This document shows positions 1 through 64,000 of a stretch of 64,000 nucleotides of DNA, one piece after another. How positions within the stretch are numbered: the stretch's first letter is position 1; the number at the start of each line of letters is the position of its first letter. The position numbers were made by a program, and so were the translations under genes. Below the pieces are notes generated by a model, which was not told where the DNA came from, did no database searches, and saw only the letters and a list, made by a program, of their open reading frames with translations. This DNA is from Paramacrobiotus metropolitanus (Eukaryota > Tardigrada > Eutardigrada > Parachela > Macrobiotidae): assembly GCF_019649055.1 (NCBI RefSeq), contig NW_026570332.1, positions 1-64,000 of the forward strand, given 5' to 3'.

Positions 1-639
1 AATTGCCCGGACCGGCCGACCCAACGCCTCAACTTGGCACTGGAACGTCGGAGGTCGGAACGCAGGAATGCCCGACCTACGCAGCACAAACAATGCGACT
101 GCGCCGCCCGCCGCAGAAAGCGACGCAGGACGGACCGGCCACGGAGGCTGGACCGGATTGCCGGTGAGAAGAAACTCAACCGAGCAGCCCAGACAAAGGG
201 CCAAGACGCGGAGGACCGGGACGCCGATTCACGCAAAGGGGCAGCAGAAACTACCCTACTGTATCATCCGCACGTACAACGGATAGATACGCTGCAACAA
301 TGGCAGCTATCGATCTGACCAGAAGAACCGGGAGGATTCGAGAGAATGGGAACATTCCTTGGAAGTACAGGTACCCGAGTCTACTCTCGGCCCAGGAGGC
401 GGACCTCTTCCAACAACAGCAGAAGCCAGCTAGAACGGTAGCTGGATCTCAGACGTTCGTCAGCCTCGATTATGTGGCGAGTAGGACCGACAGAAGTTTC
501 CATGGAGGAACGGATAGCCGATCAAGTGCGACGGGCAAGCCATAACAAACCGACGGACAGGTCACGAACCGACCAGGAAGTGAGCAAGTGGTCAGCCCAG
601 GCAGAACCCACACAGGTTTCCAGTCTCATTGATTCCCGT

Positions 640-975
640 CACACCGACTGTACGGGAAGTCACCTTCGAAAAAAGGACTCACAAGAAACCAGACGGTCAG
701 AGCCTGGACACACCAGTCCAGATCGGACCGACGCCCACTATGGCGATGCTCGACACAGGAGCTGAGACTTCGCTGATCGAACAACGATTTGCGAACAAAT
801 GACCTGCCGATGCAACCTCTCGGCCATTACACTCGGATACTTGGCGTAGGCGGACAAGTCGCCTTCACCGTAACTCACTGTTGCACCGCACCGGTAACGC
901 TGCAGGGGTTTACGAGCCATCACACTTTCCACGTTCAACCGAGCAACGCGGATATCCCAGTGTTACTTGGATAGC
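640..975 (+). pseudogene. Retropepsin-like protease domain, broken
   Basis: A reading frame through 690-795 contains MAMLDTGAETSLIE. The DTGA catalytic motif with a following alcohol-rich segment is typical of retroviral-type aspartic proteases that process Gag-Pol. The frame hits a stop at about 797. The rest of the domain, including a flap-like GVGGQV and a terminal DIPVLLG, continues in another frame and stops at about 974. The domain is therefore split by a frameshift. It lies about 2.2 kb upstream of the reverse transcriptase, further than usual. No Gag-type zinc knuckle was found upstream of it. Confidence 0.7.
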
Positions 976-3266
976 ATACCTCCATTCCAGTTCACCTTCG
1001 TGCTAACGCCCATTCCTAACCCGGAACGATCTGGAGGAATGACGGTAGTGCAGTCTATCCCGATACCAGAGGCATCGGGCACGGTGAAAGTGAAGCGAGG
1101 ATAAACCGGCAGCCAGCCGACGGAATCTCCGCCCAACATCTGTCGTGACTGCCGGGATACTAACCGGACTCTAGTCGAAATTACGCTGCACAACGCCATT
1201 GAGGCGTACGAAGACCGGATACGTACCGGAAGACTACGTCCGCAAAGCGGATACTGAAGACGGTAGTCAAGTCTATCCCGATACCAGAGGCATCCGCCAC
1301 GGAAGCGGATGCCCTCTTAAAGATTCAACAGAAGTACCGAACCTGGTTTACGGGAGTTCAACACTTTCTCGACCGACGGACGTTGGAAATGTTGGCCACT
1401 CTGCCACAGAACGGGCAGTAACTACGGACCAAATACAGGCAGCACAACGGATGCGAACCTGTAGCCCTCGCCGAGACATCGACGATGAGGCCTGGGAATG
1501 GGAAGACAGACGGTCCCAATTCTCCGGCGGTACATGGAATACGGACTTCCAGTACCACGCCCCTGGAGATACCCTGCCAAGAACTAGGCGGAGCACTCTT
1601 CAGTTACATGCGACAAGTACAGTTGTACGGAGAATCGTACAACCCTGCGTTTTGGAAACGGTACGGCGAGGACACCTCAATAACAAGGAAGATCCCCGAC
1701 CGCTACCTCCAACCATGGAACTTCACCGAAGGAAGTGAGTTCGTTAGCAGCCCACCTAAACCGGCTGAAACCACAAATCGGCGAGGCTGACCGACCTGAC
1801 CGTTGCATAATCTGCAAGACAACATTGATGGAGTCATCCGGACAATAAGACTCATCATGACCTGACTTGGATAGACGGCAGACCGTCGTCACCGGCCCTC
1901 CGCAACCTGAACGGAAGGTAAACCAAGCCGGAAGACCAAGCCGGGAGTCAACCAATGGCTGAGCAACATAAGCTCACAGCCATCCGACCTGGAGAAACAG
2001 GAAGGAAAGGTCGACCGACCAACAACCAGACGGCCGACCAGGTGCACCGACCACAGTCGGAGAAGGTAGCGTGCCTGACCACAGAAGTCGGACATGGCAA
2101 CATGACGCTAACCTGAAAAGAGCAAAACTCCGAGGTACAACTCGGATGGCTCGGACGTACAAAGTTCGAGCGATTCACCGAACTCCGATAACCAACCTTC
2201 GGAAGATTCCGAGAGGATGATGAGAATTCGACCTGTCAGTACGAAACTGCAGGTCGGATAAACCGCGGAATGACGACTCGAATGACTCGTCGAGGAGGAT
2301 GAAGAACCGACCTATGACGTCCGGCTAACAAAAGCATTGCGGTCCCTCATCCATACTGAATTCATGGTCGACCCTCCCCCCGGAACAAACCGGACAGGAA
2401 AAGCCAGTCGTGCTGAACAACAAGCGGAACTCGAACAACTTCAAATCTTGGGAATTTGGAGGAGGCCAACCGGAGAACACGACCTCCAACCTCCAACCAT
2501 AGCAGTCCAGCAGTTGTCAACGGACAACCGCCTCGGTTAACTTGCTGACCAGCAGAAGTCGGGCAACCGCGCCCACGAAGGTCCGGATTGCAAAAGTTAA
2601 CTCGATTACGGAGCTGAACCTGGTCAACAAACATCCACAAGTTTACCATTTGGCATTGGACCCGTTTATTGACTCTAAGCCGCTAGACCGACAAGTCGTC
2701 TTTAACAGCGAGCGGTCTCTCTTCCACCATACTCAACGTGTTCTATCAAGGTACGGACGGCCAAACCAATGGACCCGATGAGACCCATCTACTTCTACAC
2801 TTTACGGCGGAAGCACCGCCTATCCGACCAATAGAAGCTAAGATTGAGATCCGACCTCAGATAGACACGGCCTGGATAAACATCCAGAACATGACCTCAA
2901 CCAAGGATACTGAAGAAGGCATAAAACTTGGCCATATGCAATACAGCGACATGTTCGAACCGGACATCGACAACCACGTCGAATGGGAACTTCCACTTGG
3001 GATTGCCAAGACTTGGCCACCCAAGCCGGAACCAAAGCCATCGCCGAAATTCGAAATTTTCGAGGCGACAGGAGTTAGAAGCTCAACGGAAGTGAAACTC
3101 CTACGGGCGATAACCCAAGTACGTCGTAATGGATGTTGCAGTAGCCACCGGACAGAAACTCATGTACCTTGGTGGATCCGACCCCAACGAGACGGAGTCG
3201 AAATGATGGATGGCGTAACAAACATGATGGGAGACGATTTACCATCATGGTAGCCAACCACTCACC

Positions 3267-4198
3267 GTGAGTCACCTTACGAAAGGGTGCCCCATGGGTC
3301 GAGTCGAACCGTTCCAAATGACGGACGACCAGAGAATCGAAGAAGCGAGAATACGCTCAGCTCAAGTGGAGGAAGAAGACGCGGAATCCCAGGAGGAGCG
3401 ACGAAGAATCATCGACTCCATGAACTTCGGTAAGAACTTGACCGACGAGCAACTTGCCCAACTTAAGGCTGTTGCCTGGGAATACCGGACGTCTTCCCGA
3501 CCTCGAAGAAACCATACGGAGATGTCAAGGTGTAACACACCATCGACGTCCAAGGTGCACAACCGATCAAGATGAACCCCACCAGAACAAGCTGGAAAGG
3601 ACGAGGAATTCATCCAGAAACATGTGCAGGAGATGCTCGACCAGGGTCATCGAACCTTCATCGGCTGCTTGAGTTTCCCCGTCGTCTTAGCCGCGAAACG
3701 GAACGGAGACGGTACGGTTGGAACTCGTTTCTGCATCAACTACATAAAGTTGAATGCAGTAACAAAAAAATAATTACCCGTTACCGAACCCGGACGAGCT
3801 ACTGGACCAGTGCGCCGGAATGGAGTACTACGGTAAAGTAGACTGTCAGTCCTTTTGGCAAATTCCATGGATGAAAACTCAAGGACTACACAACCTTCGT
3901 AACACCGGAGGAATGTGGAGAATTCAACCGTATGCCATTTGGAGTCTGCAACGGACCAGCGACCTTCAGATGCATATGGATAATCACGGCATCAGCCAAG
4001 AAAGGCGTGTTTGCATACATTGACGATATCATCTTCTTCGGTAAAACTTTCGAAGATTTCGTCGAGGCTTTCCGAGCGACCCTCGAATGCCTCAGAGATA
4101 CCGGATTCACCATTAAACCCTCCAAATGTGAGGTCGGAACGGATAAAATGCTGTTCCTCGGACACGTCCTTAGCAAGACGGAGTCAAACCGACGATGA
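3267..4198 (+). pseudogene. Reverse transcriptase domain, frameshifted
   Basis: Pieces in alternating frames match Ty3/gypsy reverse transcriptase in order. A VVLAAK...TRFCINYIKLNAVT stretch lies at about 3,680-3,765, YYGKVDCQSFWQIP at about 3,827-3,868, MPFGVCNGPATF at 3,932-3,967, and the catalytic YIDDIIFF box at about 4,016-4,040. The invariant double aspartate is intact, but several frameshifts and a stop separate the palm segments, so the enzyme is dead in this copy. The preceding frame (3,267-3,575) carries a Glu-rich segment with LTDEQLAQL, a typical linker just before the RT. Confidence 0.85.
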
Positions 4199-4840
4199 AA
4201 AAGTAGCAGCCATAGCTCAACATGATTACCCGAGGACGGAACGCCAACTGAGGTCGTTCCTGGGATTGGCTAACTACTACCGTAAGTTCATCCGAGGATA
4301 CGCCCAGAAGACATCAAAGATGTACGAGCTCCTACGGAAGGACCAAAACATCAAAAAGGATTGGACGGACGCCCACACGGCTGAGTTCAACGAGATTAAG
4401 AAGGCGTTAACAGAAGCGCCTGTACTGGCGAAGTTCGACCCGACGAAAGAGACCGTCATAGAATGTGACGCAAGCGGAGCCGGACTTGGCGCGGTGCTAT
4501 CCCAGGACGGACATCCGATCGCCTATGCCAGCCGAGTCTTACACGGACCTGAACTCAACTACGGAGTCACAGAATGGGAATGTTTGGCCGTGGTATGGGC
4601 AGTGCAAAAATTTAAGCACTACATTGACCATGGACCTTTCACCGTACGAACGGATCACTGAACATTGCAGAATCTGCTCAGATGCGAGTCAAACCGACCT
4701 GGCATCAACCCTCGACTAACACGATGGGCACTGGCTCTACAAGGACGGGACATAACCATCAAATACAAGCCAGGAGTATTCTGCGACAATGCGGACGCCT
4801 TGTCGAGGTGGCCACTCGAACGGAGTGACGACAAAGATCC
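4199..4840 (+). pseudogene. RNase H domain and connection of Pol
   Basis: The frame at 4,199-4,661 encodes the connection region (RSFLGLANYYRKFI) followed by an RNase H fold of the Ty3/gypsy type. It shows ECDASGAGLGAVLSQDG, then AYASRVL and ELNYGVTEWECLAVVWA, with the expected Asp and Glu catalytic positions, and ends with TVRTDH. A frameshift or stop at about 4,660 separates it from the terminal segment LTRWALALQ...CDNADALSRWP (4,708-4,815), which is the hallmark end of the domain (NxxADALSR). This is the best preserved part of the element. Confidence 0.87.
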
Positions 4841-5199
4841 ACACGAGGAGTTGGATCAGGAGCCTAACTTTGAAGACTTTAAGGACGAAATTAAAGTCTG
4901 CACCATACGGACCCTACGACGTCTGAAGGATAACGCATATAAGAAGAAGAAAAGGGATAAGGAAGAACCACCTGAAATCCCATTTCCATCACCTCTTCCT
5001 GGGTGTAACGTTATTTCGGACTGGGATGACCTAAGTACCACAGAAGTACGGGTCGTCAACGTACCAGCCCCGAAGACGCCGGAACCTCAACATAACGGAC
5101 GTCCATCCGGACCGCAAATACAGCGGAAGAGTCGGACAGGTCAGCCCACGGCGAACACTCGTACCGCCCGTGTCAACTAACGCGGAATTGCGAAAGCAC

Positions 5200-5930
5200 A
5201 GCTGCGAGACCCGCACCTGAGGAAAATCATCGATGAACTGGAGAACCTGGATAAACTCGACCACAAGTCGAAGTACATCGAGCATTACCAAATGGCTCAG
5301 GGACTCCTATATCGATTGAAGACGATTAACGACAAGCTGGAACGGTGCTTTGTCGTACCCCTCTTCATGCGAACGAACATTATACGCTCGCTACACGATG
5401 GGAAAACCGGAAACCACTTCGGACGCGATAAGACAGTAGAAGCATTGAAGTTGCGCTACTATTGGGAACGGATGTCAACCGACGTGTTTGAATACATTCG
5501 GAAATGCCGACAGTGCATTTTGGCCAACAAGGTCCGACGTCCCCCACCGGGTAAACTCAGAAGATGGAAGTTGGTGGCTTGGTATCGCATCTACGCGGAC
5601 TTCAAGGGACCTTTACCTCGAACGCAGACGAAAGGATACCAGTACATCGCAGTTGTAACCGACCAGCTGACAAAAGTTCACCATTGCCCAACCAAAACAA
5701 ACACCGCGAGAATTCGAAAAGTTCTTTCGTAGAAGATGTCCTGCTGAAGTACGGAATGCCGACCTTCATCCACTCGGACCGAGGGACGCACTTCGGCGAA
5801 AACATTTGCCAAGGTGAGGATCTTCGGCATCCAACACCACTTGGAACGGCCTATCACCCGGAAGGTCAAGGACAAGTCGAACGGCAAATGCAGACGATAT
5901 GGGACGGAATACGTAGTTCTGCAACATAAA
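5200..5930 (+). pseudogene. Integrase: zinc-binding and catalytic core, broken
   Basis: The frame at 5,292-5,732 contains the HHCC zinc-binding module (SLHDGKTGNHFGRDKT then CRQCILANK) and the start of the core (YADFKGPLPRTQTKGYQYIAVVTDQLTK). The core continues in the next frame (5,564-5,929) with FIHSDRGTHFGENICQ and TAYHPEGQGQVERQM, giving the DDE-type Asp, Asp and Glu positions. The frame change near 5,700 breaks the enzyme. Integrases of this family insert retroelement cDNA into chromosomes. Match to the Ty3/gypsy family is clear from the motif order. Confidence 0.85.
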
Positions 5931-6199
5931 GGACGGACACCGTTGGCACAGAGCCTTACCATACGTCGTCTGCGGGATGAACAGAGCAGTCCATTACTGA
6001 CCAAATTTTCACCTTACCATATGCTGTATGGTCGAGAAATGACCATGCCACAGGACTTAGTGGCCGGGACGAACGCACCGGAACAGTATACGGATAGGAA
6101 CATTACATCAGGCGGATAAAGAACGACTTCAAATGGCCCATGAAATCGCGCATCAACATTGATGAAGCCTTCCAGACAGGAGCGCCGAACACAATAAGA

Positions 6200-7142
6200 A
6201 GAAGTCGTCACCGACCTTCAAACCACGGGATAAGGTAACGGTGGAGTTCCCAACTAAGGACTTCGCCAGGATGGAACGATACGATGGAGAGTGGACGGTC
6301 ATAAGTTATGTTGGCCCGAACAACCTACTACTCGAAGTGAGGACGGACGTGAAGACACCGTAGCCGTCGACCGAGTGAAACACTTTCCAGCCGACGCACG
6401 TCGACCAGTAACTCGGTCATCTCGACAAAAGCCGGATAACGACCTGGGAACCGACCCCACAGAAGGGAAGGCAACCAGTAAGTCGACCAAAAAGCCTGAA
6501 GTAACCATCGAGCAATCGGAGAAATCGGACTTGACCGACCAACCTGAAGTAACGGTTAAGAAAAGAGGTCGAGGTCGACCTCGGAAGAAACCGCCGATGG
6601 ACTTCGAGACACCAGCCTTGCAGGAACTGCAGAAGCAAAATGTGATACCAGACGAACCCGCTGAACCGACCTTGGAGAAACCTAAGGAGTCGGACAACAA
6701 GTCCGAAGAACCGGTTCAGCCATCCAACCAACCTGCGGAAGAACCCAAGAAGTCGGTAACTAAGCCGGCCAGGAAGAAGAAGTCGGATAAGACGACCGAT
6801 CAGGTGGCACCGACCACAGAAGTCGAAGTAGCCGACCCGGCAGTCTCACCGACGAAGCCAAAACGGACTTATAAGAAAAGGACGGTCAAACTAACCGACC
6901 AAGCGGCACCGACCACGGAAGTCGAAGTAGCCGACCAGCAGGTCGAACCGCCCAAGCCTAAACGGAAATACGTCAAGAAACCGAAGCTGACAGCACAACA
7001 AGTGCTGGAAGAAACTGAAGTCGCAGAAGACGAAGCCCATAAAGAAATTTTCGAAAGAATTTCGGAAGGACTGGCAGACTCGGAGAAACCGGTCAAAACT
7101 GCAACACCAAGAAACCTCAAGCAGCAGTCACGACAGAAGTAG
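6200..7142 (+). pseudogene. Integrase C-terminal tail with AT-hook and Lys/Pro repeats
   Basis: At 6,215-6,350 the reading frames give KVTVEFPTKDF and WTVISYVGPNNLLLEVR, resembling the small beta-barrel/GPY-F segment after Ty3/gypsy integrase cores. The open frame 6,291-7,142 (283 residues) then runs through a very basic, low-complexity tail. It has a classic AT-hook, KKRGRGRPRKKP, at about 6,556-6,594, and two copies of an APTTEVEVAD-containing repeat separated by KPKRTYKKR and KPKRKYVKK. AT-hooks bind the minor groove of AT-rich DNA, so this tail may have served in target choice. No chromodomain was seen. The repeats share DNA words (GACCACAGAAGTCGA) with the hairpin array downstream. Confidence 0.65.
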
Positions 7143-7726
7143 TCCCAACTTGAGACACCTAGGAGCGGACATTACGCTCAGAAAAAAAAGAAACTGCGAG
7201 GTCGAGAACCGACCCGGCGGAGAACCAGCCTGCCTGAGAAACGGCACCGTCGAGAAACGACGTGGACTTTCGGAATGGATACTTTATTCTTTTGCAGATT
7301 CCAGACAGCAGACGTTAACCACGAACAAGCCAGAAATGCCAACCACATAAGTTGGCCGGATTCTTTGGTCGGACCCGGAAACGTGTGGTCAAACCTGGGT
7401 ATTTCGGTTCTTTCACCGTACCGGTACGTCCCCCAAGGAATCCCCTGGAACGAACTGGGCAACCGACCTCAGCTCCCCAGCATGGCATCAGCAGATCGAC
7501 AACCACATCTGCTTCACCGGAGCCAACAGACGCCCGGCAAGCTAACAACGCATATCGTGAACCACGTTCTGCTACCAAAGAAAATTACTCCGGCCAACCG
7601 ACTCCGGAGCGCAGACCGAGAGGATGACGCTAAAATTGTACGGAAAACCGGACTCCGAGCGTTCCCTACAATGTTCGCCTGGCACCCACCGACGGAACCA
7701 GGGTAACCGACCAGTAACTTTCGTCA

Positions 7727-9228
7727 CCGCAGACAGCGGTATCTTCTTCGGTTCGGAATGTCACATGGTTCGGCATTGACCACAGAAGTCAAAACCGACC
7801 TGCTACGACATGGCATAAGTGACACACCCAAGGCAGGAGCGAAGAACCGGATTCCGCCCAGAAGCCCAATCGACGCACATCGTTAACCGCGAATAACTAC
7901 CTCAGCCGACCACAGAAGTCGACTACTCCCGAGGTAGCCACCTAAAAAGGAGAATGGCGCAGACCGTGCCATTAAACCACGATTAACTACCTCAGTTGAC
8001 CACGGAAGTCAACCATTTTCCGAGGTAGAGAACCTTGGACCTCTTTATTACGACTCGGATAACTTAGCCGGCCACAGAAGTCGGTGAAGTTTCAACTTTA
8101 CATCCGAACGACAAGTCGTACGAAAGGATATACCCAACACAGACCGTGTTGGATAACCACGATCCACTACCTCAGTTGACAACGGAAGTCGACTATTTCC
8201 GAGGTAGCTGCCCAGGAAACTTGACCACCGCAGGCCGCGGATCCAACCACGGTCTCCTACTTCACTGCCAACCGAGCAGACCAGCCAACCGAAGCTGACC
8301 GGCCTATGGATCAGATCGTGAGCACATTTGTTACCATAGTCGACCACGGAAGTCGACTTGCCCCATGGTAGAACTGCCCGGCCTGCCAACATGGCACATC
8401 GTCGACCACGTCTAGCTACCTTAACCGACCACAGAAGTCGGTTATAACGGTAGTCAACCAAAACGGACGCAACAGGATGGCGCGAGCCGTGCCATGGAAC
8501 CATGATCTACTACCTCGGTCGACAACGGGAGTCGACCATTTCCGAGGTAGCTGTTCAGAAGCCTTAATCGCGATTCGGATAACTTAACCGACCACAGAAG
8601 TCGCAGAAAGTTTCAACTCAACATCCGAAGTACAAGTCGTAAATGTTTGTTGAAGCACCCATGGTCGACTCCGGAACCGGAGGGTCAACCAAGCGGACCG
8701 CAATAAACACAGCTCGCTACCTTAATCGACCACGGAAGTCGATCTGAATAAGGGTAGTCGATTAGTGAAACGGACCGCAAGCTCGCAGATCATTAACTTC
8801 GACCTGCCATGGAAAACCTGGGCAACAGACGCCATGGCAACCACCGAACTCAACGGAACTTGGACCCGTCTAGAGGCAAAGTCCAATGTCACATGGCTCA
8901 GCGGGATAACCGACCAACAGCGACTCGGATCCGACCCAGAGTATGCGAGAGGTACGAACCAGACCACCACTCTTGAGAACTTTCCGGGGCTCGGACGAAT
9001 GCCAAGAGGCCTGAAACGACCTCTCAATGGATGGAGTCAACCATGATGAAGAATCACCGACCTCGGGTTGGACAACATTTTACCCGACCTCAGGTCGGAT
9101 AAAGCGAAGCCAACCAGACAACAAGTCTGGATATTACCCGGAATCACTCGGATCCTAACAGAGCGGATCGTGTCAACCATCACCTGCTACCTAAGTCGAC
9201 CACAGAAGTCAATTTTACCAACGGTAGC
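7727..9228 (+). repeat. Tandem array of nested, covarying hairpins
   Basis: At least eight copies of a two-level inverted repeat were read by eye. The outer arms are CTACCTC...GAGGTAG (7,897-7,937; 7,987-8,028; 8,167-8,207; 8,510-8,550) or variants such as TACCAT...ATGGTA (8,332-8,369) and CTACC...GGTAG (8,416-8,453; 8,717-8,757; 9,187-9,227). Inside each is a second hairpin with a CACAGAA-type loop and arms CCGAC/GTCGG, TCGAC/GTCGA or TTGAC/GTCAA. A separate hairpin precedes several of them, with loop AGACC or similar: ACCGC/GCGGT (7,727), AATGGCGC/GTGCCATT (7,953-7,973), CCAACAC/GTGTTGG (8,134-8,152), ATGGCGC/GTGCCAT (8,477-8,495). There is no open reading frame. The arms change together between copies, which suggests pairing matters. 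Confidence 0.8.
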
Positions 9229-11150
9229 CGACCTAAGAAATGTTGACACACGACCGACCGACGTCGACCTGATGGAAGCATATGGAACCAAAGAGATTAC
9301 CTGGTGAAAAGGGACCACATAAGCCCCTTGACGCCGTAATCAACCAGCAGTGCATGCTGAATGGCCAAAAGACGTCATGGAACCGCAAACTTGAAGGAAC
9401 TCGGATCCGTCCAGAGGCAAAGTCACGGACCCGACCCAGGGCATGATAGAGGCACGAACTCGACCATCGCTCCTTACAACTTTGCGGAGCCCGGATGGAC
9501 GCCCAGAGGCTTAAACCGACCTCCTGACAGACGGAACCGACCTCGATGAAGATTAACCGACCTCGGGTTGGATAACATTATACCCGACCCCAGGTCGGAT
9601 AAAGTGAAGTCACCGACAGCAGGTCGGTTATGAGGAGGATTCAACAAAAGCGGACTTGTATGGCTCCACTTTGAGCTCGCATACCGCAACTTACCTCGGT
9701 TGAACATGGAATCTGGGAATCACCGACCTCAGGTCGGCCATGGGGAATAACCGACAACAGGTCGGTGGATGGACACACCATGGAAGATTTTCACGGAAAA
9801 CGATTTCCGGACGGATAGATTCGACCTAAACGACCTTGTGTGGTTCCACTTGGACCTGCAATTATGGAATCATCGACCTCAGGTCGGATAACATTGTAAC
9901 CGACCTCAGGTCGGACATGTGCGGATAACCGACAACAGGTCGGTGGACGGAAGATTCTAACGGAAAACGACTTCCAAACGGATGAATTCGACCAGAACGA
10001 ACTTGTATGGTCCCACTCGGACCTACAAAACTGTAACTCGCCTTGGTCGACTAGGAACACAGGATAACCGACCTCGGGTCGGATAACATTATACCCGACC
10101 TCAGGTCGGATACAGCGAAGTAACTGACAACAGGTCGGTTACGCCGAAGATTTAATCGAACGGGACTTGTATGGCTCCACTTTGAGCCTGCATACCGTTA
10201 AATACCTCGGTTGAACACGGTATCTTGGAATTACCGACCTCAGGTCGGATAACATTGTAACCGACCTCAGGTCGGACACGTGAAGCAACCGACAACAGGT
10301 CGGTGGATGGAGTCAGATCGTACCCGACCTCGAGTCGGACATGTGAAGTTACCGACAACAGGTCGGTAGATGGAGAGACTATTGAAGATGTCTACGGAAA
10401 ACGACTTTCGGACGGATGAAATCGACCTGAGACGCACGATAACTGACCTCAGGTCGGATAACATTGGAACCGACCTCGGGTCAGACGGACCGACAACAGT
10501 TCGACAACAGCATGAATGTGGATGAACCGACAACAGGTCGGTAGATGGATACCCTTTAGAAGAACTCCACGGAAAACGATTTCCGAACGGATTATTTTGA
10601 CCAGAACGACCTCGCATGGTCCCACTTGGACCTGCAAGACTGTAACTCGTCTTGGTCGACCTGGAATATGGAATAACCGACCTCAGGTCGGATAACATTA
10701 TCACCGACCTCAGGTTGGATAACCGGTTTAACCGACCACAGAAGTCGGCTAATAACACCGGATCATTGAACCGCGTGGAACACCAGCGGGTTACCCGAAT
10801 TACGACCTTTGAGCGGACCATCACCGACGTCACGTGGTAACCGACCTCAGGTCGCACAACATTACCACCGACCTCAGGTTGGATAACATTATATCCGACC
10901 TCAGGTCGGACATCAGAATCACCGAGAACAAGTCTGTGGAAGATGACAAAATTGAAGATTAGAATTAGAAACGACCTCGAAATGGACGAATTCGACTTAA
11001 CTGGACTTGTTTGGCCCCACATGGGCCTAAATAACACAAGTCACCGAGGTCGACCATGGAGGCGCGTTATCACCGACCTCAGGTCGGATAACATTGTGAC
11101 CGACCTCAGGTCGGATATCCATCCTAACCGACAACAGGTCGGATGACAAC
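9060..11150 (+). repeat. CCGACCTCAGGTCGG palindrome array in degenerate tandem repeats
   Basis: The 15-bp palindrome CCGACCTCAGGTCGG or a near variant occurs about 20 times (for example 9,082; 9,725; 9,899; 10,233; 10,261; 10,678; 11,072; 11,100). It is often paired as two copies about 28 bp apart joined by ATAACATTGTAA. It alternates with the related hairpin CCGACAACAGGTCGG (about eight copies). Both sit in longer degenerate repeats containing GGAAAACGATTTCC followed by a TGGTCCCACTTGGACCTGCAA-like hairpin at about 9,800, 9,963, 10,571 and 10,968. Spacing between copies is irregular (roughly 170-600 bp). No coding potential is evident. It continues the preceding hairpin array inside the retroelement. 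Confidence 0.85.
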
Positions 11151-11639
11151 AGTAAATCACTATTGGATGGAAGGAGCAACAAATTCCGACCGGACCTTCG
11201 AGCCAGTTCGCATCGGATGAAGTCATAACCAGGCTCGTGGTAGCAGATTTAACGGTTATAACCGACCACATTCTATCGGCATTACCACTTGGCGACCACA
11301 GAAGTCGTATGACACAAGTACGGTTTTGCCCGACCTGAACTTTGGAATTCGGAACTTAGCCGGATTCTCTGACCGCTGGTTAACTTACCAGTAGGTCGAC
11401 CTTGGTCAACCGACCTCGGTCCAATTCCCCCACATAGAGAGGATGCTTCGGCATTCGCAACAGCGACAGTGCCTCTCTCTCCGGAACGGACGGATACGAG
11501 TCGGACGTAAATGTAAGCCTTGCTTACCCGACCTCGGACGAATTTACCGGTTACGTTGGGTAACCCGGGAACCGACGCCCCGGACCTGACACACCGGATC
11601 GCATTTAGATAGGAGACCCCGTGGAAACTCAAGACCCGT

Positions 11640-12560
11640 GGACGTCTTCCTAGTCGGAATAAGCCCCCGGACAGATCTCTTTCTAGTATTTTTATACATT
11701 TTCTAACAAACGAAATTGTATTTTACTTAGAATCTCTAACCAGATCTGTTTTGCATTACGTTTTGCTCACTGGAATTGTGATTAAACTTTATTACTTTTC
11801 TGTTTCGCGCTGTTTAACCGTCATTACATTTTTCTTTTACGCTCTCCGAAGCCAACAGAAGCAAGATGCCGGCCAACAGAAGCATTACCGGTCCAACGAA
11901 ACGCCCGAGCGGCTTCCAGATTTGCGGCCGTGAGTTGCTTGCCTCTCATGGATCTGGAAGTTAAGGATGGGACGGTCAACAGGACACCGGACTCCCACTG
12001 CAAGAGGACGCGTACCGGCGACCCCACATGGGTCGACCGGAGAGGTGCGATGCTGGCGCGGTACTGAGTCGGAGCATCCTCGCAGGAGCTCGGATTCCCG
12101 CCCAGAGGCATGTTAGAGGCACGACAGCCTGCGTGGTAGATACGCCACTTTGCGTATGCGTACCAACGCACACATGCTGATTCGCCCTCTCTCGTACGTA
12201 CGTGAGTGGCTGCACTGCACTCTCCGCCTAGCGGATCTACCGCGGGCGCACTCACTGAGCATACTTGCTCTCGTTCCTCTCACTCGCAGTATGACTCAGC
12301 GCCTATACGCTCGCGTTGGATACGAGCCCAGTCTGCGCATCACATTCCACATGTCTTGACGCACGACGTTGCCGCCAGCGCTCTTTCTCTCTCTACATTT
12401 GATTACGCGCTAGAACTCGCTCGCAGCAACATGACTTGCTGATTTTCATGCCAGACATTGGCGTCTTTGTTCTTTCTCCCGCAATCACGCGGTATTTTGC
12501 TCCCCTTTATTTGTCAATAAAGATCACTGTGAGCTCCCTGCGCTTGCCTGTTATACTACA
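11640..12560 (+). mobile_element. Probable 3' LTR of the retroelement
   Basis: Sequence character changes near 11,640 from CCGAC-rich to mixed. The block contains an AT-rich start, repeated CCAACAGAAGCA words near 11,850-11,890, and a poly(A) signal AATAAA at 12,516-12,521 followed about 40 bp later by a CA-ending terminus (TTATACTACA at about 12,551-12,560). Ordinary AT-rich DNA follows. An LTR is expected here from element layout, but its partner lies outside the window, so neither its length nor its TG start can be verified. Confidence 0.45.
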
Positions 12561-12715
12561 GTATGCTAAGGAGATATTTTGAAATGTTTTTTTACAGACA
12601 ATGCCTAAGTAGTAAGTACTCCTGCTTTAATAGAAAACGCATTTCTCAGGGTCTTACATGAACGTTCTGACATATAGGTCAACAGCTATTAAACGTACAA
12701 CGATTGAGGACTTAC

Positions 12716-15700
12716 AAACAGTAACGGGGAACGAGATTCCCAATTACTCCAGCCGCACACGAACCTGTTAACATAAAATTGGGGCTCATTAATATCACTC
12801 ACGGCGTACGGGAAAATCGAATCTTCGTGTGATATGCTGCCTGATACAATAGCACAGAATTATGTCATGCACAGTAACATGTTATACTCTTCTGGTTGTA
12901 GCAAGTACAGAGCTTTAAACTTTAAACACATGCGAAAATCAGTTAACCAACCAGAATGAACTCCGAAGCGCAGATGTATGTTTTTCTTCTGCATTCCCAG
13001 GGTCTCGAAATTCGCTAACAAAGACTTCGCCATATAGCTGATTTCGACGGCATGCGTTGAGCCATTTCGGACCGGAAGTCCACTGGCGACCTATATTAAG
13101 CAGCCACAATTAAAATTCACAGCAACAGTCATAAAACTCTTTGTCCGGATCCTATTTGACCATTTTGTTCACAATCGGCATTCTGATGTCGATCTTTATC
13201 GTTAATAGTCGTATACGAGTACGAAAGTACTTGTACTGTATTTACGCCGCTACTAAACCTAAACAGGAAGCCAATGCAGAAATCTGGATTACGTGATAAT
13301 TTTTTTTCACAATGTAAATTATCAGTAAGTACTTTTTAATGTATGTATAAATATAATCTATATTCGTTGCATGACGGGTAAATGCGAACAGTTTATATAT
13401 GGGGGCTATCGTTTAACTGCAAAATCAGCATTTTCCAACAAATATAATTATTGTCTGCGGTAAATTGACAACAAGATCTGCGGTTTGCACCCACATCAAA
13501 CAAATCCATATGAACATTTGAATCGTTTTGTACTAAACAATCGACACAGGGTGCGTCGTCCAGGTTCAGTAAAGGCCAATTGCAATTGAAACTTCACTGT
13601 ATTTCTGTGAAATTATTCCGCTATAGGGGCATTTCATCGTCGACCCGTATTCACAATGCTTCGCAAATAATTTTACTCTTACCATATATGTGTCTCCAAT
13701 GGTTTCCACTTTGTAAACATCAAACCTTTGAATTTCCGTATCAAAAGCAACATAGATGGTGTTTAAAGTGGCAATGACCGAACCGATGTCTGCTGTAGCC
13801 ACCCATCCAACAAAGCCCGGCATATCTGAGAAGGATATTGTAACGCAGTCGAAATATTCAGGATTTATCGCGACTTTGTTTCGCAAGCTTTCGACAATGG
13901 ATCTGCAAACGGTGCATATGCACTATGTACAATATACAGATACGAGGAGCGAATTATACAAAGAACGATCTTTAAACTTAAGACTTAATTAGAATTTTAC
14001 CGGGGTAGCATTTCCGCCAGTAAACGGTCGGCTTTCGCTTGTTCGGCTTTCAGCTCGGCTGTCCTCGCGCTAACCGATTCTTCCAAAGTTGCCGCATATG
14101 CGGTCACTTTGAGGAGGATGGATTCGATGACATTTTTGCTCTGTCGTCCGACCATTCTGTGTAAGGCTATACGAATCTGGGATATATTTTCGTACCTTGT
14201 AGTATCAAACGAATCGACAAAGCGTTTAATCGACATATCCGGGTTTGTGTTATTAATCTCCGTATGCCGCTGCAAGTCGTTGTTAGATTGTCTCTCTTGT
14301 GGGCTTGGAAAGAAGATGGTTGATACGATTTTTTTCAGAACTGTTATGTCCAGCAGCTGCGTGGCTGAAATGGCCGAAGCATTCCGTAAAGGTAATGCCT
14401 TATTATTTCTGCGGTCATTTGTTTTATTCCCTGTGTGTTGCGTCAATGACGGGTTGAGTGTTGTCTTCATTTGTTGAAATCCTAACGATCCGATGGCAAC
14501 AGTAAAGTGCGAATCCACGAGACACTTCTTTAATGCTAAAAAACCGTGGTACTTGATAGGAGAGGTGTGAATGTATAGTAAACCCTACAAACAAGAGAAC
14601 ATTAATTAGCGTGTACCGGCGCCATAACATTATACAGAGTATATGTGTGAATTTGCTCTAGGGCTCTAGATCTTTGTGTACAGATATATAGTAGGAGCAG
14701 TAGGAAAAACGCTTAAATTAACAAGAACGAAATAAGAAGAATAGGACTATACCTCAATAATGTCTGATATTAGGAACGTTTTAAACTCCCAGTCAAAATG
14801 CATATCCATTGTTGTTAGCAAACGGTCCAAAGAACCTCTCTGATGCGAAGAAGAAATGGCCCAAGCCATATGACCTTTGCCGCTAATGCACAACCCAATA
14901 AATCGGGAAACATTCCTGTGGTCAATTCGAGCCAGCTACAATGCAACCGTTAATACACCTTGTCAACACTGTTATTTTGGACTGGCCACCACGTTATATC
15001 GATGACTCACTATACTCTTATATATATATATATATATCTGCATATTTAAAAAGGTGGCTTTATATGTCAACAATTTTACAAATTGCCCATCTTTTTGGTA
15101 ATTGTTGCTTTTTTATATAGCTTTTTTGTGCCTGAATCCTAATCACGATGAAGTCTAAAATGCACCAACTGAACTGTTTCAGTTTTATAGGTTGGCTAAG
15201 TCGTAGTAAGGAGTGCATATATACCGCTGGAAAGAGCCACTGATCGTGTAAGACCGCTACCGGTGCTTCCAAATTGTCCCACTGCATCCTTTTTGCCCAC
15301 ACACTTGTTCCGCGAAATGTGGCAGAACTGGAAAAATTGTCATCGTTGTGTGTCGGAGGAGGGACTGTTTGTTGAGCTGAATCAAAAACTAGTTGTTCGT
15401 CCGTAAGCAACCATTGTTGGATGACCTTGCTTTTGGCGTGTCTGAACAGAAAAAATGAGATAGCCGAAGCAAGCCTTTTTCAGCATAAACTGGAGATTAC
15501 CATGCATATACGGTTTTTTAAAATTTTCCGCTCCTTCACAACTTTCTGCGTTACAATAGAACTGTATAGTAGAGTGTACACCCTATATTTTTACTTACCT
15601 TCTAATCATCACACCAACGAAAGCAAGGATGACAAAAACAGCGGCAATCGAGGACCCGATTGGCGTCCAGTAATCTGATGATAGAAAAAGAATATGTTAA

Positions 15701-18700
15701 TTTGGATTAGTGGGATTAGTTGAGAATAAAAAAGAAAACTTAATTGTTGTTGGCATTGTTCAATGCAGGATGCTACGATATACCGATTTTTTCAGGCACA
15801 TACTTAATTATACCATTTACTATCAGTATCAACGGGGATTCAACGTTTTCGTTAAATATAAAAAGCTTGTGGTTTACCATACTAATTCCATACTAATTGC
15901 AACCACAAAGTTCGGAAAATTAAAGTTTTTGTTTCCCGACATGGTATCACTTCTTCTTAAATAGCATTTGCTAGACGTGTCCTTCTAAAGCGAAATGCGA
16001 AAGAAAAACTAATTTTTGCTAGCAAAGCCGATGTTGCAACTTGTAAGTACCGGAAACCACTCACGCACTGGAGGATTTGTTGAAGTTTATTAATTTTAGA
16101 AATTTTGAGTGGTATCTGCACCTGGGTCCGAATTTTGAATATTTTCGCACTAATTCACAAGAATGATGAACGAGGTTTTCACAAAGCCACATGCTATCAA
16201 GCAAAATCTAAATTAAGGTAAACATTAGCTTTTACTTCCTAACATAATGCTGTGTATACATTATATTAGGAATTAAAATCAAATGTTTTACGACTTACTT
16301 GTTAGTGTATATAAAGAGTTATCATGTTTTGCAGTACTACCCTATTTAATGTTGGAATTTATAAGTTGCATACCGTTTTGATGCGAGCAAATGCCCTCTG
16401 CCCCAGAAAAGCCGCATAGCGGTATATCCGGTGGAGGGAATGCAACTGGAAAGGGCCAGTTATTCGATAGACTATAATTCACAACTGGACGTAAAATATC
16501 CAGCGCAGGATCGTACCACATGAATAACTAAAATGATAAAAACAAAGATATTGGGAACATTTTGTGCATTTAATAGTTTGCTTTCCGCAAATCGTAAGTT
16601 TTCATTACCTGCATTTTTTTAGTATTGTTGTTAAAGCCGTAAATGTCCATCGCTAAATTCCGTGATCCATCAGCTGTTACTCGAGATATTCCCGTCGTCA
16701 GGTTTAGGTCATGATTTATCAAACGACGGGCCAGTTTTTTCCCGCTGCAGTGAAAGGTATCCGCACCAACCTCCGCCAGAGTCTGATTTACAGCCCATGC
16801 CAACATTTCTACGCTGTCATAAGAAGCCGCCACCGAAAAAAGGTCAAAGGGCTGAAATTATAATTGATCGGCATTTACACTTATTAAATTTTTACAATAT
16901 ACATTATTGTGAATTTTTAATTCCCAACCTGAATTCCTAATTCGTAGCGTGTACCGTAATCTTTAAGCGTTTTCCGCGCAATGTCACCGTTTAAAGCAAG
17001 ACTGTCTACTGCATGTGCCGGTCTGCTTGTAAAATATATCACGGATCGGAAAATCAGCATATCCTGCAAAACATAGTCACGAGTATAATGAATTTACACT
17101 TACGTAAGAGCAGGTGGCAAAGCGCACTCTGTTTACTCTCCGGATTGTCTTAAAAGTTTCAATCGATCGGGATAACTTGAAAATACTGCATTATTCCATA
17201 ATTATATAATATATGCATACAAATAATATTTGTATGCATATATGGAAATAACGCAACATTTCCAATACGCAATATAAGTTTTTGACCTTATGATGGTTGG
17301 ATTACTTACATATTATGTAAGTTATCCAACAACCATAAGGTCAAAAACTTTGGTGACAGTTACCGGCATACGCATACCGAAGTGGACGTTGGATCGTCGA
17401 AAAGGCTTGCAGCGCCGTATATCGCTTGTTGTGTGGCTTCTATCACAATGAATACCTACACAATTACATTCGTAGTACCACAAACAAATGAGATCGTTGA
17501 AAGCATACAATATAATTTATTTTCGTACTCAAAAACAACCAGTCAGAATTGTAAACGATTCAAAATTTAAAATCTTTTATTTTTGTTTCACTTTAACTAG
17601 CTTTCTGCTCTAGAGGATTGCACTATTATCAGCGTACTTACGTAATCCCCTGATCCCATGCCCATTGGATATGCTACTCTCTAAAGATTGAAGAAGTGTT
17701 TTTGTTATAAATCTGGTTTTTTTAGTACTCAGTTTGCACTTACGTGAGGATACTTATTAAAGGCTTTACGAAAACTCTCTAAATGCGAAATATACTTGGT
17801 ACTATGAAATATAAAGTATGAATTCCACAATAAATTACACTAACCAACAGTAATAATTAAATTAATAGTACACGCATCAAAGCAAGGTATACCGTAATAA
17901 TAGCTACACAAAGCTACAATTCCAGTTGCGGATAGGTCTCAACAGCAATATGTATTCATAAAAATCTTACAAAAGTCACGTACCAGAATTTTGATCATCA
18001 CAGGGATTACGGTGAAAAATATTATAACTGAAATCAGGAATCAACGTTACTTAACAAATGTAATTACGTATTCTGGGCTGACCAACCTACTTCGGCTCCG
18101 TTTTTTGGCGGTACGTAGCACAACTTCCCAAAGACTTGAATTTCCTTGGCCGTCAAATTTCAGTACATCCGCAGCGATGGGGGATTCCCCCGGCGACGCG
18201 CGGGCACACTCCATTTTGAGAGCATTGGCCATATCGGTGTAGTAGCTCGGTGCAGCCGTAGTGTCCAGCAGCGCCGAAACATGAAGCCAGTTTTGCCGAC
18301 GGAGAAGTTTTATGATTACCAACACAACTCCGTAATAGGTTCCGCTGAGAGCAATAGCGGTCGGACTTGCTCCAGGTGAAAGATAATTCCGATCCACCCA
18401 GCCACTGAAGAACAACTGCACATGCACTGCACAGAACTCGTGTGGAGTTGCATTTTAATTATGAAAATCAATGATTTTAAGAGCAATTCAGCTTGCCCAT
18501 CAAAATAAATCGAAAGCCTTGTTGAAATCCGGAATTAATCAAAGTAATCTATACTTTATACTTCACAAATAACCTGTGTTAGAAAAGACATGGCTAAAGG
18601 GCATTTTCCGGTATTTTGTAATATTACAACGATGCTCTAAAAATCTAACTCAAATTGTTTATTCAGCGCTTCGAGGGAGCTGACGGCATATGACGTGGAT

Positions 18701-19725
18701 GCAGATTGACATAACAAAATTGTTGAAATTTAAAAGCATGTAACAATTAAACAGCTGCATTTTTAAAAACAGTACTAAACTCACTTTGTGAAAATCAGCG
18801 TATCCCATCCTGAAAAAGGTATGAATAATGCAGTACATACTGATCAGTGTTGCTCACTGTAATTTGGCATGATTCTTACAAGGACATTGGCATCTACGTG
18901 CACGACTGGAAATCATTTAAGTAATTTTTCCAAAAGGCAATACAATCTAACGTAGCAAACATGTTATACAATTGTATGTATGTTATCAATTACCCGACGC
19001 CAAGTAGGTCAGTTCAGCAAGACCACCACAACCTAAAAGTACACATGACCTTTATTATTATTATTACATCAGGAGCAGACAATTCTCTAAACGGGACTTC
19101 AACGTCTGGTCGGTACAAAAAACAATTGCTAAGACAGATCAACGGTTCGGACAACAAATTTGAAAAATCCCCCACCATCAACACTGAGTATCTGCATGTT
19201 AACTTTTTGTATGCGCTTAAAAATATTCTTTAGTCGCATGGCCAGCGTGCCTTCTCCGATCTTCTTTTTCGCCATATTTAGTGCACATAATACTTTTTAA
19301 AGAGATGCATCAAATATGTGTAACAACAGGAATCTAGCAAGTGAAAGTGCGTTTAGCTTGCAAATTAAACAGTCCTTACTTGCTCCGATTAAACCAATGC
19401 AGTAATTTCTCGCATGCCCATAATAATAATCCGCCACAATTGCAGGCATGGTAGCCGAGGCGTCAGCGCATGTTTTATCCGATTTTTCAAATAGTGTCGC
19501 CAAAGATATATTTAGAAACTCCGCGTATTCATGATTGACCTTTTGCAGGGCTAAGGTTAAAGCGCTTCCGGTAAATGGCAAAGAAATCGTGCTGGGCACA
19601 TTATATGGTAAAAACGAAACTAACTGCACATTCAGGGGCGCAAGTGAAACCAATACTGTGTGTTTTGGATGCAAATCAAACAGAATGGTTATCAAAACCC
19701 CAAGAAGAAGTAGGAGGAGATGCAT
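12716..19725 (-). CDS. Receptor-type guanylyl cyclase, 3' part of catalytic domain missing
   Basis: A membrane guanylate cyclase making cGMP on ligand binding. Exons seen on the minus strand: 19,725-19,380 (signal peptide, then TGSALTLALQKVN of the ANF-receptor domain); 18,418-18,087; about 17,160-17,110; 17,065-16,932; 16,853-16,609; 16,527-16,374 (PPPDIPLCGF juxtamembrane); 15,674-15,599 (one transmembrane helix); 15,441 to about 15,200 and 14,935-14,753 (kinase-homology domain, DHRNVSRFIGLC); 14,584-14,001 (KHD end, then coiled-coil linker ending LLAEMLPR); 13,902-13,683 (FSDMPGF and VYKVETIGDTYM); 13,090-12,952; 12,764-12,716 (GVIGNLVPRYC). Both metal-binding Asp motifs are present. The next expected segment (FGDTVNTASRMES type, with catalytic Asn and Arg) is not found before the retroelement LTR at 12,560. 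A few small ligand-domain exons remain unplaced between 18.4 and 19.4 kb. Confidence 0.88.
17206..17347. repeat. Two adjacent inverted repeats in a guanylyl cyclase intron
   Basis: ATATGCATACAAAT and its reverse complement face each other at 17,211-17,241. Immediately after, 17,279-17,312 and 17,313-17,347 form a nearly perfect hairpin of about 33-bp arms (TTTTTGACCTTATG...CATAAGGTCAAAAA, one or two mismatches). The pair may be a small fold-back element. No coding sequence is present. Confidence 0.6.
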
Positions 19726-21999
19726 GTTGATCCCGCAAAATTAAAAAAATATAATAATCAAAGTCACAAAGAAATCGTACTGCGGCTACGGTTATTCACG
19801 AGATACGCACATCAGAGCGACTTACTCCGTTTCTGTTTTCAGAAAATAATTGCTCATGTCTATGAATTATTTCAAAAACTATAATATGATGGTTAAATAG
19901 TGTATAAAATATGCACAATGTACAGAATATATATACTGTATGTGATGATATAAGGACGCTGCCATTGAGTAAAATAATAAGCGTGCAAACGTACAAACGA
20001 AACGTAGAAACGCTTACACTGCAGTCGGCATTGCATATAATTTTGAACAGCTTTGAGCAGTAATAAGTAACATTGTTTGATTAGTACTAGTAACTTTACA
20101 ATGAGATAATTTAACTACAATACTTCTGTGCTTAGTACGTAGCAGCTGCAACGTCAAGCTTCGGGATTAATATTTACTTCTCTGAGAAGTCGATTTTAAC
20201 GCGCACAATCGCACATATCTGTACAGTCCGACCGAACCAGGAGGCGGACCAGATCGACTATTCCGTTCAAGGCGGAAACAACAACAGCACGATGTCAAAT
20301 GGATTGCAGGGGATGATGCCACCGTGTTCGATATAAGGCTATTGTACATGTTTCCTGTGCGACTGTCACGGATTTCGGGGTACGCGAATACGCCGGAAGT
20401 AAAACGGTGGCTTAAGCCTGTCCGCCGTCCGGTGTGCAGTGACGAATCAAAAATCAAAACGTGCGCCGGCCCACGCTTTGGAGGTTTCAAAAAGATTCGT
20501 ATTTCGAGATACGAGTACTCTACGCTCTGCACCTTCATATCCATTCAGATTTCGAACCTGTTCCATGAAAGGTACGTACCGTTTGTGACTGTACATGTAG
20601 CACCTGGACTTGCGCATGTGAGTGGGATAATTAAGATTTATTTACTGACCAATGAAATTTCTCTCTTTTTAAGACCTGGGTCTTAGCAATATAAAATATG
20701 CAGTAATTGTAATTACGTACATATGCCAATATGCATAATTTAAGTACAGTCATACAAATACAATACAACAACCACACTGATTTACCCAAAAAGTAAAAAC
20801 CTACCCTGCACGATTCCATGAAATGACAATGTGTAGCGCAAGGAATGCTTTACTGTTGTAGCTCTATGCTTTGATTGCTTTCACAGCTAACCGTAAGAAG
20901 AGAGAATAATGATCCCACGGTCCCATTCGTGATTCTCGCTGGGACTACAGACTGGCAGTGTGTCATTTTGACGTCACTAACAAACAGGGATTTCACGGTG
21001 CGGCAACAGGGGGTTTACGCATTCGTTCTGTTTCTGTTTGTGTGCTGTTATATGGGAGGTGGTGCAATACCGTGGCCATAGCACTGGCGCTTAATTTAAG
21101 AAAACTGTTAATATTTTTATAACACATTTGCCCCCTCCATTGCAGAGGATAGTTTTCTGTAAATTTTGATGCATCTGCGCAGTTAACAAACAGCACCGTC
21201 TGCGTACGCGCCCTGTTCAAGGAGTGCGGGATTAGCACTTGTTCTTATGGGCCTACGATGACTTCCCGGCGTAGCTTAGGCGTACTGCTCCCAACCGCCA
21301 CAGGGCGCCATCCGGGCGAGAATCGTCAATTGCAAACGATCTTAAGTCTATAATACAAATAGAACATTTCTTTCCAAATAGAACATAATATAATACAAAT
21401 AGAACATAATATGGAAAGAAATGTTCTATTTGTATTAAATACAAATAGAACATTTCTTTCCATACAGATTAATAAATAAATACATGGAGCTAGAATCAGT
21501 AGAATGAGTAAAGTACTCACAGTTCGAAAAATATCAAAATGGCATTATGCATACTGCTATGGACTATTCTGTTATTACAGGAATGAAAAAATGGCAATGT
21601 CTTCGCTTTATATTTATTAGCAATAGCATTATGTTATCAGCAATAGCATTATGTGTTTATTTGATTAAATGTAAATGCAGTATCGCTAAATTTTGCTCCG
21701 CGTCTAGTACTCTGTAGTAGTCTGTACAGTCCACATATGCAAGTAGTTGCCGACAATTCACTCCGACAAAAAGGGGCGCTTTCCGGTGCGGTTATGGAAA
21801 CTGTCAGACGCATGCGGTTAACTTCTTGCAAAAATACGAGTACGACGAGTGCACAATAATATTGTGCAGAAGTGGCGTCTTACTTGATTTTATTCGTGAT
21901 TTACAGTTATTGAGTGGATTCTCAGAGTGACAACGTAATAGAGAATACACAGCATTAGATAAAATAAATGTTTCTCTGTTTCTTCTTCAGGATAATGCA
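19726..21999. other. Stretch without a confident gene
   Basis: Open frames exist on both strands at 20,167-20,690 and 20,875-21,240 with more balanced composition than the flanks, and GT/AG signals are present. I could not join them into one frame or recognise a family. The plus-strand frame at 20,280-20,571 ends at a GTACGT donor but does not join in frame to the next open segment at 20,883. Part of an unrecognised gene is possible. Confidence 0.3.
21350..21465. repeat. Fold-back of ACAAATAGAACATTTCTTTCC units
   Basis: Copies of a roughly 21-bp word occur in direct and inverted orientation: forward near 21,355, a partial forward copy near 21,393, inverted at about 21,412-21,436, and forward again at 21,440-21,462. 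The central pair would fold into a long hairpin. Confidence 0.6.
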
Positions 22000-22364
22000 C
22001 TAGGAGCCCCTGCGGTTAACATAACCGCCTATGACAAATCCTCCATAGGCGGCTATGCTAGCCGTACAGGCTAACAGTGCATAACCCTGAAAGAAAAACA
22101 AAAAAGAATTTATTTTACCTAATACTGTGTATTATTCTGCATTTTTCAAGACTATACATAAAAATTTAATGCAGGAATGAACAAAGTTATGAATTTTCAA
22201 AGATTTACGTTAAAACAGCCTGTGGCATGGGCCACCGCACGCGTGTTTCTGTTACGTTGTCACTTAACAACTGGAGGGTCCACAGATGGTGCAATGGCTG
22301 TAAACTCACGAATAAAATCAAGTAAGACGCCACTTCTGCACAATATTATTGTGCACTCGTACGA
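21838..22364. repeat. 56-bp inverted repeat pair flanking about 410 bp
   Basis: CGAGTGCACAATAATATTGTGC and the following bases to ATTCGTGA (about 21,846-21,898) reappear as the reverse complement at about 22,309-22,360. The copies are essentially identical over some 53 bp. The enclosed sequence includes the small minus-strand exon below. This could be a pair of terminal repeats or an inverted duplication of an exon. Confidence 0.6.
22000..22086 (-). CDS. Possible C-terminal exon of a small membrane protein
   Basis: Read on the minus strand after a TTTCAG acceptor, the exon encodes a Gly/Ala-rich hydrophobic stretch (ALLACTASIAAYGGFVIGGY) followed by VNRRGS and a TAG stop. It looks like a single transmembrane helix with a short basic tail. 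Upstream exons could lie at 22,240-22,540 on the same strand, but none could be joined with certainty. The family is not recognised. It might equally be a chance open stretch. Confidence 0.3.
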   Translation of the reverse strand, partial: GYALLACTASIAAYGGFVIGGYVNRRGS

Positions 22365-22589
22365 CTTCAAGTTCCATACCACTGCTGTCCATAATTTTCA
22401 GACGTAATACGATAAATCGTACTAAATTCAACAATCTGCAGGCATAGGTATCTGGTTTTACATTTGATTCGTTCAACAGCTCCGGACATTGAAATAATTT
22501 TTTTTCCTTTCTTGTACCTGGATCGACGTGAAGTACCATATTCTGTGGCGCAGACTCGGCGCGCTTGCCACTTCGTGAGTCTGGACGCT

Positions 22590-25500
22590 ATGGCGTCGGT
22601 GAATGGCAGTTTGCCTTCATGTCCCTATGGTTCTCGCTGTTACCGTCAAAACCCTCAACATTTTAAGGAATTCTCTCATCCAGGTGAAATATTTATATTG
22701 GCGTTGTAAATTTTGTTGTTATTGAATTACGGAAGATCCTTGAAACGTATCTGGTTTACTCTGCTGTACATATTTTTGTACTTTGAAGTTCGAACATCTT
22801 TTTAATCGTTAATTCGTTGCCTACGGTATGACTTTCGATAGCCTGTAAACCGTAAATGTGAAAAAACTTACCGTGAATGCGAAAAATCGAAAAGTAAAAT
22901 TACCATGTCGCAACCATTAGCACGAAAATTCTCGGTACCAGTATTTTTGTTTGGAGTGATACAAATTTTGATTTCTTTAATTTGCAGCTGATCACCAGAA
23001 ACACACATCGGAGGCGGATACACCGAATCATTCCAGTGAAAGTGTTGCGGGATCTTCTGGTGATACTGCCGAGCCTGCTCGCAAACGTATGCGACCCGCG
23101 TCGCCTGTACCGCAGATTCAAAATCCTTCAGCAAGCTCGCCACAGACCACTGGATGTCCTCTTGGAATCTTTCTAACGACCACACGCGGACTGGAAAATG
23201 AGTTCAACGATTTATCGTGGTGTCGTAGTATGAAACGTGAGCGACCACACATAAAACTTTTGCTCACTTTTCTGTATGAATTAATCAAATTAAAATTGAT
23301 TTTCTTGTAGATATTTTGGCTCCGGATATGGGAGATCTGCAGGCTTCTATACAGGTTAATAATGCTGGCATATAGAGATTAGATTTGTTTCGCTTTTCAC
23401 TCTGGAAAGGCTGATTCATAAATGGCAGTAACAAATGTTTTCCTATTGTTATTTATAATTTTAACAGCTCACTACTTATTCCGTGATAAAAAAAAATTTA
23501 TTGATATCGTAGTTCAATTATATGTTCGATATTCCCTGGATTGTGGATCAGTATCCGCCGGAGTTTCGCGATCGGCCTATGATGATCGTGCATGGTGATA
23601 GTACAACCTCCTCCAGTGGTCAGTTATTGCGCCAGGACGCATCGCAGTTTCCCCACATTACGCTTGCTATGGTAAGTTTACCGTCGCTGGACTAGACAAA
23701 GTCAGCGTTTATTTGCGCCCGTGGCGGCTGGGATCATTTTTGCGACTGTTTGAAAACATCGCTAATTAATAAAAATTATGTCTTGCAAATCTTCAGGAGG
23801 TAGCCGAATGTACATTAATTTTTATGTACAGTACATGATGTTTTATGTTAGTATGTTGCTGTACGTCACATACCTGTGTTGACAAAAATTAATGAGCCCT
23901 ATTTCATAATTTATAGGCACGTCTTCCTATGGCTTATGGCACTCATCATACAAAAATGATGATCCTGTTCTATGTTGAGGGAGTTCGTGTAGTAGTGCAT
24001 ACTTCCAATCTGATCTCTGGTGACTGGAATAACAAAACGCAGGGGTATAAATCTCTCTTTCGAAATATTTAATAATACGGTCATACGTCGAACTCCCGTT
24101 AATATGTTGTCCTCTCTTGGTGTAATAATAGTAAGGGCAAGTTGTAGTATGGTAATAATAATAAGCAATCGTATCGATTCGTATGCAGGTGTGTTTATAC
24201 CGAATAATTTAGGCGATATTACCGAATGATGGTGAATATTTTCTGAACCTTTTTATTTCTTGGTAGTCTGTAATAAATAATCATATTATGAGCTTATTAA
24301 ATGAAAACAAAGCTTTTAGGATGTGGATAAGCCCCGTATTTCCCAAATCTTCCGATGCAAAGGATTCTTCTACCAATTTCCGTAGAGACCTCCTCGAATA
24401 CCTTCGCAGTTACGGAATACCTAAGTTAAACGAGGTTGCGGACAGACTAATGCATCACGACATGTCGTCTGCGAAGTATGCTAGATTATTTCAAAATATT
24501 GCTGCACCACTGAAGGGAACTTTCTCGTATCTTTATAGTGTATTTATTGTGTCTTCAGTGCCAGGGCGGCACGAAGGAGAGAAGAAGGTAAACAAACATT
24601 TTTTTAACTTCTGGATCTCAGAAGTCGGAGAGGCCTTCAGGAAATGAAAGCCACGTTGTTTAATTTTCTAATACAATTTTTTTTTGCTGTTTTAGTCTTC
24701 ATTTGGCCATCTCAAGTTGCGGTCGTTACTGAAAAAGCACTGTTTTTCGATACCAAGTTCTTGGCCGGTTATTGGTCAGTTTTCCAGCATCGGATCTCTT
24801 GGACCGGCGGCTGACAAGTGGTTAACAGGAGAGTTTTTGGATTCTCTGGGAAGTTCCGTAGCGCTCTCAGGAAAAGCTCCATTGAAATTGGTAGGAGCAG
24901 TATTGACTTACTACTGATAATACAAAGAACATATTTTTACCAAAATCACTGATGACCAGGTTTTTCCCAGTGTGGATAACGTGCGACTCAGTTCCGAAGG
25001 ATGGAAAGGAGGCGGTTCGCTACCGTATTCTCAAGTGACAGCGGATAAACAGCGTTATCTGGACAAATTTCTCCAGTAAGTGCTGTATTCTGTGCATGTC
25101 CGGTGCTTGCTTACAAGTCACTGATCGAACGGTACTTTTTGTGTGGATGAACGAAAATACTAAACATTTTGGGGCTGCGATTTCACATTCGGGAATCTCA
25201 GCGCTCGCCAGTTTTGCATTATATCACTTTTCAGTTTGTTAGGCTATGGCTTGTGTGCTTGTACCTTTGTTGTTAGTACCCGTTATATTGTTTTATTTGG
25301 ATCAATTGTTCATTGCTAGTCTCACAGTAAATGGGATGTTCACTGCTGAAAGAATTTCGTACTACCTTGAACTCTCCATTATATTTTCGTTCGCCTGAAT
25401 TTGCTGCAATCTAGGAATCACATTATCCTGAAATATATAAATGGCAGCAGTGAAAGCTTCGATAGGCGTCATGAATTGCATACAGGTGTGTTCAGTGGCA

Positions 25501-27060
25501 TTTAGAAAATCAGTGCAGCTATTTCTAGTCCCCTAGGTTATCCATTGCTTTACTGTCACGAATCGGAACTGAAGAAATTTCTGTGTTTAACGGCTAAGGT
25601 TGTCACGTTAATTTCCGGCATTATAAGCTGGAAGTGATTATTGTGACGGTGACAGTAGCAGCTGTGACAGTTTGATAAAATTTATGTAGCATCGCGTGAT
25701 CGATAATGTTTACCAGCTGCGAAAGTTTCTGCTTGGTTTGATCGATAAAAAGTTTAGGTGACCACTCCGCACACACCCTTTCACACCCTTTCACTCCGTA
25801 CACAACCTTTTGCACTCCCTTTCATTCCGTGCACAACGTTTTTGCGCTACCTTTCATTCCGTACACAACCTTTTAATTTTTTCACAGCAAAGTTACTGTA
25901 TTTCTGGAATAAAAAAACGCGCAATCTCGACCGTTTTTTTTATTTTGAACAGCAACGTTTTTCACCCTAATTTCCGCAAGACCTGCTCCGTAACAATTAT
26001 TTATTCAATCTTCGCTTGCTACGTGAGTTATTTGCCGACGCTGTCATACACCAAGACGTCTTCGTCGGAACGGTCCCATGATGTTGCAAAAAACTAATAA
26101 TATTTTTTTGTAGTTTTGCTTTTCTGTAGTAATATAGATTACAAGTATTTAAGTATAATATGTATAAATATATATAAAAGTTTGGTAGTGCACCGAGTGA
26201 ATGGTTGTGCGCAAAAAGGATGTGCACGGAATGAAAGGGAGTGCAAAAGGTTGTGTACGGAGTGGTCACCAAAAGTTTATCAATATTACTTAGTTATGCT
26301 GGTTAGTTAGTTACTTTTTTCTTTGCGCTTTTATTTTATCATTTGCCTACTCGCTTTACCCGTAGTGGATGCATCTCTGATTTGGTTCGAATTGGTAAAG
26401 GAACATAGATTTGGAAAATGTGGTATCTTCAAAGTTATTTTGTTTTGGCCTTCGCAATGCCTTTCCAGTTTTCACGGACTTCGACAGAATTAACTTTTCG
26501 TAACTTTTAAGGATTTTTTTGCTGTGTTTTTCGGCTTCTTTTTATGGCGTTTTGTGACTTTTTTAGGGAGTTTACAGCTTGATTTGACTAACCCGTTGCC
26601 ATCGCTGTTTTTTTAGCGTTTGGAAATCGGACGCGAAAGGCCGGTCTCATTCCATGCCGCACATCAAGACATATACCCGTACTAGTCCGGAGCTCAAAGA
26701 AGCTGCTTGGTTGTGTATTACCAGGTACGAATCACGGTATTTTCCTCCGTTGCTGTGTTGGATTATTCTTTTTGCAGTGCCAATCTTTCTAAAGCCGCAT
26801 GGGGGGCCTTGGAAAAGGAAGGCAGTCAGCTGATGATCCGCTCCTATGAGCTGGGTGTTGTGTTTATTCCGCACGCTTCTGATCCGGCGAGCAGCAGGTT
26901 CAAGATTGTCGCCGACTTCACTTCCCACTGTGATAATGGATTGGCGGTATTTCTCCCGTATGACTTACCTCTGGTGAAGTATTCCGATAGAGATCGGCCA
27001 TGGACGTGGGATGCACCGCAAACTGGATTACTGGATAGATTTGGAAAACCGCGGAAGTGA
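22590..27060 (+). CDS. TDP1: Tyrosyl-DNA phosphodiesterase 1 with N-terminal PBZ zinc finger
   Basis: TDP1 removes trapped topoisomerase I peptides and other 3' blocks from DNA. Exon 1 (22,590-22,683) starts at ATG and encodes a PBZ finger, [22 protein letters not shown] minus its last residues (Cys-Cys-His-His), which binds poly(ADP-ribose). Exon 2 (from 22,988) is a disordered linker with KRMRP, a possible nuclear signal. Later exons: about 23,311-23,355; about 23,514-23,671 ([17 protein letters not shown]); 23,918-24,044 (HKD box 1, THHTKMM); from 24,319; from 24,538 ([10 protein letters not shown]); from 24,699; 24,961-25,077; about 26,619-26,726 (HKD box 2, MPHIKTY); 26,778-27,060 ([19 protein letters not shown], stop). 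Catalytic His and Lys pairs are intact, so the enzyme should be active. One 1.5-kb intron contains a MITE-like element. Confidence 0.93.
25748..26285. mobile_element. MITE-like element with long terminal inverted repeats, in TDP1 intron
   Basis: The left arm (about 25,755-25,850) and right arm (about 26,187-26,277) are inverted copies that share GGTGACCACTCC, ACACAACCTTTTGCACTCCC and TTTCATTCCGTGCACA. Within each arm the motif CACTCCGTACACAACC-TTTT is itself tandemly repeated. The about 330-bp centre has no coding region of note. Structure and intronic position fit a non-autonomous DNA transposon. Confidence 0.65.
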
Positions 27061-28352
27061 AGTGGATTTGAATATTAAATAAATGGTATATGTACAATAT
27101 TATGGTTTAAAGCAGTTGTGGTGAATGTACTGTATGGCTACTTTTTTGGCTGTGGGCTTTGCTGCGTTTTTAATGTGATTTATATGACGTTTATTTCTCA
27201 ACGCTTTTAAAATCCGGTTAATGCAAGGAGTTATCATCGCCTTTTTCCATTTTACAGTTTTGTTGGGGAGTGCGATAAGAGCATTTGCTTGCAGCTTCCC
27301 ACTCTGCAGTACACGTGCACTGTAAAAAGTATGTACACGTGCACTATAAAAAGACCAGTACGTAGCAAGATTTCAAATACGATCGTGATCAGTGGATTTG
27401 TAACACTTAAATGCAAGTTTACTTCCTACTTTTGTTCCGGATGGAGGCCCATTGTCGAGTTCGCTAGTTGCGAGTGCCATACTTTGTATTAAGAAATTTA
27501 TGAATATTGTTGCTTGTTCCTATTTTTGTAATCGCGGATTTTGCAATGTTGGCTATTTTTGCAATCACAGCAATACTTTGTTTTGCTGTTTTTGCGCTAT
27601 TTAACTGATGTGCAATAAAAATTACATGCAAATTGCAAAAATATCCATGCGGTACTAACTGCGGTTTGGAATACAATAAATAGCGTCGATTTAGTGATAA
27701 AAGTTGTGAAATATTGTGCGATTTTACTGGTGTACAGTTTGTGAAATCGATGGCGTACGTGCAAGGCGTACCTCTTTCATACGTACCTACAGATTTCCGC
27801 GTTTCCGGTGTTGCTTTCCGGGAACGTGCTGGTTAGTGGACAACTGGGCATATTGCGTACTGACATACTGATGGTGAGATGCTTTATTGTTAGGTGAGCT
27901 AATAAAATTTGCTCTTTTTCTTTTCGAATTGCGTAAATTCACGGGATACACGTCTTTTTGGCGCAACCTGCGATGTCTGTCACTTAACCGGTACATACAA
28001 TATACTGTACGCGGTATTGCCACCTAAATAAACACTATTTATGTCATAAACTCAGCCGCAAATTTTCATCTTTGGGCTGCTGCGTTACAATCTTAATGTT
28101 TAAACTTATAATACGATTTCACGCGATAAAGTTTCGCTTTGGCAAGGTTATTTTGCTGTTTGATTTACTTATCAATCATCAGACGTTTTTATTTGGACAT
28201 TATGTCATCGTCACGTTTAGGGACTAGTACTAGCTGGTGCCCGCTAGGCGCTGAGACATCGCAGATCTTTGGAAAATTATGGATTTTTACTGATATACTC
28301 AGATAAATTCATGCAGTGGCCTCGTTACTATCTGGATGAACCTGCTCTCAGG
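27061..28352. other. Spacer between TDP1 and the GPR158-like gene
   Basis: No gene is recognised. At 27,309-27,352 a GTACACGTGCACT[G/A]TAAAAAG unit occurs twice in tandem. Each copy has a CACGTG E-box and the second a TATAAAAAG box, so this may be a promoter, although the nearest recognised start codon is 1 kb downstream. Confidence 0.35.
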
Positions 28353-31300
28353 ATGTGGACAAAGGTCACTTTTACGGCAATGCAAATATTTCTAACCATA
28401 TACAACTGCTACGGTCAGCCGAGTGCTAGTTTCAATTTTGCGAAACGAGGTAAGAAATTATCGCATTCGCTCAAATGAAATCGTGAAAGTTAGCGGTCAG
28501 TTGTCTCTACTAGTGACCTTCACAACTGCGTTTCACCTTCCATAAAGTGAAACTTAGCTACTGTTCAACAGCTGAAGTATTTAGAAAGCTGATTTTAACA
28601 GCTTGCTTTTTTTACAGAAACCTTTCGTGATACAGTACAAGAAGCGTTGCAGTATGTGGAGAACGTCAAACCAGGAGCTTGTGATAGCGGTACCTCCAAT
28701 ACACTGAACGTAGGCTGGAACAACCAGAGTTTGTCTTCAAATCTATAAATTTGATGTAAACGATATATGAAGTACCTCGTTGACTTTGTCTTCTGCATAG
28801 TGATTAGCCTTATTCAGCCTGCGTACTGTTGACAGCGTCACTAAAATTCTGCAAAGTGAAAGTTTTCTACTTCCAGTGCTCTAGTAACGTACATACAATT
28901 TGCAAGTTTTGCCGGGTCAGCGAAACGCTTAATTAAATTCGAATATTTAACCACGATTTTTGAGACTGTTTTCGCAGATAAATTTTACTGTATTTATAGT
29001 TCTGAATACGAATGTATTGATTGTGAATACTTGCATTCTAAAATATGTTAAATAAATTTCAAGTTTTTGAGTGCGCATTTTCCAGGTTCTGTTTGATAAC
29101 CTGCAATGGAAAGCGCAGGCTAATGCTGCGGTACGGTTGTCGAATCTCTTAACAAAAAACTGGCTGATTACCAACGGAAGTGGCGGAACTATGAATGATG
29201 AACTCCTGTTTGCCATGACCAGAACGACAATCGAAATTGAAGAATTGGCATTCGGTTGTGCAATTGCCTTTGAACCGTATTTTTACCGGAACATGTCTAA
29301 ATTTTGCGCATACAGCTTTCACACCGGAAATGGATCCATTAAGTCACACGATATCAGTGTCGAGTATGATTATTTTCCATCCGAATGGTATTTAGGTAAG
29401 TTTTTAATTTTTTCCTCATTGAAACTTTTACTATTTGTAAAACTTTACCATTACAGGTACAAAGAACAAAGCGCTAAATCTTACTAAAATTCTGGAAAGA
29501 GATGTATCGTTAAGATTAAGGTGAGTAGAAGAAAAGCTTGCACATATACGATACAACCCGTCAACCTTAACTGTTCTCCATATTTGCATGTTGCAACTCA
29601 CATTTTCTTTAAATCCTGTTTTCCACCCAAGGCAGCTAATGAGACCGCTAATGTTGCACAAAGCAGCTAGGTACTTTTCTCGTTGAATGTGTACCCTGTG
29701 AATCCCTAATGACCAAATTCCCCAGTTTGCCCCTAATTCCCCTTTTTGCCCATAATTCCCCAATTTTTTGTCAAAGCTCGATTGCTTAAGTAAACATTCT
29801 CGTGCTTTAGCGATTATAACGAAACCGGTGTCAAATTCCATAAGAATACAACAGCTTTTATTGAGCCGATCGCTACTTTGGATGACGGATTCTGGACTCG
29901 ACCTTACTTTGATTGCGGTGGAGGGGATATCTGGATGACAACCTTTAATAGTCCTATTTTCGCTCATATTAACGGATCGCTTGCTTTTGCGTAAGAATCA
30001 CGTCATTTATCAGTATTTCGTCTGGCATTAACGACGGCTGATTGCGCAGTGCGATTGAGTTATAGCCACACTGACCTTTAGGGGTGTCGCCACTTGTGAT
30101 ATTGCTCTCAACATCCTTGACATTGATCAATGCGATCCGGAAGGAAATGCCACAAAAGTGGCTTTAAATGTTTTCCAAGGAACTCATCACTGCAAAACAA
30201 CTACAAAGGTGAATACTTGTACACAACAGGCATGGAATGGATAATTTTATTTGCAACCGTAAATAAATATATTATAAATAAAAGATACAAGCAAAACTCG
30301 TATAAAATCACTCGCATGTCATTCGGTATGTATAGAGGAAATATGTAACTATGCTGAGTGTAGGTATAATCAAAACATCAAAAGCAAACTCTTAAGATAA
30401 ACCTATGAAATCAATGTAAGTACTGTACGAGCAGGTCTGTAATTGCAAACTAAAATTACGCAGTTGTTGTAATTAAAGGTCACAAATCTCCCTTATCCAA
30501 GCGCTTATACAACAAACTTTTAACTTAAATTAACTTTGTTATTCGTACTTTGTACGACCAACGAATTTCTGAATTTTAAAATATTTTTTCTTTGCAACTT
30601 ATTGCTGGATCTGCTTGTCAGATCCGGTGTATTTGTGCCAAAATTAATGTTGACAAAACGCGTATTATCACTACTTCTACTAATTTATCGTATTATTGTT
30701 GTGTACTACAGTGTATTCCTCGCACTGGTTTTGGTTTCCGTCGAGGAACGTACCTGTGCTCATGCCGGCCCGGTTATTATTTTCCGAACAAGACCGATGA
30801 ACTTCAAGCATTCGTCGGTTTTGATGTGGAGAGCGCCTTTGCCAGGTGGATCAACAACGGATCCATGGATTACTTTAGTGACTTTGATTGTATCCCGTGT
30901 CCGGAAGGATGCGCAGCGTGTCATGATGCCACACCGTGTATGGCGGCGTGGAACTGGTTTTTTCGCGGCATACTCCTCGCTCTGGTCTTTGGTATGACGA
31001 TCGGTGTGGGTATCGTTACGGCCGCCGTTATCCGATACATTTCGCATCCGGTCATTAGATCAGCCAGCGCCCTCTTCCTCTTGGTGACCTGTCTGGGAGG
31101 CTTCGTTTCCGTTGTAACGGTAATTAACAGGCGCACTGATATGCATTGACAAGCCTACGTTTACAGCGTTAATTTTAGAGTTTGATAACACATAAGGTAT
31201 AGCTTAATGGTTCCAATTAGTGCCGATCCAAAAAGTTCAGCTGGCATAGCAGTGTCGCAGTAAATACACGTATATTGTAAAAACCAGGTCAAGTCTGTGC

Positions 31301-33154
31301 TACCAACACACAGGTAAACGTACGGACATGTCTGCAACGCATTGAAGTTCTAACAACAACAGCAAAACTCTTGTTTTTTGAAGTATTTATTAGTAGAATG
31401 CCTCTTCATGATGTGTCAACAAATTTGTGTAATCCTGGACCAACTAAATGGAGCCATGGTTTAACGATAAATAAGGCTAATATGACCTTTTGCTTAAGTT
31501 TTGCTGGATACGTCTTTCAGTTGTCGTAATCATTAGTTTTGCAAGCCATTAAGTTTCGTAAATGCAAGTGCTGGTTAGTTACTATGTTTGCTGACTGACC
31601 CTCGGCTACAGGGAATGATTGTTTTTGGAAAACCATCCCGAGCTTCCTGCATGAGCCGCGAATGGTTTCAGCATATAGGATTCGCCTTAATATACGGCCC
31701 ACTACTGCTGAAAAACTGGAGGTGAGGCTAGAAATATCTTTCCGCCGAAGTATACATGCAAATACATTAAGCAAATTCTGATTACATCCTGATTCCGAAA
31801 AACGTGTGCAGTATTTGCTAATTTCGGTACGCCTGGTGCTGCTACTCTGCATTTACGGTTTACGCACAGGATTGCTACAATATTTACTTCGATCCAAGGA
31901 GCAAAAAAGGTCAACCTGACAGACAACAGAGTTATGGCTCGCCTACTTTTCTTCATCGTAATTCCAACTACACTGTATCTCACTGTATGGACAGTTGTGA
32001 GGCCACCCAATGTCGACATGTTCGAAGATCTGAATGGTCTGAAATTTTATATGTGCCGGGAAGGATGGATGAATTATGCCATTATTATTGGTGCGCCAAT
32101 AGTAACAAGTCAAGTATCGTATGGAAAAATATTGTTTAAATTTCAAATATTTGATTGTATTGTTTCACTGTTTTACCGCTAACAATTACTTATTTCATGC
32201 GGTGTTGTCTTAGTCGTTCATGCCTTTAGTAATTACTCATTTAATATGGTACTGCTCGACAGTAGAATTAATGTTTTTGCGTGATAAATCTGTCCATTAT
32301 TTACCCTGAATCCTTTTTAGCTCAGTGCATTTTTCTTTTGTGGGGAGTCTACTTGTGCTACCAAATCCGCAATGTCGCTTCCAGTTTTAACGAATCCAAA
32401 CTGATTGCGTGGACGATATATAACACCATTTTTATGAAGAATTTTCTCATCATAATCCGGTACGAGATGATGGGGAATTTCTACTTCCTATTGTCAATTA
32501 CGGGAAACGCGGTTGACTCTGCTCCTGTTGTTCTTAACTTGTCACGTGCTAATAGTTCTGCAGTGCTTAATTTTTTGGATAGGACTTTCATGATTGGAAT
32601 GGTTGGCCCAGATATCCTATACCTGATGTACATAATAGAACTACAAATTCCGGTGACCTGCACATTTGCAATCATTTACGGGCCTAAAGTAAGTTAATGC
32701 GGTTGACCTTTATAATATACTCACTGTACTTTCGAAACAGTTAGGTACGACTATGAACTTTTGATTACCAAATTGTTACTGGACGCTTCACATTTCTTAA
32801 TGCGTTCATAATGCTGTATATTTCACTCACGAGTCAGTACGACACAGGAATATCCAATCCATTCCCGAACTTTAACATTTTCCGACACATCGCTCGTAAA
32901 TTTGCTCTAGCTGACTATAGCTACGTGAAACACTATAGCACTATAGCTACGTAAAACTTAACGGGGCAACCCACTTCTGAAAACTGCTCGTTTTAAGTGT
33001 GTCTTTTGCTTTACCTGGTTAGCTCTACTTCCTTCGAACCATTGTGATAATGCCACAAAATCCCGATATTCAAGAGAACGAAACAGTTCAAGATGTCTCA
33101 ACGCCGACAATCAAGCAAAACGGATTTGTTTCAAAACTTAACAATCGCTTTTAA
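28353..33154 (+). CDS. GPR158/GPR179-like class C receptor (Cache domain plus 7TM)
   Basis: The start at 28,353 gives a signal peptide (MWTKVTFTAMQIFLTIYNCYG). Exons from 28,618, 29,085-29,394, about 29,459-29,520, 29,809-29,993 and 30,083-30,210 encode an extracellular Cache-like domain. The segment FWTRPYFDCGGGDIWMTTF is characteristic. An EGF-like Cys-rich module follows (from 30,712: GTYLCSCRPGYYFPN, CIPCPEGCAACHD). Seven-helix segments lie at 30,940-31,120, 31,612-31,720 (REWFQHIGF), 31,871-32,090, 32,321-32,460 (LLWGVYLCYQIRNV) and 32,584-32,691. The last exon 33,023-33,154 ends with only about 35 residues after the final helix. In vertebrates GPR158 is a glycine-sensing receptor that recruits RGS7 through a long tail. 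That tail is missing here, so G-protein coupling or RGS binding may differ. Confidence 0.88.
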
Positions 33155-33611
33155 TTTATTTTTTACGATGTTCCAGTGAACTTAAACTCCTGTAGGAACA
33201 ACACTAATTGACAGTTTTGTGCCATCTGCATTAATTGTGACAAGCACGTGTGGCAGAAAAACACATGAGTGTGGAAATAAAAGAAATAGTCACACACGCA
33301 GAAAATTTGATTTTTTATCCAGAATTTTGTACACTTTTCTTATAAAATACAAGTACTTGTACTAGTACGCAATATCAGTTGACGCTGCGCAAAGACGACA
33401 TCAGTAAAAAAAATATGCGAGTCTTGCGTTAGACCTTTTGAGAAGTCATGTGCAATTAAAAAGAAAGAGAATTCTGAAATTAGAAGATCATACAGTCCCT
33501 ACATCAACCTTTGGCATAGTAGCCAGCAACCGTAAAAGATCCAGTACAATAAAAGAGTACGGAACCCGCGTAAAAAATAATTTGTGACTGTTGCTTGCTA
33601 TTCATAAACGG
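33155..33611. other. Convergent spacer
   Basis: AT-rich DNA lies between the stop codons of the converging GPR158-like and chromoshadow genes. No coding sequence or repeat of note was seen beyond GTACTTGTACTAGTAC-type words. Confidence 0.4.
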
Positions 33612-34901
33612 TCAACCAACCCTGATCATCAAGCACGACTCCAGGAAATCCAGCAGCATTTCCGAATTCTGCTGCCAGAGAACATCGCTCGCTACCGGTT
33701 CCACAACGTTACTGCCTTCCCACTTCACAATGTAGCGAATGGGCTTGTCCTCCAGATCCACTACGCCCAGGATTTTCTCCACCGACTTTCCCGATTCGAA
33801 ACCGGAAGGCTGATTAAGTAGTATCGGATCCTCCACAATGTACTCTTCAAAGTCATCAGTTTTGGTTTTCTCCGGGCCGCGGCGTGCACTCAGACGCTGG
33901 ATCTTGGGTGTGGCGGCTGGCTGTTTAGCCGCAGAGTGGAGCAGCTCCAGTTCCGGTGATGCACTTTCTCGACGCACGGGAACGGGAGAAGGGGGCGGAC
34001 TGGAATTCAGCTGCGCTGACTGACAGCTACGCTTCCGAAGATTTCTGAAAAACACATACCTAAATGCGGCGAAATTATTTCCTAATGACAAGTTATATTC
34101 ATTTCTGCTGAATGATATCTGCATACCATGAAATGCTACGCTAGCCATAAAATAATTGATTTTTATGGCATGAATGAGACTCCACCCACTCTAGCGACAA
34201 AATTTCAAAAACGTTTTCTGGTATATCTTGCAAAAAGGAAATGTATAAAACGTCACTGTCTAGCGCATAAAAACTCTATTTCTTAAAATCATAAGACAAC
34301 AAAAACACTCAAGTACTTAGTCATTTGCTGATTTCGCCTATTTTTATGTAAACTGAATTAATCGTAAAAAGAAATGAGGCAATCTGTACATCACACATGA
34401 CAGATTTTCGCTACTCGACGCGCTGTTGCCTCACCTGACATTTCCGGTTGGAATACTGTTCAACGCTTTAGGATCCGATGGCGGTTTTTCGGAACTATTT
34501 GTCTTTGAATCTGAAGATTTCGTTGTCGCTGTTGGCTTGCGCTTTTTTCCAACTGCCGCTTTCAGAACAACTCGGTTCTGCGCGGGCTTCATTACAGTTG
34601 CGGTTCTTCTCCTCAGTACTCTGAGAACTTTCAACAATTCAGGCTTTCCTGATGTTGCAGTCGCTGCGCTTCTTGTGAGTTTCTTTGGGAGCGGAGAGTT
34701 TTTTGCGATTGCTTTGTTCTTCTCAGAAGTGACTTTTTTCTTCTCAGGACCGATTACTTTTTTCTTTTCACAAGCGACGGCTGTTTTCTTCCCAGAAGCG
34801 CCACAGGAAACAGTCTGACCAGTACTTCGAAGACGTTCTGGAACCAATAAGCAGTCAACGATTAAACAACATGCGATCATTGCGATAACAAATTCAAGCA
34901 T
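33612..34901 (-). CDS. HP1-like chromoshadow-domain protein without chromodomain
   Basis: Two exons (34,901-34,435 and 34,044-33,612), joined by a CAG|GTGAGG donor and TTTTTCAG acceptor, give about 299 residues. The C-terminus is a chromoshadow domain (SGFESGKSVEKILGVVDLED, then YIVKWEGSN, then LLDFLESCL), the dimerisation module of HP1 proteins. Before it lies a long Lys/Ser/Pro-rich hinge (EKKKVIGPEKKKVTSEK), as in HP1, and an acidic EEYIVEDP just ahead of the domain. The N-terminal chromodomain that reads methylated H3K9 is not visible. The first 20 residues are hydrophobic instead, which is odd for a nuclear protein and may mean the true first exon was missed. Probable chromatin role by dimerisation and partner binding. 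Confidence 0.8.
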
Positions 34902-35003
34902 TTTCTATGCATCATTCGTTATTACTCGTGGGTTTGTTGCAGTATCGTACGCTAACGTTCGATACGTCCCCATAAATGAACTCTTACAGTGACTTGCTAA
35001 TTC

Positions 35004-35234
35004 TTACGCTGCCCAAACGGCAGGGATTTCGGACGTACTTCGGGATTTTTTCTCCGCTCTTGCCGCTACTGCTTTGGCAAACTCCTTGGGATGATGCAGT
35101 TCGATATGTCGATGCGCCAACTTCGCGGCGTCCGTTCCGGTGAAAGGAGCCCTGCCCTCACAAATTCGACATGTCCACTGAGGTCCTCGCTTCATCAGCA
35201 TGCGACGGGATGCCTTCGCCGCAGTTCCCATCAC
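35004..35234 (-). CDS. Small single zinc-finger protein (76 aa)
   Basis: A compact open frame starting MMGTAAKASRRMLMKRGP contains one C2H2-type finger: WTCRICEGRAPF, then AKLAHRHIELHHPKEF, that is Cys-x2-Cys and two or three His. An Ala/Lys-rich tail ends EIPAVWAA. Length and the HxxxxHHPK ending recall small ZNF706-like proteins, but the match is only general. It sits 100 bp upstream of the chromoshadow gene on the same strand. A GTAAGA after the last sense codons could be a splice donor, so a longer product is possible, though the phase does not fit the next gene. Confidence 0.6.
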   Translation of the reverse strand: MMGTAAKASRRMLMKRGPQWTCRICEGRAPFTGTDAAKLAHRHIELHHPKEFAKAVAARAEKKSRSTSEIPAVWAA

Positions 35235-35601
35235 AAAATAACAAAAAGTGTACTATGGCACACACTGACATCAGTAACAGACAATACTTCCGGTGAAACA
35301 ATGAATATAATGGTGAATTCGGTGATGATTATTTATTATGGTAAGAAACTGTCAGGTTGCTAATTTAAAACCGAAAAATGGTAAAAACTAAAAGTCTTAA
35401 AGACAGTACTTTTTAGCTTGAATGAGCTTGGAGTCTGTGACTTATTTACTTTACCGCTTTTGCACTTTCACCGAGTGCGGAACAAAAACATTGTCAGACA
35501 GAATTCTGTCGATCGTGTTACCGCCTGTGAGCCGCAACGTGATCACCATAGCAAATTCCAGATATCGACCTTTTCGAAAATTTCATTGCCACAACTAGAA
35601 A
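35235..35601. other. Spacer upstream of tRNA gene
   Basis: AT-rich with two short open frames that lack any recognisable motif. Nothing else was seen. Confidence 0.4.
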
Positions 35602-35707
35602 GCACAGATGGCCGAGCGGTCTAAGGCGCCAGACTCAAGACTTGATTGTCTTCATGGGGACTTCTGGTACTCGTATGGGTGCGTGGGTTCAAATCCCACT
35701 CTGTGCA
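35602..35707 (+). tRNA. tRNA-Leu(CAA) with intron
   Basis: The acceptor arms GCACAGA/TCTGTGC pair fully. The D-arm (GGCCGAGCGGTCTAAGGC), anticodon arm CCAGA-CTCAAGT-TCTGG with anticodon CAA, long variable arm of leucine tRNAs, and T-arm GTGGG-TTCAAAT-CCCAC are all present. A 22-nt intron lies just after the anticodon (35,640-35,661), the usual position for eukaryotic tRNA-Leu(CAA). TTTTT from 35,710 can end Pol III transcription. A- and B-box promoters are intact. Confidence 0.95.
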
Positions 35708-37378
35708 CACTTTTTGGTTTTTTCTTACTCAGTTTGATCGTTTTCAAATTTAAATTATTTTACTTGTTAGTAGTATGACGTGAATACACCATTTGTTATA
35801 GTGGCGGCTTTTGCCCAGTGAAGTTCTGTATTTTTGTCTATTTGCCGCGAAACGGACCGCTACACGAGCTGAAACAAAGGCCAAAAAGATCGGTGAGTCC
35901 ATGTTTGCCGTGAGAATGAACATTACAAATTTACAAAATAGAATACAGATACAACAGTTCTGCAGGTATTCGAGCACATTTTATGCTATTCCATTTTTAT
36001 TAGGCATATTAGCTGACTATCTTCTGATAACTATATTGTTTTAAACTTTTAGGTTCACTATGCCGCGTACCCGTGCTTTGAGAGAATAAGAGACAAAAAA
36101 TTTGTTGCTAATTAATAAAATTCCAGAAACACAATGTTGTCCATATGTTTGCCGTCCCATTCAGCTGCAATATTTAGTGTACTCGTAGTCCCGTTCTTGT
36201 TTAATCTATTTTTAAAACTGTTATTCCGGGCGACGCCCTCTGCACATGCAGTAAATTTTTTAAGCATTTCGAATTTGTACACTACCGTTCGGCAGAAGAC
36301 CACATAAACAGCCTGTTCAGTGCATTGTAATAATTGTATGTCGCGGTATAGTGTTAATTTATTTTTGTTGTTAAAATTATGTTGTTAAAAATTCGCAAAA
36401 TATGAACGTAACGGACTCGTACTTATTATATTAGTACATAATTTATAGATATGTATATATGACTTAACTAGTCAAACAGGTTCCGTATTTAAAACATTCA
36501 CATTAACCTTTTGGGTACTGTGTACATGAGAACAGTTCTGTGGGCGGCGTCTCATTAACATTTGAACATGAAATTATTTTTTAAGCATTTCGCAGTTGAA
36601 TTATTATTGCAGCACGAAAACAGCCTGTACCAGTACTGCAGGAGCGCATTGTAATAGTATGTCATTGTAGTATTTTGATATTCATTCATTTTTTCTGGCC
36701 ACGCCCGTGAGTCAGCACATGAAATTATTTTTTTAAATACACTATGGGTATAAACTACTTTCCTGCAAAAGATGGGAATTGTCTAAATTTGGACCCGGAA
36801 AATGTGCCCTTCCAAGGCGCTAGACTCAAGATTGCATTGATCTTCTATGATAATTCTGGTATGTACTCGTATGAGTGCGTGGGTTCAAATCCCACTCTGT
36901 GCACATTTTTTATTTTTCGGTTTCGTTTTTTATTTAGCAATATTTTTTGCTTTCTACGTTTTAGTTTTTCCCTTGGTGCGTAATAGAATGCATTAGAAGA
37001 AACAAGCTCACCGGTGTGGTGAGTGCACTCGTGAGGCCAGCGCACCGGAGTGACAAAAGCGGTCACTTCCGTAAAAAAGGGATAAATGATAGTGCATATT
37101 ACAAAACGACCGACATGAAAAATGTAGCGTATTTCGATGAGTTCTATTCCTTATTCGTGAATAGCGAGTTCTATGTTGTTAGATATTCATTAATTATATA
37201 TTGTCATAACGAGCGCGGAATGTAAGTCATACCTCAAAGTTGAATAAACCATGACAAAACAAGAACTAGTACAAATACAGTTTTGCAACAGGTACTGACC
37301 ACTGCGAGTAAAAAAGTGAACAGAATCCGTAATCCTTGCCCGTAAAAACTAAACAAGATAAAAGTAACAATTCCGTTT
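35708..37378. other. Spacer with tRNA pseudogene
   Basis: Apart from the decayed tRNA copy the region holds only short frames without recognisable motifs. The composition is AT-rich. Confidence 0.4.
36804..36903 (+). pseudogene. Decayed tRNA-Leu(CAA) copy
   Basis: The 3' part (TGGTATGTACTCGTATGAGTGCGTGGGTTCAAATCCCAC to TCTGTGCA) nearly matches the intact gene 1.2 kb upstream, and AAGGCGCTAGACTCAAG preserves the anticodon arm. The 5' acceptor strand and D-arm have diverged (AATGTGCCCTTCC), so the acceptor stem no longer forms. An intron-like insert is also kept. This is a local duplication that has lost function. Confidence 0.8.
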
Positions 37379-38836
37379 TCATTCAACAACTTCTTCTTCA
37401 TTGCCAACTTTCATCTTCTTCGCCAAAGGCTCGTCTTCGTGGTTCCCATTTTCGAAGGATTCCGCAGTGTCAGCAGCTTCCGCTTGAACTTCAGCCCCCT
37501 CTAGCGGTTGCTCCCCTTCGGTTTCGGCCCCTTCACCATTCTGCGCCGAGGCAGTATCATCGCGCACTTCATCGCTACCAACTTGGCTGCCAGGTCCGGA
37601 CAGATCCGATGTCAACTTCAGCTTATCCGCATTGGTTTCGGCTATCTTGGTCAACTCTGCCAGCGGATCTCTTATGCCTACCTTCTCGCACAGTAGCGTC
37701 GTTTGCGGATTGGGATAACTTTTGACAGGCGGCGTGGGTATCCCGATTTGTTCCATGTACCGTACAATCTGGTCTAGCGTTCCTTCGCCCCATGCGGCCT
37801 CATGAGAGGGTGCCACGCGTTGAAAATTGGCGGGATCAATCTGCAGATTCCCCAATGCCGCGATCATCTTGGCGCAGTCCTCGTCGGACTGTGTGAAATC
37901 GTGCCGTTCACTACTGCCCGGCCCAGGCAGATAGTAGATGGTCGGTTCAAAATGCCATAAGTGATCTGTATCTTTCAGGATACCCAACCATTCGGGATCA
38001 AAAGAAAACGATAGATCGCCGATATTTTCTGATGCAGGAGCCACATCCAATATTTGCAAGAAGCGCTTATGAGGCAAACACTTGTCCAACGCCAGAAACC
38101 TAGTCTCCCCGCCATTTTCCCCATCATGCTTGACCAAAGCGGAAAACTTGGCATGGAGGTGCGCAGAAAACCAGTATCGCGGTTTGACTTTCTGCAGAAC
38201 TTCCCATGTGGCGGGATTGCCCAACTGACCTCGATCGAGATCATCTTTAAAGTAGGGTTTATAATAGAGCAGCGTTTCGATATCGCCATGTTCCGTAACA
38301 CCCAGCGGCCAGTCATGCGAGATAAAAACATCTACTGGCCGGGAGATCTGTTTCAAGCGGAAGATTTCCAGTTGTCGTACATGATAGATGCTGCGCTTGG
38401 TGTTTTCATCAAACGGCGGCACCTCACAGTGTCCCCGCAAATAATCGCAGCCTTTATAAATTCCCGATACTCCCGCAATACGCAGGCCCCCGAAATTAAC
38501 AACGCCTGCATTGCCCAGATAGTAAATATTGGGGGCGACCCAGCCACCGTACGCCAACTCCTGCAGATGGTTCGAGGCTTCGTGATTGCCACCAATAAAC
38601 ACCGTGGGGATGGGTGCCACCTTTTCGCCGCTGTAATACTTGTAGAACGTGTTGATGGCCAGATATTTTGGGGGCACGGCCATGCATGAAAGATCATAGA
38701 CGTTTCGAACGGCCTGGAAATCTCCGCAACATATTAACAAATCAACTTTCTTTCCATGTTCTCTGGCAATCAGGTCGAGGGTATCGTAAATCCTGTCCAA
38801 CTCGCCATGGCAGCATCCTTCCACTGCGATTAGCAT
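37379..38836 (-). CDS. DBR1: RNA lariat debranching enzyme, intronless
   Basis: DBR1 hydrolyses the 2'-5' branch of excised intron lariats in the nucleus so that they can be degraded. The 485-residue product is close to normal family length. The metallophosphoesterase motifs are intact: EGCCHGELD (Cys8, His10), CCGDFQAVRN (Asp39), FIGGNHEASN (Asn84), SHDWP and SAHLHAKF. The C-terminal DBR1 domain includes LALDKCLPHKRFLQ. An acidic disordered tail ends with LAKKMKVG, a possible nuclear signal. The gene is a single exon while nearly all neighbours are split into many, which could reflect intron loss or an old retrocopy. It lies head-to-head with the GPR155-like gene, 528 bp apart. Confidence 0.97.
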   Translation of the reverse strand: MLIAVEGCCHGELDRIYDTLDLIAREHGKKVDLLICCGDFQAVRNVYDLSCMAVPPKYLAINTFYKYYSGEKVAPIPTVFIGGNHEASNHLQELAYGGWVAPNIYYLGNAGVVNFGGLRIAGVSGIYKGCDYLRGHCEVPPFDENTKRSIYHVRQLEIFRLKQISRPVDVFISHDWPLGVTEHGDIETLLYYKPYFKDDLDRGQLGNPATWEVLQKVKPRYWFSAHLHAKFSALVKHDGENGGETRFLALDKCLPHKRFLQILDVAPASENIGDLSFSFDPEWLGILKDTDHLWHFEPTIYYLPGPGSSERHDFTQSDEDCAKMIAALGNLQIDPANFQRVAPSHEAAWGEGTLDQIVRYMEQIGIPTPPVKSYPNPQTTLLCEKVGIRDPLAELTKIAETNADKLKLTSDLSGPGSQVGSDEVRDDTASAQNGEGAETEGEQPLEGAEVQAEAADTAESFENGNHEDEPLAKKMKVGNEEEVVE

Positions 38837-39364
38837 TCTCCAAGTTATTCAGAGGTGATGATTCCGCAATAACAAAACAATCACTGAGCGAAATATATCA
38901 AACCACTGCAACAATCAACAGGCTTCGAAAAATAAACCAATATATGTACGACATGAGGAATCAAAAACGCCAGGCCAAAAAGATTTCAAGTTTTCCAAAT
39001 TTATAAGCCAGATTTCCACTTTTCCATGACACTTTTCAAATTCCATTTTGGTAACCGTTTAATTCCATTTGAACCCCAACGGCCGATAAACTTCTCCGTT
39101 ACCAATGCCAACGCTATGGTAAACGAGTGCCAGTGCCAGCAGTGGTTGGCGTTGGGTGTCACACCAGTCAAACGAAAACATTCGGAAGCAAATCTTCACT
39201 CGCAACTTTGAAGTTATTGAAGTACTTAATTTTACGGATTACGCCGTTCATGGTGGATTTTACAAATTTGAAAGGTAAACATTCGCTCTTTAGCGTTGCT
39301 GATTTCTTTGTCATGTTTAATTAGCTAGTTATGAGGAAACTGCAGCGGACCCGTTAACAGCAGT
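38837..39364. promoter_or_regulatory. Shared divergent promoter region DBR1 / GPR155-like
   Basis: The 528 bp separate two divergent start codons, so both promoters must lie here or overlap. No TATA box at a convincing position was recognised. Assignment is by gene layout only. Confidence 0.45.
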
Positions 39365-42300
39365 ATGGAGATGGATCATAAGATTAAGGACTTCCATCCA
39401 GATGGTGATGTGCCCGTTCTTTCGACAACAATGAACAGCACATCGCTTTTGGTAGCCCAGGAACTGGATGTCTTCGAACACCTGTATCCAGCTGTTGCAG
39501 ACATATTTGTGGTGATACTTTGTGGTTATGTTTGTGGTCGCCTTGGTGTGATCTCCGAAATGCAGAGCCATGGCCTCGATGTATTCCTGTCAAAATTCGC
39601 TCTTCCGGCTATGCTTTTTCGTGCAATGGCTTTGTTGGACTTCAGCCGAGTAAACTGGAGGTTCTTCTCAGCTGTGCTGATATCCAAAGCTGTCGTTTTT
39701 GCCGCTGTGGCTGTCGTCGTATTACTACTTAGTGCCAAATCTGTGAGATATGGACGAGCTGGAATTTTTGCAATATTTGCAACGCAGAGTAATGATTTCG
39801 CGCTCGGATATCCGATAGGTGCGTACGAAGTTGTCTGTTTTCTTAGTTTTTTTATTTAGAAACTAAAGCTACTCCGACAGTTTTGATTAGGAATAACGTT
39901 AAATCCTGAAAATACTTTTCTCCTTGTTTTTGCACAGTTGAAGCGCTCTACAGCAAAACATATCCAGAATTTCTGCAGTATATATACCTATTGGCACCGG
40001 TTTCGTTGGTGATTTTGAATCCTATCGGATTCTGTCTAATGGAAATTCAGAGCGAGCGCAATGCGAAAGAATTTGGCTCGCATGCCGTGACATCGTTTCC
40101 GTGGCTTCGAACTTCCTGGAATATTGTTCGAGGTTTATTTACCAACCCGATCAACTCCATGACATTCTTGGGTTTTTTGGCCAATTATATTTTTGACCAC
40201 AAAATTCCACTGATATTGGATGGATTACTTTCCACATTCGCCAATGCCTTCTCATCCGTCGCATTATTTTTCCTGGGCTTACGCATGGTGGGAAAAACCC
40301 AGAATTTTCGTGGATTCTCGCTGGTAGTTCCTGCTTTGCTGATTCTCGCTAAATTGTACTATTCCTTCTCGTTTTTATTGAAAGGCTTCGTGTAATTCTA
40401 GTATCGGTTGCAGATTGCTGACGCCACTAGTGACACGGGCTGTCGTTGGGCAGTTACAGCCGAACATAAGCGACAGCGAATATCTGAATGTGGGATTTTT
40501 GTACGGAACGTTTCCGACTACTCCGACGGTTTTTGTTTTTGCCACCCAGTACAGCAAAGAAATCGAAACTGTTAGTTAACTTGCCATGAATATTGCGCGA
40601 AATTTCATGATTTAATGATCATATGCTCACCTTACAGATTGGTACATCGTTGGTATTGTGCACATTTGTATCCGGTCCGTGGATGTTCATCTCAGCCGAA
40701 ATAATATCGCTTCGGTCCATCGAGCGCGACAACTATGCAGATTTGCTTTTGTCAACAGAATTTCAAGTCGGTATTATCAGCATGGCTGGTTCTGTAAGTC
40801 GAAATCCTTTCTAATTAATTTTAGTGTACAGATACAGTAAAATTTTACTTGTCCGAAATCTGAAACTTGAAAACTTAAACTTGAAAACTTTATTATCCCT
40901 GCGCTTTTTTTTACAGCTGTGGGTTGTTTTGGTGCTCATCTTATCCAAAAGATGGCGACGTGTTCTCCATAGTATGACGATCGGTTTCCTAGTAAGCCAC
41001 GTAAGTACTAGCCTATCGTGAACTGGTTCAGAGCGATTTATAATACTTCAAGTACTCATCGAATTCGAGCTGAGTACAATGTGAATACAATAATTCGAGC
41101 TGATACAATAATTCGAGCTGAATACAATAATCAGACTTCTTAATGTATTGTGTGCCTTACCTTTATGTTTCGATTTAGATGATGTCCAGCTTTGGTATGA
41201 TGCTCTGGAAGTTGGGTGATCCCTACTCCAGTTGGCAGCACCATGCACAATTTTTCATGTTTTTCACCGGTGTGATAGCCAGTCGGATGTGGACAGCAGC
41301 TATCGCCGTATGTTTGTGGCTGCTGAACGTTCGCAGTCTGTGCGTCGTGTTGAGAATTCGCTGGTTGGTTTTTGGATTATGTTTTGGGTACGAATGGGGA
41401 ATTTTTATGGATGTAAATGTCTGGATCGTATAATTAATTATTTTGTAGAATACCGCCTTTGCTTACGGTGATTCTTATGGCCGCGGGCGAGCACACGCGA
41501 CACGGTGAAAACCCGGCTTTTCATTACGGAGATGCACAGGTGCTTTACTTGCAAACGCGGAAATATGAACCTCCTGGTTAAGCAGTATGGACTGATTGGA
41601 TTTTTTATGTCCTGGCTTAAATTACAGATTATACTGAGCGCGATAATTTTATCCCTCTGTTTCTTTGTGACTGTTGTCTTCCTGGTGCTGGGAACTATGC
41701 GGCGCAAAGTTACGAAAATTGACATCTCGGAATTGAGCACGCGGTCTGCTGAACCGTACGTTGATGAAGATGTAGCTACACCTTTTGCTAATGAGATAGA
41801 GGAAGATCTGGAAAACGATACCGGTAAGCAGTAGCCAGAAATACATATCATAATATCATCGTTGCATTATTGGCGCCTCATGCATAAATCCCTTCATCGC
41901 TTTGTCCATCACGATAATGCAAAAACGGGTACTGTGCTTATAATTTAACCACTGCTATTTTTAGTTTTCAGTCGCAGAACCGAAATCGTGGATATAGAAG
42001 ATTTGACGCCGATGGTGGATTTCAACAGCGAGCGATACGATGCCACTGGCAGTAATTCCCGGCAGGTTAAAATCTGTAATGTAGTTGATCCTCATTGTAC
42101 CGAGAGATACAGCTGCAATCCGACAATGCGTCGAAGCTGTCGCTTACGGACCAGGCACTATTTCGCGCAAATAAACCGACCGGGACTCCAGGAACTAGCG
42201 GACGAGAAAAGCATTGTTGATGATCAACTGGATCCATACCAGCAGCAGCGTCATATTATCTTTTTGATAATGCTGAGCACCTCCATGTTAATTGTAAGTT

Positions 42301-42744
42301 GGTATACACATTTTTTAATATGCAGATTTTTTAACTTTTGAACACCTTACGTCTTTTTGGTGAAAAGGTCAAATCCGCGTTGAATTTAGCAGTTAAATTA
42401 TGGTAAGTTCTTGCTTCACTAAAAACATTGCTGTATATGTTAACTTGGTTCTACAGGGAGTATTTCTTTGCTTTTGGAGGATTTCGATCAAGACTATTTC
42501 GGGCTCGGGAATATTCATTGGTTTGGAATTTTTGGATGGGTTACTTATGTTCGGACAAGGATGTCTCGCGTTCGTTGTGTTTGGATTTGATACGCAGCTT
42601 GTTATATTGCCTCTGTATCGCAGGTTGAAGCTCACATCTTCGAACAATTCTTATCATTTCACGGATAGGTTTTTCTAATGTTTGTCTTTGTGTTGTAGAT
42701 GCAAAAGTTTCGTTATGAAGAGGTTATGTGTGCCTTTTTGGTGA
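39365..42744 (+). CDS. GPR155/LYCHOS-like protein, apparently lacking the DEP domain
   Basis: Vertebrate GPR155 (LYCHOS) is a lysosomal cholesterol sensor that fuses an auxin-carrier (PIN)-like transporter with a GPCR-like bundle and a C-terminal DEP domain. The exons match in order: 39,365-39,818 (MLFRAMALLDFSRVNW, FATQSNDFALGYPIG); 39,938 to about 40,355; about 40,402-40,573 (FLYGTFPTTPTVFVFATQYS); 40,638 to about 40,796; about 40,918-41,000; about 41,180-41,390; 41,449 to about 41,530 (TVILMAAGEHTRHG); about 41,585-41,824; about 41,966-42,293; about 42,457-42,620 (GLEFLDGLLMFGQG); 42,699-42,744. The last exon adds only a short basic tail before TGA. No DEP motif was found in the next kilobase, so this copy seems shortened. 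Confidence 0.88.
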
Positions 42745-43814
42745 TATCGCTGTGAAGTACTGTACGGAAATGCAAGCCAAATTCGCCTTGGCGTCGGTCT
42801 CCATGTGTTCAAAAGAACAAGCCGCACTTTCGGGATAATGCGGTCTGTGTAGTCCAGCAACTTCAGCCTGGTCATTTTCGGGTGATGCGCTTAGTTGTTA
42901 ATCTCGGCTTTTAGTTTTTTTTATTTCTAGGCTATCTTTGTTGAATCTGATGCTGTTCGCATTTGTATCGGGAAAACCATTCTGAAATTTCTGTGACATT
43001 CTAAAAGTGTATTTTATTATTTTTTTATAAACGGTGTGGTATTTGAAAATTATCTGCTGTGAATTCAGTAACTAATTTTGCATATAAAGCAGTACAGTAA
43101 TCTATGGCGCTGTTTTGTCCGTATTTGCCATATTTTTATGTTCCATAATACTTTGCTCGTATTACCTGCTAACTACAAGTGCTTACAATAACGATAACGT
43201 ACCTAACCATTAGCTGTACCACTGCTTATGGATTGGTCACCCCACAACAGACTTCTTAGTATTTTCCTGAGTGAGGTATGGGCCGGCTGTGGATACTAAC
43301 AGGATTGTGGATGATGATTGCTTTGATTATTGATCGGCGCCTCTTCCATGATTATACCTGTGCATGTGCTGCTGTAGGTGCGTGACCTGAGTTCGTACTC
43401 TGCAGATGTATCAGCGCTGCGAAATCTACCTAAAAGAGAGTTGTACCTTACTATTCGCATAGTTTATGTATGACAGGCACTTGAAAGAACTCAGCAAATT
43501 ATCTTTAATCCGTCAACAACATTAAAATTTGTGTATATGGATATTTGTGTATATCAGTATATGTACCATATTTGATTTTTAACGGGAAGTCGAGATAAGC
43601 CTACCCATGGAAAGTATTACTGCGAACATTTAGTTGATGCAACGGATCGTTTAATACTGCGGGAAGTTGGGAAACTGTAAATACCAAATGGTCGTCTCCG
43701 CAGCTCTGGAATGTCTATCATAATATCTTTAATTGGGACTGAAAGATGTACTACGTTCTGTTTTCTGACTGCTGAGGATCGCATGTGATCCAGTAACCAC
43801 AACGCAGCTTATAT
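42745..43814. other. Spacer between GPR155-like and B9D2
   Basis: A short open frame starting at 43,277 encodes a hydrophobic segment (MGRLWILTGLWMMIALIIDR) and stops soon after. No family or splice partner is evident. Nothing else was seen. Confidence 0.35.
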
Positions 43815-44651
43815 ATGGCGGAACTCCACGTTATCGGTCAGATTGTGGGAGCCAGCGGTTTTGCTGCCAAAAAATTATTTTGTGTTTGGGAAATATCTTC
43901 CGGTAAGCGTATGTTACGTCATGCATAGATACTTGCCAGCATAATAAATTGGTGCTACATAGCTTTATAACCTATTTATGATCTTATGGTTGTGCCAATT
44001 TATCAGTTTGAAGCGCGTATTAGTAATCATGATAACATAAATTTTTTAATTTATGTATATCGGGTCCTAATCAATTTCTGTGCTGCCGATTTATCTCAAC
44101 GATATTAAAAAAACAGGTGGCGCTTGGACAGCAATATCCGGCGACAAAGATGGACAAACGCAAGTGGACAGGCCCGAAATAGATGATTTTGCTTTATGGT
44201 CGCATCCGCTAGATGTTCATTTTGCTACGAAAGGAATTCAAGGTTGCACAATATTTTAGCAGGATCATGCTGAACTCACAATATTTTAGCAGGATCATGC
44301 TAAACGGGCAGTGGCATTGGTTCTGATGTTTCAGGTTGGCCAAAAATAAGCTTTCAAGTATGGTCGGTGGACAATTACAACCGTTCCGAAATGTGTGCGT
44401 ACGGATTCTGCAATATTCCTTCGACGCCTGGCGAACATAAAGTGGAATGCGAAACGTGGAGACCGGTTGGCGGTCTGCGGGATCGTATAATTACTTTTTT
44501 TCTTGGTGGTGGACCGCAGCTGCGCGACCTTAATGTGGTACATAATGGCTTGCAGCGACACAGGCTGTACACGAAATCCATGGGAAAGGTTTACTTGCAA
44601 ATAGGTGTCTTAATGCGGGGGTTTGAAAAGTTTGGTGTTGAATTTTCGTAG
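43815..44651 (+). CDS. B9D2: B9 domain-containing protein 2 (ciliary transition zone)
   Basis: B9D2 is a subunit of the MKS/B9 complex at the ciliary transition zone, where it gates membrane-protein entry. Three exons, 43,815-43,902 ([16 protein letters not shown]), 44,117-44,241 ([20 protein letters not shown]) and 44,335-44,651, join in frame (G|GT and G|GT phases). They give about 175 residues, the family's normal length. Most of the protein is one B9 (C2-like) domain: [44 protein letters not shown] is present as LGGGPQL, and the end is [14 protein letters not shown]. The second intron contains a tandem duplication of about 31 bp at 44,245-44,305. Implies that the organism builds cilia or flagella. 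Confidence 0.96.
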
Positions 44652-45169
44652 CTTTACACGCCGGTCTACCGAATCCAGTGTGCCGTGGTATACGGAATTT
44701 TTAAAAAAATGTCACTTAGTGCGCTCGCAGTTGTAACGTAAAACGTTATAAAGACGACGCGTAAACGAAAAGGACATCATTAATGGCCAAGGTAACTGGT
44801 AAGCGCGCTAGTATGGTTCAAATCGGTAAGCCTAAATCCGAGTAAAAAGAATACGTATATGTACTGTACTTCTATGCCAAAAATATAGATATAACCAAAG
44901 GTGCATGCGCACTAACGCCACGACATCACTCTAAAAATTTAAACATTCAACAACCCAAATCCCGTCTTTCCTCTGGTAAAAAGACAAACATAACTGGTAT
45001 TTAACGTTATATATAACATAACAGTGCTGCTCTATAACCGTCCGCACGCTAAACAATAATAATATCACTTTTACCTAGTCAATTTACAGTATTTACCGTG
45101 CGAGCGGATAAATTATTACGAGAACATAAAGCACTGTACGAGTGTTAAGTATGCGCTTGCTACAAAATA
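44652..45169. other. Spacer, nothing recognised
   Basis: AT-rich sequence between the B9D2 stop and the end of the minus-strand secreted-protein gene. No motif was recognised. Confidence 0.4.
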
Positions 45170-45658
45170 CTAACCAAAAAACATTTCATAAATCGAATTA
45201 ACGTAATCGCTTATAGAGGAAAACAGGGAACCTCGTCCCTCTGTTCTCGTGGGTCGACGAGTTGGTCGCCGTGTCGTCGTCGTCGTCAGTGGCACATAAG
45301 GACAGTGTTGCCGACATATGCGGCAGAAATCCTGCATCAGGGAAAATGAAATCTGTGTGCAGGTCTGAATTCCCGGACTGGAAATGCCGCACCGTATTGC
45401 ATCGCCGTTGTTGCAGCAGCACTGGCGGATGGATCGCGTTGTGGTTGGAGGTTGTGTGTATCGCGTGAAAAATAATGTAGTTAGTTTCCGTGTCGTTAGT
45501 GGCCGAAAAGTAAAAGGTCGATTGGTTATTGGCGGTCTTCCCGTCGCTGCACGATCGGCAGACGACTGAACGGCCAAAAGAGTGATGCCGATAACTACAT
45601 AAATATACACACAGAAGCCGAAAACCGGAGCCTTAATGCTTCTTCCCAAAACGTACAT
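45170..45658 (-). CDS. Small secreted Cys/Thr-rich protein (162 aa)
   Basis: A single-exon frame. Residues about 12-34 are hydrophobic (VFGFCVYIYVVIGITLLAVQ), reading as a signal peptide or anchor. A Thr/Pro/Arg-rich linker follows (RPPITNRPFTFRPLTTRKLTT), then a compact Cys-rich core with nine cysteines (IRQCCCNNGDAIRC, IQTCTQ, FCRICRQHCPY). A second Thr/Arg linker (LTTTTTRRPTRRPTRTEGRG) and a hydrophobic tail ending YEMFFG close the protein. The layout suggests an O-glycosylated extracellular protein with disulphides. The family was not recognised. It shares the Thr-Arg-Pro style of cuticle or mucin-like proteins, which is a weak hint only. Confidence 0.55.
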   Translation of the reverse strand: MYVLGRSIKAPVFGFCVYIYVVIGITLLAVQSSADRAATGRPPITNRPFTFRPLTTRKLTTLFFTRYTQPPTTTRSIRQCCCNNGDAIRCGISSPGIQTCTQISFSLMQDFCRICRQHCPYVPLTTTTTRRPTRRPTRTEGRGSLFSSISDYVNSIYEMFFG

Positions 45659-47324
45659 TTTATTTTAGATAAAGGAATTAAGATTAATAAAGTGCATCAT
45701 TGTTGAAGATGAAGCTCGATCGCTTCAGTCTGCCTTACCTGCGAGTTAAATAAAAGGTTTTGCGAGCTAAAATGTGCCCGGTAATTATGGTATTGTCGAT
45801 GACAACCAGACGGTCCAGACGACAAGCACTTAGTACTTGATCGTACAGGTACTGATGTTAAATGACGTACTCATAATCAATAACTGGCGATTTGCTTGAC
45901 AAGTTTGAATCTTATAAGTAGACAAGTATAACAATGCTCTCTAGTAATTCGTTTCCTCTCTACAAAGCGAAGACACTTGTTTTGCATTGTATTTTGGTGG
46001 ATATTTAAATCATGTTTTACTTCGAGAACTTGCATTAAGTGCTTTATGCATGAGGGTTTTTGAATAGCTATCTATATTCGTTACTTGATCGCATTTGTCC
46101 AAACCGACTAAAATTTGGTGCTTACGGTGTATGATTATTCATGTACAGATCGTATTACATTTATTTTCGTTCTAAACCGTCAGTTCATACTCTTAGAGTT
46201 AATAGTGGACACTGGAGGCAGCTGCATATATTTTAGCAATCCGAGAATTCCTGATGGTGTCCCGGCGTTGTTATGCGCGGCACTTAAGCTTAGGTACGGA
46301 AGTATGAAGAGTTATGACTGCGCACACTATGGGAGACGAAAGATAATAGTAATTTAATAGTACTTATAATAGTGATTTATTACTTACTGATGGCGCAAGC
46401 GGCAGGATAGTTTTGTACTTTGAAACTAAAGTTAACCGATACAATGTCACACTTCGTACTCGTACTTACTATCAAGGCAGCAAAAACTAACTGACAACAA
46501 TTCTAACTTTGCGCTTACCGGGTAGATATTCCAGAAGATACATTCAATTCCGTAATTCGTGACCGGTTTTCAAGAAACTTTAAGTTGAACCACTCATGAG
46601 ATGCAAAATAAAAATATTAATTTTTACACTGTACTGGGAAGGATATTACCATAACTTGATCTCTTTTAAAATTTAACTTTTAGGTTTACGAAGATAAACA
46701 CCCAAAAGTGCTCAGTGGACAGTGGACACTGGTAAATGCATTATTCCTGACGGTAGATGCCCTGGCTCATGCGCTGTAAGTTGGCGATTACTTGATTTTC
46801 CTGTACGGTATACCGCACTACGGTACTCGTAGTCTTTCGATTGTCTATTGCTGTCTGGGTTTTATATACAATCTGACTAAATGAGGAGGCTACGGTCTAT
46901 GTTAAAGAGCCAGCGAACAGCCTTTTTACGCTGAGGCTGGTTGATCATAGCTTTCTGTTGTGACTATAAATAGACCAGACAGAGGATTTCGTGCCATGAA
47001 AGCGCAAGCGAATGCTGCCTCGCTGTATCGATCGATCGGTGTGTGAGGGTAAATCCGCATTCACTTACACGTATGAGTGTGGCTGTCTGTGCGTACTAGC
47101 TGTACAAACCGGTTTTCGCTGTCTTCGCTACAACGCATACCCGAAACCCGTAGCTTCCTTTATTAGTCGCATTGTAGATATACTTAGTCACTTCAAAAGC
47201 ATGTTTTTCAAAACTTTTGCAGCTTGCAAGGTCTGCAATTAATAATTACTTTTTTTTTGTTTTGAACTGTTATATACTGGCGTAACAGTTAACGTTTCGT
47301 TTTTTTACAAGTCATAGTTCTGAA
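45659..47324. other. Spacer with one possible orphan exon
   Basis: An AG-flanked open piece at about 46,684-46,776 reads VYEDKHPKVLSGQWTLVNAL and following hydrophobic residues, ending at a GTAAGT donor. It may belong to an unrecognised plus-strand gene, with another open frame at 46,115-46,357. Neither could be linked to a family. Confidence 0.25.
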
Positions 47325-48616
47325 ATGTCTTTGTTAGCAAGACAGAATTTTCATACTGAAGTGGAAGGGTCTTTGAATCGCCTGATCAACCACTGTTTGA
47401 ACAACTCGAATACATATTTGGCTATGGTAAGAGGAGCGCATTGTCAATTAGTGCTGTTAAATTTGATTTTAAAATTTTATAGTCGTATCGGTTGTATTGG
47501 TTTGCCGTGTTATTACTTATTGCTATCGCTCGGTAAAAGTGTTTGGTTTTTTTGCAGTTTTCTTACTTTTCTCAAGACGATGTGGCGCTGATGAAGTGCA
47601 GCAAATGGTTCAAAGCTTGTAGTGATAAAACTCGGTTGTATGCATTACGATTGATCGCCGTTCAGAATCTTCGAGGTGGACGTTTAGTTTTAAAGGATAT
47701 CAAGGTATATGTCAATGGTTGCATGTTGGTAATAATGGTTGCAAGTTTAATACGGTACACGGAATTTTGAGGTATCTTGTTATGTTGTATGCACAGTAAC
47801 TAATTTCAGGATAGCAGAAAAACCGTAATGATATTAATTAATTTTGTCATCACGGTTTGTTAATATTAATTTTTATTATAAAATATTATGAGTAGGTTAC
47901 TTGTGTATTATGACTGAGGATGTTTGCTCCATTTTCTGATTTTCGATTCTTTATTCCGTTATTCGTTTCACTAGGGCCCGGAGTTGGATTCTTGGCCGAG
48001 CACCGTTAATGCAATGCAACATCTTCTACGGATGGAAAAAGAATTGCAGGCATTATTTTTGGATTCTCACGGCATCGCTGAACGCCATGGTGACAGCGAG
48101 GTACTTGTTTAGGTCTAGCTATTTGATGAATTTCCCGTTACGGATTGTACGACTTCCGCAGTACTCGCGTGTGCTTATATGCTTACTGTAATTTAATCAT
48201 TGGTGGCAAGGTGCAGTGTGGCCGGATTACTTACTACTGCATTCGACAGTTAGGTTAGTGTGTATTCAACACGCTACCAACGTCTTAGTAAATATTTAAA
48301 AAAAGTTGAAAAACATGAAAATTAATGTGTGCAGCAGCAGGTTGTGCTGCATGGTGAATTACACCCGAAATATGGTGCCTTGCCACTGCCTTTATTTATT
48401 TTGGACAGTTACATAGTTTTTGTAACTTTTTAATTTGTTGGTTGATTTTACTAAACTCTTTAATATTTTATTTTACAGTTCAGTCACGAAATTGCCAGTG
48501 TCTATCTGAAAGAATTGGAAGAATCGGTGAAAACGATTGCCGATCACCTTGCTAATCTTAGACGTGTCGGCTTTGGTTTGGGCGAATACCAATTTGACCG
48601 CAACCTGGAAAGTTAA
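47325..48616 (+). CDS. Ferritin-like subunit with degenerate ferroxidase centre
   Basis: Four exons (47,325-47,426; 47,558-47,704; 47,975-48,100; 48,479-48,616) join in phase 0 and give about 170 residues, the normal ferritin length. The family signature is clear: RQNFHTEVEGSLNRLINHCL, YLAMFSYFSQDDVALMKCS, VQNLRGGRLVLKDIKGPELD, then MEKELQALFLD, and the C-terminus LRRVGFGLGEYQFD. Aligned by eye to the human heavy chain, the ferroxidase ligands are mostly replaced: Glu27 by Cys, Glu61/Glu62 by Lys/Thr, His65 by Tyr and Gln141 by Leu. Only Tyr34 and Glu107 remain. It should therefore not oxidise Fe(II) itself, and may act as a light-chain-like structural partner or have another role. There is no signal peptide, so it is probably cytosolic. 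Confidence 0.9.
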
Positions 48617-48883
48617 GGCATTTCTAAGCTGTGGGTTAATTTTTGTTTACAACTTTTGAAGGCATTTCTACTTTTTCTAATAACCAAATAATTTCGTGAC
48701 CAAAGTTATGGTGACAGTGATACTTATGGGATATGTACAGTATTTCCTTATTTGTTAGTATTCTTCGTTTTGTTAGCTGCACGTCGCTGGTTCCAAATAG
48801 CCACGTTTTTGTGATTTTTGGCTTGCTCGATATCGTATTTGTTATAATTAATTTTTATTTTAACTTGGAAGGTAAAATTGGTG

Positions 48884-49902
48884 TTAACAATAAATTTCTA
48901 TGAAATGGCCAGAATTCTGTGGCCGATTCTGTGGCTGAGCATCGTCTCCGCTGTTGACTCCATCATCACTGCGACCGACGGCTTTAAAGAGGTTTTTGAC
49001 ATCGACATCCCGCAGTGGTGGGCTTTGGTTGAAGCCGGAATAGTCCGTTTGGTCCGTTTCAGTGTGTCGACTCTGAAATGGCCGCTTCTTGAGACCTCTC
49101 GGAAGATCCGAATTTTCCATTTGGCTTGTTTGAAACTGTCGGACCGGTTGCCGTGCGGCAGGTTGTGCGTCTGCCTGGGAATTAGTCATTATTCTTCTGT
49201 AAGCGTTTTTATCCTGGCGTTGTTCGGAAACGTATGAAGCGGATTTTCTGTTGGTGTCCGGCACCATATCCGCATCTGGGACGCTGTCGGCCACGGCTAC
49301 CTCGGGACGGGCGTCTACCGCCTTCGATCGTAGCAGTTCATGGGCCGGCGCGTTGGGATTGTGTTCCCGGTATTTGCGTGGCCGTATTAAATGGGCGGGA
49401 TGCGGAGGATCCTTCACCCGAATGATTTCATGCGGATAAGGATGAGCGGGAGGTTCCGAATTACCTTCTTTGTTTGTTGTGGCATCCTGATCTACAGGAT
49501 ACTGCAGATGATTTTCATGCATGATCTTGGCCAAATTATTGCTTGCGTAATTATCTGCTTCAGAACAAATACGGTTCAACTGCAGCAAAAACTCTTTCCG
49601 CAGTAATTACTGTAAAAGTTTTTACCGTCGTTATCCCCCAGCTGACGTTTCCATCGATCTCCGGGAGAAACAGTCTTTGCCGGTTGTACGGTGTCATCAT
49701 TCGGGTATGCCGCACTGATCACGCGAAACTGTTGACCTTTCGACGTTGGGAACTGGCAGCGTTTTCTAAGTGGTGTTGGATTGATGGCAGGCTTTTGCAC
49801 TACACGCTGCACGGAAGGAGCATTAATGTAACTAGGTGCAGTATTAGCGTCGCGATCGTTGCTGCAGGATAACCTACAAATAATACACGTGCCGATATTC
49901 AT
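48884..49902 (-). CDS. Unrecognised protein rich in basic and Pro/His segments
   Basis: Two open segments on the minus strand, about 49,887-49,626 and 49,554-48,884, join in frame across a 71-bp GT-AG intron (G|GTAAAA ... GAAGCAG). The first exon follows a TTTGTAG acceptor, so an upstream start exon is probably missing. Dibasic sites occur in sequences such as PLRKRCQF, GDRWKRQLGDND and PRGLKKRPFQS. The rest is hydrophilic (AHPYPHEIIRVKDPPHPAHL) and looks disordered. The C-terminus is SGHFIEIYC. I do not recognise the family. Dibasic sites could mean a processed secreted precursor, but no signal peptide was located. Confidence 0.45.
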
Positions 49903-50066
49903 GAAATATAAATGTGATACCCTTGCTGGATTATCCGAATTATTTTAGGTGCTTGACATCTCTTGTGTAATTCACACTTGTCGATACTGTTCCACAAACA
50001 AAATGTCACCAAAGTAAACAAATTTCGAGCAGATTTTCTCAACTACGTATACATGAATTAAGTACA

Positions 50067-51338
50067 TCAGGTCTCGTACGGGCAAAACTGTGGAGCGCGA
50101 ACAGTAACCGTGGATGTGACTGTCAGAACCGGTGTGTTGTCTGAGCCTTCTTCGATCAGTTTGGGATTTGGTTTTCGCTTTGGATATTGGATCGATGGCT
50201 GCACCACCTCGGTCACTGTGACAGTCTGAGTGACCGGTTCTGCATAAACAGTTACCGGTACCGTCATTGTTTCACGGATAACTTCTCTTTCTGTGTTGTC
50301 CGCCGCTCCATAGATTGGACTCGTCGTGTAAATAAACTGTGTCTATAAAAATGCAAAAGTTACTTAAAGTTATGCCTTATCGTAATTCGAATTTTGTCGT
50401 GGGGTTTTTCGATATTACTGTCATCTAAAAAATCATTAAATTAATGTTGAAAAATTAGGTATATTCTTTTTAAAAAAGATCGGCGATTCGCTAAGATGGT
50501 CAATAAAGGCTTGTATGTACCGGTAACGATACACGTAGTACGTGGTGCAATTTTTACCGAAAGATACACGAAACTGCGAAATTCTGTGGTAGTTACAGTT
50601 GCGAAGCTGGGTTTGGCACATGCCACATTCCGTAGTTTCTGGGCACAGTTTACATCACCATCCGCATCAGCTGTGTCTTCCGGAGCATCTCGGCTCTTTT
50701 TTCTCGATTGCAGATCTTGATCAGCAGCATCAGGCCGAGTGACATAGTCATACGCTTGACCAGTCGCATCTACTGCAGCGTTCACGGTCGACAGATGCGC
50801 TCTTGACCGAATTACATTGACTGTTCGTGTTCGCGTTTTCGGGCGCAGATACACGGTTTGTGTGACAGTGGGACAGACGACGGTTTCCAGTGGTGCTGAT
50901 TCGAATTCTGGTACGGTTGATGCCGCGGTATCCTGTTCGCCATCCGATAGGGTGTCTTGTAGCTGCAGCTGGGATAGTTCAGAGGCCAGTTCTGGCGAAG
51001 GATCGGGAATAGCTCGAAACTTGGAATTCGAAGCTGATAAGTAAACGGAAGCATAAATCAGTATTGACGCGATACTTTACAGATTATTCGCTGGACACTT
51101 GAAAACGTTATCTAAATACTATCTTTTTTGTGATATTGCAAAATAACTGAATTGTCCGTATGAATCCACTCGTCGTACGTTTACTTTTATTTGCTTGACC
51201 ACGACTATCCGATGTTCGCAGAGATTTTGTTGCAGGTTGCGGCATCAGCTGCAAACTGTCCGCAGTTTTGCTGGTTGGGTTTGTAGTTGTGGTTGGGCTG
51301 TTTATGTCGTCTATCCAAAGCTGAACAGCTGCAGTCAT
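50067..51338 (-). CDS. Unrecognised Thr/Val-repeat protein, three exons
   Basis: Exons 51,338-51,185, 51,033-50,558 and 50,342-50,067 join in frame into 301 residues from MTAAVQLWIDDINSP to the end PQFCPYET. No signal peptide is present in this start. Two similar beta-like Thr/Val stretches stand out: CPTVTQTVYLRPKTRTRTVNV in exon 2 and PVTQTVTVTEVVQP and VLTVTSTVTVRAPQFCP in exon 3, each near a Cys-Pro. Between them is an acidic, Asp/Ala-rich region with CAQKLRNVACAKP. Family unknown. The repeated TVTVT pattern near cysteines may form small beta modules. A missed upstream exon with a signal peptide remains possible. Confidence 0.5.
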
Positions 51339-53090
51339 AATAAATTTTTTTATTCTTACAAACTGTGTAAAAATAAAACTTATTTTACCAGCAAATAATA
51401 CTTAATTTACTGTAGACATTTCGGTTGACTGCATATTGCGTGGTAAACATGCTAAGCGAAAGCCGGTTGTCTGCCAAACTAAGCACCGATCTTGTTGTTT
51501 GCGTGCGCGAGATGTTTTTCCGTGTTTGGACGGACAGTCGGACCCATAATCGTATAAAATTACAGTCAAAATATTTTTTAAATGCTTACATATTAAAACA
51601 TATGATTGCATAAAAATATCAGAAATGAATAAACCAAAGAACTTCTAACCAATATTAATACTGTAAATTTTCTTGAGCGCACAGCGTGATACCTAATCAC
51701 ACCTTCTCAAATGCCGTCATTACGAAAATGCTTCATTTGGACTATACGTCTATACCTTTAGGTGTGCTTTTGGGTATTCCTGTTTTTTCGGCTCCAACAT
51801 TGTGCCAAGAGTGGCCCTGCAACAAAATCCAGTCGTGGATACTGATAATCACAACCGAAACTTTACAATGGTAGGTTACAGGCATCACACGTAAAACGTC
51901 CCCACGTAACAGGTTTTAAGTACTAGTAATTAAAAGTTTTAAGGTGAATTAAAACTTAAATAAAAAAATCCTTTCCAAACTAACCAGGCAGTTGAAAATC
52001 ACCAAACAAAGCACAAGGCGATGCCGACTGTGTTTGGCCAAATGGAATACTGGGTCCATCACAATTTCGCAAATGAGTTTTGGTTGTGACGTATTCGTGA
52101 GTTGGTTAACCTTAACCGTAAATGCATATCCACAGATTTAGTAAACACAAACATGATACGAAACTCATATATATTCCCAAAAGCAAGATAATGGCATCCT
52201 GGCAATGATAAGTGCTTGAGAAAAAGCAAGGTCACTAACTCTTTGGTTTACAGCATTATCGAATATTATCTAATAGAAATAATAAAGCTCAATTCTTCGC
52301 GCACGAAGACGAAATAAACGCTGTTTGTTTCCGGCTTTGGAATTGTTCCCCTTTAAGGTCGGTGTGTCCACAAAGTTATCTAGCGGCACCATAAATTAAC
52401 CACAAAAAACCTTCATTTCCAGCGGCCCGGTATTCCACACGAATTATAACCCATTTGCAATCGCACACATACATTGATCGCATACACAAAATGCAACTCA
52501 GATAAATGCAAAATCCATCGTCGGATACTTTCTGATTTGCAACGAGCACAGACAACAATTATTGTTGAAGGCTGTTTTTCAACTACAATAAATTAAATAA
52601 GTCTCACACAGATTGCCGCACTTTCACGGCGTGCCGAAATCACCAAATCGTTTATTAGTAATTAAGTGCAGCGTGCATATTAAGGTACAGTGTTCAGAAG
52701 ACATAAAACATGCATGCTGCTCCATGCATGTGTACCTACATATATTTTTATGAGTAAATGAGTACAGGTACATGTAACATTTAATAAACGAATACCGGTA
52801 ATTGGTTCGATATCCGGTTTTCCATTTCATTTGATGGCTTAATTAAAACAAATCAGTGTCACTTTCAATTCTATACCGCATGATTGCGTCCCTTGATGAC
52901 GAACTCAATTCAAAATCTGTATTCTGCATTTCAAGTTATTTATCTTAAAATGTCAGGGCATACTTATATAAATATAGGTAGAGCTGTATTTAAGCGTCTT
53001 CAGGTCGAGGATACTCTTAGCGTACAGTACTCTAATAGACACATTTGAAAACATTTTTATTTCTTCCTGACAGGCAAATGTAACCGACAA
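51339..53090. other. Gene-poor AT-rich spacer
   Basis: Only short open frames on both strands without motifs. No tRNA, repeat array or splice-linked exons were recognised. Confidence 0.4.
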
Positions 53091-53239
53091 AATAATCAAG
53101 CGAGCGAGCGAAGCGAGCGAAGCGTTTTTAATTTAAAGTGTGTAACGGGGCGAACCGGAGAACCGGGTTCCCGGGGTTTGGGGCGGAGCCCCAATAAGCA
53201 GGGAGTGTTGCAGCCCCCCGCTGAAGCAATTGAGAAGGT

Positions 53240-54065
53240 AGTTTAAAATCGTAAGCCTAACCGGGTTATAATTGACGAACCCAATGGGGAAATGTGTGTT
53301 CGACCGTAAATTTGGACCCAGTGTAAACGCTTAGACCGGGTCGGGTGGTGACATTTTGGGGAACCGTAACGTAAATAATAACCGGGTCATTTTTAACGAA
53401 CCCGCCGTAATAATATACGTGGGGTCCGGGAATTTGGACCCGGTCCGGATTTTTTTAGCGCCTCAGTTGGGCCGGTTTTGAGGAACCGTAACGTAAATTA
53501 TAACCCGGTCATTCTTGACGAACCCGCCGTAATAATATACGGAGGGTATGGAAATTTGGACCCGGTCCGATTTTTTTAGCGGCCCCGGGTGGAGCAGTTT
53601 TGGGGAACCGTAACGTAAATAATAACCCGGTCATTATTGACGAACCCGCCGTAGTAATATACGGGTGGTCCGGAAATTTCGACCCGGTCCGGATTTTTTT
53701 AGCGCCCCCGGGTGGAGCAGTTTTGGGGAACCGTAACGTAAATTATAACCCGGTCATTATTGACGAACCCGCCGTACTAATACACGGGAGGTCCGGAAAT
53801 TTGGACCCGGTCCGAATTTTTTTAGCGCACCCGGGTGGAGCAGTTTTGAGGAACCGTGACGTAAATCATAACCGGGTCATTATTGACGAAGTTGCCGTAG
53901 TAATATACGGGAGGATCGGAAATTTGGACTTGGTCCGAATTTGTTTAGGTTAGGAACAGTTTTGGGGAACCGCAACGTTAAATGTAACTAGGTCAGTATT
54001 GACGAACCCAGTAATATACGGGTGGTCGTGAAATTTATACCCGGGAATGATTTTTTTGTGGCCCC
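53240..54065. repeat. 122/123-bp tandem repeat array (about 7 units)
   Basis: The word GAACCGTAACGTAAAT recurs at 53,361, 53,483, 53,605, 53,728, 53,851 and, degenerate, 53,967, with a more diverged unit from about 53,240. Each unit continues with AACCCGGTCATTATTGACGAA, a GCCGTA-ATAATATACG segment, AATTTGGACCCGGTCCG and a TTTTTTTAGCG...CCCGGGTGGAGCAGTTTTG end. Three central units of 123 bp are an exact codon multiple and stay open on the + strand (53,600-53,953), giving a 41-residue repeat. Without splice or start context this is more likely satellite than gene. Confidence 0.85.
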
Positions 54066-54269
54066 GGGTGGTTGGCGTTTTGGTAACCGACGTTTTGGGA
54101 AATACTTATTCATTTTTCAGAGTTCCGCCGTACAATTGTATTGGTAGCCCGATTTATGAACCCTGTCCGATCATTTGGCCCGGTGTTGGTGGTGGAGTTT
54201 TTATGTTTGCAACTCCCGTAACAGGTCACTTTTGTCGTGCAAGTTTTTGGAACCATTTCTAAATGCTAT

Positions 54270-54570
54270 CACTAAAATTACCGTACCCGCAGTTCGTTAC
54301 TGATGCGGGGGATTACTGTTACCTTTCAATAGCAGGGGAGTACTGTTACCATAACGGATTACTTTTTAAGCAACGGGTGGATTACTGAATTACTTAATTT
54401 CTATAATAATTAATCCTTAGCGTAACGGGTTACCGTCACCGCAAACCGTTCTTTAACGGATTACTATGGAGGGATACTGTTACTGCTACCGTTACCGTAA
54501 TAGATTACCGTGCACATTTTTGTCACCGTTTCGGGTCACCGTAACCGTTACTGCTTACTTTTAGCATCGT
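54270..54570. repeat. TTACCGT/ACGGATTACTG-rich degenerate repeat
   Basis: Short words such as ACGGATTACT, GTTACCGT, TACTGTTACC and their complements recur irregularly for about 300 bp. The pattern looks like a decayed short-period satellite. Confidence 0.6.
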
Positions 54571-54944
54571 CAGTTGTCCCAATGAGTTGCTGGTACTTTA
54601 ATAATTGACCGTTTCAATAACAAAGCTGAAGGCGCCGCCAGGCTGCACCGTGAACAACCGTTTGATTATTGCTTCAAAAGGGGGATGTAAAAATCCTAAA
54701 AAAAACTTACCTGAATTGGATTTAGAATTACTAACACCGGTATTCATCAAAGATTAACTACGGAAATTCGCGCTCACGAAGGTTGTGAGTTATAAGTTTA
54801 TTTGAAGACGTACGCTTAAAAAGCGCACATTCGAGAATTTGTAAATTTTTAAGCAAAATCCAAAGGATTCTGAGGCTTTTGAGCAGTTGTTGGAAATATG
54901 TTTTAGAACGTTGCCATAGCGAAACATTCTTTAATAACGTCAGC

Positions 54945-55500
54945 ATTAAGCAAGCGCAGCGCATCATGCGGAGCAGCAAGTAAAACGAGGGGATTCTATT
55001 GCCTTTTTATTCTGAAGCAATTCTTACAGTTCCGTTTGAACTTTTCGTTACCGTGGTGATACGGTAGCGGAAACCGAAGACGGAGCCAAAGGCGACGCCG
55101 AGCAGCGGCGCGAGCAAACGCAGCGCAGCGAGCGGAGCAGCAAGCAAAACGAGAGGATTCTATTGTCCTGTTATTCTCAAAAGATTCTTCTTATAGTTCA
55201 ACTTGAACTTTTCGTTATTGTGATGACACGGTAGCGTGTTATCATTTCTACGAAAACCGAATACGAAGTCGAAGGCGACGTAAATCTGCGACAGAGCAAA
55301 CGCTTCGAAGCGAGCGGACCAGCAAGTAAAACAAGAACATTCCTTTGTCCGTTTTATTAAAAGATAATTTTCACGGATGAACTTTCCGTTAACGTTATCA
55401 TATTCGGTAGCGAACTATCGTTTCGAGGAAAACCAAAGGCAAAGCCAAGAGGGTGCGCAATTGAAGCATCAAGTAGAACGAAACATTTACTTTTTTTACT
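54945..55500. repeat. Degenerate tandem repeat, about 150-180-bp period (four units)
   Basis: The core GAGCGGAGCAGCAAGCAAAACGAGAGGATTC and the following TATTGTCCTGTTATTCT recur near 54,960, 55,128, 55,307 and, weaker, 55,455. Each is followed by TTCTTACAGTT...GAACTTTTCGTTA and a GGTAGCG...CGAAAACCGA segment. The GCGAGCGAAGCG-like parts resemble the motif at 53,100. Confidence 0.65.
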
Positions 55501-58155
55501 TCAAACCTTTTTCAATAGATATAACAAATATCCAATAAATTTTGCATGAAATTTTAGATATCAGTTTTGCAAAAGAAAAACGAATTATTTGACTGCTGGA
55601 TCAAAGTTTCTCGCCTTGGGCTGCAACTCCCTATTTCAGACTTTAAAACAGGCTCTTTTCTGACAGTTTATATAAATCTGAAAACAAAAGAACAAAAAAA
55701 TAAACCTCAGCGTTTAACGTTCATGTTTCTTTGTGGGGAAAATTAAAGGAAATCAACCTCAAAGGTATTTACAATTACATATACCACTGTTCACAGAAAT
55801 TTAATCACGTGGCTTTCACTCAGGAGCACTGCGTATATTAGATAAGATTCAACGTAGCAAGTAAAGTGGTGAAATTTTCTGATTTTGAAACGAATTTTAA
55901 CAAAATTCTTAATTTTTAAAGACTTTCGAGGAAATTGTTGTAGACATTTTTTGAGGATAATCACGCGATCCATGAACTTTATTGTAAACCGAAGATTCTG
56001 GTAAGCTTACTCAAATCAATGCCCAAACGCTAAAACTTTTTCGCTCCAGGTCAAGTTGAGTTAGTACGCTGAGACCAAAAACGACCGTGGATTACCAGCC
56101 ATAGTCATATGCGGGAAACCAGCACTTGATGTTCAAAACCATGGTAGGGTAGGTATGAGTTACTCGACCGTTGTTTTGCTTCAGAATAAAATCAACCGAA
56201 TAAAACTAAAAACCATAGAAAAACATGGTACCCTTTATCCAAGAAAGTCATCCATTTAGTAACCGCTACTGCGTTATTGTTACCTACGTTGCCGCTGCCA
56301 ACAGACATCAAATAAGGTGTTGAACCGATAAATCGTTTGCGCAATAAATTAAGCCTAATCAGGCTTTACGAAAACATTGAACTCTAAAGAGAAATGTGTG
56401 CCGGCGCTTCTCGGATCCTGTGTGGTTAAATCGGCATACGCGATTTGTATAAATCAGTGTGTTAATTTATCTGCAGCAAGACAATCTTTCCGTAAATTTC
56501 AAAATACTGGGATTTAAATGGCTAAAACTTCTATGCGTCTAACAACTAACTGAAAAAGTTAAAACAAAGAGTTTTTTGGGTTGTTAACTACCGGCGGAGA
56601 ATCATTAATTCAGTTCAGAAATAGAAGGCGACAAGTTGCGGAATAGTGGCTGCATAGTCAAATATTTGCGATAAAACGGGCTTTTCTGCCAATAAATGAT
56701 ACGATGCGGCAGCTTTTCAGGTAAGCATTGCCATCGAGTTCTGGCCAACTGCCAATCTTGCGAAAACTTAAAGATCTGAAGCGGAACATATTTTCTGCTT
56801 TTCCATGGACCACCAGCGCGAAAAGTAATATTGCTAAGCTTATAATTTGCCACCAAAAATTGGTTTGATAGACCGTTACGAACTGTTAAAATATTTTGCA
56901 GAGAATCACTGATTTACGGTTAGTCAACGACTGCGGTGCAGCGTGAATGGCGAATCAAGGTCGCCAGAAGTGTAGTGACGTGGACCATGTTTTAGTACAG
57001 CCGTCTGGTTAGTGAATTGAGCTGCCAAACCATTTTGCACATTTCGCTCTTAATTGCGGTTGCGTTGGGAAATCTCTTCAATTAGCATGTTATGTTTTGT
57101 CTTTTTCTCTGCAAGCGGTAGGTTTGGAAATTCAACCTGTGCAAACGATTGTACTTGACGGGTAATGGCCTGGGTTGCGATTCTTGAACAGGCTCTAAGT
57201 CCTCTGATCCAATATAAGCGTAAAAGTTGAACGTACCCATTAAATCGGCTCTGTTGGCAATTTGCATAAAGGTGTTTACAAATTTAGAGCAACGACCAGT
57301 ATCCTAAAATAAAAAATCTGGTGCGAAATGGACGGCTATGGGCGATAGGGTATTTATATTAGTAGTGCCCGCGTCGCAGTGGCTTGCGTGGGCACTTCTG
57401 ATCGTGTGGCAGTCCTTCTGTGTGACCCGCTGGGTCGTTATTATCATTTAGATCAGCATTGTCATCTATATTACAGAATGAGATATCGCGTGCGGGAGTA
57501 CGGAGAGACCTAGACAGACTGGTGGATAGCTGTAAACTCATGCCAGTCAATCACGCCGACTGTCGACTCACAACCGGCTCTACAATGGCGAGCGTAACCG
57601 CAAAAATATTTTTTGGCCAGCACACAAATCTGACATGCCTTTGGCTTGGTTAGCTCAGGCGTCTCAGCCTCCCCCTCCTGCGTAGTGCCAAAAAAATTTA
57701 ACTTTTTAATTTTTGGAATTAAGTTTAATGTGAAAAGTTAATTAGAAGAAATTTGCGCATTATAAAAATACATCTTTTATCTTTTTACACGCAATTTTCA
57801 GATAACCAGAAACCATTTCATCTTACGAAAATTCGGAATTTAGTTTCTTGGAACGGATGTGCCAGTACGAAGCTCAAAGAATATATTTTTTTCAACGGAA
57901 TCAAAATAAAAAAACATTCAAAAAGAACATATTGTATCGGCATAATGCTGCCAACGGCATAAAAATAATGATATTATATCGGCCTCGTAGCGGTGGCAAA
58001 AACTGATATCTGAGCAGCTCTGGTGATAAGCCTTCCACAGCATATGCAACAGCTACAAAATACGAGTAGACTCAACTACTTCTGTTCCAGTGACGCAGTC
58101 TTACCCAACCGAGTCTTTTACAACAAGAAAAATTTACACGCTCGCTCGCTTGCAC

Positions 58156-59173
58156 TAAGGGCGGTTACGCCCTTTATACTAGTTTATACTAAATCATAGT
58201 TTTCATTATTACTTGTCTAATATCTTCAGTTCATGCAGATTACAGACCAACTTCTACGACAAATTTTGAATGTGTAATTTTTAAAGAACCGCCACCAGGA
58301 GTTGATTGTTGTCGACTTGTCGTAATATAACATCTCAACCATGATTCTGACACATTTCGCTGAATGCATCGACATAAAAATTAATAATTCACGATAAGAA
58401 TTAACGTACAATATCTTTACACAGTAACGATTTTTCTTATTTAGAAAATATCTTTATATCTTTATATAAGCATGTACAGATACTCAGATCTAATCTTACA
58501 GTATTTAAAGTCTTGTTTTGCCTGCTAACTCTACCGAAAGGCTGCAGAAATCCTTGCTGGTTAGTTTGCGCATTTGCTTATACGCAAACTCCTGCGATGA
58601 CCTTACAGTCAAGTAATTGCATTAGGATGACAAACATGCACCCCAAACCGTTAGTGTTACCGTATAAGCATAACAGTAGCCACTAGCCAGCATCAGTACC
58701 GACATACCGTGCCGGCAATTTCCTAAGATAGTATACTGTACAGCTCCTAAACGAATGACCATAATCAGTAGTATTCTGTAATTTTTGTTTATTTTGAATG
58801 CATGTAAGAATGACAATGTGTATGTAATTAGTAACCATAATTATGGTAGCAGACTAGCAGTGAATATCGTAGCTTACTGGCTATGAATTCTGTCTCAGTA
58901 GCAACCAACCGCAGGTGCTCTGTGCACGCCAGGGCGTCAGATTTTCAGAAGATACGCTCGCTACGTGTTATCACAGCGTGCGTTCTGCATCAAATGTGTC
59001 GTTGTTTGGTTCGTAACTTCGTACGCTTTGCGTCGACTTTTATACTGCCTGTACAGTTAAGTACAAAAATTTTTAAGATTTTTTGCGTCCCTCGTTTCTG
59101 GTTGACCAGGAAGAAAACCTTGCCTATATCCAAAATCTAATTTTTATTATTTTGGGAAAGTCCGGCTGCAATC
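58156..59173. other. Spacer upstream of the Myb/SANT-like gene
   Basis: AT-rich. A short open frame at 58,883-59,140 lacks motifs. Nothing was assigned. Confidence 0.35.
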
Positions 59174-60714
59174 ATGAGCGAAGAAGGAACACTAAAAGAC
59201 GAAACGATCGACCAGCAAGAAATTTCCGAAGAAGACGCCATTAATATTGAAGAGCCTTTAACAGGAGAAAAGCGGAAAAAAATCCATTTTAGTATTGATT
59301 TTGATAATGAACTACTGAAAACAGTCATCCAGGAGAATCCCTACGATTACGCTGGAAAGGACAGGACGCTGGCGTGGAATAACGTATCCGTAGCTTTGGA
59401 TGACCAACTGGGAACAAGTGGACTGCTACCTAGAACTTGCAAAGATCGCTGTGAACGCCTGATATCATATTATGAAAAAGATCACCCCTTTTTAAAGACA
59501 CCAACAGATGCTCTGGGTAAAAATCGTGAACGGCTCGGACTGCTTGACCGCTTGACGAAGTTACGCAAAGAATCCGGTGCACGTTTGTGGAACGCTGGCA
59601 GCGCAAACAAAATCATCGCAAGTCCTGCACGGAAACTCCGAAGCGCACGTAATCCACGTACGAGCACGTCGAGTGAACTTGGTGGTACGGTTTCCGCGTA
59701 CCAGTTAGCGGGGACACCGCTGTCCGAAGAAAGTTCCGAAAAGTCGGCACATATTGTCCTAAATGGAGTTAACGCAGGTATAAAACTGAAAATTCGACAC
59801 AACTTGAAGTAATCAAAACAAATTTCCGAAGTCCGCTGGTAGGAATCGGTACCTGCGGAGCAGACTGGCACTGTGCGACGCAAATTTTGCACGGCTCTTT
59901 GGTGTTGCCGATATATACAAATATTAATGCTGGTATAACAGATATCAAAACTACCTAACGAAAATTAATTCAGTATTAATTTTCGTTAGGTAGTTTTGAT
60001 ATCTGTTATACCAGCATTAATATTTGTATACAGTACAGTACTTGGTAGTTGATAATTCAGCAGCTGCCTTTCACAGTTAAGTTTAAATTATGCAGAAACA
60101 AGATTCACACGCGAACTTATATCCAATAAAGATGTAGATTAGAAAACAGTAATAGAGTAAAGATGTGTGGTATTTCACTTTGTTACTTATGTAAATACAA
60201 TATGCGAAAATAAAAAACTCATTGTAACACACCGATGCGGCCATGGTGAAGTTGTCCCACGCAGTAACAGGAATAATTTAATTCAAAAATTAGTGGATTG
60301 CTTCAAATTTCAGAAGCCTTATTGAACGGTCAGGACGGCACAACCTATGTCATGTCGAAATCCCGGCCCATCGCCCTGGCATCGGGTGTACAGAATCTAC
60401 AGATAGAGGGCCCTTACACTATTCCCTACACCGTGAACTCTTCCGGTCTGGAATCCCACGAGCGCTCCCTGATTAAAGAGCTCATTGAAGCACGGCGTGC
60501 GGAGGATGTGCGGCGACGGGAGGAGATTGAACTGCGCCGGGAAGAATTGGAGGTGAAGAAGATGAAACTGGAGTTGGAAAGGGCACAGTGGGAGGCGGAC
60601 CGGAAGGAGCGGGACGATCGGTTAGTCATGGAGCAACAGGAACGAAAGATTCTGCTGGAGCTGATGAAGAAAGTCCTCTGTCCGCAGACTGCGAGTGACC
60701 CGCCGACCGAATAA
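59174..60714 (+). CDS. Myb/SANT-like DNA-binding protein with C-terminal coiled coil
   Basis: Two exons (59,174-59,777 and 60,314-60,714) join at NAG|GTATAA and TTTCAG in frame, giving 334 residues from MSEEGTLKDETID. Residues about 36-110 form a Myb/SANT-like (MADF-type) helix bundle with the usual spaced tryptophan and Cys/Arg/Tyr pattern: LLKTVIQENPYDYAGKDR, LAWNNVSVALDDQ, PRTCKDRCERLISYYEKD. The Ser/Thr-rich middle is probably disordered. The C-terminus (from about residue 245) is a strongly charged coiled coil, RRAEDVRRREEIELRREELE onward, ending SDPPTE. This layout (SANT-like domain plus coiled coil) is common in animal transcription-factor-like proteins derived from transposon-associated genes. 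The target is unknown. Confidence 0.78.
59914..60030. repeat. Perfect 56-bp inverted repeat with 5-bp spacer
   Basis: Bases 59,914-59,969 and 59,975-60,030 are exact reverse complements over 56 bp around the spacer TCAGT. The hairpin lies in the single intron of the Myb/SANT-like gene. It has no coding content. Confidence 0.9.
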
Positions 60715-61189
60715 CGCGGATATTTTCGTGGGACGGTTTCAGTATTCTTTTTGATTTCTCATGTCTTACCCTTTCAGAAATATGGTTGTATCTAACGCCA
60801 CTAAATAATTAGTGGTGTTAGAAATTTTAGTTGTTATATATATAGTTATTATAAAATTAACGGCACTATGCTTACATTTAACAATTGTAAGCGCTACGGT
60901 GGTGGCTTGTTATTCTGTATCGTCTGTCTTCTCGACTGCAGTAAAAAGACGCCTTCATGCAACACTGCATTTTTATACTTATACAAAGAATAGCAACAAC
61001 AATGAATCCAAACTGTAGTTTTGGAACTGCTCGGAAATATTTTGGTTATGGTGATTGGTGACGCAGCACTGACGTTGAACTGCTTTGACATGGTTAACTC
61101 CTGAAGTTTTAAAAGTAATACTTCAAGTTCTGATCATTTTTGTTGAACGCTGACATATAGATATTCTCTCGATCAAGCCTTTTTATGTT
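60715..61189. other. Convergent spacer
   Basis: AT-rich region between converging genes. It contains the small palindrome CTAACGCCACTAAATAATTAGTGGTGTTAG at about 60,792-60,821, split here around AATAAT. Otherwise nothing was recognised. Confidence 0.4.
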
Positions 61190-63739
61190 AACTATATTTC
61201 GGAAAATAATTTTTCCAGTTTTGGCATAGCATGGTTATCATCGACCATTTCCGGTGACTGCAATGGTTTACAAGTACGCCCACGGTAATGGTCGGACAGT
61301 TGCTGGTAAAAGTCGGCGACTTGGAAAAGTTCCGGTCGGCCGGGTGAATCAATCTTAACGAACTCAATTCCCAGTCCAACGGCAACCTCCACAAGTACTG
61401 TTGGATCCGCAAATTGTAAACCGGAAATATTCTGGAGGCATACTGGTATTCCTAAAGCTACGAAGCGAAATGCGGAAAAATCAAAATTAAAGAAATTTGA
61501 AGAATTAAACGAAATTTGAATTAATTCGCAAGTGACGACACGACAACAACTAAGGAATAACCTTGAATAAGTTGAAGAAGCACTGCCATTATAAATTTAA
61601 TTTCAGTATACGTACAGATTTTCATGCAAAGTTGCCAGTTCAGCTAAAGAATATCAGACATAATATCACTTCATATCTATATACGTATAGATATTTCAGT
61701 AACCTGTATTCGATATTAATCTGTACAGTACAATGTACGACAAAAGAGGTTGAACCGATCATTTCAAAATAACTCACGCCACCACTAAAACTTGGACGCT
61801 TACTCACTACTTTCAGACGCTCCGTGAATATCAAAGTGCAGCTATGCTAGTTGCATATCAAAGGTGTAGAAAAAATTTTAAACTTTTGATACTAAACCTT
61901 TATGAACAGCACAAATTCTAGCCATTTTGCTTTCCCACAGACTTAAGCATAGATTGCAAGCCAAACGGTTTTGCGCACAGATCCTATGCTGTGCCTACGA
62001 GAAAGCAAAATGGAAAGAATTTGTTGTTAAATAAACATGTTTAGCATCAAAAGTTAAGAATTTTTTTCACACCTTTGATATGAATATATAGTGCACTCGA
62101 TGCGCAGTCTGAAAGTTTTAGCGTCCGTTTAGGTATTTTGCGGACCGACTGATCGGTTTCTTTGTCGTACATTGTAGTTTACCATGTGCATCGGCTACTC
62201 TCTTTATGAGATTCCTTAGATTTTCCTCAGGCCTAATGCTTATCAGTGCGCCACGGAACTGCGGCGGAAATTTTTGTAATGTTTCATGAAATTCTTGGAA
62301 TTTGTCGTGGAAGAAGATTAACTTCCGTTGTCTTTCTGCCCAGCGCTCGCAAAGTGGTTTCAGCTTCTCACGATGCTGAAATAATTTCTAATGCATTATA
62401 CGTACTCGTATAAGAGTAGGCGAGAAACAGAGCAAACTAAATGCAAAAGGAGTTCTTATGGAAAGTCAGGAGTAGCACTCGTAATTGCCTGCTCGTATAT
62501 TTATTAAAACTACATAATAAAAGCTTACGTACTGCAAGCACTTAAATTTATATTTTTTCACCTCATATTTTTAATAAAGGAATAAAGTTATCACATGTAA
62601 TATCTTACGATTATTAGAGTCGATTACTTTACCTCGACATTCACTGGATTGAATATGACTATCAGTGTTCGATCCCGGCGTATCAAAACAGAAAGGATTT
62701 TTATTACCGATTCGACACCTTTCGGTTTCCCTTTAATATCGTAAAGTGACTGCAATGCAAAACTGGTTAATGATTAGCAAAAATTACAGGCTTCTACGGA
62801 ATGTTGAAGGAAGAGCTTCTCAACATTTATGTTCTACTAAAATAGACTAACAATAAGCTATACCGCCTTCATTAATAATATCGTGTTCAGCCAAAGTTCA
62901 GCCAAATGTTTGCAAAATAGACGGGCAAAATCAGATGCAATCTATTCATAACATTTATTACCTTAGTTTCTTCCAAATCCGTCGTTTTTAATGTTACGCT
63001 CAACGCTGCCTCCAGATTTACTTCCTCCATTAAACTTCTGATTGGGCCGAAAACATCAGAAATCTTTTCCAAATTCCAATAGAAAGAGCCACATTTGTAC
63101 AAATTCTGTAACAAAAGATCAAGGAAAGGCATTAACACAGATAAGATCATTTTCCGTTTCCCCTGCGCAGTTTATTAGCGCAAGTAAATTCCAATAGGTC
63201 ACGGTGCAGAAATCTAATTTGGAATTTGCCACTAAACTATATCATTATACTGACCACTTGTTGGTTTTCAGCCATCTTCCTTTTAAAGTTCGTATGCACA
63301 GCGTAAACTCTGTCGAAAAACTGAAACCAGAAATGCAAATATACGATCTAGAGTGCGAGGTCACGATACGCAGTAATTTAGGGTCATGATGACATAAAAG
63401 ACGTGATATATATACTTCCGATGGATTCCAGTTGCACTGAGGAACAACCAGCACTTCTTGCAAAATTTTTACTTTGCCGGTATGCTGTCTGGGTGTAGCG
63501 AACAATCGGAGGAAAGGCAGTGGAATCGTGATGGGCCACTGGGCTTCCGGAAGAATTAAATTGGCTACAAGCCGAATCAATCTTCTTAAGGGAACACGTA
63601 ACTGCTGACTGAGAAAACCCAGCAAAGCGAACGACACCAAGTAGACACCAACGAAACCGTCTTCCAGGGCGTTGTATTTAATCCTTTCGACAGGCTTTTT
63701 CTGAGTCGGGAGCGGCGCTTTTGCAGGCTGCAATTGCAT
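61190..63739 (-). CDS. Unrecognised membrane-anchored protein, at least seven exons
   Basis: The start at 63,739 (MQLQPAKAPLPTQKK) is followed by one hydrophobic segment at about residues 26-50 (GFVGVYLVSFALLGFLSQQL). Exons 63,739-63,416, 63,320-63,255, 63,105 to about 62,960, about 62,753-62,635, about 62,377-62,125 and about 61,455-61,190 read continuously through plausible splice sites. The large soluble part includes FDRVYAVHTNFKRKMAENQQ, YDIKGKPKGVESVIKILSVL, RRDRTLIVIFNPVNVE, a Lys/Glu-rich helical stretch (KLIFFHDKFQEFHETLQKFP) and a final VALGIPVCLQNISGLQFADP...GIEFVKIDSPGRPELF domain, ending PKLEKLFSEI. I do not recognise the family. The N-terminal anchor with a soluble domain suggests an organelle or ER membrane protein. 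An additional exon may be missing between 61.5 and 62.1 kb. Confidence 0.6.
61854..62082. mobile_element. 229-bp MITE-like fold-back element
   Basis: CATATCAAAGGTGT at the left end matches ACACCTTTGATATG at the right end inverted, and pairing extends inward with mismatches for about 45 bp (AACTTTTGATACTAAAC against TTTAGCATCAAAAGTT). A second inverted pair, AGCCATTTTGCTTTC and GAAAGCAAAATGGAAA, lies inside. There is no coding potential. It sits in an intron of the unrecognised minus-strand gene. Confidence 0.7.
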
Positions 63740-64000
63740 ATTGTTAAGACATATCACAAACGCTCTTTTTTTACTGCATGCAATGCATTTTTTTGTAAGG
63801 TCATCCTTAAAAAAACGACATCCCAGTGCAACGCTCTATTTAAGACGCTTATTGGGAACGGCAGAGACAAAAGATTACAGTAAGTAACGATTTCATACTG
63901 AACCAGGTGTTGTTTTTTCGTGTTTTTTCCACTAGTGTCAGGTGCAGTTGGTGTCGGCTCGGGAATTTCAGTTTTTGCGTCGAAAAACGTACTAAAAAAT

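Follow-up and report, generated by a model that had tools for sequence, protein, structure and literature searches.

The window, by which we mean the whole stretch of 64,000 nucleotides analysed here, forms the beginning of a 449 kb contig from the tardigrade Paramacrobiotus metropolitanus, whose genome totals 169.8 Mb. A CAHS protein query matches about a dozen loci in this genome, the best with 65-71% identity, as fits a eutardigrade; COX1 gave no match, and a 5.8S match did not narrow down the host. It opens with a Ty3/gypsy element that is truncated at the contig start and in which the following parts were found.

1-12555, +, Ty3/gypsy element, truncated at the contig start (Pfam RT_RNaseH and Integrase_H2C2; homology to the C27 copy over bases 2-12555)
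3984-4661, +, pol fragment, RNase H domain (PF17919, 6.3e-35; PF17917, 3e-27)
5181-5732, +, pol fragment, integrase zinc-binding domain (PF17921, 1.4e-18)
6258-7142, +, pol C-terminal tail with two APTTEVEVAD repeats carrying the inner hairpin (6810-6826 and 6909-6925)
12111-12555, +, 3' LTR of ~445 bp, matching the 5' LTR of the C27 copy (C27:1041166-1041612)

The element belongs with Ty3/gypsy (Metaviridae) by the order of its pol domains, RNase H and then integrase H2C2 in the Pfam matches of the window, and by its 3' LTR, which forms its 3' end and is 99% identical to the 5' LTR of the C27 copy; the 3' LTR region of that copy matches the window at 95% over a longer stretch. Protease- and RT-like stretches could be recognised by eye upstream in the open pol of the locus L037. 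In the window the pol frame is broken, and the 5 kb between the end of pol at 7142 and the LTR contain no long sense ORF after 7706, which is also true of other copies. The C27 copy spans 19.4 kb (C27:1041166-1060520) and has open frames: its ORF1 is 1003 codons long and shows weak coiled-coil matches, its pol has 2240 codons, and smaller ORFs that overlap are present besides. Thus, the description of the element as dead in the original prediction applies to the window copy alone: the family is not dead, and open, young copies exist. Five overlapping open frames in differing phases are seen at C27:1042738-1055010, suggesting frameshifting, introns or a small number of mutations. On its sense strand the window copy shows a strong A-over-T skew (0.1-0.5 over 1-11300) that is absent from the adjoining host DNA. 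Elsewhere in the window, a 123 bp unit stands in tandem in about six copies (53342-54071), and an open frame on the minus strand (13997-14584) resembles by eye the pre-catalytic region of a receptor guanylate cyclase (ARTAELKAEQAKADRLLAEMLPR), with no Pfam match.

The unit that concerns us is a short hairpin nested within a longer one. The inner hairpin has the consensus NNGAC-CACRGAA-GTCNN, or a close variant of it, and the outer stem, at the sites measured, begins 0-8 bases upstream of the inner hairpin and closes about 6-18 bases downstream. The hairpins located in the window are these.

2067-2110, +, double hairpin, outer stem TAGCGT/ACGCTA (GGCA.TGT/ACATGCC in the C27 counterpart)
7767-7800, +, double hairpin, outer GGT(T)CGG/CCGACC, inner TTGAC/GTCAA
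7897-7937, +, double hairpin, outer CTACCTC/GAGGTAG
7953-7973, +, AGACC-loop hairpin AATGGCGC/GTGCCATT (helix 1 of the covariation analysis)
7987-8028, +, double hairpin, outer CTACCTC/GAGGTAG, inner TTGAC/GTCAA
8055-8107, +, double hairpin, outer TCGGAT/ATCCGA; the 3' arm holds a further small hairpin, AAGTT/AACTT (by eye)
8134-8152, +, AGACC-loop hairpin CCAACAC/GTGTTGG
8167-8207, +, double hairpin, outer CTACCTC/GAGGTAG
8331-8371, +, double hairpin, outer TTACCAT/ATGGTAG
8415-8454, +, double hairpin, outer GCTACC/GGTAGT
8477-8495, +, GAGCC-loop variant of the AGACC hairpin, ATGGCGC/GTGCCAT
8510-8550, +, double hairpin, outer CTACCTCGG/CCGAGGTAG
8574-8629, +, double hairpin, outer TTCGGAT/ATCCGAA
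8716-8758, +, double hairpin, outer GCTACCTT/AGGGTAGT
9083-11148, +, hairpin array of the form CCGAC-NNCAG-GTCGG (CCGACCTCAGGTCGG, CCGACAACAGGTCGG), in which the stems are largely constant
9186-9228, +, double hairpin, outer GCTACC/GGTAGC
9301-9347, +, decayed double hairpin, outer CTGGT/ACCAG (in other copies CTTGTGG/CCACAAG or CCTGGTT/AATCAGG)
10723-10761, +, double hairpin, outer CCGGT/ACCGG
11287-11319, +, double hairpin, outer ACTTG/CAAGT (ACCTG/CAGGT in L033 and L055)

The double-hairpin array is therefore real, as had been predicted, and between 7727 and 9228 it numbers eleven cores instead of the eight nested copies first counted (at 7776, 7906, 7996, 8068, 8176, 8340, 8425, 8519, 8588, 8726 and 9196; the one at 8068 carries a single substitution, GGC for GAC). 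The predicted inner arms CCGAC/GTCGG, TCGAC/GTCGA and TTGAC/GTCAA are all present, and the predicted outer arms were found as CTACCTC/GAGGTAG, TTACCAT/ATGGTAG and GCTACC/GGTAGC. The separate AGACC-loop family was recovered as well, with three members in this interval including the GAGCC variant, and hairpins of this type precede several of the double hairpins. The placement of the motif in the 3' region proved too narrow: further inner cores lie at 2075, 6810, 6909, 10732 and 11292, and ORF1 of the C27 copy holds three inner hairpins.

In the 169.8 Mb genome the core word GACCACRGAAGTC is present 422 times and its reversed control 9 times. Twenty short places with a core, mostly solitary, were examined, and the majority are copies of the pol-tail or ORF1 motif in other elements. 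The number of modules and the length of the array differ widely among copies of the element, tandem expansion being plain, so that the part between pol and the 3' LTR holds hypervariable tandem repeats of the kind that characterises the 3' UTR region of Ogre/Tat-like elements. Between 9229 and 11300 there are 20 hairpins versus 2.4 in shuffled sequence. The leader between the 5' LTR and ORF1 at L042:613-1738 contains 8 perfect hairpins, with 1.4 in shuffles. In the inner cores of L001-L042 (GACNAC-NNNN-GTC) the loop usually ends in AGAA (230) or GGAA (68); rare endings such as GCAA, GTAA and GAAA are GNRA-like, and AC/GT may form a helix that closes them.

Pairing was assessed in 39 modules taken from genomic copies, each made of an AGACC hairpin and a double hairpin. 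In these, 93.2% of stem cells are paired; the figure falls to 83.8% in shuffled columns and to 28-44% if one side is shifted along the other. There are 88 changes affecting both sides where 28.1 are expected; none of 500 column shuffles, which ignore kinship, reached the observed pairing or the observed number of both-sides changes. Among the paired changes, the AGACC stem shows GC/AU/CG and AU/GC/UA/CG, the inner stem UA/CG and GC/AU, and the outer stem CG/UA. Because the shuffles ignore kinship, a tree-preserving null was run, in which the inferred substitutions were re-dealt on a FastTree tree within each stem. Against it the AGACC hairpin stands out clearly (0/500, with 7 same-branch double compensations; 0-0.5% under other reconstructions), and so does the inner stem (3/500, with 3 same-branch double compensations; likewise 0-0.5% under other reconstructions, and about 1% or less overall). 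The outer stem within the CTACC module family is borderline (26/500, or 0.5-7.5% depending on the reconstruction). An R-scape-like all-pairs G-test against a similar null yielded one column pair only at E<0.05, since independent changes are few; most orthologous sites in young copies vary very little.

The outer stem is better judged across sites. When the flanks of 41 non-redundant sites were swapped, 0 of 20,000 permutations paired as well as the true combinations, and the stems themselves are unrelated in sequence: TAGCGT/ACGCTA, CTACCTC/GAGGTAG, TTCGGAT/ATCCGAA, CTTGTGG/CCACAAG, GCTACC/GGTAGC, CCGGT/ACCGG, ACTTG/CAAGT and CCTGGTTA/TAATCAGG, the last of which occupies, in different copies, the same position as the CTTGTGG form. 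At one orthologous position most copies have CTTGTGG/CCACAAG and L018 has CCTGGTT/AATCAGG. Support for the outer stem is thus weaker inside one module family and strong across unrelated sites. RNAalifold does not choose the outer stem and draws the loop otherwise, with AC[RGAA]GT as the tip, so that the loop can be read as RNA in more than one way. The word AGACC alone was rejected as a loop marker for the whole element, its flank permutation being weak (z 1.4) because most AGACC words lie outside hairpins.

The original prediction had held that both stems covary and that the AGACC hairpins covary too, and had proposed a covariation test and RNAalifold on aligned copies. The AGACC hairpins and the inner stem bear this out beyond both shuffles and the tree-preserving null, while the outer stem does so strongly across sites and at the borderline within its module family. 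As to the proposed tests, the excess over shuffles was obtained, the R-scape-like test gave its single pair, and RNAalifold favoured another drawing. The interpretation given in the prediction is thus supported in part, and constraint on structure is well supported.

The prediction had left open whether past selection acted on RNA or on a DNA cruciform. Paired changes are in excess, and RNA is favoured by the strand purity of the motif and by the codon choice in ORF1. The collected loci contain 261 cores, every one of them sense and none antisense; where a locus lacks pol its strand was assigned from the motif, and RT matches and arrays agree where they occur in one element. Within ORF1 and pol the units are written as PTxxVG or PTTEVE (PTTEVG-type repeats) in biased codons: CCG accounts for 16/17 inside hairpin units vs 91/244 elsewhere, ACC for 15/17 vs 85/266 and GTC for 14/16 vs 70/190, counts that are inflated by tandem duplication of the repeats. 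An outer pair in ORF1 is GTCC/GGAC in one form and ATCC/GGAT in the other, which changes V..T to I..I. At L042:2400-2990 the codons of the PTxxVG repeats of ORF1 spell CCGACC...GGTCGG hairpins, RNA structure apparently shaping the protein repeat. The element folds more stably than its shuffles, with a mean z of -1.3 to -1.8 on the sense strand, compared to -0.3 in host DNA. The excess of G-U over A-C in inner stems (50:14) was considered as proof of RNA and set aside; it is not above a spectrum-preserving null and is suggestive only.

Related subfamilies of the same genome, grouped by RT only at ~94%, 88% and 84% identity, lack the core of the NNGAC-CACRGAA-GTCNN family downstream of pol in the pieces examined, and two of them show loop words of their own. 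The words were picked after the data were seen, and the correction of their p values covers the 1024 possible words alone, not every choice made in the analysis. In the 94% group ACAGA loops sit on 13 distinct stems where 1.0 is expected (corrected p 1.5e-8), and in the 88% group CAATA loops sit on 13 distinct stems where 0.84 is expected (corrected p 1.7e-9); applied to the family of the window, this count finds 9 stems with ACAGA, 1.2 being expected (corrected 0.004). When the flanks of all word occurrences were permuted, with no prior selection of hairpins, ACAGA (in both groups) and CAATA each gave 0/20,000. Antisense loop words had no effect in the flank permutation, and the loop-word count in host DNA produced no enriched word. 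CAACC was rejected as the word of the 84% group, with a corrected value of 0.16 and 64/20,000 flank permutations before counting nine offsets.

Several features of these relatives deserve mention. One element of the 88% group has an array, several kb in length, of about 17 CAATA hairpins (L070:2845-4653 and L078:87-3195), nearly all outside ORFs, whose stems differ and close mostly on CC/GG; it is a second, independent hairpin array. In the 94% group, L067, L068 and L076 carry ACAGA-loop hairpins on unrelated stems, partly within ORFs (for example GAGGAT-aacagaa-ATCCTC and CTCATC-acaga-GATGAG). In L069, L071 and L073 pol is followed by open frames, the shortest of 1276 codons and the longest of at least 1590, which by eye look rich in proline and coiled-coil-like; a Pfam search of the post-pol ORFs of the related subfamilies gave no match.

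We consider it very probable that these hairpins reflect selection on RNA structure. When a loop stays constant while its stems change freely, the pattern is that of recognition through the loop, and a protein probably reads it; the combined explanation, RNA structure together with a loop read by a protein, is the one we prefer, at somewhat better than even confidence. The hairpins would act in the sense transcript and would be maintained by selection on both folding and loop identity. The sequences show that a short stem closes a fixed loop, CACRGAA in the family of the window, while the letters of the stem drift as matched pairs, and that the outer stem, free in sequence, presents the inner hairpin. 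The same unit is reused along the RNA in ORF1, in the pol linkers and in the 3' region, and related subfamilies follow this pattern with loop words of their own. Its many copies may form a multivalent docking array for the protein. The most likely candidate for the reader would be the element's own Gag or ORF1 protein, which would select full-length RNA of the right subfamily, the selected RNA then being condensed into particles; the length of the array shifts between copies, probably via strand transfer in reverse transcription. That the reader is Gag, acting in packaging, is a tentative assignment. Equally conjectural, though possible, is its extension, whereby, inside a single genome, each subfamily of one Ty3/gypsy clade tags its RNA with its own loop word, read by its own Gag or ORF1 protein, in a self/non-self packaging code evolving with the splitting of subfamilies; that the words of this code are CACRGAA/ACAGA, CAATA and possibly others, repeated on freely drifting stems, is likewise a speculative proposal. 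In Ty1, cis signals lie near both ends, and the element still transposes after losing as much as 5 kb of internal sequence (PMC4974528), which speaks against internal packaging sites as a general feature.

The reader may instead be a host RNA-binding protein that docks on the hairpins for export, translation, stability or localisation. The structural evidence fits such a protein as well as it fits Gag, and many of the sites are in the 3' noncoding region, a common place of host-factor action. A single host factor, however, would be expected to keep one loop word, and the words vary between subfamilies of one genome; as these subfamilies live in the same host, their differing words make an element-encoded reader likelier than a host one, and we regard host docking as unlikely, though it comes next after Gag.

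The hairpins could also have a mutational origin, quasi-palindrome correction or template switching in reverse transcription copying one arm to the other and duplications spreading the units. The variable module number and plain tandem expansion described above speak for a contribution of this kind, but one-step arm copying would not hold one loop word over 13 unrelated stems, nor would it swap both arms at one position, bias the codons of ORF1 or put all cores in one orientation. It is improbable as the explanation.

Loop-to-loop kissing or other intermolecular pairing, serving genome dimerisation or compaction, has precedents, since dimerisation by loop pairing is known in retroviruses and Ty1 (PMC5454406). 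Upon inspection, however, CACAGAA, ACAGA, CAATA and AGACC are neither self-complementary nor complementary to each other, which leaves this scenario with a small chance. A constraint at the protein level, with the PTTEVG repeats of ORF1 and pol having made the sequence and the 3' region being decayed coding sequence, would find a parallel in the long ORFs downstream of pol in related subfamilies; the 3' sites lie in no long ORF even when other copies are included, the pairing of the outer stems lies outside the repeat and there is a bias at synonymous positions, all of which makes it very unlikely. The idea of mobile DNA palindromes inserting into the retroelement, like the double-hairpin elements of mitochondria, is hardly credible: the units are small, palindromic, dispersed and numerous, but the 261 cores share one orientation where insertion would occur in either, the outer arms are inverted and not direct repeats, and the solitary matches examined are mostly remnants of the same pol region in other elements.

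Returning to RNA structure with a protein-read loop, one of the closest known parallels is found in the dispersed packaging signals of MS2 and other viruses, where many stem-loops of the genomic RNA share a common loop motif while the rest varies (PMC6281560). Multiple stem-loops with a common loop motif are likewise found here in genomic RNA, as predicted from sequence alone; unlike those systems, we deal with an LTR retrotransposon whose long 3' noncoding region carries the hairpins in dense arrays, in which an outer stem is added and the loop words are subfamily-specific. The alphavirus packaging signal also has repeated stem-loops with a common short word within coding sequence (4-6 stem-loops with GGG; PMC8233893), but its copies are few and in one place, no nested outer stem is reported, and there is no relation by descent. 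The plant Ogre/Tat Ty3/gypsy elements (PMC7004042) are alike in their great length and in hypervariable 3' repeats that expand and contract. The likeness rests on this 3' repeat region, as the Ogre/Tat clade is a plant one and the host here is an animal; no report of structured constant-loop repeats in them was found, whereas here the units are structured and occur in ORFs also. The mitochondrial double-hairpin elements (Paquin 2000, as cited in PMC5910586) share the name and the two hairpins per short repeat, but they are mobile mtDNA palindromes, while the present units are nuclear, occur only in the sense orientation and keep to one retroelement clade. Finally, the packaging and dimerisation structures of Ty3 and Ty1 are similar in being structured LTR-retrotransposon RNAs packaged in a Gag-dependent way, and differ in that no repeated loop-coded hairpin array is described in the available parts of these sources (PMC4974528, PMC11381356, PMC5454406). 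The original prediction knew of no element family with this layout, and this still stands: the open-access literature yielded Ty1/Ty3 RNA structure, plant 3' UTR repeats and mtDNA double hairpins and no loop-coded array, and positions 1-12000 of the window matched no Rfam 15 family above the gathering threshold, two minus-strand matches being at chance level.

To our knowledge, the way in which LTR retrotransposons choose their own RNA among that of relatives sharing a cell is poorly known outside yeast. Constant-loop hairpins with different words in different subfamilies would provide natural RNA-protein recognition pairs that follow a testable rule. They would also show RNA structure shaping protein repeats, as in the PTTEVG repeats of ORF1.
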